A DNA stretch of 43,824 bases from an uncultured Bacteroidia bacterium. GTDB lineage: Bacteria; Bacteroidota; Bacteroidia; Bacteroidales; UBA932. Location: assembly GCA_902785065.1 (NCBI GenBank), contig CACZXH010000023.1, positions 1-43,824 of the forward strand. The letters are read 5' to 3'. The notes under the pieces are model-generated. The model made no database searches. It was not told the origin of the DNA and saw nothing but the letters and a program-made list of their open reading frames with translations. Shown here piece by piece: positions 1 to 43,824 of this stretch. Position 1 is the first letter of the stretch; the number at the start of each line of letters is the position of its first letter. Made by a program: the position numbers and the translations under genes.

Positions 1-78
1 CTCACCACCGAGATCTACACCCACATCGATTCCTCCACCTGGCAGGCCGCCGTCCTGGCGCACCACCCGCGGCGCTAG
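1..78 (+). CDS. Tyrosine site-specific recombinase (XerC/XerD-like), C-terminal end only
   Basis: The window opens inside a gene; only the last 25 codons and a TAG stop are present. The peptide reads LTTEIYTHIDSSTWQ, then AAVLAHHPRR. The sequence T-x-E-I-Y-T-H-I-D is the typical end of Xer-family recombinases, and its tyrosine (sixth residue here) would be the DNA-attacking nucleophile. XerC/XerD resolve chromosome dimers at dif in the cytoplasm. Whether this is XerC, XerD or an integrase of a mobile element cannot be decided from 25 residues, although nearby housekeeping genes favour a chromosomal Xer protein. Confidence 0.75.
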   Translation, partial: LTTEIYTHIDSSTWQAAVLAHHPRR

Positions 79-80
79 CC

Positions 81-107
81 TGTCATTCCGGGCGAAGCGA
101 AGGAATC
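81..107 (+). repeat. Short interspersed palindromic repeat, copy 1
   Basis: A 27-bp stretch begins TGTCATTCCGGGCGAAGCGA and ends AGGAATC. ATTCC near one end faces GGAAT at the other. A related sequence in the opposite orientation lies at 7741-7766 between tyrS and rbfA. Both sit directly after stop codons. This looks like a small intergenic repeat family; function is unknown. Confidence 0.55.
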
Positions 108-139
108 TTTTGGAAATCAAAAAATAATCCGTATCTTTG
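108..139 (+). promoter_or_regulatory. Promoter of rplY-pth (Bacteroidota -33/-7 type)
   Basis: TTTTG at 108-112 and TATCTTTG at 132-139 are separated by 19 bp, fitting the Bacteroidota housekeeping consensus TTTG / TAnnTTTG. Transcription would start about 85 nt before the rplY start codon. Confidence 0.7.
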
Positions 140-140
140 C

Positions 141-166
141 GCGCTTAAAAAAGCGCAAGGCTTTTT
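141..166 (+). promoter_or_regulatory. Two mutually exclusive small hairpins in the rplY leader
   Basis: GCGCTT-AAAA-AAGCGC (141-156) and AAAAAGC-gcaag-GCTTTTT (148-166) share bases, so only one can form at a time. The second ends in a short T tract. This resembles an attenuation switch, but the start site lies close to the first hairpin and no L25 binding site is recognised, so regulation is only a guess. Confidence 0.3.
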
Positions 167-224
167 GGTGCAATGGGGTCTTTGAAACAGAAGACTGAGT
201 AACACATTTTTAAATTACAGTACA

Positions 225-803
225 ATGAAGCATTTCCAGCTGAACGGCCAGATCCGCGAGAAGGGCAACAAGGCCGTCATCAAGGCGTTCCGCCGCCAGG
301 GTCTCGTCCCCTGCAACCTCTATGGTCTCGGTATGGACAACATCCTGTTCACCGTCGTCGAAAAGGAGCTGATGGGCCTTACCCACACCCCCGCCTCCTA
401 CATCGTGGACCTCAACCTCGATGGTAAGGTGTACACCGCCATCGCCCACGAGTATCAGTGGCACCCGGTGGATGACAACTGCCTGCACGTGGACTTCCTC
501 GCCGTGAACGAGGAGAAGCCCGTCACCATCAACGTCCCCCTCAACATCTTCGGTCACCCGGTGGGTGTCCAGGCCGGTGGTAAGTTCACCCAGCTTTCCC
601 GCTCCCTGAAGGTCAAGGCCCTGATGAAGGACCTCCCCGACCAGCTCGACATCGACGTCACCCCGCTGAACATCAACGACCGCATGGTCGCCGGCGACCT
701 CAAGTTCGAGGGTCTGCAGATCGTGTCCGACAAGAACACCATCATCTGCCGCGTGAACGCCACCCGTGCCATGCAGCAGGCTGCGATCGAGGCCGCGAAG
801 TAA
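225..803 (+). CDS. rplY: 50S ribosomal protein L25 (bL25, Ctc type)
   Basis: Encodes 192 residues beginning MKHFQLNGQIREKGNK. bL25 binds 5S rRNA in the large ribosomal subunit; the longer Ctc/TL5 form has an N-terminal 5S-binding barrel (about residues 1-95) and a C-terminal beta domain (about 100-185). The length matches this two-domain form, not the 95-residue E. coli type. Motifs such as GLVPCNLYG and HVDFLAV are family-typical. It is the first gene of an operon with pth: its TAA shares one base with the ATG of pth, a classic pairing across bacteria. The start is the only ATG that gives the conserved N-terminus, and a good promoter lies upstream. Confidence 0.95.
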   Translation: MKHFQLNGQIREKGNKAVIKAFRRQGLVPCNLYGLGMDNILFTVVEKELMGLTHTPASYIVDLNLDGKVYTAIAHEYQWHPVDDNCLHVDFLAVNEEKPVTINVPLNIFGHPVGVQAGGKFTQLSRSLKVKALMKDLPDQLDIDVTPLNINDRMVAGDLKFEGLQIVSDKNTIICRVNATRAMQQAAIEAAK

Positions 804-1408
804 TGGCGGACTACCTCGTTGTCGGACTCGGGAACATCGGTGCCGAATACGCATCGACCCGCCACAACATGGGATTTATGATATTGGATGCCTGGGCTCA
901 GGCATCCAATGTCGTTTTCACCGTGGAGCGCTACGGCGCCATCGCGGAAATCTCCTTCAAGGGCCGGCATTTCACCCTGCTCAAGCCGTCCACCTACATG
1001 AACTTGAGCGGCAACGCCGTCCGGTATTGGATGCAGCGGCTGAACCTCCCTCTGGAGAACCTGATCGTCATTTCGGACGACCTCAACCTCCCGTTCGGGA
1101 CCCTCCGGATGCGCCTCAGCGGCAGCGACGGCGGGCATAACGGCCTGGAGAACATCATCTGGGCCCTCGAATCCGACCAGTGGGCCCGGATCCGCGTGGG
1201 CATCGGCAACGGTTTCTCCCGGGGCGGCCAGGTCGATTATGTCCTCGGCCCCCTGTCTCCGGAAGAATTGGAACAGATCCCGGCCCTGGCAGACAAAATC
1301 GTCCGCGGTATCAAGGATTTTTCCACCATCGGACCCCAACGGGCGATGAATTACGTCAATGCCAAGCCAAAACCGGCAGAAAAACCGGCTGGGAGCCCTG
1401 AAAATTAA
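803..1408 (+). CDS. pth: Peptidyl-tRNA hydrolase
   Basis: 201 residues. Pth cleaves the ester bond of peptidyl-tRNAs released from stalled ribosomes and so recycles tRNA; it is cytoplasmic and usually essential. The N-terminus MADYLVVGLGNIGAEYASTR carries the conserved G-L-G-N (N11), followed by RHNMGF with catalytic H21. The segment ISDDLNLPFG supplies the conserved aspartate (D92/D93), and SGSDGGHNGL is the substrate-binding loop. Length matches the family (about 190-200). The ATG overlaps the rplY stop by one base (TAATG), implying translational coupling. The last 12 or so residues are rich in Lys and Pro and probably disordered. Confidence 0.97.
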   Translation: MADYLVVGLGNIGAEYASTRHNMGFMILDAWAQASNVVFTVERYGAIAEISFKGRHFTLLKPSTYMNLSGNAVRYWMQRLNLPLENLIVISDDLNLPFGTLRMRLSGSDGGHNGLENIIWALESDQWARIRVGIGNGFSRGGQVDYVLGPLSPEELEQIPALADKIVRGIKDFSTIGPQRAMNYVNAKPKPAEKPAGSPEN

Positions 1409-1425
1409 CTTTTTTTGAGTTTTTT

Positions 1426-1457
1426 TTTGGATTTTTCGGGTTTTTATTCTTATCTTG
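1426..1457 (+). promoter_or_regulatory. Promoter of the histone-like gene
   Basis: TTTG at 1426-1429 and TATCTTG at 1451-1457, spaced 21 bp, in an AT-rich spacer between pth and the next gene. The -7 box is one base short of the full TAnnTTTG consensus. Confidence 0.55.
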
Positions 1458-1506
1458 CACAAAGTTTTGATAATAAACGTTTAACGATTAAATAAAACCT
1501 ATCATC

Positions 1507-1680
1507 ATGAAAGAGCTTGTTGAAAAGATCAATGCCGAATTCGCCGCTTTCGCCAAGAACGCCGAAGCGCAGGTTGTGAAGGGTAACAAGGCCGCCGGCG
1601 CCCGTGCCCGCAAGGCCGCCCTCGACCTCATGAAGGACCTGAAGGAATTCCGCAAGGCTTCCGTCGAGGCTGCGAAATAA
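1507..1680 (+). CDS. Histone H1-like nucleoid protein (Hc1 family)
   Basis: A 57-residue basic and alanine-rich helical protein starting MKELVEKINAEFAAFAKNAE and ending in FRKASVEAAK. This matches the small Bacteroidales histone H1-like (Hc1, PF07432) proteins in length and in the core N-K-A-A-G-x-R-A-R-K-A. It probably binds and compacts DNA; the exact role in Bacteroidota is not settled. It has its own promoter and is followed by a strong terminator, so it is monocistronic. Confidence 0.85.
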   Translation: MKELVEKINAEFAAFAKNAEAQVVKGNKAAGARARKAALDLMKDLKEFRKASVEAAK

Positions 1681-1699
1681 TCGAATTCCGCATCGCTTG

Positions 1700-1730
1700 A
1701 CCGGCTGTCCTGGACAGTCGGTTATTTTTT
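1700..1730 (+). terminator. Rho-independent terminator after the histone-like gene
   Basis: ACCGGCTGTC pairs with GACAGTCGGT (10 bp including one G-T pair, loop of 3), followed by TATTTTTTT. Confidence 0.85.
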
Positions 1731-1815
1731 TACATTTTTTTGATTTTTTCTGCAACGAAACCCCGGGTTGCTGCATCTTTAGTACAGGTTTAGGTTTTAG
1801 TACACGTCAAAGAAT

Positions 1816-1858
1816 CGGTTCTCACTTCAGTGAGGCCGGTTTTTTGCATATAGGTTTG
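1816..1858 (+). promoter_or_regulatory. Possible terminator and -7 box before the M6 protease gene
   Basis: The 213-bp spacer 1681-1893 holds, after the terminator at 1700, an imperfect hairpin (CTCAC-ttca-GTGAG) followed by CCGGTTTTTT, and then TAGGTTTG at 1851-1858, which fits the -7 consensus. A clear -33 box is not seen. The rest of the spacer is AT-rich without other recognised features. Confidence 0.4.
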
Positions 1859-1893
1859 CGAATGCGCGAAAAAATGCCGTCATTTGTAATAGT

Positions 1894-4113
1894 ATGGAAC
1901 CGAAACCGACCTGTCTGCGACACCTGTCGCTGATGCTCTATATCTTCTTCTGTCTGGTGCCTGCCGTGCTGGCCGCGCCCGCCCGGAAAGGGCTGCTGAA
2001 TCTCCGGCAGCCGGACGGGACGATCGTACAGGCTTATCTCACCGGTGACGAAAACGGCCATCTGGTCCTTACCCCCGACGGATGCTCGCTTACGCAGGAC
2101 GCCGAAGGATGGTGGTGCTACGCCCGCTATGACTTTTACGGCCACCGGCTGAACACCGGCGAACACGCCGGTGCCCCGGACACGCCCGGCGAAGTCATCG
2201 CCGCCAGCCGCAACATTCCCTACGACCTGCTCCGCCGGCGGCGGGAAACCCGCATCCGGCAGGTCCGGCCGCTCCGGGAACGGGAGGCGGCCCGCACCCG
2301 TGCCGGGGAAAGCGGCGGAATCCGCCATGGGCTCATCATCCTGGCCCAGTTCCAGGACCTCTCCTTCACCTACTCCCGGTCGGACTTCGAGAATCTCATC
2401 AACGGCGATGGTCCGAAGACCGCCCTCTCCTATTTCAAGGACCAGTGGAAGGGCGGCTACACCTTCCGGTTCGATATCACCGACCCTGTCATCCTCCCGC
2501 ACGATTTCTCCTATTACGGCGCCAATAACGAGGACGGCGAAGACGGGAAAGCCGCCGAGATGATTGTCGATGCCTGCGCCGCCGTCGGGCCCGAGTTCAA
2601 TTTTGCCGACTACGACAACGACGGCGACGGCGAAGTGGACAATGTCTTCGTCTTTTACGCCGGTCCGAATGAGTCAGAAGGCGCGGGAGACGACTACATC
2701 TGGCCCCATATGTGGTACGTTCTGTCCGGTGCCAGCCTCCCGCCCTTCAGCCGGGACGGAGTCATCGTGGACAACTACGCATGCACCTCAGAGCTCCGGA
2801 TAGACGCCAACCGGACCACCTTCACCACCCTGGCCACCATCGGCACCTTCTGCCACGAATACACCCACACCTTCGGCATTCCAGACCTGTACGACACCGA
2901 CGACGAAGACAGTGACGGCAACGCAGAGGCCATGTGGAACTGTATCGACCTGATGGATGCCGGCAACCACAACGACGAGGGCAAGACGCCTCCGAACTAC
3001 AGCGTTGTAGAGCGCTGGTTCTTCGGGATGAGCGAAGGCAAGCCGCTGACCGAGGGCACCCACACCCTCCGTCCGGTCCAAGAGAACGGGGACTACTACT
3101 ATATGCTGACGGATGACGAAAAAGAGATTTTCCTCTTCGAGTGCCGGCAGGCGAGCGGCTGGGACGCCGGCATCGGCGGCAGCGGCCTTCTGGTGTACCA
3201 CTTGGACTGGTCCCTGCGTCCGGCGGGCAAGTCCACCTCCGCCGGAAAAGTCGTGCTGGCCGGGGACCGGTGGGACATGAACGAAGTCAACGCCCGTCCC
3301 GACCATCAGTGCATCGACCTCATCGAACCCGACCCGGAAGTCCGTCAGAAATACCAGACCGCCGTCAAAAACCGGAACTATGCGGCCATCTACACCCTGG
3401 CCTCCCACGCGTTCTGGCCCTTCGAGGACGTCTCCGTCTACACCTGCGACACCGATCCGGCCTTCACCTTCTGGAGCGAGGCCCCCTCGCCCCTGGGCCT
3501 GACAGACATCCGCCAGAATGCCGACGGAAGCGTCACCTTCACCGTCTTCAACGCCCAGGAGGACAAGGCTCCGGCGGTGAAGATCGACAACCAGGTGGTT
3601 TTCCAAGACGCTTCCATTATCCAGTGGAGCAGCCTGGACCCGTCTTTCAACGGGAACAGTATCATCCGCTATGGCATGGCTGACGCCGCCCAGCTGACCG
3701 AGGTTGAAGTCCGCCCCTATGAAACCGGGAAATACGCCTTCGTCATCGACGGGCTCACGCCCTCGACGGCTTACAAGGTCCAGTTGCTGTGCCGGAAGGG
3801 GAACATTCCCGGACCGGTGAACGGCAACGCGTCCTTCACCACGAAATCCGACCGGAAGAAGGACAGCTATCCCTACATCTACCTGAAGGACGTCGCGCGC
3901 GGAACGGGCGGCTCATTCGCTCCGGACACGCCCATCGCCCTCCGGGTATACAATGCCCCGGACGCGGTCCGCGTCGCCTGGTATTTCGACGGCAAACCTG
4001 TCACCCCGGGAGCCGACGGCTATTACCATCTCACCCGCTCCGGGGAGCTGAAGGCGGTGGTTACCTATCCGGACAACACCGACATCATCACCAAGAAAAT
4101 CGTCGTGAAATGA
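1894..4113 (+). CDS. Secreted M6-family zinc metalloprotease
   Basis: 739 residues with a signal peptide (hydrophobic LSLMLYIFFCLVPAVLA ending near residue 28). The M6 catalytic domain spans about residues 120-480 and contains the zinc motif H321-E-Y-T-H325 followed by FGIPDLYD, the extended HExxHxxGxxD type of immune inhibitor A-like peptidases. D-N-D-G-D-G-E-V-D before it looks like a Ca-binding loop. The last 200 residues form beta-rich, probably fibronectin-like modules (STAYKVQLLCRKG). Likely exported to periplasm or surface to degrade proteins. Its TGA overlaps the ATG of the small lipoprotein gene (ATGA), so the two are translationally coupled. The start was chosen for the signal peptide. 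Confidence 0.88.
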   Translation: MEPKPTCLRHLSLMLYIFFCLVPAVLAAPARKGLLNLRQPDGTIVQAYLTGDENGHLVLTPDGCSLTQDAEGWWCYARYDFYGHRLNTGEHAGAPDTPGEVIAASRNIPYDLLRRRRETRIRQVRPLREREAARTRAGESGGIRHGLIILAQFQDLSFTYSRSDFENLINGDGPKTALSYFKDQWKGGYTFRFDITDPVILPHDFSYYGANNEDGEDGKAAEMIVDACAAVGPEFNFADYDNDGDGEVDNVFVFYAGPNESEGAGDDYIWPHMWYVLSGASLPPFSRDGVIVDNYACTSELRIDANRTTFTTLATIGTFCHEYTHTFGIPDLYDTDDEDSDGNAEAMWNCIDLMDAGNHNDEGKTPPNYSVVERWFFGMSEGKPLTEGTHTLRPVQENGDYYYMLTDDEKEIFLFECRQASGWDAGIGGSGLLVYHLDWSLRPAGKSTSAGKVVLAGDRWDMNEVNARPDHQCIDLIEPDPEVRQKYQTAVKNRNYAAIYTLASHAFWPFEDVSVYTCDTDPAFTFWSEAPSPLGLTDIRQNADGSVTFTVFNAQEDKAPAVKIDNQVVFQDASIIQWSSLDPSFNGNSIIRYGMADAAQLTEVEVRPYETGKYAFVIDGLTPSTAYKVQLLCRKGNIPGPVNGNASFTTKSDRKKDSYPYIYLKDVARGTGGSFAPDTPIALRVYNAPDAVRVAWYFDGKPVTPGADGYYHLTRSGELKAVVTYPDNTDIITKKIVVK

Positions 4114-4520
4114 GGAAGTATCTCTATATCATCGTCCTCGCAGTCCTCGCCTGCACCGGTTGCAGGGAAAAGGTGGACATGGACCTGGAAATGTACAACA
4201 GCGAGCAGGTCAGCCTCATGGTCAAGGGAAAGAAGGTATACACCTATGACGAGGGCGCTGGCCAGATGGCTTTCAACCGGACGCTCCGCCAGTTCCGGAC
4301 AGGCAACGACGACATGACGAGCTTCTTCGTCCTCACCTGCAGCGAGCTCCCGCGGGAGGAAGGCCAGGAAATCCGGGCCGATATCCAATGGTCCTCCGGC
4401 AGTTCTGCGAAGACCACCTCCGGCATCACCCTCAAGGTGGAGAAATACGACGGCACCGGCCTTGTCTGGCTGTGGAATGCCACGGACAAGACCGGTGCGA
4501 TCGTGAAAATCCTGAATTAG
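4110..4520 (+). CDS. Small lipoprotein of unknown function, coupled to the M6 protease
   Basis: 136 residues. The N-terminus MRKYLYIIVLAVLACTGCRE is a lipoprotein signal with a lipobox ending L-A-C-T-G-C; the mature protein would be lipid-anchored. The remainder is a predicted small beta domain (VSLMVKGKKVYTYDEG, ITLKVEKYDGTGLVWLWNA) with no family I recognise. The ATG lies inside the stop of the M6 protease (4-bp overlap), so both are made together. A role as partner, anchor or inhibitor of that protease is a guess from position only. Its stop codon lies 4 bp from where triosephosphate isomerase homology ends on the other strand, which makes this junction suspicious. Confidence 0.75.
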   Translation: MRKYLYIIVLAVLACTGCREKVDMDLEMYNSEQVSLMVKGKKVYTYDEGAGQMAFNRTLRQFRTGNDDMTSFFVLTCSELPREEGQEIRADIQWSSGSSAKTTSGITLKVEKYDGTGLVWLWNATDKTGAIVKILN

Positions 4521-5220
4521 AACGACCGCCGTCGATATCCTTTTCAGCAAAGAGTTCCTTCGCGTTGGAAGGCTTGCAGGAGCCGCCGTACAGGATGGTC
4601 ATGTCCTCAGCGACCTCCAGGCCGAACTTCTCGGCGATGACGGCACGGATGCAGGCATGGATTTCCTCGGCCTGCGCGGCGGTCGCGGTCTTGCCGGTGC
4701 CGATGGCCCAGACTGGCTCATAGGCGATCACGACATTCTTCATATCCTCGGCGGTGAAGTTGTACAGGACGGCCTTCGTCTGCTCGGTGACGACCTCGAA
4801 ATGACGGCCGGCCTCGCGCTCGTCGAGGTTCTCGCCCACGCAGAGGATGACCTTCAGGCCGGCCTCGAGGGCGAGCTTCGTCTTGACGACGAGCTTCTCG
4901 TCGGTCTCTCCGTAGTACTGACGGCGCTCGGAGTGGCCGAGGATGGTGTACTTGCAGCCCAGGGAGGTGAGCATGTTCACGGCGACTTCGCCGGTGTAGG
5001 CGCCTTTCTCATGGTCCGCGCAGTTCTGGGCGGAGAGGGCGACCTGGGAGCCCTTCAGGACGTCGGCGACGCAAGCGAGGTGCGTAAACGGCGGAGCCAC
5101 GACGAGTTCAACGTTGGCGGGAAGGTCCTTTGCCTTCTCCACGACTGCCTTGGCGAGTTCGACGCCTTCAGGAACTGTGGTGTTCATCTTCCAGTTGCCT
5201 GCAACAATGTACTTTCTCAT
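4432..5220 (-). pseudogene. tpiA: Triosephosphate isomerase, 3' end missing
   Basis: TIM interconverts dihydroxyacetone phosphate and glyceraldehyde-3-phosphate in glycolysis. Residues 1-232 are an excellent match: N9/K11 in AGNWKMN, H96 in LGHSERR, E168 in AYEPVWAIGTGKT (loop 6) and YGGSCKPSNA. After K-D-I-D-G-G (codon 232, about position 4525) homology stops. The family normally continues L-I-G-G-A-S-L plus a last helix, about 20 residues that hold a phosphate-binding Gly-Gly. Here the frame instead reads antisense through the end of the lipoprotein gene for 30 residues (RSNSGFSRSH...). No other frame restores the missing end. So this is either a truncated, probably inactive gene or an assembly joint. 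The promoter and start look normal. Confidence 0.85.
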
Positions 5221-5251
5221 TTTATCGGGGTTTTAGATTGTTTCCAGTCTG

Positions 5252-5282
5252 CAAATTTACGCAATCCCCGGGAAAAACACAA
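5252..5282 (-). promoter_or_regulatory. Promoter of tpiA
   Basis: On the minus strand TAAATTTG (5259-5252) forms a -7 box with TTG at 5282-5280 about 20 bp upstream. It is divergent to the asnA promoter. Confidence 0.5.
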
Positions 5283-5292
5283 CGGCCGAAGG

Positions 5293-5324
5293 TTTGGATT
5301 ATTCGTCCAACCGTCCTAACTTTG
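5293..5324 (+). promoter_or_regulatory. Promoter of asnA
   Basis: TTTG at 5293-5296 and TAACTTTG at 5317-5324, spacer 20 bp; a close match to the Bacteroidota consensus. Confidence 0.7.
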
Positions 5325-5346
5325 CAGGATTAACGGACGAAAACAA

Positions 5347-6384
5347 ATGTCACTCTATCTTCCCCCGCAATACCGTAATCTCCTCGGCAGTGTCGAGCAG
5401 ACCGAAAAGGCCATCAAGGCCGTGAAAGACATGTTCCAGGACAACCTCTCCGCCCAACTCGCGCTCCTGCGCGTAACGGCGCCGATGACGGTCCTGTCCG
5501 GAACGGGCATCAACGATGACCTGAACGGCATCGAGCGTCCGGTCCGGTTCCCGGTCCGCAGCCTGGACGAGCAGCAGGCCGAGGTCGTGCACTCCCTGGC
5601 CAAGTGGAAGCGCCTGAAGCTCGGAGAGCTGGGCATCACCCCGGGCCGCGGTATCTATACCGACATGAACGCCCTGCGTCCCGACGAGGACCTGGACAAC
5701 CTCCACTCCATCTACGTGGACCAGTGGGACTGGGAGAAGGTCATCCGGGAGGAAGACCGCAACCTGGACTTCCTCAAACGAACCGTCCGCCGTATCTACG
5801 AGGCGGTGAAGGTGACGGAGAACAAGCTGTACGTGGAATTCCCGCAGTTGGTCCCCGCCCTCCCCGACGAGATCTTCTTCATTCACGCCGAAGAACTTTT
5901 GCAACGGTACCCGAACCTCACCCCGAAGGAGCGCGAAAACGCCATCGTGCGTGAGCACAAGGCCGTTTTCATTATCGGTATCGGCGGAAAACTGTCGGAC
6001 GGGAGCATCCATGACGGCCGCGCCGCGGACTACGACGACTGGAGCACCCCGAACAGTGACGGCTTCGCCGGCCTGAACGGCGACATCCTCCTGTGGAACC
6101 CCGTCCTGGAGAGCGCCTTCGAGATCTCTTCCATGGGCATCCGGGTCAATCCGGAAGCCATGGTGCGGCAGCTCAAAGAGCGCGGCCAGGAGTGGAAGGC
6201 GGACCTGTACTTCCACCGCCGGCTCATCGCGGGAGAACTCCCGCAGACCATCGGCGGCGGTATCGGCCAGTCCCGCCTGTGCATGTACCTCCTCCGGAAA
6301 GCGCACATCGGCGAAATCCAGTCCTCGATCTGGCCGGAGTCGATGCGGGAGGCCTGCCATCGCGCGGGCATCGAACTCGCCTAG
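5347..6384 (+). CDS. asnA: Aspartate-ammonia ligase (asparagine synthetase A)
   Basis: 345 residues, slightly longer than E. coli AsnA (330). The enzyme makes asparagine from aspartate, ammonia and ATP (AMP-forming) and is related to class II aminoacyl-tRNA synthetases. Family motifs include NDDLNGIERPV near residue 60, SLAKWKRLKL near 85, IYTDMNALRPDEDLDNLHSI near 100-120 and a C-terminal G-G-G-I-G-Q-S-R (class II motif 3, ATP binding). The start gives the conserved N-terminus MSLYLPPQYRN, and the gene has its own promoter. It is a single-gene unit divergent from tpiA. Confidence 0.96.
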   Translation: MSLYLPPQYRNLLGSVEQTEKAIKAVKDMFQDNLSAQLALLRVTAPMTVLSGTGINDDLNGIERPVRFPVRSLDEQQAEVVHSLAKWKRLKLGELGITPGRGIYTDMNALRPDEDLDNLHSIYVDQWDWEKVIREEDRNLDFLKRTVRRIYEAVKVTENKLYVEFPQLVPALPDEIFFIHAEELLQRYPNLTPKERENAIVREHKAVFIIGIGGKLSDGSIHDGRAADYDDWSTPNSDGFAGLNGDILLWNPVLESAFEISSMGIRVNPEAMVRQLKERGQEWKADLYFHRRLIAGELPQTIGGGIGQSRLCMYLLRKAHIGEIQSSIWPESMREACHRAGIELA

Positions 6385-6412
6385 CTTCTCCTTTGGAGAA
6401 GGGCGGTTTTTT
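6385..6412 (+). terminator. Possible terminator after asnA
   Basis: A perfect hairpin CTTCTCC-ttt-GGAGAAG (6385-6401) starts right after the TAG, followed by GGCGG and a T6 run. The gap before the T run makes it non-classical. Its loop and right arm overlap the -33 box of tyrS. Confidence 0.5.
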
Positions 6413-6423
6413 CCCTATCTTTG
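6392..6423 (+). promoter_or_regulatory. Promoter of tyrS
   Basis: TTTG (6392-6395) and TATCTTTG (6416-6423), 20-bp spacer. The -33 box lies in the hairpin downstream of asnA. Confidence 0.7.
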
Positions 6424-6450
6424 CAGGATTAAGACAGATCAGATATATCG

Positions 6451-7740
6451 ATGAAGAATTTTGTTGAAGAACTCACTTGGAGAGGCATGATCCAGGACAT
6501 CATGCCGGGTACGGAAGAGAAACTCATGGAAGGCCCGACGGCTGCCTACGTAGGCATCGACCCGACGGCCGACTCCCTGCATATCGGCCACCTTGTCAGC
6601 GTGATGATCCTGAAGCATTTCCAGCGCTGCGGCCACAAACCCATCGCCCTCGTGGGCGGCGCCACCGGCATGATCGGCGACCCGTCGATGAAGTCGGCGG
6701 AGCGCAACCTCCTGGACGAGGCCACCCTGAACCACAACGTCGCCTGCATCAAGGCGCAGCTCGCCCGCTTCCTGGACTTCGAATCCGACGCCCCCAACAA
6801 GGCCGAACTCGTGAACAACTACGACTGGATGAAGGACTACAGCTTCATCAACTTCATCCGCGATATCGGCAAGCATATCACCGTGAACTATATGATGGCG
6901 AAGGACTCCGTGAAGAAGCGCCTCCAGCGCGACTCCTCCGAGGGTATGTCCTTCACCGAGTTCAGCTACCAGCTCATGCAGGGCTACGACTTCTACTGGC
7001 TGTGGAAGAACAAGGGCTGCATCCTGCAGCTGGGCGGTTCCGACCAGTGGGGCAACATCACCACCGGCACCGAACTTATCCGCCGCATCGACGGCGGCGA
7101 GGCCTTCGCCCTCACCTGCCCCCTCATCCGCAAGGCCGACGGCACCAAGTTCGGCAAGACCGAAAAGGGTAACATCTGGCTGGACGCGGAGCGTACCTCC
7201 CCGTACGAGTTCTATCAGTTCTGGCTGAACGTCGCTGATGACGACGCCGAGCGCTACATCAAGATCTTCACGATGCTGGACCGCGAAACCATCGAGTCCC
7301 TGATCGCGGAGCACCGGGAGGATCCCGGCCAGCGCAAGCTGCAGAAGGTCCTCGCGAAGGAAGTCACCGTCATGTGCCATGGCCAGGAAGCCTACGACAA
7401 CGCCATCGCCGCCAGCCAGCTGCTGTTCGGCAACGTCTCCGCCGAGGTGTTCCGGTCCATGGACGAGCGCACCGTCCGCGAAGTCTTCGCCAACGTCCCC
7501 TCTTTCGAGGTGAAAGCCGATGAGTTCCCCTGCAACGTGCTCGACCTCCTCGCCGTCAAGACTGCCGTGTTCCCTTCCAAGGGCGAGGCCCGCAAGATGG
7601 TCCAGGGCGGCGGCGTCTCCCTGAACAAGGGCAAGGTGGGCGACATCAATGCCGAAGTGACGGCCGATGATATCATCAACGGCCACTACATCCTGGCCCA
7701 GAAGGGCAAGAAGAACTATTTCATCATCAACGTAGTTTAG
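6451..7740 (+). CDS. tyrS: Tyrosyl-tRNA synthetase
   Basis: 429 residues, the normal length for bacterial TyrRS. It charges tRNA-Tyr with tyrosine in the cytoplasm. The class I Rossmann domain carries H44-I-G-H47 after [11 protein letters not shown], the tyrosine-binding segment Y-D-F-Y-W-L and [11 protein letters not shown], and a KMSKS equivalent K233-F-G-K-T. The C-terminal 70 residues form an S4-like RNA-binding domain ([19 protein letters not shown]). The start follows the promoter by 27 bp and gives the family N-terminus. It may be cotranscribed with rbfA, 31 bp downstream. Confidence 0.97.
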
Positions 7741-7766
7741 ATTTCTCGACTACGCTCGAAATGACA
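7741..7766 (-). repeat. Short interspersed palindromic repeat, copy 2
   Basis: Read on the minus strand it begins TGTCATTTCGAGCG and ends GAGAAAT, closely resembling the repeat at 81-107 (same TGTCATT start, same GCG-AG-CGA middle). It starts right after the tyrS stop and ends 5 bp before the rbfA ATG, so it may supply or mask the rbfA leader. Confidence 0.55.
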
Positions 7767-7771
7767 ATGGT

Positions 7772-8119
7772 ATGGAAAAACCGGCAAGCACCAGACAACT
7801 CAAAGTGGCGCGGGAGATCCAGAAGGACCTCGCGGAGATCATCCGGGCCAAGGGGATGGCCGCCTTCGGCGGCGCCCTGGTCACGGTCAGTGAAGTCCGC
7901 GTGAGCCCCGACCTGTCGGTCGCGAAGGTCTACGTGAGCATTTTCCCGTCCGACAAGCAGGAAGCCGTCATGGCGCTCCTGAACGAAAACAACAAGGCCC
8001 TCCGCGGCGAACTCGGCCATGTGGTGGGCAAGCAGCTCCGCATCGTGCCGGAGCTCGTGTTCTACCTGGACACGAGCCTGGACTATGCGGCGCATATCGA
8101 GGAACTGCTGAAGAAATAG
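7772..8119 (+). CDS. rbfA: 30S ribosome-binding factor A
   Basis: 115 residues, the typical RbfA length, forming a single KH-like domain. RbfA binds the immature 30S subunit near the 16S rRNA helix 1 region and helps late maturation. Family-typical features are the N-terminal helix TRQLKVAREIQKDLAEIIRA, then V-S-E-V-R-V-S-P-D-L-S-V-A-K-V-Y-V and the C-terminal RIVPELVFYLDTSLDYAAHIEELL. The second ATG of the pair at 7765 and 7772 is used, as only that one is in frame. It is followed after one base by the permease gene at 8121, so they form an operon; rbfA next to a LolC/E-like permease is a known Bacteroidota neighbourhood. Confidence 0.95.
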   Translation: MEKPASTRQLKVAREIQKDLAEIIRAKGMAAFGGALVTVSEVRVSPDLSVAKVYVSIFPSDKQEAVMALLNENNKALRGELGHVVGKQLRIVPELVFYLDTSLDYAAHIEELLKK

Positions 8120-8120
8120 C

Positions 8121-9341
8121 ATGAGTAACCTGCCGTTACGATTCGCCCTGCGCTACCTGTTCGCCCGGAAGTCACACAACGTGATCAACATCATTTCGGG
8201 CATCAGCGTGGCGGGCATGGCCATCGGGACGGCGGCGCTTGTCATTATCCTTTCGGTGTTCAACGGGTTCAACAAGCTCGTGTCCGACAGCCTCGGGGAC
8301 GCCCAGCCGGACCTGGTCGTGAAACCGGCGGCCGGCAAGGCCTTCGTCCCGGACAGCACCGTGTTCGCCTGGCTGTACGACCAGGAACTGGTGTACAACA
8401 TGTCCAGCGTCATCGAGGAACAGGCCTTCATCGCTTTCGACGGCAAACAGAGCCTCGCCCGCGTCAAGGGTGTGGACAGCGTGTTCGAGGAGGAAAGCCC
8501 CCTGCAGAACCATATCACCGACGGCATCTTCTCCCTGCACCGGGGGGACCTGCCGCGGGCCGTCGTAGGCAGTTCCCTTGCCTGGTCGATGGACATCAAC
8601 CCGCGGTTCATCGCCCCTCTCGAGATCTATTATCCAGACCGGGAAGGCTCCATTTCCCTGTCGAACCCCGCCGCCTCGCTCCGGAGCACCAAGGTGACCG
8701 TGGCCGGCCTCTTCGCCATCAATGCGGAGCTGGACGCCGAACTGGTCATCGTCCCCATCGAGACGATGCGGGAACTGATGGACTATGACGACGAGGTGTC
8801 GGCCGTGGAAATCCGCGTGGCGAAAGGAACGGCGGACAAGGCCGTGAACGGGCTGGCCACCGAACTTGCCGAGCGTTTGGGGCCGGACTACGAGGTCCTG
8901 GACCGCTACCGCCAGAACGAGGCCCTGTACAAAATGATGCGCTACGAGAAGCTGGCCATCTACATGATCCTGATCTTCATCGTCATCATTATCGCCTTCA
9001 ATATCTACAGCTCCCTGACGATGCTCATCATCGAGAAGAAGGATGACATCGGCACGCTCCGCAGCCTCGGCGCCCCGGAGTCGATGACACGCCGGATCTT
9101 CCTGCTGGAAGGTTGGTTGATCTCGCTGCTGGGTCTCGTGCTGGGCCTCGCGCTCGGCATCGCCTTCGTTCTCCTGCAGCAGAAGTACGGCCTCATCCGG
9201 ATGCCCGGCAATTATATCATCAGCGCCTATCCGGTCATCCTGAAGGCGTCGGATATCATCTGGACGGCGGTCGGCGTCGCCCTGGTTGGCTACCTCATCG
9301 CCCTCCTCCCCACCTTGACCAAAACAACTGATAATCAATAG
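8121..9341 (+). CDS. LolC/LolE-like lipoprotein-releasing ABC permease (FtsX domain)
   Basis: 406 residues. The layout is that of LolC/LolE: one transmembrane helix near residues 20-45 (NVINIISGISVAGMAIGTAA), a large periplasmic domain (about 45-270), then three helices near 275-300, 325-350 and 370-400 forming the FtsX permease domain. KDDIGTLRSLGAPESMTRRIF is the typical cytoplasmic coupling segment after helix 2. In Gram-negative bacteria this complex, with an ATPase, extracts lipoproteins from the inner membrane for transfer to the outer membrane. No partner ATPase lies beside it. The gene starts one base after rbfA and ends 4 bp before the peptidase gene. Confidence 0.88.
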   Translation: MSNLPLRFALRYLFARKSHNVINIISGISVAGMAIGTAALVIILSVFNGFNKLVSDSLGDAQPDLVVKPAAGKAFVPDSTVFAWLYDQELVYNMSSVIEEQAFIAFDGKQSLARVKGVDSVFEEESPLQNHITDGIFSLHRGDLPRAVVGSSLAWSMDINPRFIAPLEIYYPDREGSISLSNPAASLRSTKVTVAGLFAINAELDAELVIVPIETMRELMDYDDEVSAVEIRVAKGTADKAVNGLATELAERLGPDYEVLDRYRQNEALYKMMRYEKLAIYMILIFIVIIIAFNIYSSLTMLIIEKKDDIGTLRSLGAPESMTRRIFLLEGWLISLLGLVLGLALGIAFVLLQQKYGLIRMPGNYIISAYPVILKASDIIWTAVGVALVGYLIALLPTLTKTTDNQ

Positions 9342-9345
9342 CATT

Positions 9346-10725
9346 ATGAAGAAAGCACTGCTCATCCTCATCGCCATCTCCGGCACCCTGTCGCTCAACG
9401 CTCAGAACAAGAAGGGCGGCATTGACGCCAAGCTCCTCGGTGAAATCAGCCAGGGATACGAAGGAACGGCCGCCGACAAGGCCCTCCGCAATGCCCTCAA
9501 CACCACAGCCATCAACACCCTGGCCCTGAATGCGGACAACATCCCGATGGACACCCGCTTCTCCGACGTGGTGAAGACCAAGGGCCGCACCAACCAGCTC
9601 TCCTCCGGCCGCTGCTGGCTGTTCACCGGCCTCAACGTCATGCGGGCCAAGATGATTGACAAGTTCGACATGGGCCCCGTCGTCCTGTCCCAGAACTATA
9701 TCTTCTTCTACGACCAGCTGGAGAAAGCGAACCTGTTCCTGCAGGGCATCATCGACACCAAGAACCTCCCGGACGACGACCGCACCGTCGACTGGCTCTT
9801 CGCCCACCCGATCGGAGACGGCGGCCAGTTCACCGGCGTGTCCAACCTCATCATGAAGTACGGCGTCGTCCCGTCCGAGGTGTTCCCGGAGAGCATGATT
9901 GCCAACAACACCGCCCAGATGCGCGCCCAGATTACGAACAAGCTGCGTGAAGACGGCCTCCGCCTGCGCCAGGCGCCCAAGGGCACGGACCTGCAGGCCA
10001 TGAAGACGGCCCAGCTCAAGGAAATCTACCGCATCCTGGCGCTCTGCCTCGGCGTCCCGCCGACCGAGTTCACCTGGACCCGGACCGACTCCAAGGGTAA
10101 TGTCGTGAACACGAAGCAGTACACCCCGAAGTCCTTCTACGAGGAGTACATCGGCACGGACCTCGAGAACAACTACATCATGGTCATGAACGACCCGTGC
10201 CACGAGTACTACAAGATCTACGAGATCGACTACGACCGCCACGTCTACGACGGTGAGAACTGGGTGTACCTGAACCTCCCGGTCGATGAAATCAAGAAGA
10301 TGGCCATCGCCTCCATCCAGGACAACACGGCCCTCTACTTCTCCTGCGACGTGAACAAGTTCCTCCTCCGGGACAAGGGCTTCGCAGACCTGAACAACTT
10401 CGACTACGAGTCCCTGATGGGCGTTTCCTTCGGCATGGATAAGAAGGAGCGCATCTACACGCACGCCAGCGGTTCTACGCACGCGATGACGCTCATTGCG
10501 GTGGATCTCAAGGACGGCAAGCCGGTCAAATGGATGGTGGAGAACAGCTGGGGCGCGAACTCGGGCTACCAGGGCAACATCATCATGACGGACGAGTGGT
10601 TCGACGAGTACATGTTCCGCCTGGTGGTGGACAAGAAGTACGTCCCGGCCTCCCTCATGAAATACTTCGACCAGAAACCCATCATGCTCCCGGCCTGGGA
10701 CCCGATGTTCCTGCCGGAGGAGTAA
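9346..10725 (+). CDS. Exported C1B cysteine aminopeptidase (bleomycin hydrolase family)
   Basis: 459 residues with an N-terminal signal peptide (MKKALLILIAISGTLSLNAQ). The papain-like catalytic set is present: Q84 and C90 in N-Q-L-S-S-G-R-C-W-L-F, H379 in S-G-S-T-H-A-M-T-L and N400 in V-E-N-S-W-G-A-N-S-G. These match peptidase C1B (PepC/bleomycin hydrolase), normally a cytoplasmic homohexamer that trims N-terminal residues. The Bacteroidales versions often carry a signal peptide, as here, suggesting a periplasmic peptide-trimming role. It follows the permease gene by 4 bp, so it is the last gene of the rbfA operon. No clear terminator is seen before the palindromic element at 10748. Confidence 0.93.
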   Translation: MKKALLILIAISGTLSLNAQNKKGGIDAKLLGEISQGYEGTAADKALRNALNTTAINTLALNADNIPMDTRFSDVVKTKGRTNQLSSGRCWLFTGLNVMRAKMIDKFDMGPVVLSQNYIFFYDQLEKANLFLQGIIDTKNLPDDDRTVDWLFAHPIGDGGQFTGVSNLIMKYGVVPSEVFPESMIANNTAQMRAQITNKLREDGLRLRQAPKGTDLQAMKTAQLKEIYRILALCLGVPPTEFTWTRTDSKGNVVNTKQYTPKSFYEEYIGTDLENNYIMVMNDPCHEYYKIYEIDYDRHVYDGENWVYLNLPVDEIKKMAIASIQDNTALYFSCDVNKFLLRDKGFADLNNFDYESLMGVSFGMDKKERIYTHASGSTHAMTLIAVDLKDGKPVKWMVENSWGANSGYQGNIIMTDEWFDEYMFRLVVDKKYVPASLMKYFDQKPIMLPAWDPMFLPEE

Positions 10726-10747
10726 TAGCCATCTCCTTTTTGGTTTC

Positions 10748-10859
10748 GGCAAGGTTATCTTCTGCAAACCGTCGCTTCGCGACCCCTCCCAAACAAGTTT
10801 GGGCCCCTCCCTCTTATATGGCCGAGGGTGGCCATAGGTTTGCAGAAGATAACCTTGCC
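10748..10859. repeat. Cloverleaf-like palindromic element, copy A
   Basis: Perfect 23-bp outer inverted repeats (10748-10770, starting GGCAAGGTTATC, and 10837-10859) enclose a 66-bp core with three hairpins: GTCGC-ttc-GCGAC (10771-10783), CCCAAAC-aa-GTTTGGG (10788-10803) and TATGGCC-gagggt-GGCCATA (10817-10836). The single-stranded links carry CCCTCCC and CCCCTCCCTC. A second copy with the same core but unrelated outer arms lies at 12039-12165. The element fills most of the spacer between the peptidase and permease genes. It encodes no protein of its own and would move, if at all, with help from elsewhere. Confidence 0.85.
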
Positions 10860-10882
10860 TCCACACCTTCTCAAACGTTATA

Positions 10883-11810
10883 ATGCACCGCTCACGCATT
10901 CGTGTTTTCCTTTTATTGCCTTTGGCTTTTCTCCTCTTTGACCTTCTGGTTGGGGGTGGAGGGATTTCGTGGGCAGAAGGAGCCATTCTCTGGAAGCTGC
11001 GGGTGCCGCGGGTAATGACGGCGGTGATTGCGGGGGGCGCCTTGGCGGCAAGCGGGACGCAGATGCAGGCGGTGTTCCGGAACCCGCTGGCCGATCCGCA
11101 CATCATGGGCGTGAGCGGCGGCGCGGGACTGGGCGCGGCCATCGCGACCATGGCGCTTCACCGTGGCGGTGGCGGCGTTCCTCGGGGCCTTCGTGGCGGC
11201 GGCGCTGGTCGTCGCGGTCTCGGCCCGGTTCCGGTCGGTGACGACACTGCTGGTGTTCGGCGTCATGCTCGGGTTCATTTTCAGCGCGCTGAGTTCGGTC
11301 CTGCAGTACACGGCAGGTGAAGAGAGCCTGAAACTGTTCTACAGTTGGATGGCGGGCAGCTTTTCCGGCTGTCGATACTTCGAGGTCGCGCTGATGGCCG
11401 GCGCCTTGGTCATCGGCCTTGTCCTTGCCTTCTGCAACGGCAAGGGACTGGATATTATTCTGTTCGGGGAGGAGTACGCGACCCTTTCCGGGGCCTCCAC
11501 CCGGCGCATCCTGTTCCTGTCGATGCTGTCGGCCTGCCTGATGACCGGTACGGTCACGGCCTTCTGCGGCCCGCTCGGGTTCGTGGGCATCGTCGCCCCG
11601 CACCTTGCCCGCCGCATCACGGGCTCTTCGGTCCATAGGCAGGTCCTCCCCTGCGCCCTCGCGACCGGTGCCACCCTTGCCCTGGCGGCCGACATCCTCG
11701 CGAACCTCTGGCCCATTCCCCTTCCCGTGGGCTCCACCCTCGCCCTCATCGGCATTCCCTTGATCCTCACGCTCCTATTGCAGCAAAAAGCGTCGAATGT
11801 AAAACATTAA
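10883..11810 (+). pseudogene. FecCD/BtuC-type ABC importer permease, frameshifted
   Basis: Permeases of this family import iron-siderophores, haem or cobalamin through the inner membrane. The first part (10883 to about 11158) encodes the typical LRVPRVMTAVIAGGALAASG, then F-R-N-P-L-A-D-P-H-I-M-G-V-S-G-G-A-G-L-G-A-A. Homology then moves to another frame from about 11160 to 11810, continuing TVAVAAFLGAFVAAALVVAV, G-F-V-G-I-V-A-P-H-L-A-R-R and the C-terminal helices. The break is one extra base or two missing near 11159 (CTT-C-ACC). Compared with BtuC the joint also seems about six residues short. This is either decay or a sequence error. The ATPase gene follows after 76 bp; no binding-protein gene is nearby. 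Confidence 0.85.
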
Positions 11811-11886
11811 TACCCAACCAATTACACCAGATTGACCGCTCTCACCAGCGCAGTCACAACCGCATAAATCATTGGAAACCAACAAC

Positions 11887-12654
11887 ATGCATTCTACGGC
11901 ACTTCGGGTTGAACACCTGACGATCGGGTACGGGGACCGAACCCTGGTCCGGGACATCTCTTTCGAGCTGGCCCCGGGCGAATGCGTACTGCTGGCCGGG
12001 CCCAACGGGACCGGGAAAACGACGCTGTTGAAATGGCTAGCTTCCGGGGGTATAGGTCCCGAAAACCTCCGGTCGCAAAGCGACCTCCGTCCCTCCCATA
12101 AATGGGCCCCTCCCTCTCATGTGCCGGGGGTGGCACAGTTTTCTGGACCTATACCCCCGGAAGCTGCCGTCGTACTTATACCCACAAACATCCCCAAAGT
12201 GAAAGGGTTCACGGTCGAGGCGTTCGTGCGGACGGGGTGCTACCGGGAGAGCGATTGGCGGGGGCGGATTTCGGCGGAGGTCGAGGGAAGGATGGAGGAG
12301 GCCCTGAAGATGCTGGGAATTGGGGAGCTGCGGAAGCGGGACATATCGACCTTGAGCGACGGGGAGTTCCAGAAGGCGTGCCTGGCGACAGGATTGACCC
12401 GGAGGGCCGAGGTACTGCTGCTGGACGAGCCGACGGCGCACCTGGACGTGGAAAACCGAATCGATGTGCTGCGGACGCTGCGGGAGGTCGCCCGGAAGAC
12501 GGGGACGGCCGTCCTGTTCTCCAGCCACGACCTGCACGACGCCCTGCAGGTGGCCGACCGGGTGTTCGCCCTCACCCGTGACGGGCGTTTCCTGGCCAGC
12601 GCAGGTACCGATGTCCTCCGGGCGGCCTTCCCCGCCCTCGCCAATCTCCGCTAA
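11887..12654 (+). CDS. FecE-type ABC transporter ATPase with an in-frame palindromic insert
   Basis: 255 residues from the ATG at 11887 (a TTG at 11872 is in frame but unlikely). It has Walker A G38-P-N-G-T-G-K-T45, signature L156-S-D-G-E, Walker B VLLLDEP (D180, E181) and the H-loop SSHDLHD, so it should power the adjacent FecCD-type importer. Between Walker A (LLKWLA) and AAVVLIPTNIPKVKGF lies a Pro-rich, low-complexity stretch, residues 52-93, encoded entirely by palindromic element copy B. The usual segment there leads to the Q-loop, and no obvious Q-loop glutamine is left. The reading frame is intact through the insert. Whether the protein still works is unknown. It converges on the regulator gene, the two stops overlapping. 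Confidence 0.85.
   Translation: MHSTALRVEHLTIGYGDRTLVRDISFELAPGECVLLAGPNGTGKTTLLKWLASGGIGPENLRSQSDLRPSHKWAPPSHVPGVAQFSGPIPPEAAVVLIPTNIPKVKGFTVEAFVRTGCYRESDWRGRISAEVEGRMEEALKMLGIGELRKRDISTLSDGEFQKACLATGLTRRAEVLLLDEPTAHLDVENRIDVLRTLREVARKTGTAVLFSSHDLHDALQVADRVFALTRDGRFLASAGTDVLRAAFPALANLR
12039..12165. repeat. Cloverleaf-like palindromic element, copy B (inside the ATPase gene)
   Basis: Outer inverted repeats 12039-12059 and 12145-12165 (21 bp perfect, starting AGCTTCCGGGGG) are extended inward by one mismatch and GAAAAC/GTTTTC (12061-12066 with 12138-12143). The core has GGTCGC-aaa-GCGACC (12071-12085), CCCAT-aa-ATGGG (12095-12106), the shared CCCCTCCCTC and TGTGCC-gggggt-GGCACA (12120-12137). 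Stems 2 and 3 differ from copy A by compensating changes. It is read in frame as residues 52-93 of the ATPase. Confidence 0.85.
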
Positions 12655-15296
12655 CGGGAAGTTCCCGGCAGGATGCCGAAAAGTTCACGGTAACATTTGG
12701 AGAAATAGGAAGGGGAACTGAAACCGACCTCGTAGGCGATTTCAGCGACGGTCTTGTCCGTGCTTTTCAGCCGTTTTTCCGCTTCCTTGAGCCGCATGAT
12801 CCGAATCACCTCCACGGGTGAATAACCCGTCAACGCTTTCACTTTCCGGTACAGTTGGACCCGGGACAGGCCGATCTCGGCAGCCAGTTGCTCCACGTTC
12901 AGGTCCGGATCCGCCAAGTGCTTCTTCGCATAGGAACGTAAACGGGACAGGAAGTCGTTTTCCCTTTCCGAGGCATCGCTGGTGCCGTTTTCCAGATAAT
13001 AATGCTTGAGCTGCAGGCGGCTTTTGAGGAGATTGCCGACCCGGGACAGCAACACCTTTTCGCTGAAGGGCTTGCTGATGTAGGCATCGGCCCCGGAGGC
13101 GTATCCCTCGGCCCGCTGATCCTCCATGTTCTTCGCCGTCAGGAGGATGACGGGGATATGGCTGGTCGCCAGCTGGGATTTCAGAGCCTCGCAGAAGGCC
13201 AGCCCGTCCATAACCGGCATCATCACGTCGCTGATGACCAGGTCGGGCAGCTGACGCCCGGCCACATCCAGCGCCTCTTTTCCGTCAGCGGCCAGCAGGA
13301 CCCGGTATTCATCCTTCAGCAACGACGCGATGAAAGTCCGCAGGCTCTCGTTGTCATCCACGACCAGCACCGTCGGCCGTTGGTCATCCGTATCGGTCAT
13401 CAGTTCCAACTGCTCGGTTTCCCGGCGGGAGAAACCCTTGTCGGCGTCATGGACGTTGAACTGCTCCTGGTATTTACCGGCGTCCTCCGTCTCGACGATT
13501 TCCACGCCATGCTGCTCCAAGGGCAAGGTCACGGTAAAGGTAGTGCCTTCCCCCACCCGGCTTTCCACGCCGACGCTTCCCCCATGCAACTGGGCGATGC
13601 TTTTCACCAGGGCCAGTCCGATGCCTGTCCCGGAAGAACGGTTGCCCACCTGGTAGAACCGGTCGAAGACCAGCCCCAGCTTGTCGGCCGGGATTCCCTC
13701 GCCGGTGTCCGTCACCGAAAGCCGGACCTTATCCCCGTCGGGAGCGAGGTCGACCACGATGCTGTCCTCGGCCGACGTATGCTTGAAAGCGTTGCTGAGG
13801 AGGTTGAACAGCACCCTTTCCGTCAGGTGCATGTCGGCCTCCACCATCAGGGACTCCGGTCCCTCATAGCGCAGGTTGCGGCCCTTGAATCCCAGCATCC
13901 ACTGCTGCACGGCCAGCGGCAGGTCGAAGCGGGACACTCGCAAGGGCATCTTTCCGTTCTCGATCTTCCGGAAATCCAGGATGCTGTTCACCAGCCGGAG
14001 GAGAATATCGACATTCTCCCGGGCGATCCCCAACGAAGCCCGGCTTTCCGGGTCCAGGCCGGATGTGTCCATGACATGCTCCAGGGGGCCGGCAATCAGG
14101 GACAGCGGCGTCCGGAACTCGTGGCTGACGGAGGTGAAGAACTCCAGCTTCGCGTCGGTGGTCTCCTCCAGTTTACGGGACAGCAGGTGCAGCTCCTCGT
14201 TCCGCCGTTCCAGCTCCGTATTGAAGCGCCACATGCGGTTGTAGAAAAAGAAAGAGATGGTAAACAACAGGATCAGCAGGGTGGTCAGGCCGATGAGCAG
14301 GTACAGGACCAGCCGCTGCGTATTGTACTCGGACAGGGAACTGTCCAGCTGGGCGCTCACTTTCTCCACCATCTCCCGCTGGTCCGTAATCTCGTGCTCC
14401 TGCATGAGGACCATCGCCGCATTGTGGCTGTCCACGAGGGCCGATTCCAACATCGTCTCCCGGGGGTATTCGTTCCCAGAGAGGATATCCACCGCCAGTT
14501 TCATCACCAGGTCGCCCCGGGTCGGATAGATGTAAGTAGCCGTCAGAACGCCGTCCAGGACATCCTGAAGCCCTCCTTCCGGCAAGGCGTCCACGCCCAG
14601 CAGCGGCAGCCCGTCCGGCTTTCCGAGAGCTTCCCAGGCGCCCCGGGCCATCCGGTCGTTCTGACCGAAGACCGCATCGAATGCAAGCCCTTCTTCCATC
14701 CACCGCGCCATCACGCGAGCGCCGCCTTCCTGCAGCCAGTCCCCGTAGTCGGAAGCGACCAGTTCCAGGCCGGGATGCGCCGCCAGCGCCTCCGCAAAGC
14801 CCTTGTGCCGCTCGGCGGCCGGTGAAGACTCCCGGAGTCCCTGGATCTCCACCACCCGGCCCTGGCCGCTCAGGATATCGGCCAGGTAATCGCCCAGGAT
14901 CCGGCCGATCCGCACATTGTCCGCCCCGATGAAGGCGGTGTACTTGTCGGAATCGATCTTCCGGTCGAACAGGATGACCGGAACGCCGGCATCGAAGGCT
15001 TCCTCGATGGCCGGCGTGATGGTATGGCTCTGGTTGGGCGATACGATCAGGAGGTCCACCCCTTCGGCGACCAGCGCCCGGATCTGCGCCATCTGGCGCT
15101 CACTGTCGTCATCCGCCGACGTCAGCCGGAGCTGCACCCCATAGGAATGGGCCGCCAGGGACAGTTCCTCGTTCAGTTTGGTGCGCCAGATATCGTCGCT
15201 GCATTGGGATACACCTATGACAAGCTCCTTCTTCCCCCCGGAACAACCGGCGAGAAGAAGGAGGAAGCATAGTATAAGAAGAGGCCTGATTCTCAA
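12651..15296 (-). CDS. Hybrid two-component regulator of the fructan locus (sugar-binding sensor type)
   Basis: 881 residues combining sensor kinase and transcription factor. Order: signal sequence with a lipobox-like LLAGC (residues 1-18), a periplasmic type I sugar-binding domain of the LacI/ribose-binding kind (about 23-310), a transmembrane helix 328-352, HisKA with H392 in SVSHEFRTPLSL, HATPase with N498 and D-T-G-E-G-I-P, a receiver with D690 in V-I-S-D-V-M-M-P, and a C-terminal AraC HTH (about 785-881). This layout is that of BT1754, the fructose-sensing regulator of the B. thetaiotaomicron fructan locus; most hybrid regulators instead have beta-propeller sensors. It is the last gene of the PUL on this strand, one base after fructokinase, and probably activates the susC promoter. 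Confidence 0.93.
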   Translation of the reverse strand: MRIRPLLILCFLLLLAGCSGGKKELVIGVSQCSDDIWRTKLNEELSLAAHSYGVQLRLTSADDDSERQMAQIRALVAEGVDLLIVSPNQSHTITPAIEEAFDAGVPVILFDRKIDSDKYTAFIGADNVRIGRILGDYLADILSGQGRVVEIQGLRESSPAAERHKGFAEALAAHPGLELVASDYGDWLQEGGARVMARWMEEGLAFDAVFGQNDRMARGAWEALGKPDGLPLLGVDALPEGGLQDVLDGVLTATYIYPTRGDLVMKLAVDILSGNEYPRETMLESALVDSHNAAMVLMQEHEITDQREMVEKVSAQLDSSLSEYNTQRLVLYLLIGLTTLLILLFTISFFFYNRMWRFNTELERRNEELHLLSRKLEETTDAKLEFFTSVSHEFRTPLSLIAGPLEHVMDTSGLDPESRASLGIARENVDILLRLVNSILDFRKIENGKMPLRVSRFDLPLAVQQWMLGFKGRNLRYEGPESLMVEADMHLTERVLFNLLSNAFKHTSAEDSIVVDLAPDGDKVRLSVTDTGEGIPADKLGLVFDRFYQVGNRSSGTGIGLALVKSIAQLHGGSVGVESRVGEGTTFTVTLPLEQHGVEIVETEDAGKYQEQFNVHDADKGFSRRETEQLELMTDTDDQRPTVLVVDDNESLRTFIASLLKDEYRVLLAADGKEALDVAGRQLPDLVISDVMMPVMDGLAFCEALKSQLATSHIPVILLTAKNMEDQRAEGYASGADAYISKPFSEKVLLSRVGNLLKSRLQLKHYYLENGTSDASERENDFLSRLRSYAKKHLADPDLNVEQLAAEIGLSRVQLYRKVKALTGYSPVEVIRIMRLKEAEKRLKSTDKTVAEIAYEVGFSSPSYFSKCYRELFGILPGTSR

Positions 15297-15297
15297 A

Positions 15298-16173
15298 TCA
15301 AATCGATTTTAGTTCCTCGGGGACCACGGGCATGGCCCCTTTCTGGGTACAGACATAGGCGGACACTTTCACCGCCGTCTCATGGGCGACCGCCACCGAC
15401 TTGCCTTGGAGGATGGAGCCGATGAAGGAGCCGGTGAAGGAATCGCCGGCGCCGACGGTATCGGCCACCTCCACCTTCGGAGTCACCTGATAGGACATGC
15501 CGCCCGCGTGGAAGACATAACTTCCGTTGGTGCCGCAGGTCAGGATGAGCATTTTCAGGCCATACTGGTCGAAGATGTGCCAGCACTTTTCCTCCAGGCT
15601 CAGGCCCGGGATATCATACAGGCGGGAAATGGTCACCAGTTCCTCATCATTGATCTTCAGGATGTCGCAGCGCTGGAAAGATGCCTCCAGCACTTCCTTC
15701 GTGTAGAAACTCTGACGGAGGTTGATGTCGAATACCTTCAGGCAGTCCGCAGGAACGGCATCCAGGAACGCGCCGATGGTGTTGCGGGAAACCTCGCTCC
15801 GCTGCGCCAGGGAGCCGAAGCAAACCGCCTTGCAATCAGCGGCCAGGGCGGCCAGTTCCTCGTCGAACGGGATATTGTCCCAGGCGACATCCGTCTTGAT
15901 CTCATACTGAGGCACCCCCTGTGCATCCAGGGTAACCTGGACGGTTCCGGTGGGATACTCCACCCGGGCCAGGTGATACGGGAGCCGGTGCTCTTCGAAA
16001 GCCTCGACGATTTCCTCGCCCAGCGCATCGTGCCCGATGGCGCTCACGGCGATGCCTTCCAGGCCGAACTGCCGGGCATGATAGGCGAAATTGGCGGGCG
16101 CGCCGCCCAGTTTCTTTCCCTCGGGAAGCACATCCCACAGCGCTTCACCGATACCGATAACGTACTTTCCCAT
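15298..16173 (-). CDS. Fructokinase (PfkB/ribokinase family)
   Basis: 291 residues. PfkB kinases phosphorylate sugars in the cytoplasm; context makes fructose to fructose-6-phosphate the likely reaction. The N-terminal G-G-A-P-A-N-F-A motif (residues 23-30) is the substrate side, and D238-T-V-G-A-G-D244-S-F is the ATP-binding motif with catalytic D244. The N-terminus VIGIGEALWDVLPEGKKLGG is typical of fructokinases. The gene begins one base downstream of the MFS gene stop and is followed after one base by the regulator, so all three are cotranscribed. It corresponds to BT1757 in the B. thetaiotaomicron levan locus as remembered. Confidence 0.92.
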   Translation of the reverse strand: MGKYVIGIGEALWDVLPEGKKLGGAPANFAYHARQFGLEGIAVSAIGHDALGEEIVEAFEEHRLPYHLARVEYPTGTVQVTLDAQGVPQYEIKTDVAWDNIPFDEELAALAADCKAVCFGSLAQRSEVSRNTIGAFLDAVPADCLKVFDINLRQSFYTKEVLEASFQRCDILKINDEELVTISRLYDIPGLSLEEKCWHIFDQYGLKMLILTCGTNGSYVFHAGGMSYQVTPKVEVADTVGAGDSFTGSFIGSILQGKSVAVAHETAVKVSAYVCTQKGAMPVVPEELKSI

Positions 16174-16174
16174 A

Positions 16175-17326
16175 TTATTTGTGCATGGTAGTCATATAAT
16201 ACAACAGATACGCGACGCCTACGGCCATCACCGCCACGGCGCCGGCCTGGCCCACCGCGTCGGAGGCGAATCCCATCAGGAGCGGGAACACCGTACCGCC
16301 GAACAGGCCCATGATCATCAGGCCCGACACCTCGTTCTGCTTCTCGGGAACCGCCAGGATGGCCTGGGAGAACACGATGGAAAAGATGTTGGAGTTGCCG
16401 AAACCCACCAGGGCGATGGCCACGTACAGGATAGCCTTGCTTGCTCCGAAGAACATGCCCACCATCGCCAGGGCCATCATCACGACGTTCACCAGGAAGA
16501 ACTTCCTGTGGCTGAACTTCGCCAGGATGAACGACCCGGAAAGGCAGCCTACCGTACGGAAAATGAAATACAGGCTGGTCGCGAAGCCGGCCTCGGTAAG
16601 CGTCATGCCCACGCGCTCCATCAGGAGCTTCGGCGCCGTGGTGTTCGTGCCCACGTCGATGCCCACATGGCACATGATGCCCAGGAAGGACAGCAGAACG
16701 ACGGGCTTGCCCAGGAGCTTGAAGCAGTCGGCGAAGGAAGAAGCCTTGTCCGGGGCCGCCTCGCGCTCGATCGGAGAGAGGAGGAGCAGGAGGGAGGCCA
16801 GGATGCCGATGGCCATGTACACCGGGAAGAGAACTCTCCAGCCGAGGCCGAAGGTAGGCATGGCCGCCGTGGCGCCCCACATGGCGATATACGGAGCCAT
16901 GAAGGAGGCGATGGCTTTCACGAACTGCCCGAAGGTCATGGTGCTGGCCAGCCGGTCACCCTTGATGATGTTGGTGATGAGCGGGTTCAGGGAAGTCTGC
17001 ATGAGCGCGTTGCCGATGCCCAGCAGCGAGAAGGAGACGAGCATGAGTCCGTAGCTCTCGCCGAAGATGGGAAGCAGCAGGGAGACGACCGTCACCACGA
17101 GGCTCAGCAGCACCGTGTTCTTCCGGCCGATCCTGTTCATCAGCATCCCCGTCGGGACGGAGAAGATCAGGAACCAGAAGAAGACCAGGGAAGGAAAGAT
17201 GTTGGCGGCCGCGTCGCTCAGGCCCAGGTCGGACTGGACATAGTTGGAGGCGATGCCCACGAGGTCCACGAACCCCATGGCGAAGAAGCAGAGCATCACC
17301 GGGATGAGTTGTATCTTTTTGTTCAT
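16175..17326 (-). CDS. MFS sugar transporter (FucP-like), probable fructose importer
   Basis: 383 residues with about 12 hydrophobic helices, the size of the FucP/GluP sugar:proton symporter branch of the major facilitator superfamily. The N-terminus MNKKIQLIPVMLCFFAMGFV followed by DLVGIASNYVQSDLGLSD is typical of Bacteroidales members, and R-I-G-R-K is the conserved loop 2-3 motif. It should carry released fructose across the inner membrane to the fructokinase encoded just downstream. Its ATG overlaps the stop of the GH32 gene by 4 bp (TAAATG arrangement at 17323-17326). Substrate is assigned from the neighbours, not from residues. Confidence 0.88.
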   Translation of the reverse strand: MNKKIQLIPVMLCFFAMGFVDLVGIASNYVQSDLGLSDAAANIFPSLVFFWFLIFSVPTGMLMNRIGRKNTVLLSLVVTVVSLLLPIFGESYGLMLVSFSLLGIGNALMQTSLNPLITNIIKGDRLASTMTFGQFVKAIASFMAPYIAMWGATAAMPTFGLGWRVLFPVYMAIGILASLLLLLSPIEREAAPDKASSFADCFKLLGKPVVLLSFLGIMCHVGIDVGTNTTAPKLLMERVGMTLTEAGFATSLYFIFRTVGCLSGSFILAKFSHRKFFLVNVVMMALAMVGMFFGASKAILYVAIALVGFGNSNIFSIVFSQAILAVPEKQNEVSGLMIMGLFGGTVFPLLMGFASDAVGQAGAVAVMAVGVAYLLYYMTTMHK

Positions 17327-19083
17327 TTGGCTATCGGATAAAGTGTTACGTCGGCCTTGAGGTTGCCGTACAGTTTCAGGGTATTATAAGGAGAAGACGG
17401 GAAGACGAGGTTGGTCATGCAGAAGTACTCGCCGAAGGCCTCGATACTGGCGCTGTCCACCAGCAGGCGGAGCTCCATCTTGCCGCCCACCTGGGCAGGC
17501 GCGGTCGTGACCGCCGCGAAGGACTTGCTGAACTTGACGTTGCCGCTCCCCCGGCGGTCCATCGAGAAGGTCTGGCTCTCCGGTTCGTAGGTGAAAACCA
17601 CCTGCTCGCCGGTCTCGTTGGAAAGCACGAAGGTGATGCCTTCCTTCTTGGGAAGGGTGAAGCGGACCACGAGTTCGTAGGCGCGCTGCGGGTTCTCGAA
17701 AAGATCCACGGGAGCGGTGGACAGCGTATACTGGACGGGCCGGCCGCGAAGGGCTTCCACCTCCGGAGAGGGCGTGCTCTTCAGGATGACCTCCTTTCCC
17801 TTCCGGACCAGGGACAGGTCGCGGGGAACGGAGTTGGCGCTGCGGAACTGCTTCGTCGGGACGGAATTGGCATACTGCCAGTTGCTCATCCAGGCGATGG
17901 CGACCGTTCTGCCGGCGGGAGCGTTGCTCCAGGTGACGGCGGCATAATGGTCCTTACCGTAGTCCATCCAGCGGGTGACGGTGGGAAGGTCGTCGCACTT
18001 GAAGGTCTTCCCGTCGAAGCTGCCCACGAAATACTGCGTGGCGCTGCCGCCGAAGGGGCCGCCCGGATTGATGTTCAGGAGCAGCACCCACTTGTCCTTG
18101 CCCTCGAAAGGAAGGCGGATCAGGTCGGGGCACTCCCAGACACCGTTGTGGTTGCCGTAGGCGAGGCCGAAGCTGCTCTCGTATTTCCAGTCCTTCAGGT
18201 TGTCGGAGCTGTAGAACTGCACCTCCTGCCCGGCGGCGAGGACTACCTTCCATTGGCGGGTCTGGTCGTCCCAGAACACCTTGGGATCGCGGAAATCGGG
18301 CGTATCCTCGGCCACGATCACCGGATTGCCGGGGTATTTGGTAAAGGTGCGGCCTCCGTCGTTGCTGTAGGCGATGCTCTGGGTCTGGTTGTCCCCGTCC
18401 GAGGTGTACATGGCCACGATGGCATCCCGTCCGAATCCGGCCGTATTCTCCTTGTCCACGACGGCACTGCCGCTGAAGATGGCGCCGAGCGCATCCGGAG
18501 CGAGGGCAACGCCCAGATGCTCCCAGTTCACCAGGTCCCGGGAAACGGCATGTCCCCAGTGCATATTGCCCCAGAAGCTACCGTACGGGTTATACTGGTA
18601 GAAAAGATGCCATTCCCCGTCCTGGTACACCATACCATTAGGGTCGTTCATCCAGCCATATTCCGGGGCGAAATGATAGAGGGGCCGGTAGGCCTTTTCC
18701 TGATTGGTCCGGTCGAAGACGGGCGCAGTGGTCATGTCGCTCCAGCACACGTCGTCGGAAGGATCCCGGCGCACGCCGCGGCCCTGGGTCATCCGGATAT
18801 CCAGCAGGATGCTGCTGCCGTTCCAGGCGCCGAGGTCCAGCGGGACCAGGTAGTCCGTCTTGTCGATGGCCAGGGAAACATTGGCGGCGAGGACTTCCAT
18901 GCCGTTTGACAGCACCTTCACACGTGCCTCCTGTGCCGTTTCCTGCACAGGAAGCAGCACGTAGCGGTCCTTCCCGCTCACCCGGATCATCGTATGCGTG
19001 TCGCTCAGATGACGGATGGCGAGGTTCTGCGCACCGGCGCCCAGGGTAAGCAGGAAGCTCGCTATGAAAAGGATGTATCTCAT
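17323..19083 (-). CDS. GH32 fructan hydrolase (exo-fructanase/invertase type)
   Basis: 586 residues with a signal peptide (MRYILFIASFLLTLGAGAQ). An N-terminal extension of about 120 residues precedes the five-bladed propeller. All three GH32 signatures are seen: W144-M-N-D147-P-N-G (nucleophile D147), F-R265-D266-P (transition-state stabiliser) and E317-C-P-D (acid/base E317). The last 140 residues form the usual beta-sandwich. GH32 enzymes release fructose from sucrose, inulin or levan with retention. The absence of a lipobox suggests a periplasmic enzyme acting on imported oligosaccharides, as in BT1759-type exo-fructosidases. It overlaps the MFS gene and follows the lipoprotein GH32 gene by 42 bp. 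Confidence 0.94.
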   Translation of the reverse strand: MRYILFIASFLLTLGAGAQNLAIRHLSDTHTMIRVSGKDRYVLLPVQETAQEARVKVLSNGMEVLAANVSLAIDKTDYLVPLDLGAWNGSSILLDIRMTQGRGVRRDPSDDVCWSDMTTAPVFDRTNQEKAYRPLYHFAPEYGWMNDPNGMVYQDGEWHLFYQYNPYGSFWGNMHWGHAVSRDLVNWEHLGVALAPDALGAIFSGSAVVDKENTAGFGRDAIVAMYTSDGDNQTQSIAYSNDGGRTFTKYPGNPVIVAEDTPDFRDPKVFWDDQTRQWKVVLAAGQEVQFYSSDNLKDWKYESSFGLAYGNHNGVWECPDLIRLPFEGKDKWVLLLNINPGGPFGGSATQYFVGSFDGKTFKCDDLPTVTRWMDYGKDHYAAVTWSNAPAGRTVAIAWMSNWQYANSVPTKQFRSANSVPRDLSLVRKGKEVILKSTPSPEVEALRGRPVQYTLSTAPVDLFENPQRAYELVVRFTLPKKEGITFVLSNETGEQVVFTYEPESQTFSMDRRGSGNVKFSKSFAAVTTAPAQVGGKMELRLLVDSASIEAFGEYFCMTNLVFPSSPYNTLKLYGNLKADVTLYPIAK

Positions 19084-19125
19084 TGTCAGTGTCTTTTCTC
19101 AAAGATACGCTTTTTCACCGGATAA

Positions 19126-20670
19126 TCAATAGGTGGAGACGCGGACATCGCTGACCTGGATGGAGTTGCCGTAGCCGTTGATGCTCCAGCAGTTCCGGCG
19201 GATTCCATAGATCCGGCAGGTGAACGCGCACACATCATTGATGTACATCACCACGACGGAATTGTCCGTAAAGATGTCCACGTGATAGATGTTGTCAGCC
19301 GGGCGGACGAAAGCGTAGCCGTCGGCCCCTTCAATGAAGCCCTTGCCTTCCTCCCCTTCCTGCTCGAAATTGACCTTGCGGATGTTCTCGTTCTCCGCAT
19401 TCACCACCAGGGTATAGTACTTCTTGGAGTCCGTCCCGCGGACAAAGGAAACGCCCCAGCGGTCCCACGCGGAAGCCGTCACCGTGAAGGAGATATGATT
19501 GCTGTTCTCCAAGCGGTTGTACAGGGTATAATCGGAACCGCTCTCCACGACCTTGACGTTGAGCGGGCGGCTGTACTTGCCGGCCATGGCCGGCACCTGG
19601 CCGAGCGTCAGGGTGCCGTCGGCATGCTGGATGAGCTTGTGGCACACCATGGAACCGGACCAGTTGGGCTCGCCGGAAGCGCCCACGTTGACATTCTTGT
19701 CATGGATGGTCGCACCGGTGCGATAGGGGCTCCAGCCCCAGATATAGCGGTCGGTCCCGTCGGAAGCGGTCTTGCCCGCATAGAAGGCGCGGCTGTCCAG
19801 CACCCCCTCATGACCGTCCTGCGGCCAATGGGCACCCGGGTCGCCGAAGCATTCCTTCAGGCCCTCGAAACTGCGGGCCATCATGTACTTGACCTTGCGG
19901 CTCCAGCTCGCCCGGTAGCCCTCGCTGTACACGAAGTACCACCAGTCCCCCATCTTGAAGATGTCCGGGCATTCACACATGCGGTCCCAAACCATGTTGA
20001 AGGAGCCCACATGCTCCCAGGTCCTGAGGTCGGAGGACTTGAAGTCGGCGAATTTCAGGTTGCTGGAAATGACCATGTGCCACAGGCCGTCGTCGGCCTT
20101 GAACACCTGCGGATCGCGGAAGTCGTTGCTCGAGTAGCCGAAGTCATCCCCCTTCAGGGCCCAGAGCAGGTCCTTGGTCCAGGTCTTGAAATCCGGGGAG
20201 GTAGCCCTCAACACCACCTCGCGGTTGGTGCAGTTGCCGTTGTGGCCGGTGTAGTAGATGTAGTACAGACCGTCTGCCTCATTGTACACGCAGCAGCCGG
20301 TTCCGATAGCGGCATCCTGTTCCAACGTGGAAGCGCCGGTGGGAAGGACTTCACCCAGCGAGGTATAGCTGGCACCGTCCTTCGTGGAAACGCCCCAGAT
20401 CGGATGGAAATTGTAGGTGCCGTTGTTCTCGAACTCCTGCAGGTAGAGGACTTTGTACTCGCCCGCTTTCGCATCCCAGAAAGGCATCGTGTCCCCCACC
20501 CGGCCGATGGCGGGGGTATAGTACGTATTGAATCCTTTGTCGTCAGCGCTGGCGAAATAGGTGGAAGAGGCGTCCCAGTCGCGGGGAGCGTCGCCGTATT
20601 CTTCCTTGCTGCAAGCCATCGTCAGGGTTCCCATGAGGAGGATGGCGGTGATGTATGCTGTTCTTTTCAT
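19126..20670 (-). CDS. Surface lipoprotein glycosidase, divergent GH32-like
   Basis: 514 residues from the ATG at 20670, chosen because it gives a lipoprotein signal (MKRTAYITAILLMGTLTMAC, lipid on C20) and starts 4 bp after the preceding gene. The propeller carries F-R185-D186-P and E233-C-P-D, two of the three GH32 signatures. The first, normally WMNDPNG, is not seen; DTMPFWDAKAG (D66) sits where the nucleophile is expected. The C-terminal third resembles the DUF4975-type sandwich found in such Bacteroidales proteins. It probably cuts fructan at the cell surface, the position of the BT1760 endo-levanase, though the changed nucleophile motif means specificity may differ. Confidence 0.82.
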   Translation of the reverse strand: MKRTAYITAILLMGTLTMACSKEEYGDAPRDWDASSTYFASADDKGFNTYYTPAIGRVGDTMPFWDAKAGEYKVLYLQEFENNGTYNFHPIWGVSTKDGASYTSLGEVLPTGASTLEQDAAIGTGCCVYNEADGLYYIYYTGHNGNCTNREVVLRATSPDFKTWTKDLLWALKGDDFGYSSNDFRDPQVFKADDGLWHMVISSNLKFADFKSSDLRTWEHVGSFNMVWDRMCECPDIFKMGDWWYFVYSEGYRASWSRKVKYMMARSFEGLKECFGDPGAHWPQDGHEGVLDSRAFYAGKTASDGTDRYIWGWSPYRTGATIHDKNVNVGASGEPNWSGSMVCHKLIQHADGTLTLGQVPAMAGKYSRPLNVKVVESGSDYTLYNRLENSNHISFTVTASAWDRWGVSFVRGTDSKKYYTLVVNAENENIRKVNFEQEGEEGKGFIEGADGYAFVRPADNIYHVDIFTDNSVVVMYINDVCAFTCRIYGIRRNCWSINGYGNSIQVSDVRVSTY

Positions 20671-20674
20671 ACTG

Positions 20675-22063
20675 CTATTTCGTAAGGTAGTTGATTGCAT
20701 TCTCGGTCATGATGGCGATGTTGCGGTGGAATTTCTCCTCGTAACCGGCCTCATAGGTATAGGAATACCAGTCGTAGCAGCCGGAGCCGATGCAGATTAC
20801 GCCGCCCTTGCCGTCCTTCGGGAGGTACTCCCAGGCCACGACGGCTCCGTCGCCGCCCACGCCGAGGATCCGTCCGCCCGTGCGCGCTTCCCAGGCACCA
20901 TGGTTGTCATAGCCCCCCCAGTCGGTACCGATGTGGTACTGTGCCGTGGAGTTGGTGATGTGATAGCCGGCATCGGTGCAATAAACCTCGTTGGCATTGT
21001 CGCCCTGGACCAAACCCTGGTAGAGCGGATGGTCGTTCTGGCCGTCGAAGATCCGGAAGGTCCAGGGACCGCCGCAAAGTTCGGCGCTGTCTTCGTTCTG
21101 GCCCCAGCAGTTGTTCGGCGTGGTCCACTCGTCATCACCGGTAACACCGATGAAGGAAGGCAGGTTCGTGGCATAGCGCGTGAGGAGCAGGGCGCCGCCG
21201 GCCTCGTGGAAGGCACGCAGCTGATTCCTGGCAGCCAGGGCCTCCGGTGCCTTGGCCACGAAGGCATCGTGTCCGTCCACGCCGCCGTCCATGTGGAAAT
21301 GCCACCAGATGAGGGCGCACTCGGATAGATCCAGGGTTCCGGCCTGGAGGTCGGAGAAGGAGGCGTACATGGTCCCGGGCACATGGGCGATCATCCAGTC
21401 ACAGGCCGCCTTGGCCTCGGCATCCAGGTCGTTCATCACCTGCGCCGCGCCCACGAACAGGGCCTTGGGCTTGTCAATGGCAATCACCGTAACGGTATAG
21501 ACGCTCCTGGCGGAATTGTTCGTCACCGTGTAGGTAACCGGCTCGGAGAAGTCCTGCGCCACACCGGAGGCCGGCGTCACGGTCGCATTCACGCTGTAGG
21601 TGATGGTCGGCACCAGGGCATGGATGTTTTCCGATCCAGGGATATAGACCGTGATAGTCTTGGCATCCTGGTCGATCGTGCCGGTGTAGATGTCATTGAT
21701 GACGAAGTGGCTGATGCGGGCCTCGTCATGCAGGACGGACAGGGTCCAGTCGATGACGGCATCCCCGTTGGTTACATGCAGTCCTTTGGGCGCATCCATG
21801 TTCAGTTTCTCCCCTACCCGGACATTGCAGGAGGCGCCGTCCGACAGGGTCAGGGACGTGATCTCCATTCCGGAGGTTGCGTACACTTCCGGGAGCCGTA
21901 CCACGATGCTGCGGCTCGGAAGGTCTATGTTTCCCTCGTATCCGTCCAGGGAAAGGGCGCTGACCAGGCAGTCACCGCTGAGGTCCAGGTCGCTGACCGT
22001 CGTCTTGGAGCAGGCCACGAGGCCCAGCAGGGCGGCCGCGATATAGAAAAGTTTTGTTTTCAT
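20675..22063 (-). CDS. Surface glycan-binding lipoprotein of the fructan locus (DUF4960-like)
   Basis: 462 residues with a lipoprotein signal (MKTKLFYIAAALLGLVAC, C18). The N-terminal 190 residues are beta-rich modules of the DUF5018/Ig-like kind (TVYIPGSENIHALVPTITYS). The C-terminal 260 residues resemble DUF4960, a ThuA/GATase-like fold with GGALLLTRYATNLPSFIGV. This matches BT1761, the extra glycan-binding protein of the levan locus, which sits downstream of susD as here. Catalysis is not expected. It is anchored to the outer membrane surface and should help hold fructan for SusC/SusD. It lies 13 bp after susD and 4 bp before the GH32-like lipoprotein gene. Confidence 0.82.
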   Translation of the reverse strand: MKTKLFYIAAALLGLVACSKTTVSDLDLSGDCLVSALSLDGYEGNIDLPSRSIVVRLPEVYATSGMEITSLTLSDGASCNVRVGEKLNMDAPKGLHVTNGDAVIDWTLSVLHDEARISHFVINDIYTGTIDQDAKTITVYIPGSENIHALVPTITYSVNATVTPASGVAQDFSEPVTYTVTNNSARSVYTVTVIAIDKPKALFVGAAQVMNDLDAEAKAACDWMIAHVPGTMYASFSDLQAGTLDLSECALIWWHFHMDGGVDGHDAFVAKAPEALAARNQLRAFHEAGGALLLTRYATNLPSFIGVTGDDEWTTPNNCWGQNEDSAELCGGPWTFRIFDGQNDHPLYQGLVQGDNANEVYCTDAGYHITNSTAQYHIGTDWGGYDNHGAWEARTGGRILGVGGDGAVVAWEYLPKDGKGGVICIGSGCYDWYSYTYEAGYEEKFHRNIAIMTENAINYLTK

Positions 22064-22076
22064 ACTCTATTGATTA

Positions 22077-23804
22077 TCACCAGTTACCGATGTTCTGCGT
22101 GTAATGGCCGTTGGAAGCGGCGATCTGAGAGGCGGGAATGGGCAGATACTCATCCTTGTCGGCCGTGAAACGGGCCTCGCGGTAGATGGAGCAGTTGTCA
22201 ATCTCCTCGGCGTAGTACTTGTTCAGTACCTCGGCGGCTTCGCCCCATCGTACCAGGTCGAAGAAACGCTCGCACTCCATGCCCATCTCCAGGCGACGTT
22301 CCATCTTGACGATCTTCAGCGCAGCAGCCTTGTCGTAGCTGCCCTTGTACTGGGTCATGTAGATCTTGACACCGTAGCGGGTGGGATAGTCTGCAAACAT
22401 CTGCGTGGAAGAAGCGGCGCGGGCACGGATCTGGTTCACCAGGTCGATGGCCTTTCCGCTGTCACCCAGTTGGGCATAAGCTTCGGCCCGCTCCAGCAGG
22501 ACATCGGCATAACGGAAGACGATGCGGTTCATCGGGGATGCCCAATAGGAACCCTTGATGAGGTATTCACCCACCAGGGCGGGATCCACGTTCTGTTTCA
22601 GGCTGATATAGTAGCCGTACAGTCCGTTGCCACGGCTCCACTGCTTGCTCTCGTCCTGGATGAAGTTCTTGTTGAACAGGTAAGGAAGGCCGGGCATGCC
22701 TACGGTCAGGAACAGGCGCGGGTCGGCATTGTCCACCCCCTTGTCATAATCCTTCTCGTTGAAACTGTCCAGGAGGGGCAGGCCGTCGGCACCGGTGCGG
22801 AAGGCGTTCACCAGGTTCTGGCTGGGCTTGTAGAAGTCGCAGGCTCCGTCGGTCACGTTGTCGATGCTGGGGCCGATCAGGCCGTAGCTCCAGTTCAGGT
22901 TGCCGTAGGTAGATCCGTCGTTACGGGAATACTGGATGGCCCAGAGGCTTTCCTTGCCGTTCTCGTACATCTCCTCCGGACGGAAGTTGTTGTGGATGTC
23001 CGCCTCCAGGCCATAGCCGGCATAGAGGGCGGGTTCGGTGAACTCGATGACTTTGCGGAGGTCCCCGTCATTGACGGAACTGACCTGGTTGCTCTTCGGA
23101 TCGTCCTGGCGGTAGGCCTTGTACAGATAGACCTTGGCGAGGAAGGCGGCGGCAGCGGCCTTGGTGGGACGGCCCTTGTCGGCCTGGACCGCAGGAAGGG
23201 TGTTGTAGGCTTCCATCAGGTCGTCGATGATGACCTGCCATCCCTCGTCATTGGAATAGGCGGTATTGGAGAGTTCATTGTACTCGGCATAGGTCAGGTC
23301 GTGCCGGTTCACGAACGGGATGTTCTTGAACAGGCGCTTCAGGAGGAAGTGGCCGTATGCCCGGAGAAACTTCATCTCGGCGAGGCGCTGCTCCTTCATG
23401 GCATAGCTCTCGTCGCACTCGTTCAGGAGGGCGATGGCGCTGTTGACACGGGACAGGCTGTTGTACAGGCGCACCCAGATATCATTGAGGTTCCAGTTGG
23501 TCGTGAGGACACCCTGCTGGATTTCCAGCTGGTGGAACACGTCACCATCGGAAGTACCGTTGCCGCCCTTGTAAGCGTCATCGGAGCGCACGTCGAAATT
23601 CCACATGGAGAAGGAAGAGTTGATGTCTTCGGCCGTAGTGAAGATGGCATAGGCCGACACCACCATGGCCTCCGCGTTGGCGGGATCCTTCACCTGCTCG
23701 TCGCTGAGCGTACCCTGCGGAACCTGTTCTCCCAGCAGGTCGCTGCAGGCGGTGAGGACGCCGAGGACCGGGATCATATAGAGAAGGGAAATAAGCTTTT
23801 TCAT
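22077..23804 (-). CDS. SusD/RagB-family outer-membrane nutrient-binding lipoprotein
   Basis: 575 residues from the ATG at 23804; three extra in-frame codons upstream (MTI) would spoil the signal peptide. MKKLISLLYMIPVLGVLTAC is a lipoprotein signal (C20). The TPR-rich N-terminal half (LLNECDESYAMKEQRLAEMK, F-L-R-A-Y-G-H-F) and the C-terminal SusD domain ending in F-F-D-L-V-R-W-G-E and E-Y-L-P-I-P-A-S-Q-I are typical of the family. SusD proteins lid the SusC transporter on the cell surface and bind the glycan, here probably levan or inulin. The gene lies 12 bp after susC in the same operon. Confidence 0.95.
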   Translation of the reverse strand: MKKLISLLYMIPVLGVLTACSDLLGEQVPQGTLSDEQVKDPANAEAMVVSAYAIFTTAEDINSSFSMWNFDVRSDDAYKGGNGTSDGDVFHQLEIQQGVLTTNWNLNDIWVRLYNSLSRVNSAIALLNECDESYAMKEQRLAEMKFLRAYGHFLLKRLFKNIPFVNRHDLTYAEYNELSNTAYSNDEGWQVIIDDLMEAYNTLPAVQADKGRPTKAAAAAFLAKVYLYKAYRQDDPKSNQVSSVNDGDLRKVIEFTEPALYAGYGLEADIHNNFRPEEMYENGKESLWAIQYSRNDGSTYGNLNWSYGLIGPSIDNVTDGACDFYKPSQNLVNAFRTGADGLPLLDSFNEKDYDKGVDNADPRLFLTVGMPGLPYLFNKNFIQDESKQWSRGNGLYGYYISLKQNVDPALVGEYLIKGSYWASPMNRIVFRYADVLLERAEAYAQLGDSGKAIDLVNQIRARAASSTQMFADYPTRYGVKIYMTQYKGSYDKAAALKIVKMERRLEMGMECERFFDLVRWGEAAEVLNKYYAEEIDNCSIYREARFTADKDEYLPIPASQIAASNGHYTQNIGNW

Positions 23805-23816
23805 GATTGTCATGGT

Positions 23817-26800
23817 TTAGAAGGATACGTTCACACCGAGGGTGGCATTCACCGGGATCGGATAACCGAAGTTGGCATTCTCGGGATCCACGCCCGTGAA
23901 GCCGCAGCTCTTGATGGTCAGCAGGTTCTGCGCGGACACATAGGCTCTCAGACGGGCCAGGTGCAGTTTCTCGCACAGACTCTTGGGGACGTTGTAGCCG
24001 AGCTGGATGGTACGGAGCTTGGCAAAGGAGCCGTTCTCCACGAAATAGCTGGACACGCGCTTCTCATTGTTGTTGTCCATGATGCTCACGGCAGGAATGT
24101 TGGAATCCATGTTCACCGGGCTCCAGGCGTCCAGCATGCGGCGTCCCTTGTTCAGGTTGGAGATGTTCAGACCGCTCCACAGGTCGGTTTCCCGCTTGAG
24201 GTCGCTGATCACGTCCACTCCCTGGACGCCCTGCCAGAACATTGTGAGATCCACGTTCTTGTACTGCAGGTAGATATTCAGGCCCCAGGTGAAATCCGGA
24301 ACCGGAGAGTAGATCCACTTCTGGTCCTTTTCGTTGATGACCCCGTCCCCGTTGAGATCCTTCCAGCGGATGCGGCCCAGTCCGGCGCCGCCCTGCGTGG
24401 CGTGGTTGTCGATCTCGTCCTGGCTCTTGAAGATTCCGTCATAGACATAGCCCACCTGGGCGCCCATGGGATGGCCCACGACGCTTTCGACGCCATTCCC
24501 GCCGAAGGTACCGTTGGCCGCGATCGTATCGGGAAGTTTGGTCACCCTGTTGTCATAGGTGCTGATGTTTCCGGAGAAGTCATACTGGAAGTCGCCGGCT
24601 TCCCCGCGGTATCCGAAGTTGAATTCCAGACCCCGGTTCTGCATCTCGCCGGCGTTGATCCACTGGGAGGAGCCCTCACCCATCACACCGATGCCCGGCA
24701 TGTACACCAGGATGTCCGTGGTCTTCTTGTAGTAGGCCTCGAACGATCCGTAGAGGGCGCTCTTGAACAGGGCGAAATCCAGGCCCAGGTTGGTCTGGGT
24801 CGTGGTTTCCCATTTCAGGTCGTCATTTCCGAGCTGGTTGCGCTTGAAGCCGCTGGCGAGCGTCTGGCCGCCGTTGGTACCGGCGATGTCGTAGCTCGTT
24901 CCGTAGCTCTGCCCACCGAAACCGGCCTCACCGTAATTGCTCTCATAGATGGTGTAGCGGGCGATGTTGGAAATCTCCTGGTTACCGGTCTGTCCCCAGC
25001 TGGCCCTGATTTTCAGGTTCTCCAGCCACATGGCATCCTCCAGGAACTTCTCCTTGTCCAGTCTCCAGCCCAGGCTCACGGACGGGAACATACCGAAACG
25101 GTTGTTGCGGCCGAACCGGCTGGAACCGTCGTAACGGAGGGTGACGCTGGCCAGATACCGGTCGGCATAGTTGTAGTTCACCTTTCCGAAATAGGAGACC
25201 AGGGTGTAGCCACCGCCGCCGCCATACGCCTCAGCCTCGCCCACAGCGGCGCTGGGCCACATGTAATCCGGATTCAGGACGGCGAAATCATACGCCTTCC
25301 CGCTGAACCAGGTGTCATCCTCCCGGTTGATTTCCGTACCCAGGAGCACATCTCCGCGATGGTTGCCCGCTTCAAAGTTGTAGGTCGCGATCGCGTTCCA
25401 CATCCACTTGAGCCAGTGCTCCTGCTTGGCCTCCACGGCGTTGGTCGCATTGGCCACCGTACCTTCCGTCACCGGATAGGTGAAGATGCGCTGCTCCTTC
25501 TGGGAATAGTCCAGGCCGAAGGTCGTCTTGAGATTCAGGCCCTTCATCGGGTTGATGTTCAGATAGGCGTCACCGAACATTCTCCAGTAGTAATAGCGGT
25601 TGTCCGCATTGCGGGTCAGGCGGGCGAGCGGGTTCTCGCGGTCGGCATAGCCGCCAACGGGACCGGCGAATTCACCCTCGGTGGTATAGACAGGAATGGA
25701 CGGGTTGAACTGGAGCACATTCTCCAGGAATCCACCGGGTGCCTGCACCTCGCTGGTGCGGTTCAGGGTGAAGTGCTCGCCGATGGTGAGGATGTTCTTG
25801 TCCCCGATCTTGAGGAGCTTGTAATCCGTGTTGATACGGGCGGAAAGACGGGAGAAGTCCGAATGCTTGATGATACCGTCATTCTTGTAATAGCCCAGGG
25901 AGAAGAACGAATTGCCGCGCTCCGTGCCGTTGCTGAGCGAAAGGTTGTACTGCTGGATAATGCCTGTCCGGGTGGTCTCGCGGAACCAGTCGGTGTCGCT
26001 GGCGGGTGTGGTGCCGGCCGCGTCCAGGTACTTGTTCATGCGGATCCCGTTCAGGGCGGGGATGCCATTGGCGTCATAGCCCCAATCATAGATGTACCCG
26101 AGGGCATTCATGTTGGGGTTCAGGCCGTCGTTCACATAGCCCTGCCACATCACCTGGCCGAATTCCTTGGCATTGAGCACCTGCATCCGGTTCACGTAGG
26201 TCTGGGCGGCCACGCTGGCGTCGAAATCGACTCTCACTTTCCCCTCCTTGCCGCCTTTGGTCGTAATGATGATGACGCCGTTGGCCGCACGGCTTCCGTA
26301 GATGGAGGCCGAGGCGGCGTCTTTCAGGACCTGGATGGACTCGATGTCGTTTCCGTTGAGTTCATGCATGCCAGCCTTGGTCGGGACGCCGTCGATGATG
26401 TAGAGCGGATCGTTGTCGTTCAGGGTACCGATACCGCGTATGCGGACCGTAGCACTGCCGGACGGAGAACCGTCCGCCGAGATGTTCATGCCCGGAACGC
26501 GGCCCTGCAGCGCCTTGACGGGGTTGTTCTCGTTCTGCTTGGCGAGATCGTCGGTGTTGACGGTGGAGATGGCGCCGGTGAGGTCGGCTTTACGCTGGAC
26601 CGTGTAGCCGGTGACAACCACCTCGTCCAGAAGCTGGGCGTCCTCCTGCATGACCACCGACATATTTTCAGTGGCAGGGAGTTCCAAGGTGGTGTAGCCG
26701 ATGGAGGAGAAAACCAGAATGGCCCCCTCATTGACGCGGATGGTGAAATTCCCGTCAAAATCGGTCGTCACGCCATTCGTCGTTCCTTTCTCCATGACGG

Positions 26801-26927
26801 CGGCCCCGATGACTCCGTAGCCGTCGGCTCCGGAAGTCACGACGCCGGTCACTTCGATCTGCTGGGCGAAGGCCGTGAAGCCGGCGAGCAGAAGGAAGCT
26901 TGCGAAAATCGTTTTTAAATGATGCAT
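23817..26927 (-). CDS. SusC/RagA-family TonB-dependent glycan transporter
   Basis: 1036 residues, signal peptide MHHLKTIFASFLLLAGFTAF. Residues about 22-105 form the carboxypeptidase-regulatory-like domain (V-T-G-V-V-T-S-G-A-D-G), followed by DEVVVTGYTVQRKADLTGAI and the plug domain with the SusC signature P-L-Y-I-I-D-G-V-P and S-I-Q-V-L-K-D-A-A-S-A-S-I-Y-G-S-R-A-A-N-G-V-I. The rest is a 22-strand barrel ending in aromatic F (VNATLGVNVSF). It imports fructan oligosaccharides across the outer membrane with TonB energy. It is the first gene of the eight-gene PUL and has its own promoter at 26968. Confidence 0.96.
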   Translation of the reverse strand: MHHLKTIFASFLLLAGFTAFAQQIEVTGVVTSGADGYGVIGAAVMEKGTTNGVTTDFDGNFTIRVNEGAILVFSSIGYTTLELPATENMSVVMQEDAQLLDEVVVTGYTVQRKADLTGAISTVNTDDLAKQNENNPVKALQGRVPGMNISADGSPSGSATVRIRGIGTLNDNDPLYIIDGVPTKAGMHELNGNDIESIQVLKDAASASIYGSRAANGVIIITTKGGKEGKVRVDFDASVAAQTYVNRMQVLNAKEFGQVMWQGYVNDGLNPNMNALGYIYDWGYDANGIPALNGIRMNKYLDAAGTTPASDTDWFRETTRTGIIQQYNLSLSNGTERGNSFFSLGYYKNDGIIKHSDFSRLSARINTDYKLLKIGDKNILTIGEHFTLNRTSEVQAPGGFLENVLQFNPSIPVYTTEGEFAGPVGGYADRENPLARLTRNADNRYYYWRMFGDAYLNINPMKGLNLKTTFGLDYSQKEQRIFTYPVTEGTVANATNAVEAKQEHWLKWMWNAIATYNFEAGNHRGDVLLGTEINREDDTWFSGKAYDFAVLNPDYMWPSAAVGEAEAYGGGGGYTLVSYFGKVNYNYADRYLASVTLRYDGSSRFGRNNRFGMFPSVSLGWRLDKEKFLEDAMWLENLKIRASWGQTGNQEISNIARYTIYESNYGEAGFGGQSYGTSYDIAGTNGGQTLASGFKRNQLGNDDLKWETTTQTNLGLDFALFKSALYGSFEAYYKKTTDILVYMPGIGVMGEGSSQWINAGEMQNRGLEFNFGYRGEAGDFQYDFSGNISTYDNRVTKLPDTIAANGTFGGNGVESVVGHPMGAQVGYVYDGIFKSQDEIDNHATQGGAGLGRIRWKDLNGDGVINEKDQKWIYSPVPDFTWGLNIYLQYKNVDLTMFWQGVQGVDVISDLKRETDLWSGLNISNLNKGRRMLDAWSPVNMDSNIPAVSIMDNNNEKRVSSYFVENGSFAKLRTIQLGYNVPKSLCEKLHLARLRAYVSAQNLLTIKSCGFTGVDPENANFGYPIPVNATLGVNVSF

Positions 26928-26967
26928 AAGTTTATTGGTTGATTTGTAGGTGCCATGCGGTTTGCCG

Positions 26968-27011
26968 CAAAGATAGATTTACGCGGGCGAACGGGATGCA
27001 ACGTTTGTTGC
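26968..27011 (-). promoter_or_regulatory. susC promoter with a possible operator
   Basis: On the minus strand a perfect -7 box TATCTTTG lies at 26975-26968, about 40 bp upstream of the susC ATG. Near the expected -33 region an inverted repeat GCAAC-gttt-GTTGC spans 26998-27011, with a palindrome GATGCATC at 27016-27023. These could be sites for the PUL regulator; no binding consensus is known to me. Confidence 0.45.
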
Positions 27012-27033
27012 GGATGATGCATCGAATGTTTCC

Positions 27034-27065
27034 TTGTAACATTTCTTGCATTTTTTATATATTTG
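27034..27065 (+). promoter_or_regulatory. Promoter of the SDR-umuDC genes
   Basis: TTG at 27034-27036 and TATATTTG at 27058-27065, spacer 21 bp. It is divergent to the susC promoter in the 159-bp spacer. No SOS-type operator was recognised. Confidence 0.6.
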
Positions 27066-27086
27066 TGATGACAACCTTCCTGACGA

Positions 27087-27869
27087 ATGCCTGACCTCCA
27101 GAAGACCGCCCTCGTCACCGGAGCGAGCTCCGGAATCGGCCTCGAGTTCGCGCGACAGCTCGCGCGGATGGGGTATGCATTGGCGCTTGTGAGCAACCGG
27201 AAGCAGGAACTGGTCGATGCGTCCGAGGGGCTGCGAACGGCGTTTGGCGTGCCCGTGCAGACGCTCTGCATCGACCTGACCAAGCCCGGGGCCGCCGAGG
27301 AGGTGCTCGCGTGGTGTCCGGATCCGGACGTGCTTGTCAATGATGCCGGGATGTTCTTCATGGAGTATCTTTCGCCGGAGAACCTCGGGAAAGTGCGGAC
27401 GATGATGGCGCTCCACATGAATGTAGTCACGGAACTGTCCATCCTCGCAGGAGCCCGGATGAAGGAGAAGGGCGGCGGACATATCCTGAACATCTCGTCG
27501 ATGACCGCGCGTATCCCGGCGCCCGGCATCGCCATTTATTCCTCCACGAAGGCTTACCTGAAGGTTTTCGGGAAGAGCCTTTCCTACGAGCTCCGGCCCT
27601 TCGGCGTAATCGTGACCACCGTGTGTCCCTCCGCCGTGGACACGGGCCTCTATCCCCTGCCGGAGCGCCTGCGCGGATTTCTCCGCAGCATCGGCCTCAT
27701 CCGCACCCCCGAGTGGCTCGTGCGCCGCTCGCTGAAAGCCTTGTTCCGCGGCCGCCGGACCTTCAGTCCCGGCCTGACGAACTTCCTTCTGCCACCCCTC
27801 ATCGCGATCCTGCCCGCCCGCCTCATCGACCGCCTGGGCCTGAAATGGATCGCGAACCCCAACCACTGA
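27087..27869 (+). CDS. Short-chain dehydrogenase/reductase
   Basis: 260 residues of the classical SDR fold. The NAD(P)-binding motif T11-G-A-S-S-G-I-G sits at the N-terminus, N-D-A-G follows at about 85-88, and the catalytic set S138, Y151 and K155 (Y-S-S-T-K) is present. S36-N-R after the second strand favours NADPH. The substrate is not identifiable. The C-terminal 50 residues are hydrophobic and basic (FLLPPLIAILPARLIDR), suggesting membrane association as in DltE/SDR7-like reductases. It is the first of three closely spaced genes with umuD 4 bp downstream, an unusual neighbour. Confidence 0.9.
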   Translation: MPDLQKTALVTGASSGIGLEFARQLARMGYALALVSNRKQELVDASEGLRTAFGVPVQTLCIDLTKPGAAEEVLAWCPDPDVLVNDAGMFFMEYLSPENLGKVRTMMALHMNVVTELSILAGARMKEKGGGHILNISSMTARIPAPGIAIYSSTKAYLKVFGKSLSYELRPFGVIVTTVCPSAVDTGLYPLPERLRGFLRSIGLIRTPEWLVRRSLKALFRGRRTFSPGLTNFLLPPLIAILPARLIDRLGLKWIANPNH

Positions 27870-27873
27870 TAGC

Positions 27874-28293
27874 ATGGAACCCCATCCCATCACCGATACC
27901 TATTCCCTCGAATTCGCCTTCATGGGCGAAGTCAAGGCTGGTTTTCCTTCCCCGGCCGAAGACGTCCGGGAAAAGTTGGACCTCGTGAAACTCCTGGTCC
28001 GTCACAGCGCATCGACCTTTTTCTTCCGCGTGGACGGCGTGTCCATGGTGGACGCCGACATGGACGAGGGGGACATCCTCATCGTGGACCGCGCCGTAGA
28101 GCCGTACAACGACTGCAAGGCCGTCTGCTTCATCGACGGCGAGTATACCGTCAAGCGGGTGGAAATCCATGAGGACGGCGCCCTCCTGCTGCCCTGCAAC
28201 GAGCACAATCCCAAGTACAAGCCCATCCCGGTGGGCCCGGACAACCAGTTCCTCATCTGGGGCGTGGTGACCTGGGTCATCAAAAAGGCCTGA
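27874..28293 (+). CDS. umuD: UmuD-like S24 self-cleaving protein (DNA polymerase V accessory)
   Basis: 139 residues, same length as E. coli UmuD. The self-cleavage site A22-G23 lies in V-K-A-G-F-P-S-P-A-E-D, and the Ser-Lys dyad is S57 in D-G-V-S-M and K94 in Y-T-V-K-R. After DNA damage RecA filaments would trigger cleavage, and UmuD' joins UmuC for translesion synthesis. The gene is followed after 8 bp by umuC. It could regulate itself as small LexA-like proteins do, but there is no DNA-binding domain. Confidence 0.94.
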   Translation: MEPHPITDTYSLEFAFMGEVKAGFPSPAEDVREKLDLVKLLVRHSASTFFFRVDGVSMVDADMDEGDILIVDRAVEPYNDCKAVCFIDGEYTVKRVEIHEDGALLLPCNEHNPKYKPIPVGPDNQFLIWGVVTWVIKKA

Positions 28294-28301
28294 CCGCGCC
28301 C

Positions 28302-29567
28302 ATGTACGCCCTTGCCGACTGCAACAACTTCTTCGCTTCGTGCGAACGGGTTTTCCGTCCGGATTTGAACGGGAAACCGGTCATCGTGCTGTCCAACAAC
28401 GACGGCTGCGCGGTGGCCCGCTCGAACGAAGCGAAGGCGCTCGGCATCAAGATGGGCGACCCCTATTTCAAGATCCGGGATATCATTGAGCGGAACCATG
28501 TCGCGGTATTCTCGTCCAATTTCGCGCTGTACGGCGACATGTCGCGCCGGGTGCAGGAAGTGCTCCGCAGCTTCGCGCCGGCTGTGGAACAGTATTCCAT
28601 CGACGAGTCTTTCCTAGACCTGACCGGGATGGAGCATGTCGATTTCGCCGCCTTCGCCCGGGAGGTATCCCGCGCCTGCTGGAAGTACACGTCCATCCCG
28701 GTTTCCGTGGGCGTCGCTCCGACGAAAACCCTGGCGAAGATCGCCTCGAAGCTTTGCAAGCAGTATCCCAAGCTCCAGGGCGGGTGCTATATGTACCGCC
28801 CGCAGGACATCGAAAAGGTGCTCCGCAAGTTCCCGGCGAAGGATGTCTGGGGCATCGGCCACCGGTCGGTGAAAAAGCTGGAGACGATGGGCGTGAAAAC
28901 GGCCTGGGACTACACCCAGCTCCCGGAAACGACCGTCCGGAAGCTCTTCGCGCTCCCCGGATTCCGCACCTGGAAGGAACTCAAAGGCATTTCCTGCGTG
29001 GAATTCGAGGACATGGTCGAACCCAAGCAGAGCATCTGCGTCTCGCGCTCTTTCGCGCATGAAATCACGACGCTTCCTGAACTCTCCGAACAAGTCGCAA
29101 CTTTCGCCATGAGCGCCGTCGCCAAACTCCGGAAGCAGGGCTCCCTGGCCCAGGAAATCACCGTTTTCGCGATGACGAACCGCTTCAAGGACGACGCGCC
29201 GCAGACGTCCGGCGGCGTGTGCGTGCCCTTCCCTGACGCTACGGCGGACCACCGCACGGTGGTCCTCGCGGCGGTGGAAGGCTGCCGTCGGCTCTTCCGC
29301 CCGGGCTTCGGCTACAAGAAAGCCGGCGTGGTGTTCACGCGGATCGTCCAGGCCGCGGACCACACCCGCTCCCTCTTCGAGGACCAGGTCGCGGCCGGCA
29401 AGGAAGCCCGCCTGTCCGAGACCCTCGACACGATCACGCGCACCTTCGGGCCCGGCGCCGTCCTCTTCGGCGCCCAGGGCGACGGAACCATCCGCAACGC
29501 CCGTGAGCACCAATCTCCCCACTATACCACCCTGTGGTCCGACATCCCGGGGGTGAAGGTGGAATAA
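28302..29567 (+). CDS. umuC: UmuC-like Y-family DNA polymerase V catalytic subunit
   Basis: 421 residues, the normal UmuC length. The N-terminus MYALADCNNFFASCERVFRP holds the first catalytic aspartate D6, and Y-S-I-D101-E102-S-F the other acidic pair. The palm and fingers are followed by helix-hairpin-helix thumb (VWGIGHRSVKKLETMGVKTA), little finger and the C-terminal UmuC extension. The protein copies past lesions at the cost of accuracy. It forms an operon with umuD and possibly the SDR gene, and is transcribed toward polA, 28 bp away, so two DNA polymerases sit side by side. Confidence 0.95.
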   Translation: MYALADCNNFFASCERVFRPDLNGKPVIVLSNNDGCAVARSNEAKALGIKMGDPYFKIRDIIERNHVAVFSSNFALYGDMSRRVQEVLRSFAPAVEQYSIDESFLDLTGMEHVDFAAFAREVSRACWKYTSIPVSVGVAPTKTLAKIASKLCKQYPKLQGGCYMYRPQDIEKVLRKFPAKDVWGIGHRSVKKLETMGVKTAWDYTQLPETTVRKLFALPGFRTWKELKGISCVEFEDMVEPKQSICVSRSFAHEITTLPELSEQVATFAMSAVAKLRKQGSLAQEITVFAMTNRFKDDAPQTSGGVCVPFPDATADHRTVVLAAVEGCRRLFRPGFGYKKAGVVFTRIVQAADHTRSLFEDQVAAGKEARLSETLDTITRTFGPGAVLFGAQGDGTIRNAREHQSPHYTTLWSDIPGVKVE

Positions 29568-29581
29568 TCCAGATTTTTGCC

Positions 29582-29589
29582 TATCTTTG
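29582..29589 (+). promoter_or_regulatory. -7 box directly before polA
   Basis: A perfect TATCTTTG lies only 6 bp before the polA ATG. No clear TTTG is present 20 bp further upstream. If used, the transcript would begin at or next to the start codon, leaving no room for a leader. Confidence 0.45.
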
Positions 29590-29595
29590 TTTGAT

Positions 29596-32226
29596 ATGGA
29601 CAAATTGTTTCTCATAGACGGACACGCGCTCGTCTTCAAGATGTACTACGCCTTTCTCCGGAGGCCGATGATCAACTCGAAGGGGGCGGACATGTCTATC
29701 CTGTACGGCTTTACGAAGTATCTGCTGGAGATGGTGGAGCGGGAGAAGCCCACGCATCTGGCGGTGGCCTTTGACCCGCCGGGTGGAACGTTCCGCAACG
29801 AACTGTACCCCGAATACAAGGGCACGCGCCCGCCGACTCCGCAACTTATCATCGACGCGCTGGAGCCCCTCACGGAGCTGGTGCAGGCGATGAACATTCC
29901 CGTGCTGATGATCAAGGGGTTCGAGGCCGACGACGTGATCGGCTCGATGGCCCTCCGCAGCGCACGGGAAGGGATGGACGTGTACATGGTCACGCCTGAC
30001 AAGGACTACGGCCAGCTCATCTCGGAGCACGTTTTCCAGTACAAGCCCGGGAAGTCCGGCGGTGACGACGAGATCGTCGACCGCACGGCCATCTGTGAGA
30101 AATGGGGCATCCTGGACCCGGTCCAGATCATCGACATGCTCGCCATTTGCGGCGATTCGGCGGACAACGTGCCGGGCGTCAAGGGCATCGGCGAGGTGGG
30201 CGCCGGAAAGCTGGTGTCCAAGTACGGCAGCATCGAGAACATCTATGCCCATCTGTCCGAGCTCTCCCCGCGCCAGCAGGCACAGTTCGAGGAGGCGCGT
30301 AGTTATATCCAACTGTCCAAGGAACTCGTGACCATTAAGACCGACATCCCGCTGGAAACAACCGCGGAGGACATGCGGCTGGACATGAACTTCTCCCCCG
30401 CCATCGCGGACCTCTTCGAGAAATACGAGTTCAACTCCCTCAAGCGCTTCATCGCGCACGTGGGGCCGTCGGCAGCCTCCCAGGAAAGAAAAGAATTCAT
30501 TGTCAATGAGATAACGGCGGCCGAAATGGTCCGGGCCGTGAAGAAAGCCGGCTGCTGCGGCCTCATCACCGAGGCGTATTCCGAAGGTATCTTCGCCCCG
30601 GTCAAGCGGGTCATCCTCGGCTGCGAGGACAAGGACTGCACCGTCCCAGGGGACCGGCTGGACGCCGTCCGGGAGGTCCTCGAGGACGCTTCCATCGACA
30701 AATACGGCTACGACCTCAAGCTGCAGGCGAACCTCCTCGCCCACGCGGGCATCGCGTTGGAAGGCCGCTGGTACGACATTCCGCTGATGCATTACCTCAT
30801 CGACCCGGAGAAGAGCCACGCCGTGGACATCCTCTCGCGGAGCTATCTCAACGTCGAACTGGAGGAGGCCCCGGCGGAGGCCGGGACGGGCTCCCTATTC
30901 GACGAGGCGCCCGAGGAGACCACGGCCTCCCGCTCCCGCGAAGCGGCCGCCCTCGTCCTCCTCGGCGGCAAGGTCCTCGACGAGCTCGCCGACCGCAAGA
31001 AACTCTACGACGACATGGAGGAGCCGCTGTCCAAGGTGCTCGCAAAGATGGAGCGCGCCGGCGTGAAGGTGGACCTGCGGCAGCTGGATCAGTTCGCTCA
31101 GGGGCTCCGGAAGGAGCTCGAAGAGCGGCAGGCGCACATCCGGGAGATGGTCGGCGAGCCCGACCTGAACATTTCGTCCCCCAAGCAGGTGGGCGACATC
31201 CTGTTCGACAAGCTGAAGCTGGATCCGAAGGCGAAAAAGAGCTCCCGGGGCCAGTACTCCACCGACGAAGCCACCCTACTCGCCATCGCGGACCGGCATC
31301 CCGTCGTAGACGAGATCCTGGAATTCCGCGCTGTCAAGAAACTGTTATCGACCTATATCGAGCCGTTCCCGGCCTATGTCTCGCCCGTGGACGGTCGTGT
31401 CCATACGACGTTCAATCAGGCGCTTACCGCCACCGGACGCCTGTCCAGTTCCAACCCGAACCTGCAGAACATCCCCATTCGCACCGAGCGCGGCAAGGAG
31501 ATCCGCAAGGCCTTTATCCCGGGAACGCCGGAGGGCGTGATCGTGTCCGCAGACTACTCGCAGATCGAGCTCCGCATCATGGCGCACCTCAGCCAGGACG
31601 GGCACCTCGTGAAGGCGTTCCGAGATGGGGACGATGTCCACGCCGCCACGGCGGCGAAGATCTACGGAATACCCCTGTCCGAGGTGACGCGCGAGCAGCG
31701 CGGCCGCGCCAAGACGGCGAACTTCGGCATCATGTACGGCATCTCCTCCTTCGGCCTCGCGCAGCGGCTGCACCTGGGCCGGAAGGAAGCCAAGGACCTG
31801 ATTGACGGTTACTTCGCATCCTTCCCGGCCATCCGGTCGTTCATCAACGACAGCATCGGCTTCGCCCGCGAGAACGGGTATGTGGAGACGCTCTTCGGCC
31901 GCCGCCGCTACCTCCCGGACATCAACGCGAAGAACGCCACCGTGCGCTCCCTGGCCGAACGGAACGCTGTGAACGCCCCTATCCAGGGCACCGCGGCGGA
32001 TATCATCAAGCTCGCGATGATCGGCGTGGACAAGCGCCTCACGGAAGCCGGGCTTAAGAGCCGGATGGTCCTGCAGATCCACGACGAACTGATGTTCGAC
32101 GCCCTCCCGGAGGAAGTCCCGGCGCTGAAGAAGATCGTAGTCGACGTGATGGAGAATGTCCTGAAACTGTCCGTCCCGCTCACGGTGGAGTGCTCGGACG
32201 GTAAAAACTGGCTGGAGGCGCACTGA
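29596..32226 (+). CDS. polA: DNA polymerase I
   Basis: 876 residues from the ATG at 29596; an in-frame TTG three codons upstream overlaps the -7 box and is unlikely. The 5'-3' exonuclease domain (1 to about 290) has FLIDGHALVFKMYYAFLRRP, G-F-E-A-D-D-V-I-G and T-P-D-K-D-Y-G. The middle domain (about 300-480) lacks a recognisable D-x-E motif: where F-D-T-E-T is expected it reads GCCGLITEAYSEG, so proofreading is probably absent. The polymerase domain has motif A S-A-D653-Y-S-Q-I-E-L-R, motif B R-A-K-T-A-N-F-G-I-M-Y-G and motif C Q-I-H829-D830-E-L. It fills gaps and removes RNA primers. The next gene begins one base after its stop. Confidence 0.95.
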   Translation: MDKLFLIDGHALVFKMYYAFLRRPMINSKGADMSILYGFTKYLLEMVEREKPTHLAVAFDPPGGTFRNELYPEYKGTRPPTPQLIIDALEPLTELVQAMNIPVLMIKGFEADDVIGSMALRSAREGMDVYMVTPDKDYGQLISEHVFQYKPGKSGGDDEIVDRTAICEKWGILDPVQIIDMLAICGDSADNVPGVKGIGEVGAGKLVSKYGSIENIYAHLSELSPRQQAQFEEARSYIQLSKELVTIKTDIPLETTAEDMRLDMNFSPAIADLFEKYEFNSLKRFIAHVGPSAASQERKEFIVNEITAAEMVRAVKKAGCCGLITEAYSEGIFAPVKRVILGCEDKDCTVPGDRLDAVREVLEDASIDKYGYDLKLQANLLAHAGIALEGRWYDIPLMHYLIDPEKSHAVDILSRSYLNVELEEAPAEAGTGSLFDEAPEETTASRSREAAALVLLGGKVLDELADRKKLYDDMEEPLSKVLAKMERAGVKVDLRQLDQFAQGLRKELEERQAHIREMVGEPDLNISSPKQVGDILFDKLKLDPKAKKSSRGQYSTDEATLLAIADRHPVVDEILEFRAVKKLLSTYIEPFPAYVSPVDGRVHTTFNQALTATGRLSSSNPNLQNIPIRTERGKEIRKAFIPGTPEGVIVSADYSQIELRIMAHLSQDGHLVKAFRDGDDVHAATAAKIYGIPLSEVTREQRGRAKTANFGIMYGISSFGLAQRLHLGRKEAKDLIDGYFASFPAIRSFINDSIGFARENGYVETLFGRRRYLPDINAKNATVRSLAERNAVNAPIQGTAADIIKLAMIGVDKRLTEAGLKSRMVLQIHDELMFDALPEEVPALKKIVVDVMENVLKLSVPLTVECSDGKNWLEAH

Positions 32227-32227
32227 G

Positions 32228-32812
32228 ATGGGATACCTGGATATGCCTGAGAAAGAGTTGGTGCGCCGCGCCGTCGCCGGCGACCAGATGGCCTACCGCG
32301 CCATCTACCAACTGCACGAGAAAGCCATCCGTGGGCGCGTGAGCGGCTATTTCAAGTGGAAGGCCGATGTGGACGACGTCGTGTCCGAAAGCTTCCAGAA
32401 AGCTTTCACGAACCTGCCGAGCTTCGACACGGAGCGGGAACTGCGGCCGTGGCTGTCCACCATCGCCACCCGCACCGCCCTGGACCACCTCGCCAGTATC
32501 AAGCGCGAGGACCAGAAGAAGGAAGGCATCCTGCTCAAGGCCGGGGAGGCCGGCCTCGAAGGGCAGGGACCGCTCACCGACGTGGACCCGGAGGAAGAAA
32601 TCATCAACGGGGAGAACCACGAGCGGCTGATGGCCTTCATCGAAGAACTCTCCCCGCTGTATAAGGAGGTAATGATCAAGTACATGATCGAGGAGCTGGA
32701 ATACGAGGAGATCGCGAAGGAACTGAAACTGGAGCTGAACACGGTCCGCACCCGCATCCGCCGCGGCAAGCAGCAGCTGGCGGAAATGATGCTCCGAGGA
32801 GAAATCGAATGA
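32228..32812 (+). CDS. ECF-type RNA polymerase sigma factor
   Basis: 194 residues. Region 2 runs from about 10 to 90 (AYRAIYQLHEKAIRGRVSGY, D-V-D-D-V-V-S-E-S-F-Q-K-A-F, W-L-S-T-I-A-T-R-T-A-L-D-H-L). Region 4 at about 135-190 has the helix-turn-helix YEEIAKELKLELNTVRTRIRRGKQQL. The linker between them is long and acidic (DVDPEEEIIN). It directs RNA polymerase to a set of promoters that cannot be told from the sequence. No anti-sigma gene is adjacent; instead it sits between polA (1 bp upstream) and rsmG (4-bp ATGA overlap), an arrangement seen in Bacteroidota. Confidence 0.9.
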   Translation: MGYLDMPEKELVRRAVAGDQMAYRAIYQLHEKAIRGRVSGYFKWKADVDDVVSESFQKAFTNLPSFDTERELRPWLSTIATRTALDHLASIKREDQKKEGILLKAGEAGLEGQGPLTDVDPEEEIINGENHERLMAFIEELSPLYKEVMIKYMIEELEYEEIAKELKLELNTVRTRIRRGKQQLAEMMLRGEIE

Positions 32813-33462
32813 CACCGCAGGAATTCATCGACTTTGTCCGGTCCGATTTCGACCTGACACCCGCGCAGGAGGAACAGTTCCTTGCCTGCGACGCCCTGTA
32901 CCGCGACTGGAACGCGAAGATCAACGTGATCTCGCGGAAGGACATCGACGGTCTCTACGACCATCACGTCCTTCACTCCCTTGCCATCGCCCGCTACCTG
33001 CTCACGCAGCCGGAAACGCTGGAGAAGTTCCGCACGGCCGATGTCCTGGACCTCGGCACCGGTGGCGGCTTCCCGGGCATCCCGCTGGCCATCCTGTTCC
33101 CGGAGGCCCGGTTCACGCTGTGCGATTCCGTGGGCAAGAAAACCATCGTCGCAAAGGCCGTAGCCGAGGCCCTGGGGCTGAAGAACGTGGAAGTGGTCAA
33201 TGCCCGGGCGGAATCCCTGCCGAAGCAGTTCGGTTTCGTCGTCTCCCGCGCCGTCGCCTCGCTCCCGGACTTCTACCCCTGGGTGAAGGGCAAGTTCACC
33301 GAGGGCATCCTCTATCTCAAGGGCGGCGATGTCGTTGAGGAAATTGCGGAAGTGATGGCCCGCCACCGCCTCCGCCGCGGCTCCGTCCACACCTGGCCCG
33401 TCTCCGCCTGGCTCCACGACGCGTACTACGACGGGAAACTGGTGATTTTTATTGAAAAATAA
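32809..33462 (+). CDS. rsmG: 16S rRNA (guanine-527-N7)-methyltransferase
   Basis: 217 residues, family length 200-240. RsmG transfers a methyl group from S-adenosylmethionine to N7 of G527 of 16S rRNA. The SAM-binding motif is V-L-D-L-G-T-G-G-G-F-P-G-I-P (residues 79-92), preceded by the family-typical W-N-A-K-I-N-V-I-S-R and D-H-H-V-L-H-S-L. The V-V-S-R-A-V-A motif is near residue 146. The ATG overlaps the sigma gene stop. A fresh promoter for rpmH begins right after its stop, so this is the last gene of the polA unit. Confidence 0.95.
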   Translation: MTPQEFIDFVRSDFDLTPAQEEQFLACDALYRDWNAKINVISRKDIDGLYDHHVLHSLAIARYLLTQPETLEKFRTADVLDLGTGGGFPGIPLAILFPEARFTLCDSVGKKTIVAKAVAEALGLKNVEVVNARAESLPKQFGFVVSRAVASLPDFYPWVKGKFTEGILYLKGGDVVEEIAEVMARHRLRRGSVHTWPVSAWLHDAYYDGKLVIFIEK

Positions 33463-33463
33463 A

Positions 33464-33495
33464 TTTGGCGGTTTCCCCCGAAATTGCTACCTTTG
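33464..33495 (+). promoter_or_regulatory. Promoter of rpmH
   Basis: TTTG at 33464-33467 and TACCTTTG at 33488-33495 with a 20-bp spacer, starting 2 bp after the rsmG stop. Confidence 0.7.
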
Positions 33496-33549
33496 CAGTC
33501 CGTCCGTGAAAACGGCTCCAAATCAGCAAAAATATAAAAGATAAATACG

Positions 33550-33765
33550 ATGAAAAGAACATTTCAACCCTCCAACCGCAAGCGCGTGAACAAGCACGGC
33601 TTCCGCGCCCGCATGGCCTCCGCCAACGGCCGCCGCGTGCTCTCCGCCCGTCGTCGTCACTGCCGCAAGAAGATCGACTGGAATCAGAAACTGAAACAGG
33701 CTCCGGGATATCCCGAAGCCTGTTTTTTTACCCCCTTCCAGGAGGGCGGGGTGCTCTCGCAGTAG
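33550..33765 (+). CDS. rpmH: 50S ribosomal protein L34 with abnormal C-terminal tail
   Basis: The first 40 residues ([36 protein letters not shown]) are a clear L34, a small basic protein that threads through 23S rRNA. L34 is normally 44-53 residues and ends near G-R-K-K-L-T-V-S-D-E; here it reads [12 protein letters not shown] and runs on to 71 residues. The tail is read through a strong terminator hairpin (33694-33730), which is unlikely for a real gene. The motif AAGATCGACTGG that replaces the usual end also occurs in the purine permease gene, a fragment of which lies downstream. The start is certain, the end is not. Confidence 0.8.
33694..33730 (+). terminator. Terminator of rpmH, lying inside the extended reading frame
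   Basis: AAACAGGCT pairs with AGCCTGTTT, extended inward after one mismatch by CGGG-atat-CCCG, followed by a T7 run. A strong rho-independent terminator. Confidence 0.85.
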
Positions 33766-33792
33766 TCCTCCCAGTCGATCTTCGCGACCGGG
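33752..33792. repeat. 41-bp fragment matching the purine permease gene
   Basis: Positions 33752-33792 match 40560-40600, within the NCS2 permease gene, at 40 of 41 bases in the same orientation. Read on the minus strand it encodes [10 protein letters not shown]. It lies in the spacer after rpmH with no permease gene around it. It also contains CCAGTCGATCTTC, the inverse complement of 33669-33681 in the rpmH tail. Confidence 0.8.
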
Positions 33793-33845
33793 GGCGAGGC
33801 ACGTCTGAACGCGCAAGGAGGAACGATTTGGAGAGGATTCTCTAA

Positions 33846-34499
33846 CTACTTGTGATCTCCACTGCAAAAAGGAATCCAGTTCCCGGTGGACAAGTATGGA
33901 GTCAAGCTGTTGAAAGAGAAACTATACTTGTCCCTGTCTTCCGTCAGCATCTTGACCTGGACACTTCCCTTCAACGAGTTCCCTTTTAAGATGTTGCCGT
34001 ATTCTCCGGGTCCAAATGAGAGATCTTCTCCATCAAGTCTCACATCGCAATCAATCAGCAATTTAACGGGGAAGCGAATACCGCCTTGACCAGACTGGCC
34101 AAAAGGTCCAACCAGTGCTTTGTCTTTAGGAAATATCTTACAGTCTCCAGCAGTGACCAAATGGTCGACAGAGAGCACGCCCTTCTCATTGAAAGGGAAA
34201 GGATGATCCCCATTCAATTCAATTTGAAGATAATACTGATCCGAAGAAGTGGCGAGGTAGAATGTATATCTATCACGCAGCGCCTCCAAACTCGGTGGAA
34301 ATGTCGCCATAAGAAAAAATAAATCATCATTGGAACTCACCCTCTCATTTTCATTATTCTTTCCAAGGAAGACGTTCTCATTCACCAGGGACCAATCAAT
34401 GGCATCCATATCCAAGGACGACCGGTCCATAAGGCCGTCATTACACGACGCGACCAAAACGATGAGCCCAGCCGCTAAAATGATTGGTAAGTGTCTCAT
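33846..34499 (-). CDS. Hypothetical lipoprotein
   Basis: 217 residues from the ATG at 34499, chosen for its lipoprotein signal (MRHLPIILAAGLIVLVASC, C19); an ATG four codons upstream is also possible. The mature part is a soluble domain with several beta-like stretches (RYTFYLATSSDQYYLQIELN, I-R-F-P-V-K-L-L-I-D-C-D-V). I recognise no family. The gene is visibly richer in A+T than its neighbours and is the last of a minus-strand cluster behind an ECF sigma factor and a membrane-barrel protein, so it may be part of the same envelope response. Low G+C suggests recent acquisition. Confidence 0.75.
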   Translation of the reverse strand: MRHLPIILAAGLIVLVASCNDGLMDRSSLDMDAIDWSLVNENVFLGKNNENERVSSNDDLFFLMATFPPSLEALRDRYTFYLATSSDQYYLQIELNGDHPFPFNEKGVLSVDHLVTAGDCKIFPKDKALVGPFGQSGQGGIRFPVKLLIDCDVRLDGEDLSFGPGEYGNILKGNSLKGSVQVKMLTEDRDKYSFSFNSLTPYLSTGNWIPFCSGDHK

Positions 34500-34527
34500 A
34501 ATTAAACTCATAAATTAAGGTGGAAAA

Positions 34528-35721
34528 CTAATACCCAAGGTTGATTCTTATGCCCGTAGCAATGGAAAACATCACGGGATGCTCGCTCCGGTAGGTTACA
34601 AGCGTATTATTCCCAAAGATCGGGTTGTCCATCGGAATCCTCCAGCTCAGTTCCGGCTCCAGATAGATTCCCAGATGTTTTGTCGCGTTCATTTGGATTC
34701 CCCCCGCGCCAACCAGGGAGAGGCTGAGTCTGTCCTTTTCCCGACTCATCCCGGCGAGCGTCGCATTCAGACAGAAATCCCCCAGTACGCCGCCGCCGAC
34801 ATAGACGTCAAACCGGGAATTGGAGGCGAAGACCCAATCCAGCCGGACCGGAATCCCGAGATAATGGACTTGCTGCCGTTTTTCTCCGGTCTGGCTCATC
34901 GTGAACTTTGAGTTGTACAGGGAATACTGCAAACCTGTCGATAGATACAGCTGTTCGGATAGGGGAAGCCTGGCGGAGAGACCGACCTGGATCGGGAAAC
35001 AATGGGAGGACCGCTCCAAAATGTCTCTGACGGGCTCTTCCGAGAAAATGGGGCCCTCTCCCGGATTGTCTGTATCGGCGAAGCCGGACGGAATGGATCC
35101 CGGACTTTGTATATCGGTCCAGTTGGCATTGATGACCTTTCCAAAATGCGTCGCCAAGGCGGCCAGAATACCGGTTCCCAGGACTCCTCCCGCAGCCGGA
35201 GCCACTTTCAGGTTCACTCTCCGGGCTTTCTCCGTCATCGGGATGATAGGGGAAGTTGTCTCGGGGACAACGTTTTCTGTCGATGGTTTCGTGGTGGGTT
35301 GAGGGCGATCGGGCGTTTCAGGGGTTTCCGGCTCCTCCGTCTGGTTTTCGCCCATGGACGGGGATTCGGGAGCAATGGACTGGGGCCGGGCCGATGCCTT
35401 CTTGACTGACACCGGTTGGATTTGTGGCGTGTCCACCTGGGATTCGGCTTTTGTATCGTCCGCTGGCAGGACCTGGGCCACGGGCGACTGCCGGATCGGT
35501 TCGATGTTCTCTTCCGGAGCTTTCGGACTCCTGAGAAGCAAGACGGCGGCGAGTCCTGCCGCAATGGCGGGAACGATTGCCCAGACGAACGGGAGACGCC
35601 TCGCCGTACGTGCGCTTTCGGCACCGTCGAAACGGGAATGGAACTCGTCAAAGACGCTCTCCGGAAGCGCGCCGTCGGGCTCTTCCAGTCTTTCTTTGAT
35701 TATGTCTTCCCATTTTCTCAT
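34528..35721 (-). CDS. Membrane-anchored protein with C-terminal outer-membrane-type beta-barrel, partner of ECF sigma
   Basis: 397 residues from the ATG at 35721, which overlaps the sigma stop (ATGA). The first 42 residues are cytoplasmic and acidic (MRKWEDIIKERLEEPDGALP), followed by a transmembrane helix 43-63, a long Pro/Thr/Glu-rich linker (about 65-165) and about 200 residues of amphipathic strands (LYLSTGLQYSLYNSKFTMSQ, F-D-V-Y-V-G-G-G) resembling the PorT/OMP_b-brl family. Such genes follow ECF sigma factors in Bacteroidales, where the N-terminal part may act like an anti-sigma factor. One protein having both an inner-membrane helix and a barrel is odd and would have to span the periplasm. 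Function unknown. Confidence 0.75.
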   Translation of the reverse strand: MRKWEDIIKERLEEPDGALPESVFDEFHSRFDGAESARTARRLPFVWAIVPAIAAGLAAVLLLRSPKAPEENIEPIRQSPVAQVLPADDTKAESQVDTPQIQPVSVKKASARPQSIAPESPSMGENQTEEPETPETPDRPQPTTKPSTENVVPETTSPIIPMTEKARRVNLKVAPAAGGVLGTGILAALATHFGKVINANWTDIQSPGSIPSGFADTDNPGEGPIFSEEPVRDILERSSHCFPIQVGLSARLPLSEQLYLSTGLQYSLYNSKFTMSQTGEKRQQVHYLGIPVRLDWVFASNSRFDVYVGGGVLGDFCLNATLAGMSREKDRLSLSLVGAGGIQMNATKHLGIYLEPELSWRIPMDNPIFGNNTLVTYRSEHPVMFSIATGIRINLGY

Positions 35722-36278
35722 GAGTCTTGTTCCTTCAAGTAATGTCTGATCTTCTCTTTCAGTTGTTTCCTGGCCTTTGCCAGGACGCTGGTCGACCCGG
35801 TCTCGCTGATTCCCAGCATCCTGGCGATTTCCCGATGGGAGTACCCGTCCAGACAGTACAGGTTGAAAACGGTCCTCCTCAAATCGGGCAGTTCGGCGAT
35901 CCACGCCTGCAGTTTCTCCCTCGGTATCGTCACCATCTCCTGCTCGGTCGGTTCCGGGATGTTGTCGTGCACCGATAAGTCCATCGGAACCATACGCCAC
36001 CGTTGCCGTTTGAGCTGATTGAGCGCCTTGTTGATGGCAATCCGGCTGATCCATCCGTACAGGGAACCTTTTCCTGTGTACTGAAACGACCCCATCTTGT
36101 CAATGGCCTGCAGGAGCGTTTCTAACATTAAATCTTTCGCATCGTCTTCGTCTCCGAGATATCGCTTGCAGAGCGCATGCACCCTCGCTGCATATCTTCT
36201 ATACAACTCATCTACCGCCAATCTGTCTCTCTGTGAGCAGAGCCTGGCCAGCGCCTGCTCATCCAGATTATTATACAC
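35718..36278 (-). CDS. ECF-type RNA polymerase sigma factor
   Basis: 186 residues. Region 2 covers about 10-95 (LAVDELYRRYAARVHALCKR, D-E-D-D-A-K-D-L-M-L-E-T-L-L-Q-A, L-Y-G-W-I-S-R-I-A-I-N-K-A-L) and region 4 about 130-180 with the helix-turn-helix YSHREIARMLGISETGSTSV. It is the first gene of a minus-strand cluster with a membrane barrel protein (4-bp overlap) and a lipoprotein, all less GC-rich than the surroundings. The downstream membrane protein is the likely anti-sigma partner. Target promoters are unknown. Confidence 0.92.
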   Translation of the reverse strand: MYNNLDEQALARLCSQRDRLAVDELYRRYAARVHALCKRYLGDEDDAKDLMLETLLQAIDKMGSFQYTGKGSLYGWISRIAINKALNQLKRQRWRMVPMDLSVHDNIPEPTEQEMVTIPREKLQAWIAELPDLRRTVFNLYCLDGYSHREIARMLGISETGSTSVLAKARKQLKEKIRHYLKEQDS

Positions 36279-36424
36279 CTACAAATCCATTGTCCGATTC
36301 AAAGATAGCGAGTTTTACAAGTATTTCTACCCTATAAACACACAAGTTGCCCAAATGCGTCTCAGGCAGGGCCACAAAAGCCAGAAACTGCATGCAGGCC
36401 TTCCGGAATCTGCATTATTTTGTG

Positions 36425-36431
36425 TATCTTG
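36425..36431 (+). promoter_or_regulatory. -7 box directly before the DUF4838 gene
   Basis: TATCTTG ends 5 bp before the ATG at 36437, an arrangement like that of polA. No good -33 box lies at the right distance. The 158-bp spacer 36279-36436 is AT-rich with no other recognised feature. Confidence 0.35.
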
Positions 36432-36436
36432 CGGTT

Positions 36437-38620
36437 ATGAAAAGAACACTGACGCTGATAACCCTCCTCCTGGCGCTCCTCCCCGCCGCGGCGCAGGTGC
36501 GGATTGTCCACAAGGGAGCGATGACGGGATGTTTCAAACCCGGTCATCCTGGCGGGACCGCCGCCGAAAAGGAGGCCATCGACCTGGCCGCCCATTTCTT
36601 CCTCGCGGAATCCCTGACCAAGACGGCTCCCTGGGCGAAGGCCGTCCGGAAGGGCGACATCGTCCTATGCGAGACGGATACGGAGGAGTACGGCGAGGAC
36701 GGCTGCCGGATTGTCATTGACAACCGGAACGTCCGGATCTATGGGCACGGGAAGGGGCTGGTGCACGGCACGGTGGAATTCCTGAAGAAGTATGTCGGCA
36801 TCGACTACTGGGGAGCCGGGGAATCCTATGAGCCCCTGCACAAGGAGCTGGTCCTGGAGCCGGTCGATACCGTGATCACCCCCACCTTCCGCTATCGGCA
36901 GAGCCAGAACTATATGCTCCGGACGGACCCGCTGTACAAGACTTGGTACCACCTGGAGGAGCCTTCCGAGGTCTTCGTCGCCAACTACTGGGTCCATACC
37001 TGCAACCGGCTGCTGCCCGCTTCCCGCTATGGGGCGGAGCATCCCGAGTATTACGCCTACTACAACGGGAAACGCAATCCCGGCAGCGCGAGCCAATGGT
37101 GCCTGTCCAACCCGGAGGTCCTGGAAATCGTCTGCCAGCGGCTGGACAGCCTGTTCAAGGCCTATCCCGACCGGAAGATGATCAGTATCAGCCAGAACGA
37201 CGGGTCGGATACCTATTGCCGATGCCCGGAATGCGCCCGCATCATGGAAGAGGAAGGCGGCCCCTCCGGCCCGATCCTCCGCTTCATCAACGCCGTGGCG
37301 GACCGGTTCCCGGACAAGGAGATATCGACCCTTGCCTACCTCTTCTCCGTCCAGCCGCCCAGGAAGACGGTCCCCCGCGAGAACGTGTCCATCATGCTGT
37401 GCGACATCGACTGCCGGCGGCAGACGGCCCTGACGGAGAACCCTTCCGGGCAGGAGTTCATGAAGGCGCTGGAGGGATGGTCGAAGATCTGCCAGAACCT
37501 GTTCGTGTGGGACTACGGCATCAATTTCGACAACTACCTCTCCCCGTTCCCAAACCTGTCGACGATCAAGGACAACATGGTCATCTTCCGCGACCACAAC
37601 GTGAAGATGCACTTCTCGCAGATCGCCTCGGTCCGGGGCGGCGATTTCGCGGAACTCCGGTCCTATCTGGTCAATAACCTGATGTGGGACGCCGGCGCCT
37701 CGCTGGATTCGCTCGAGCACCGGTTCCTCTCCCGCTACTACGGCAAGGCCGGCTGGCCCATCTACAAGTATATCAAGCTGATGGAGGGCGCCGCCGTGGG
37801 AACGGACGTGGACCTGTTCATCTACGACTCCCCCGTTTCCTACAAGAACAACATCCTTCGTCCGGAGCTTATGCGGCGCTATAATGCTCTGTTCGACGAG
37901 GCGGAAGCGGCGGTGGCCGGCGACCCGGTGCGCCTCGCCCGCGTCCGCCGCACCCGCCTCCCGCTCCAGTACTCCGTCCTGGAAATCGCCCGGACGGAAC
38001 CGGACCGGGACCCGGAGGCCATCGGCCGGGCGCTGGATCTGTTCCAGGACCGTACCCTGGAATTCGAGGTCGAGATGCTCAATGAGCGGCACAATACCCC
38101 GATGGCGTATTGCATGATGTACCGGAGCCGCTATCTGGGCGATTCCAAGGACAACCTGGCTTTCGGAAAGCCCGTCACCTACCTGGTCCAGCCCCGCCCC
38201 AAGTATCAGAAGCTCGGCGAAACCGCCTTGACAGACGGCATTTACGGCGGCACGACCTACGTGGAAAGCTGGGTCGGCTGGGAAGGGACCGACGGCGCCT
38301 TCCTCATCGACCTGGGCGCCCCGACCGCCATCCACAGCATCAGCGCCGACTTCCTGCACCAGCTCGGCGCGTGGATCCTCCTGCCGAAGCAGGTGAAATA
38401 CAGCGTCTCCCTGGACGGAGAGCGCTACCGGTCCATCGCCGCCATCGACATTCCTGAGAGCCGCGCCACCGAGGTGGCCTTCGTTCCGGTGGAAGCCACC
38501 TGCGACTGCGACGCCCGCTACATCCGGGTGGACATAACGGGCGTCAAAACCTGCCCCGAATGGCACTACGGCGTAGGCAACCCCTGCTGGTTCTTCCTCG
38601 ACGAGGTAATCGTGAAATAA
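36437..38620 (+). CDS. Secreted DUF4838 protein with C-terminal F5/8-type carbohydrate-binding module
   Basis: 727 residues from the ATG at 36437, giving a signal peptide (MKRTLTLITLLLALLPAAAQ); in-frame codons upstream to 36347 would disrupt it. Residues about 20-135 resemble the N-terminal domain of alpha-glucuronidase-like enzymes (G-R-C-x-type fold, YGHGKGLVHGTVEFLKKYVG). Residues 150-430 form DUF4838, a TIM-barrel-like domain with the metal-like cluster C-R-C-P-E-C. The last 150 residues are a discoidin/F5-8 type module (DGAFLIDLGAPTAIHSISAD). Probably a periplasmic or surface glycosidase acting on a host or plant glycan; the substrate is unknown. It stands alone, with no PUL around it. 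Confidence 0.82.
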   Translation: MKRTLTLITLLLALLPAAAQVRIVHKGAMTGCFKPGHPGGTAAEKEAIDLAAHFFLAESLTKTAPWAKAVRKGDIVLCETDTEEYGEDGCRIVIDNRNVRIYGHGKGLVHGTVEFLKKYVGIDYWGAGESYEPLHKELVLEPVDTVITPTFRYRQSQNYMLRTDPLYKTWYHLEEPSEVFVANYWVHTCNRLLPASRYGAEHPEYYAYYNGKRNPGSASQWCLSNPEVLEIVCQRLDSLFKAYPDRKMISISQNDGSDTYCRCPECARIMEEEGGPSGPILRFINAVADRFPDKEISTLAYLFSVQPPRKTVPRENVSIMLCDIDCRRQTALTENPSGQEFMKALEGWSKICQNLFVWDYGINFDNYLSPFPNLSTIKDNMVIFRDHNVKMHFSQIASVRGGDFAELRSYLVNNLMWDAGASLDSLEHRFLSRYYGKAGWPIYKYIKLMEGAAVGTDVDLFIYDSPVSYKNNILRPELMRRYNALFDEAEAAVAGDPVRLARVRRTRLPLQYSVLEIARTEPDRDPEAIGRALDLFQDRTLEFEVEMLNERHNTPMAYCMMYRSRYLGDSKDNLAFGKPVTYLVQPRPKYQKLGETALTDGIYGGTTYVESWVGWEGTDGAFLIDLGAPTAIHSISADFLHQLGAWILLPKQVKYSVSLDGERYRSIAAIDIPESRATEVAFVPVEATCDCDARYIRVDITGVKTCPEWHYGVGNPCWFFLDEVIVK

Positions 38621-38672
38621 TTACACCATGAGCTGACTAAAGTGCTGATCGATCCTGACATTTCATCGCGAT

Positions 38673-38835
38673 GGCGCAGGTCCCCATACCTTTTGGCGCA
38701 GGTGAGGAAAAGAGGGCGGGACCTGCGCCACTGGAGCGCATGAGAGACGGATTCGCGGCGCAGGTCCCCTATCAAAAAACACACCTGCGCCGAAAGCCAT
38801 CGACACCTGCGCCAGGAATAGGCGGGATCTGCGCC
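38673..38835. repeat. Mirror-symmetric array of a 9-bp motif (GGCGCAGGT)
   Basis: The 387-bp spacer 38621-39007 holds seven copies of GGCGCAGGT or its complement: plus strand at 38673, 38695 and 38757; inverted at 38721, 38783, 38805 and (8 of 9) 38827. The first six are exactly symmetric about 38743: each pair of mates sums to 77486. Distances between starts are 22, 26, 36, 26, 22 and 22 bp. Bases between motifs are much less conserved. No gene was found in it. Confidence 0.85.
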
Positions 38836-38909
38836 AAGAGGCCGGAACCGTCCATTCTTAGGTAGGACAATTGGTAGTCAATTACAATAAAGAGACTCTT
38901 ACTATTAGC

Positions 38910-38950
38910 GTCCGGTGCCGATCTTCAAATCAGATTTGTCCGGGGCCGAT
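38910..38950. repeat. Pair of 13-bp direct repeats
   Basis: GTCCGGTGCCGAT (38910-38922) and GTCCGGGGCCGAT (38938-38950) differ at one base and start 28 bp apart, with AAATCAGATTT between them. They lie downstream of the DUF1294 gene. Function unknown. Confidence 0.6.
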
Positions 38951-39007
38951 TTCCTTTTGAAGGTAATCCAGAAGGTGAAAGGGAAAAACTCGCAAAGCAC
39001 CTTTTCC

Positions 39008-39274
39008 TTACGACCGCAGGAAGAGAAACCAGGCCAAGATGGCTTGGGCGAGAAGGATGGCGGGGATGCCGAGGTTGAATTTCCGCTTTTGCGTTTTGTG
39101 CCTGAAGAGATACATCCCCACGAGCGCGCCGATGCTGCCACCGGCGATGGACATCCAGATGAGCGTATCCTCCGGGATGCGCCACTTCCCCCTACGGGCC
39201 TTCCACTTGTCAATCCCGAAGATCAGGAAGGTCAGGATATTGATGCCGATGAGGTATATGAGGAATGCTCGCAA
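39008..39274 (-). CDS. Small inner-membrane protein, DUF1294 family
   Basis: 88 residues with about three hydrophobic segments (LIYLIGINILTFLIFGIDKW, S-I-A-G-G-S-I-G-A-L-V-G-M-Y-L-F, ILLAQAILAWFLF). The motif I-F-G-I-D-K-W-K-A-R-R-G-x-W-R-I-P-E and F-R-H-K-T-x-K-x-x-F define DUF1294, small membrane proteins of unknown function, sometimes fused to cold-shock domains. The start is the first ATG giving the conserved N-terminus. It is a single gene flanked on both sides by repeat-rich spacers. Confidence 0.92.
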   Translation of the reverse strand: MRAFLIYLIGINILTFLIFGIDKWKARRGKWRIPEDTLIWMSIAGGSIGALVGMYLFRHKTQKRKFNLGIPAILLAQAILAWFLFLRS

Positions 39275-39359
39275 GGCTGTCAGGGTGTTAGGCTGTTAAT
39301 CGGTGTAAATATAAGTCAAATAGCCGAAAAGAAAAAGGGAAGAGTCCATGGAAGCGATG

Positions 39360-39483
39360 TACAAGTCTCGCTTGTAAGATTACCCTTTCTGAATGCCGTG
39401 CCTGTACAGGTCCACCTGCGGGACCTATACAAGCGAAAACACCCCCAAAATGCCCGTACCGGTCCAACGACGGGACCGGTACG
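39360..39483. repeat. Cluster of three hairpins
   Basis: TACAAG-tctcg-CTTGTA (39360-39376), TGTACAGGTCC-(7)-GGACCTATACA (39403-39431, one mismatch) and CGTACCGGTCC-(7)-GGACCGGTACG (39455-39483, perfect 11 bp). The last two share stem pattern GTAC-GGTCC and loop length and start 52 bp apart. TCGCTTGTA at 39368 can also pair with TACAAGCGA at 39428. Confidence 0.75.
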
Positions 39484-39497
39484 AGCATTGGTTTACG

Positions 39498-39652
39498 TGA
39501 GGTTGGGAACCGGAGGTTTTGTAAAGCGTCTATACTCAGCAAGTTACAAAGAGCCCCGTGCCAAACCCTTCACTTGGCGATGAGGTTGGGAACCTGTCGG
39601 CTTGTAAGTAACTGAAACAGAAAGTATTGCAATCAGCAAGGTTCCCAACCTC
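39498..39652. repeat. Direct and inverted copies of TGAGGTTGGGAACC
   Basis: TGAGGTTGGGAACC occurs at 39498-39511 and 39581-39594 (83 bp apart). GAGGTTGGGAACCT (39582-39595) is perfectly inverted at 39639-39652. Between them TTTGTAA (39518) faces TTACAAA (39544), and TCAGCAAG is found twice (39536, 39633). Together with the hairpins at 39360 this explains most of the 403-bp spacer 39275-39677; no gene was found there. Confidence 0.75.
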
Positions 39653-39677
39653 CCGGGAGCATACACGGAAGCAGCGA

Positions 39678-40382
39678 TCACACCCCTTTCCAGGAGGCCG
39701 GTACCGGCGCTTCCAGGAAGACTTCGGTCTTCTTCACCGGGTGGATGAAGCGGATGGAGCGGGCGTGGAGGGAGATGCCGCCGTCGGGATTGGAGCGGGG
39801 GGCGCCATACTTGAGGTCGCCCTTGATGGGACAGCCGATGTGGGCGAGCTGGCAGCGGATCTGGTGGTGACGACCGGTGAGGAGTTCCACTTCCACCAGG
39901 TGGTACCGATCGGTGCTCTTCAAGAATGTATATTTGAGCTTCGCTTCCTTCGCCTCTCCCCCGGGACCCTTGGCGATGAAGGACTTGTTGAGTCTCTCGT
40001 TGCGGGTCATCCAGTCGGTCAGCATAGCCGTTTCAGGCGAAGGCTTGCCGCAACAAAGGGCCCAGTAGGTCTTGTGGACCTCCCCGCTGCGGAACATCGC
40101 GTTCAGGCGCTCCAGGGCCTTGGATGTCTTCGCGAACAGGCAGATGCCGCTCACGGGGCGGTCCAGGCGGTGCGGGACGCCCATGAACACCTGGCCGGGC
40201 TTGGCGTCGCGCTGGGCGATGAAGGCCTTGAGCGTTTCGCTCACCGGTTCGTCGCCCGTCTTATCGCCCTGGACAATCTCACCTGCCCGTTTGTTGAACA
40301 CGAGCAGGTGGTTGTCTTCAAAGAGAATCCGGGACGCGAGGTCCCGGAATTCCCGTTCGTCAAGCGTTCTATAAACGCTCAT
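39678..40382 (-). CDS. RluA-family pseudouridine synthase
   Basis: 234 residues. The catalytic motif H71-R-L-D74-R-P-V-S-G contains the conserved aspartate D74. Further family motifs are K-x-Y-W-A-L (TYWALCCGKP), L-L-T-G-R-H-H-Q-I-R-C-Q-L and I-x-G-D-x-K-Y-G. RluA enzymes isomerise uridines in rRNA or tRNA. There is no S4 domain, and the size fits the RluA/TruC-like subgroup; the target site cannot be named. It starts one base after the purine permease gene, so it is the last gene of the nucleobase operon. Confidence 0.93.
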   Translation of the reverse strand: MSVYRTLDEREFRDLASRILFEDNHLLVFNKRAGEIVQGDKTGDEPVSETLKAFIAQRDAKPGQVFMGVPHRLDRPVSGICLFAKTSKALERLNAMFRSGEVHKTYWALCCGKPSPETAMLTDWMTRNERLNKSFIAKGPGGEAKEAKLKYTFLKSTDRYHLVEVELLTGRHHQIRCQLAHIGCPIKGDLKYGAPRSNPDGGISLHARSIRFIHPVKKTEVFLEAPVPASWKGV

Positions 40383-40383
40383 C

Positions 40384-41703
40384 CTAGATGAAGATGTACT
40401 TGCAGATGAACAGCGCGGCCAGCACCCACATCGTCGGGGAAATCTTCTTGAACTTGCCCGCGCAAGCGTTCAGGAGCACGTAGGAGATCACGCCGAGGAG
40501 GATACCGTCGGAGATGGAGTAGGCGACGGGCATCATCAGGATGGTGATGAACGCCGGGATGCTCTCGGAGTAGTCCTCCCAGTCGATCTTCGCGACCGGG
40601 CTCATCATCATCACGCCCACGATCACCAGGGCCGGAGCCGTAGCGGCGCCGGGGATGGCGAGGAAGATCGGGGAGAAGAGGAGCGCCAGGGCAAAAAGGA
40701 TCGCAACCGTGAAGGCGGTGAGGCCGGTACGTCCGCCCTCGCCCACGCCGGAAGCGCTCTCGACATAGGTCGTGGTGGTGGAGGTGCCGAGGCAGGCGCC
40801 GCAGACGGTGGCGATGGAGTCGGCCATGAACATCTTGTCGATGCCATCGACATTGCCCTTCTCATCCACCATGCCGGCCTTCTGGGAGACGCCGATGATG
40901 GTGCCCATCGTATCGAACATGTCGATGAACAGGAAGGTGAAGACGACGGCGAGCATGTCCCAGCTCAGGATCTGGCTCCACTCGAACTTCATGAAAATGG
41001 GGGCGACGCTGTCCGGGGCGGAAATGACGCCGGAGAACTTCGTCAGGGCTTCGCCGGAGGCGGGATCCTTGATAAACAGGCCGATGATGGCGGTCACGAG
41101 GATGCCGATGAGGATGCTGCCCTTGACCTTCAGGATCACGAGGGCGCCGGTGATGATGATGCCGATGATGCCGAGGAGGGCGGCGCCGTGGGTGATGTCA
41201 CCGAGGGCGACGAGGGTGGAGTCGTTGTTCGCGATGATGCCGGCGTTCTGCAGGCCGATGAAGGCGATGAACAGGCCGATGCCCGCGCCGATGGCGTGCT
41301 TGAGCGAGAGCGGAATCGCGTTCAGGATCCAGGAGCGCACCTTCGTGAGCGTGAGGATGATGAACAGGAGACCCTCCAGGAACACGGCCGTCAGGGCGAA
41401 CTGCCAGGAGTGGCCCATGGTGAGGCACACCGTGAACACGAAGAAGGCGTTCAGGCCCATGCCCGGGGCGAGAGCGAACGGCTTCTTGGCGTAAAACGCC
41501 ATCACGAGCGTACCGATGAGGGCCGCGAGGGCGGTGGCGGTGAAGACCGCGCCCTTGGGCATGTCCAGGGCGCTGAAGATGCTCGGGTTGACGGCCAGGA
41601 TGTAGGCCATCGTCAGGAACGTGGTGATGCCCGCGACGATCTCTGTCCGGACATTGTGCTTCTCGGCGTCAAAGCCGAAAGCCTTTCCCAGGAACTTGCT
41701 CAT
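40384..41703 (-). CDS. NCS2-family purine permease (AzgA/PbuG type)
   Basis: 439 residues with 12-14 hydrophobic helices. The N-terminus F-x-x-x-x-H-x-V-R-T-E-I-V-A-G-I-T-T-F-L-T-M-A-Y-I and A-N-P at the first re-entrant helix, with P-G-M-G-L-N-A-F-F, are hallmarks of the AzgA/PbuG branch, which imports hypoxanthine, guanine or adenine with protons. GTSTTTTYVESASGVGEGGR is the second substrate-side motif. It lies in an operon after uraA and a DUF5020 gene. A 41-bp piece of this gene (40560-40600) recurs at 33752-33792. Confidence 0.93.
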   Translation of the reverse strand: MSKFLGKAFGFDAEKHNVRTEIVAGITTFLTMAYILAVNPSIFSALDMPKGAVFTATALAALIGTLVMAFYAKKPFALAPGMGLNAFFVFTVCLTMGHSWQFALTAVFLEGLLFIILTLTKVRSWILNAIPLSLKHAIGAGIGLFIAFIGLQNAGIIANNDSTLVALGDITHGAALLGIIGIIITGALVILKVKGSILIGILVTAIIGLFIKDPASGEALTKFSGVISAPDSVAPIFMKFEWSQILSWDMLAVVFTFLFIDMFDTMGTIIGVSQKAGMVDEKGNVDGIDKMFMADSIATVCGACLGTSTTTTYVESASGVGEGGRTGLTAFTVAILFALALLFSPIFLAIPGAATAPALVIVGVMMMSPVAKIDWEDYSESIPAFITILMMPVAYSISDGILLGVISYVLLNACAGKFKKISPTMWVLAALFICKYIFI

Positions 41704-41713
41704 ATGTCAGCGA

Positions 41714-42409
41714 TTAGAAGACCCACTTGGTGCCGATGCAAGGCAACACATGGAAGCCTTCCATGCCGGCGAAATTGTAGCTGAACTCCACCTCGCCGCC
41801 GATGTTGAAGTGGTCGAAGACCTGGAACCAGAGCTGCGGCTCGGAGAGGACCACAAGGTGATCGTACTCACACCAGAAATCCACGAAGCCAGAGAAGCGG
41901 AGACCACCCAGGCCGAACAAGTCCTGGAGGCCCCAGACGGCGGTGAACTGCATCGGAACCTTGGAAGGCAGGCCCACGAAATACTTGTACAGGAGCTTCA
42001 GGTTCAGCGTGTTCTTGAAGTCGCCACTGTGCAGGAACCAGTCGACACCCGTGAGGAAGGCATTGTTCACCGGGAAGGCGACGGCCATGTTGCCGGCCGT
42101 GCCGAAACCGCCGTTGTACTCCACCTGGAGGCTGAGCGGCGCCAGGGCCGTGTCACCCCAGAAGTTCAGGCATCGGGCAATCTCGAAGTACGTGTTGTTC
42201 GGGGAGATGACCTTGTTCCCATCCTTGTTGTTGTAGTCGTAGTCGATGAAGAAGAAAGTGTTGCCCCAGTTGTCCTGATGGAATCCTTCCAGGGTGGTGG
42301 TGAAGTGCTTCCGACCGAAGTCGTAGAAGGTCTGGAAATTGGTCTGGGCGTGCACGGTGGCACCCAGCGCCAAGGCTGCGACGGCAGCGACGAAGATCTT
42401 TTTGGACAT
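41714..42409 (-). CDS. DUF5020 outer-membrane protein, probable nucleobase/nucleoside channel
   Basis: 231 residues with a signal peptide (MSKKIFVAAVAALALGATVHA) and many alternating strands ending in an aromatic residue (IGTKWVF), as expected of a small 10-12-strand barrel. Sequence features (FYDFGRKHFTTTLEGFHQDN, F-F-F-I-D-Y-D-Y) fit DUF5020, which is distantly like the Tsx nucleoside channel. It sits between two nucleobase permease genes (10 and 20 bp away), so it probably lets bases or nucleosides pass the outer membrane. The role is inferred from context and fold similarity. Confidence 0.82.
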   Translation of the reverse strand: MSKKIFVAAVAALALGATVHAQTNFQTFYDFGRKHFTTTLEGFHQDNWGNTFFFIDYDYNNKDGNKVISPNNTYFEIARCLNFWGDTALAPLSLQVEYNGGFGTAGNMAVAFPVNNAFLTGVDWFLHSGDFKNTLNLKLLYKYFVGLPSKVPMQFTAVWGLQDLFGLGGLRFSGFVDFWCEYDHLVVLSEPQLWFQVFDHFNIGGEVEFSYNFAGMEGFHVLPCIGTKWVF

Positions 42410-42429
42410 AATGCGTGGTTTAGGAAGAA

Positions 42430-43797
42430 TTATTCGGATTTTTTGTCTTTTCGGAGAGACGGGTTGATCTCGAAGTCGACGGCCTTGTCACCCTTCGGAT
42501 TCTTCCCGAACTCATAATCTTTTCCCGGCAGGATGGCGTTCAGCAGAATGCCCACGAGGGCAGCGACGGCGAGGCCGGAGAGCGAGGTGAATCCGAGGGA
42601 GATGCTGTCGTTCGCGCCGTACTTGATGCCGATGGCAAGCACCAGGATGAGGGCGGCGATGATGACGTTGCGGGAGGAGGTGAAATCGACCTGGTTGTCC
42701 ACAATGTTGCGCACGCCCACGGCGGAGATCATACCGTACAGGACGAGCGAAACGCCGCCGATGGTGGCCGCCGGCATGGAGGCGATGAGGGCGGAGAACT
42801 TCGGGCAGAAGGACAGGACGATGGCGAAGCACGCGGCGATGCGGATCACGCGCGGATCATACACACGGGTGAGGTTCAGCACGCCGGTGTTCTCGCCATA
42901 GGTGGTGTTCGCCGGGGCACCGAACAGGGACGCCAGGGCGGTGGCGAGACCGTCGCCCATCAGGGTGCGGTGCAGGCCGGGATCCTCCAGGTAGTTGATG
43001 CCCACGGTGGAGGAGATGGCGCACATGTCGCCGATATGCTCGATCATTGTCGCGAGGGAGATCGGGAGAATGGCGATAATGGCGGAGACCACAAGACCCC
43101 AGTTCGGGTCATGGAATACGTGGAAGGCGGTGTTCTGCCACTGGAACGGAACGCCGATCCAGGCGGCTTCCTTCACGGCGGTGAAATCACAGAGACCGAA
43201 GCAGGCGGCCACGATATAGGAGCCCAGTACACCCAGCAGGATGGGGATGATCTTGATCATCTTCTTGCCCCAGATGTTGCACACAATGATGATCAGGATC
43301 GCGAGAAGGGCGATCCACCAGTTCTGCGTGCAGTTCTGGATGGCCGATCCGGACAGCGTCAGACCGATGGCGATGATGATCGGGCCCGTCACGATGGGCG
43401 GGAAGAACCGCATCACCTTCTTCGCGCCGAAAGCCGCGAACAGGCCGGCGAGCACGAAATAAAAAAGGCCTGCGCAGAAGACTCCGATGCAGGCGTAGGG
43501 AAGGGACTGGGCGGTGGAAAGACCTTGGGCTTCACCCATCGAGACGACGGCGGCATACCCGCCGAGGAACGCGAAGGACGAGCCGAGGAACGCCGGGACC
43601 CGCATCTTGGTCAGGAGGTGGAACAGGAGAGTGCCGAGACCTGCGAAAAGCAGGGTGGCCGACATGGAGAGACCGGTGATGACCGGGACCAGGACCGTGG
43701 CTCCGAACATGGCGAACATGTGCTGGAGGCCGAGGGTAAGCATCTTCCCGGTACCGAGGGTACGGGCATCGTAGATGGCTTGCTGCTGCTGTGACAT
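42430..43797 (-). CDS. uraA: Uracil/xanthine permease, NCS2 family (UraA-like)
   Basis: 455 residues with about 14 hydrophobic helices. The early L-G-L-Q-H-M-F-A-M-F-G-A-T-V-L-V-P is typical of uracil permeases, as are P-A-F-L-G-S-S-F-A-F and T-Y-G-E-N-T-G-V (the signature with the substrate-contacting glutamate). It imports uracil with protons across the inner membrane. It is the first gene of a minus-strand operon with DUF5020 and the purine permease. Its promoter lies in or beyond the last 27 bp of the window, so regulation cannot be judged. Confidence 0.92.
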   Translation of the reverse strand: MSQQQQAIYDARTLGTGKMLTLGLQHMFAMFGATVLVPVITGLSMSATLLFAGLGTLLFHLLTKMRVPAFLGSSFAFLGGYAAVVSMGEAQGLSTAQSLPYACIGVFCAGLFYFVLAGLFAAFGAKKVMRFFPPIVTGPIIIAIGLTLSGSAIQNCTQNWWIALLAILIIIVCNIWGKKMIKIIPILLGVLGSYIVAACFGLCDFTAVKEAAWIGVPFQWQNTAFHVFHDPNWGLVVSAIIAILPISLATMIEHIGDMCAISSTVGINYLEDPGLHRTLMGDGLATALASLFGAPANTTYGENTGVLNLTRVYDPRVIRIAACFAIVLSFCPKFSALIASMPAATIGGVSLVLYGMISAVGVRNIVDNQVDFTSSRNVIIAALILVLAIGIKYGANDSISLGFTSLSGLAVAALVGILLNAILPGKDYEFGKNPKGDKAVDFEINPSLRKDKKSE

Positions 43798-43824
43798 TAT
43801 GGTAGGTTTATAGGTTGTCCTTGC

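Follow-up and report, generated by a model that had tools for sequence, protein, structure and literature searches.

The window analyzed here, a stretch of DNA of 43,824 nucleotides, contains two palindromic elements with a similar core and different outer arms. The palindromes are real, and they lie where an earlier note had placed them (10748-10859 and 12039-12165), with the predicted order of parts in both copies. The arms of copy 1 (10748-10770/10837-10859) are 100% complementary over 23 bp and those of copy 2 (12039-12066/12138-12165) are 96% complementary over 28 bp, with one mismatch; the self-complementarity that had been claimed for the arms thus held, but, as described below, their uniqueness did not hold everywhere. 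Arm pairing was well above chance, the median arm length being 26 in 164 elements as compared with a median score of 4 (99.9th percentile 20, maximum 25) for a background of 3000 random places in 225 registers each, drawn from sequence that may itself include elements. The parts of the two copies and the genes around them are as follows, with no strand assigned except where + is given.

9346-10725, +: gene upstream of copy 1, peptidase C1-like (Pfam PF03051, 2e-135)
10748-10770: copy 1 left arm, 23 bp, perfect (sequence)
10771-10783: copy 1 hairpin 1, GTCGC/GCGAC (sequence)
10788-10803: copy 1 hairpin 2, CCCAAAC/GTTTGGG, of which the CCC belongs to the CCCTCCC link (sequence, structure covariation)
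10809-10813: copy 1 pseudoknot strand CCCTC, partner 10824-10828 (covariation)
10817-10836: copy 1 hairpin 3, TATGGCC/GGCCATA, loop GAGGGT (covariation)
10824-10828: copy 1 second pseudoknot strand GAGGG, in the hairpin 3 loop (covariation)
10837-10859: copy 1 right arm (sequence)
10883-11320, +: FecCD permease gene downstream of copy 1, the first segment of a split frame (Pfam PF01032, 7e-22)
11872-12654, +: ABC transporter ATPase gene that hosts copy 2 and stays in frame across it (Pfam ABC_tran, 1e-20; insert-free homologues)
12039-12066: copy 2 left arm, 28 bp, one mismatch (sequence)
12071-12085: copy 2 hairpin 1, GGTCGC/GCGACC (sequence)
12095-12106: copy 2 hairpin 2, CCCAT/ATGGG (sequence)
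12107-12116: copy 2 link 2, CCCCTCCCTC (sequence)
12120-12137: copy 2 hairpin 3, TGTGCC/GGCACA, loop GGGGGT, off the pseudoknot consensus (sequence, covariation set)
12138-12165: copy 2 right arm (sequence)

The FecCD permease is spread over two frames (ORFs 10883-11320 and 11163-11810), through either a frameshift or an assembly error. Elsewhere in the window there is a 46-nt direct repeat, 96% identical (33747-33792/40555-40600), which is unrelated to the palindromes. An Rfam search restricted to positions 10600-12400 of the window (1801 bases) gave 4 matches with E values of at most 1, none of which reached its gathering score.

Both window copies are members of a mobile repeat family of small palindromes. 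Combined core sequence patterns located 14 copies in the source genome, to which a covariance model built from 50 copies, with 14 candidates scored in this genome, added 3 divergent copies on contigs C28, C32 and C7. By pattern, 120 of 400 genomes of the genus were positive, the source genome included, so that presence within the genus is patchy; the maximum was 21 places per genome (G195), and all such copy numbers are lower bounds because the number of candidates scored in a genome search is limited. Of the 295 genomes of the order that were searched with the covariance model, 5 were positive, namely the source genome, one of another genus in the same family, and three from other families that carry divergent relatives. 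A core pattern of the same kind occurs in at least 116 stretches of named genomes; among the matches listed, 80 of 80 titles were those of Bacteroidales or Bacteroidia assemblies, and many referred to stomach samples from goat, sheep, deer, buffalo or yak. Viral contigs, searched with one core pattern, gave 0 matches. These searches showed that further copies exist, with a wide spread in genus and order, in genomes that are mostly metagenome assemblies, which lose elements at the ends of contigs and in which palindromes may be misassembled. The elements are 81-210 bp long (130 measured, with one of 212 that contains unread bases excluded from this range), and in size and copy number the family agrees with MITEs (<500 bp, many copies).

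Comparison of the copies showed a conserved fold on the bottom strand, which consists of a long closing stem, three hairpins and a pseudoknot. The pseudoknot, which was overlooked in the first reading, joins the hairpin 3 loop to the adjacent link 2, and its pairing rests on covariation: of the 156 cores that have both links (a count that omits 17 places without the first link), 153 have complementary bases at the two variable positions of link 2 and of loop 3, as TC/GA in 145, GT/AC in 4, CC/GG in 3 and AC/GT in 1. The copy 2 sequence, with the loop GGGGG, is among the 3 exceptions. In 50 aligned bottom-strand copies, the structure of 37 named pairs, pseudoknot included, had 96.3% of 1802 cells paired, as compared with 38.5-51.3% in slid controls, the former figure being flattering because the diverse copies were chosen and the structure was derived from the same copies. 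Double changes were present in 370 cells, as compared with 101 on average in shuffles, and the covariation score was 0.511, against 0.146; none of 500 shuffles attained any of five structure measures, in a comparison where kinship among sequences can beat shuffles without any structure. Both sides varied in all 15 arm pairs of the alignment, and RNAalifold reported double changes in 23 of 32 pairs. The paired cells and double changes bear out the earlier claim that the structure is under selection. RNAalifold, which is unable to write pseudoknots, favored the CCCTC/GAGGG helix over hairpin 3; the pseudoknot helix and hairpin 3 may therefore alternate instead of coexisting. Hairpin 2 or hairpin 1 is hugely expanded at four loci (L116, L064, L091 and L084, with cores of 102-152 nt), possibly a place for cargo.

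Mismatches within the arms bear on which strand is folded. Among 3918 pairs in 158 distinct arms there were 104 mismatches, 71 of which are A·C or C·A on the top strand, that is, G·T on the bottom strand, as compared with only 6 that are G·T on the top strand (binomial p 3e-15, with arms of kindred copies not independent). When positions 13-16, the GGGT[A/G]T hot spot, were left out, the bias was 38 vs 4, and in a set of 128 arms it was 57 vs 4 among 83 mismatches. The hairpins gave counts, bottom vs top, of 20 vs 1 (hairpin 2), 1 vs 0 (hairpin 1) and 44 vs 31 (hairpin 3, by a parse that overruns the stem). At hairpin 3 position 5 we counted 36 A·C/C·A and 12 G·T/T·G in 122 cores, values that are blurred by bulged copies, and the commonest imperfect stem of this hairpin was TGCGGCC/GGCCACA (14 cores). 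In the arms, the bias had the same sign in every gene-orientation class with more than 3 mismatches. Since it is seen with genes running either way, host mRNA is not its cause, and we excluded selection on host mRNA structure on the ground that the bias is alike in all orientations with enough mismatches. The element seems to use its own G-rich bottom strand in folded form, as RNA or as single-stranded DNA. The earlier note is thereby corrected as to strand, the conserved fold being that of the bottom strand and not the top. The A lies on the left arm in 58 of the 71 mismatches of A·C type; separately, we observed that in the motif GGGT[A/G]T, at arm positions 13-16 from the core, a left A stands opposite a right C in many copies. 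One thought is that this asymmetry is an editing-like signature. Targeting to the lagging strand was considered and dropped, as a GC-skew test of replication strand showed no bias (57 vs 75 of 132, p = 0.14).

To what extent the arms vary was judged from copies with identical cores. Twenty-one such pairs with dissimilar flanks were listed, 5 of which were set aside (three shared-arm pairs of RGIG4900 and two flipped same-site pairs, L003/L052 and L052/L125). We confined the comparison to the identical-core set, some of the 41 pairs with 1-2 core differences being same-site (L176/L179, L010/L179). In the 16 remaining different-site pairs, tallied by hand, 84 of 96 bases were equal at arm positions 1-6 (0.88) and 112 of 288 at positions 7-24 (0.39), the latter comprising 43 of 112 at positions 7-13 and 69 of 176 at positions 14-24. 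The value of 0.39 exceeds that expected by chance, and the arms have a weak consensus in common, GGAG..GGGTAT..CTTCCGAAACC, which is unexplained by a simple model of free arms. Similar behavior was seen within single genomes. The eight copies of G400 have one hairpin 1, hairpin 2 in five forms, and an inner CAGATGA[C/T] in 7 of the 8, with outer arms that look unrelated yet pair; in G906 the inner arm is common to 2 of 3 copies and the outer arms of all three differ. Terminal inverted repeats common to the copies, as expected of a MITE, were accordingly lacking in 16 of 16 pairs, where the outer arms differ. They were found in G876, where six copies form one set with identical arms and three copies another, and in RGIG4900, in three copies (L035/L050/L072); G824 has three copies with similar arms. 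Copies sharing arms, which the earlier note took as the sign of an ordinary MITE, were thus limited to G876 and RGIG4900 among the genomes looked at. At L324, L327 and L329 of G876 there is, in addition, a small extra hairpin of the CTCCATAAGTGGAG type at the bottom-strand 5' edge. Two subfamilies adjoin at L324, and at L279 (G400 C10) two elements adjoin, with the end of one core within ~50 bp of the next.

Copies at the same site in different genomes gave a different picture from copies at different sites. In 20 same-site pairs, some of which share a member, arms differed at 103 of 980 positions (10.5%; 877 equal), cores at 87 of 1384 (6.3%) and flanks at 1367 of 7834 (17.4%), so that arms change in place at ~1.7 times the rate of cores. 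Window copy 1 and its counterpart in G003 (L174) differ at 5 of 23 positions in each arm, with the changes compensated. From divergence between different sites together with stability at the same site, it follows that each copy has an arm sequence of its own, which changes rather little once the copy has inserted; as judged from these alignments, the arms are for the most part set at the time a copy arises. The description of a shared core with copy-specific arms was therefore upheld as to the core and for most arms, the exceptions being G876, RGIG4900 and same-site copies. Homogenization of the cores by gene conversion was considered and is unlikely, same-site copies retaining their site-specific hairpins across species.

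Our leading explanation, which we put forward tentatively, is that this is a non-autonomous, MITE- or RPE-like element that is moved in trans, is recognized by its fold, and has one arm re-made from the other. A trans-supplied enzyme would recognize the fold and not the arm sequence, and the element would move as one strand, RNA being somewhat likelier than single-stranded DNA, a preference that exists only because of the G·U-type pairs. While the element moves, one of its arms would be re-made by snap-back synthesis, that is, by copying the other, with the shared innermost 6 bp of the stem as primer. If one arm is copied from the other, the arms always match while their sequence is free to change, and we infer that arm copying at each move is the simplest mechanism for arms that are matching yet changing. 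The shared arms in G876 and RGIG4900 indicate that such re-making is not obligatory. The fuller proposition, that the element rewrites its own terminal repeats while moving, with an enzyme that reads the pseudoknotted fold and snap-back re-synthesis of the second arm, we regard as rather doubtful; if it is true, self-rewriting termini would constitute a class of transposition in which the end sequence is not recognized.

The main and strongest rival is an ordinary MITE, the arms of which were inherited from unseen donors and diverged along the mobile lineage with no rewriting, while the core was kept by mobility selection and the pairing by selection or quasi-palindrome correction. What renders this somewhat unlikely is that hairpins 1 and 2, which are variable in the genus, are identical in the 16 pairs whose arms, past the sixth base, agree at no more than 112 of 288 positions, that the G400 copies combine one hairpin 1 and mostly one inner arm with unrelated outer arms, and that arm change in place is only ~1.7 times core change. 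Yet an ordinary MITE would account for the arms common to copies in G876 and RGIG4900, the weak arm consensus, the three similar G824 copies and, at the insertion described next, the short direct repeat and the 12 innermost arm bases shared with L399.

That insertion, the one we could date well, is in G358 (contig C26, locus L368), a genome that is 56% complete, and lies between a gene that ends GACTAG in relatives and the next gene. The comparison covered 16 genomes including G358 itself, two of which (G550 and G148) are apparently one genome, having equal coordinates. Ten of 11 displayed relatives run GACTAGTG or GACTAATG uninterrupted at this site and have neither arm; the eleventh, G068, has a short unrelated stretch. 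ACTA flanks both sides of the filled site as a 4-nt perfect direct repeat, a candidate target-site duplication (BLAST overlaps are 4 to 10 nt, at the one insertion examined), and overlapping stop and start codons could also favor a repeat of this type. From the absence of the arms in unfilled relatives and the short direct repeat, we conclude that the core and both arms arrived together. The nearest paralogue seen, L399, is a 95% match over the core and has the innermost 12 arm bases in common but not the outer ones. The origin of the outer arm was not found among 13 genomes, where two near-matches in 4 places are, by our estimate, about chance.

These observations bear on target copying, in which the native target would serve as one arm and an inverted copy of it as the other. 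The earlier note had raised this possibility, and the ABC-ATPase site had suggested it to us: the left outer arm there coincides with codons that unfilled relatives (L178, L181) have as well, and in several species its reverse complement forms the right arm; also, by our reading, an arm at L280 pairs into a stop codon. Target copying is nevertheless improbable. It is contradicted at the only well-dated insertion, where 10 of 11 relatives have neither arm, and the empty site in the comparison of L371 with L215 likewise has neither, although deletion between short repeats is possible in that case. Moreover, the apparently empty ABC sequences may be deletion remnants, L346 and L180 being readable as shortened palindromes, and the arm consensus itself would encode the seemingly native ABC residues. 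We therefore dropped target copying on the strength of the L346 and L180 remnants, the filled relatives and G358. At the ABC-ATPase site most aligned relatives are filled, and in related species the loop contains the element either way round, another repeat, or remnants; insert-free homologous ATPases are found at L348, L349 and L352. Insertion into natural hairpins, hinted at by L243, was rejected as well, there being no hairpin in unfilled ABC homologues or at the G358 site. Shortened palindromes at orthologous sites (L346, L180, L144, L243) look like remnants of loss of the center and can be mistaken for empty sites. Another palindromic repeat, of the CATTCCGAGCGAAGCGAAGGAATCT type, was observed at L247 (13774-13824), L244 (16280-16310), L175 and L272 (19100-19124); as CATTCCGAGCGAAGCGAAGGAATCT-type repeats occupy sites that bear the element in relatives, unrelated palindromes share certain loops and gaps as hot spots.

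Elements also flip in place. Upstream of the MKEFEIA gene, L399 and L401 are in one orientation and L400 and L371 in the opposite one, and since the outer-arm mismatch of L399/L400 turned along with the core, the whole element flipped. Further flips are L003/L125 vs L052/L138, and L001 vs L136 and L007 vs L060, the latter two being among the 20 same-site pairs.

Copies of the element are found between genes and, in frame, within genes, in both directions. Of the 130 elements measured, 61 are within a reading frame that stays open over 30 codons or more to either side, a number to which chance contributes in G+C-rich DNA; the firmly established cases are those in the window's ABC ATPase and in RibF (both by Pfam), with frames open through the element. 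Three short peptides encoded by other host genes had no match in Pfam, and insert-length frame arithmetic by eye was uninformative because arm ends are fuzzy. No protein family recurred around elements in more than 6 of 117 sources, and the check for a linked transposase that had been suggested earlier, run on element-adjoining genes only, showed none and no recurrent mover. Several elements lie, by our reading, directly after stop codons. This placement, and the lower divergence of same-site copies relative to their flanks, would fit a structured RNA selected by the host (a terminator, processing or stability signal) that spread passively and was kept at each place for its function. We consider such an origin quite improbable, as copies inside genes show no preferred orientation (25 with the gene, 23 against it), the strand signal is alike in both orientations, copies lie in frame inside enzymes and flip in place, and presence in the genus is patchy (120 of 400). 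Least probable, and largely refuted, is the fast drift of arms in place under pairing pressure alone that the earlier note also proposed: compensated change in place does occur, as between window copy 1 and L174 (5 of 23 positions per arm), but same-site arms differ at 10.5% as compared with 17.4% for flanks, too slow for a 39% arm match on identical cores.

Mobile palindromes are usually defined by constant ends, and the window family reverses this logic, its ends usually varying and its structured core being constant. A testable question follows, namely what moves an element whose termini have no fixed sequence. Integron attC sites have a variable sequence and a conserved fold, and are recognized as the folded bottom strand; the family described here differs in that its core is conserved in sequence and its arms vary. 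In the open-licence literature we found no paper whose title or abstract start describes such an element. In REP/RAYT systems, it is a single-strand hairpin that is recognized. REP/REPIN-RAYT systems include GTAG- and CGTC-tagged repeats, with CGTC repeats in Bacteroidetes among five phyla, and in the accessible part of that report they resemble the window family in being palindromic and having many copies (PMC3733652). By the same partial account, however, REPs are units of 20-40 bp with a constant tag, whereas the elements described here are 81-210 bp, with three hairpins, a pseudoknot and variable arms, and the bases adjacent to their cores vary between copies. Repetitive hairpin-forming elements that invade a genome have likewise been described in sponge mitochondria, but in an animal organelle (PMC2800124, accessible part).

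Closer parallels are offered by MITEs and by Rickettsia palindromic elements (RPE), for which we refer to the accessible part of one report. MITEs, for example QMITE2, are short, with 20-30 bp inverted ends, a folded core, direct repeats and mobilization in trans, and terminal inverted repeats are their conserved hallmark (PMC10969869). The window family is likewise short, with inverted ends and a folded core, and the short direct repeat at one insertion may be of the same kind; it differs from MITEs in that the outer arms vary and the core is constant. RPE, of ~150 bp, lie in frame in unrelated genes and are translated with them (PMC10969869), and the window family also has palindromes in frame in protein genes, as in the ABC ATPase and RibF. 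RPE belong to another phylum, and the accessible part of the same report, compared by description only, includes no constant pseudoknotted core with copy-specific arms. In the present case the same structured element is in frame in conserved enzymes in many species of one genus, and such copies constitute a natural supply of new protein loops, as described for Rickettsia. In summary, the family behaves like a MITE or like the Rickettsia palindromic elements, but with outer inverted repeats that are variable.
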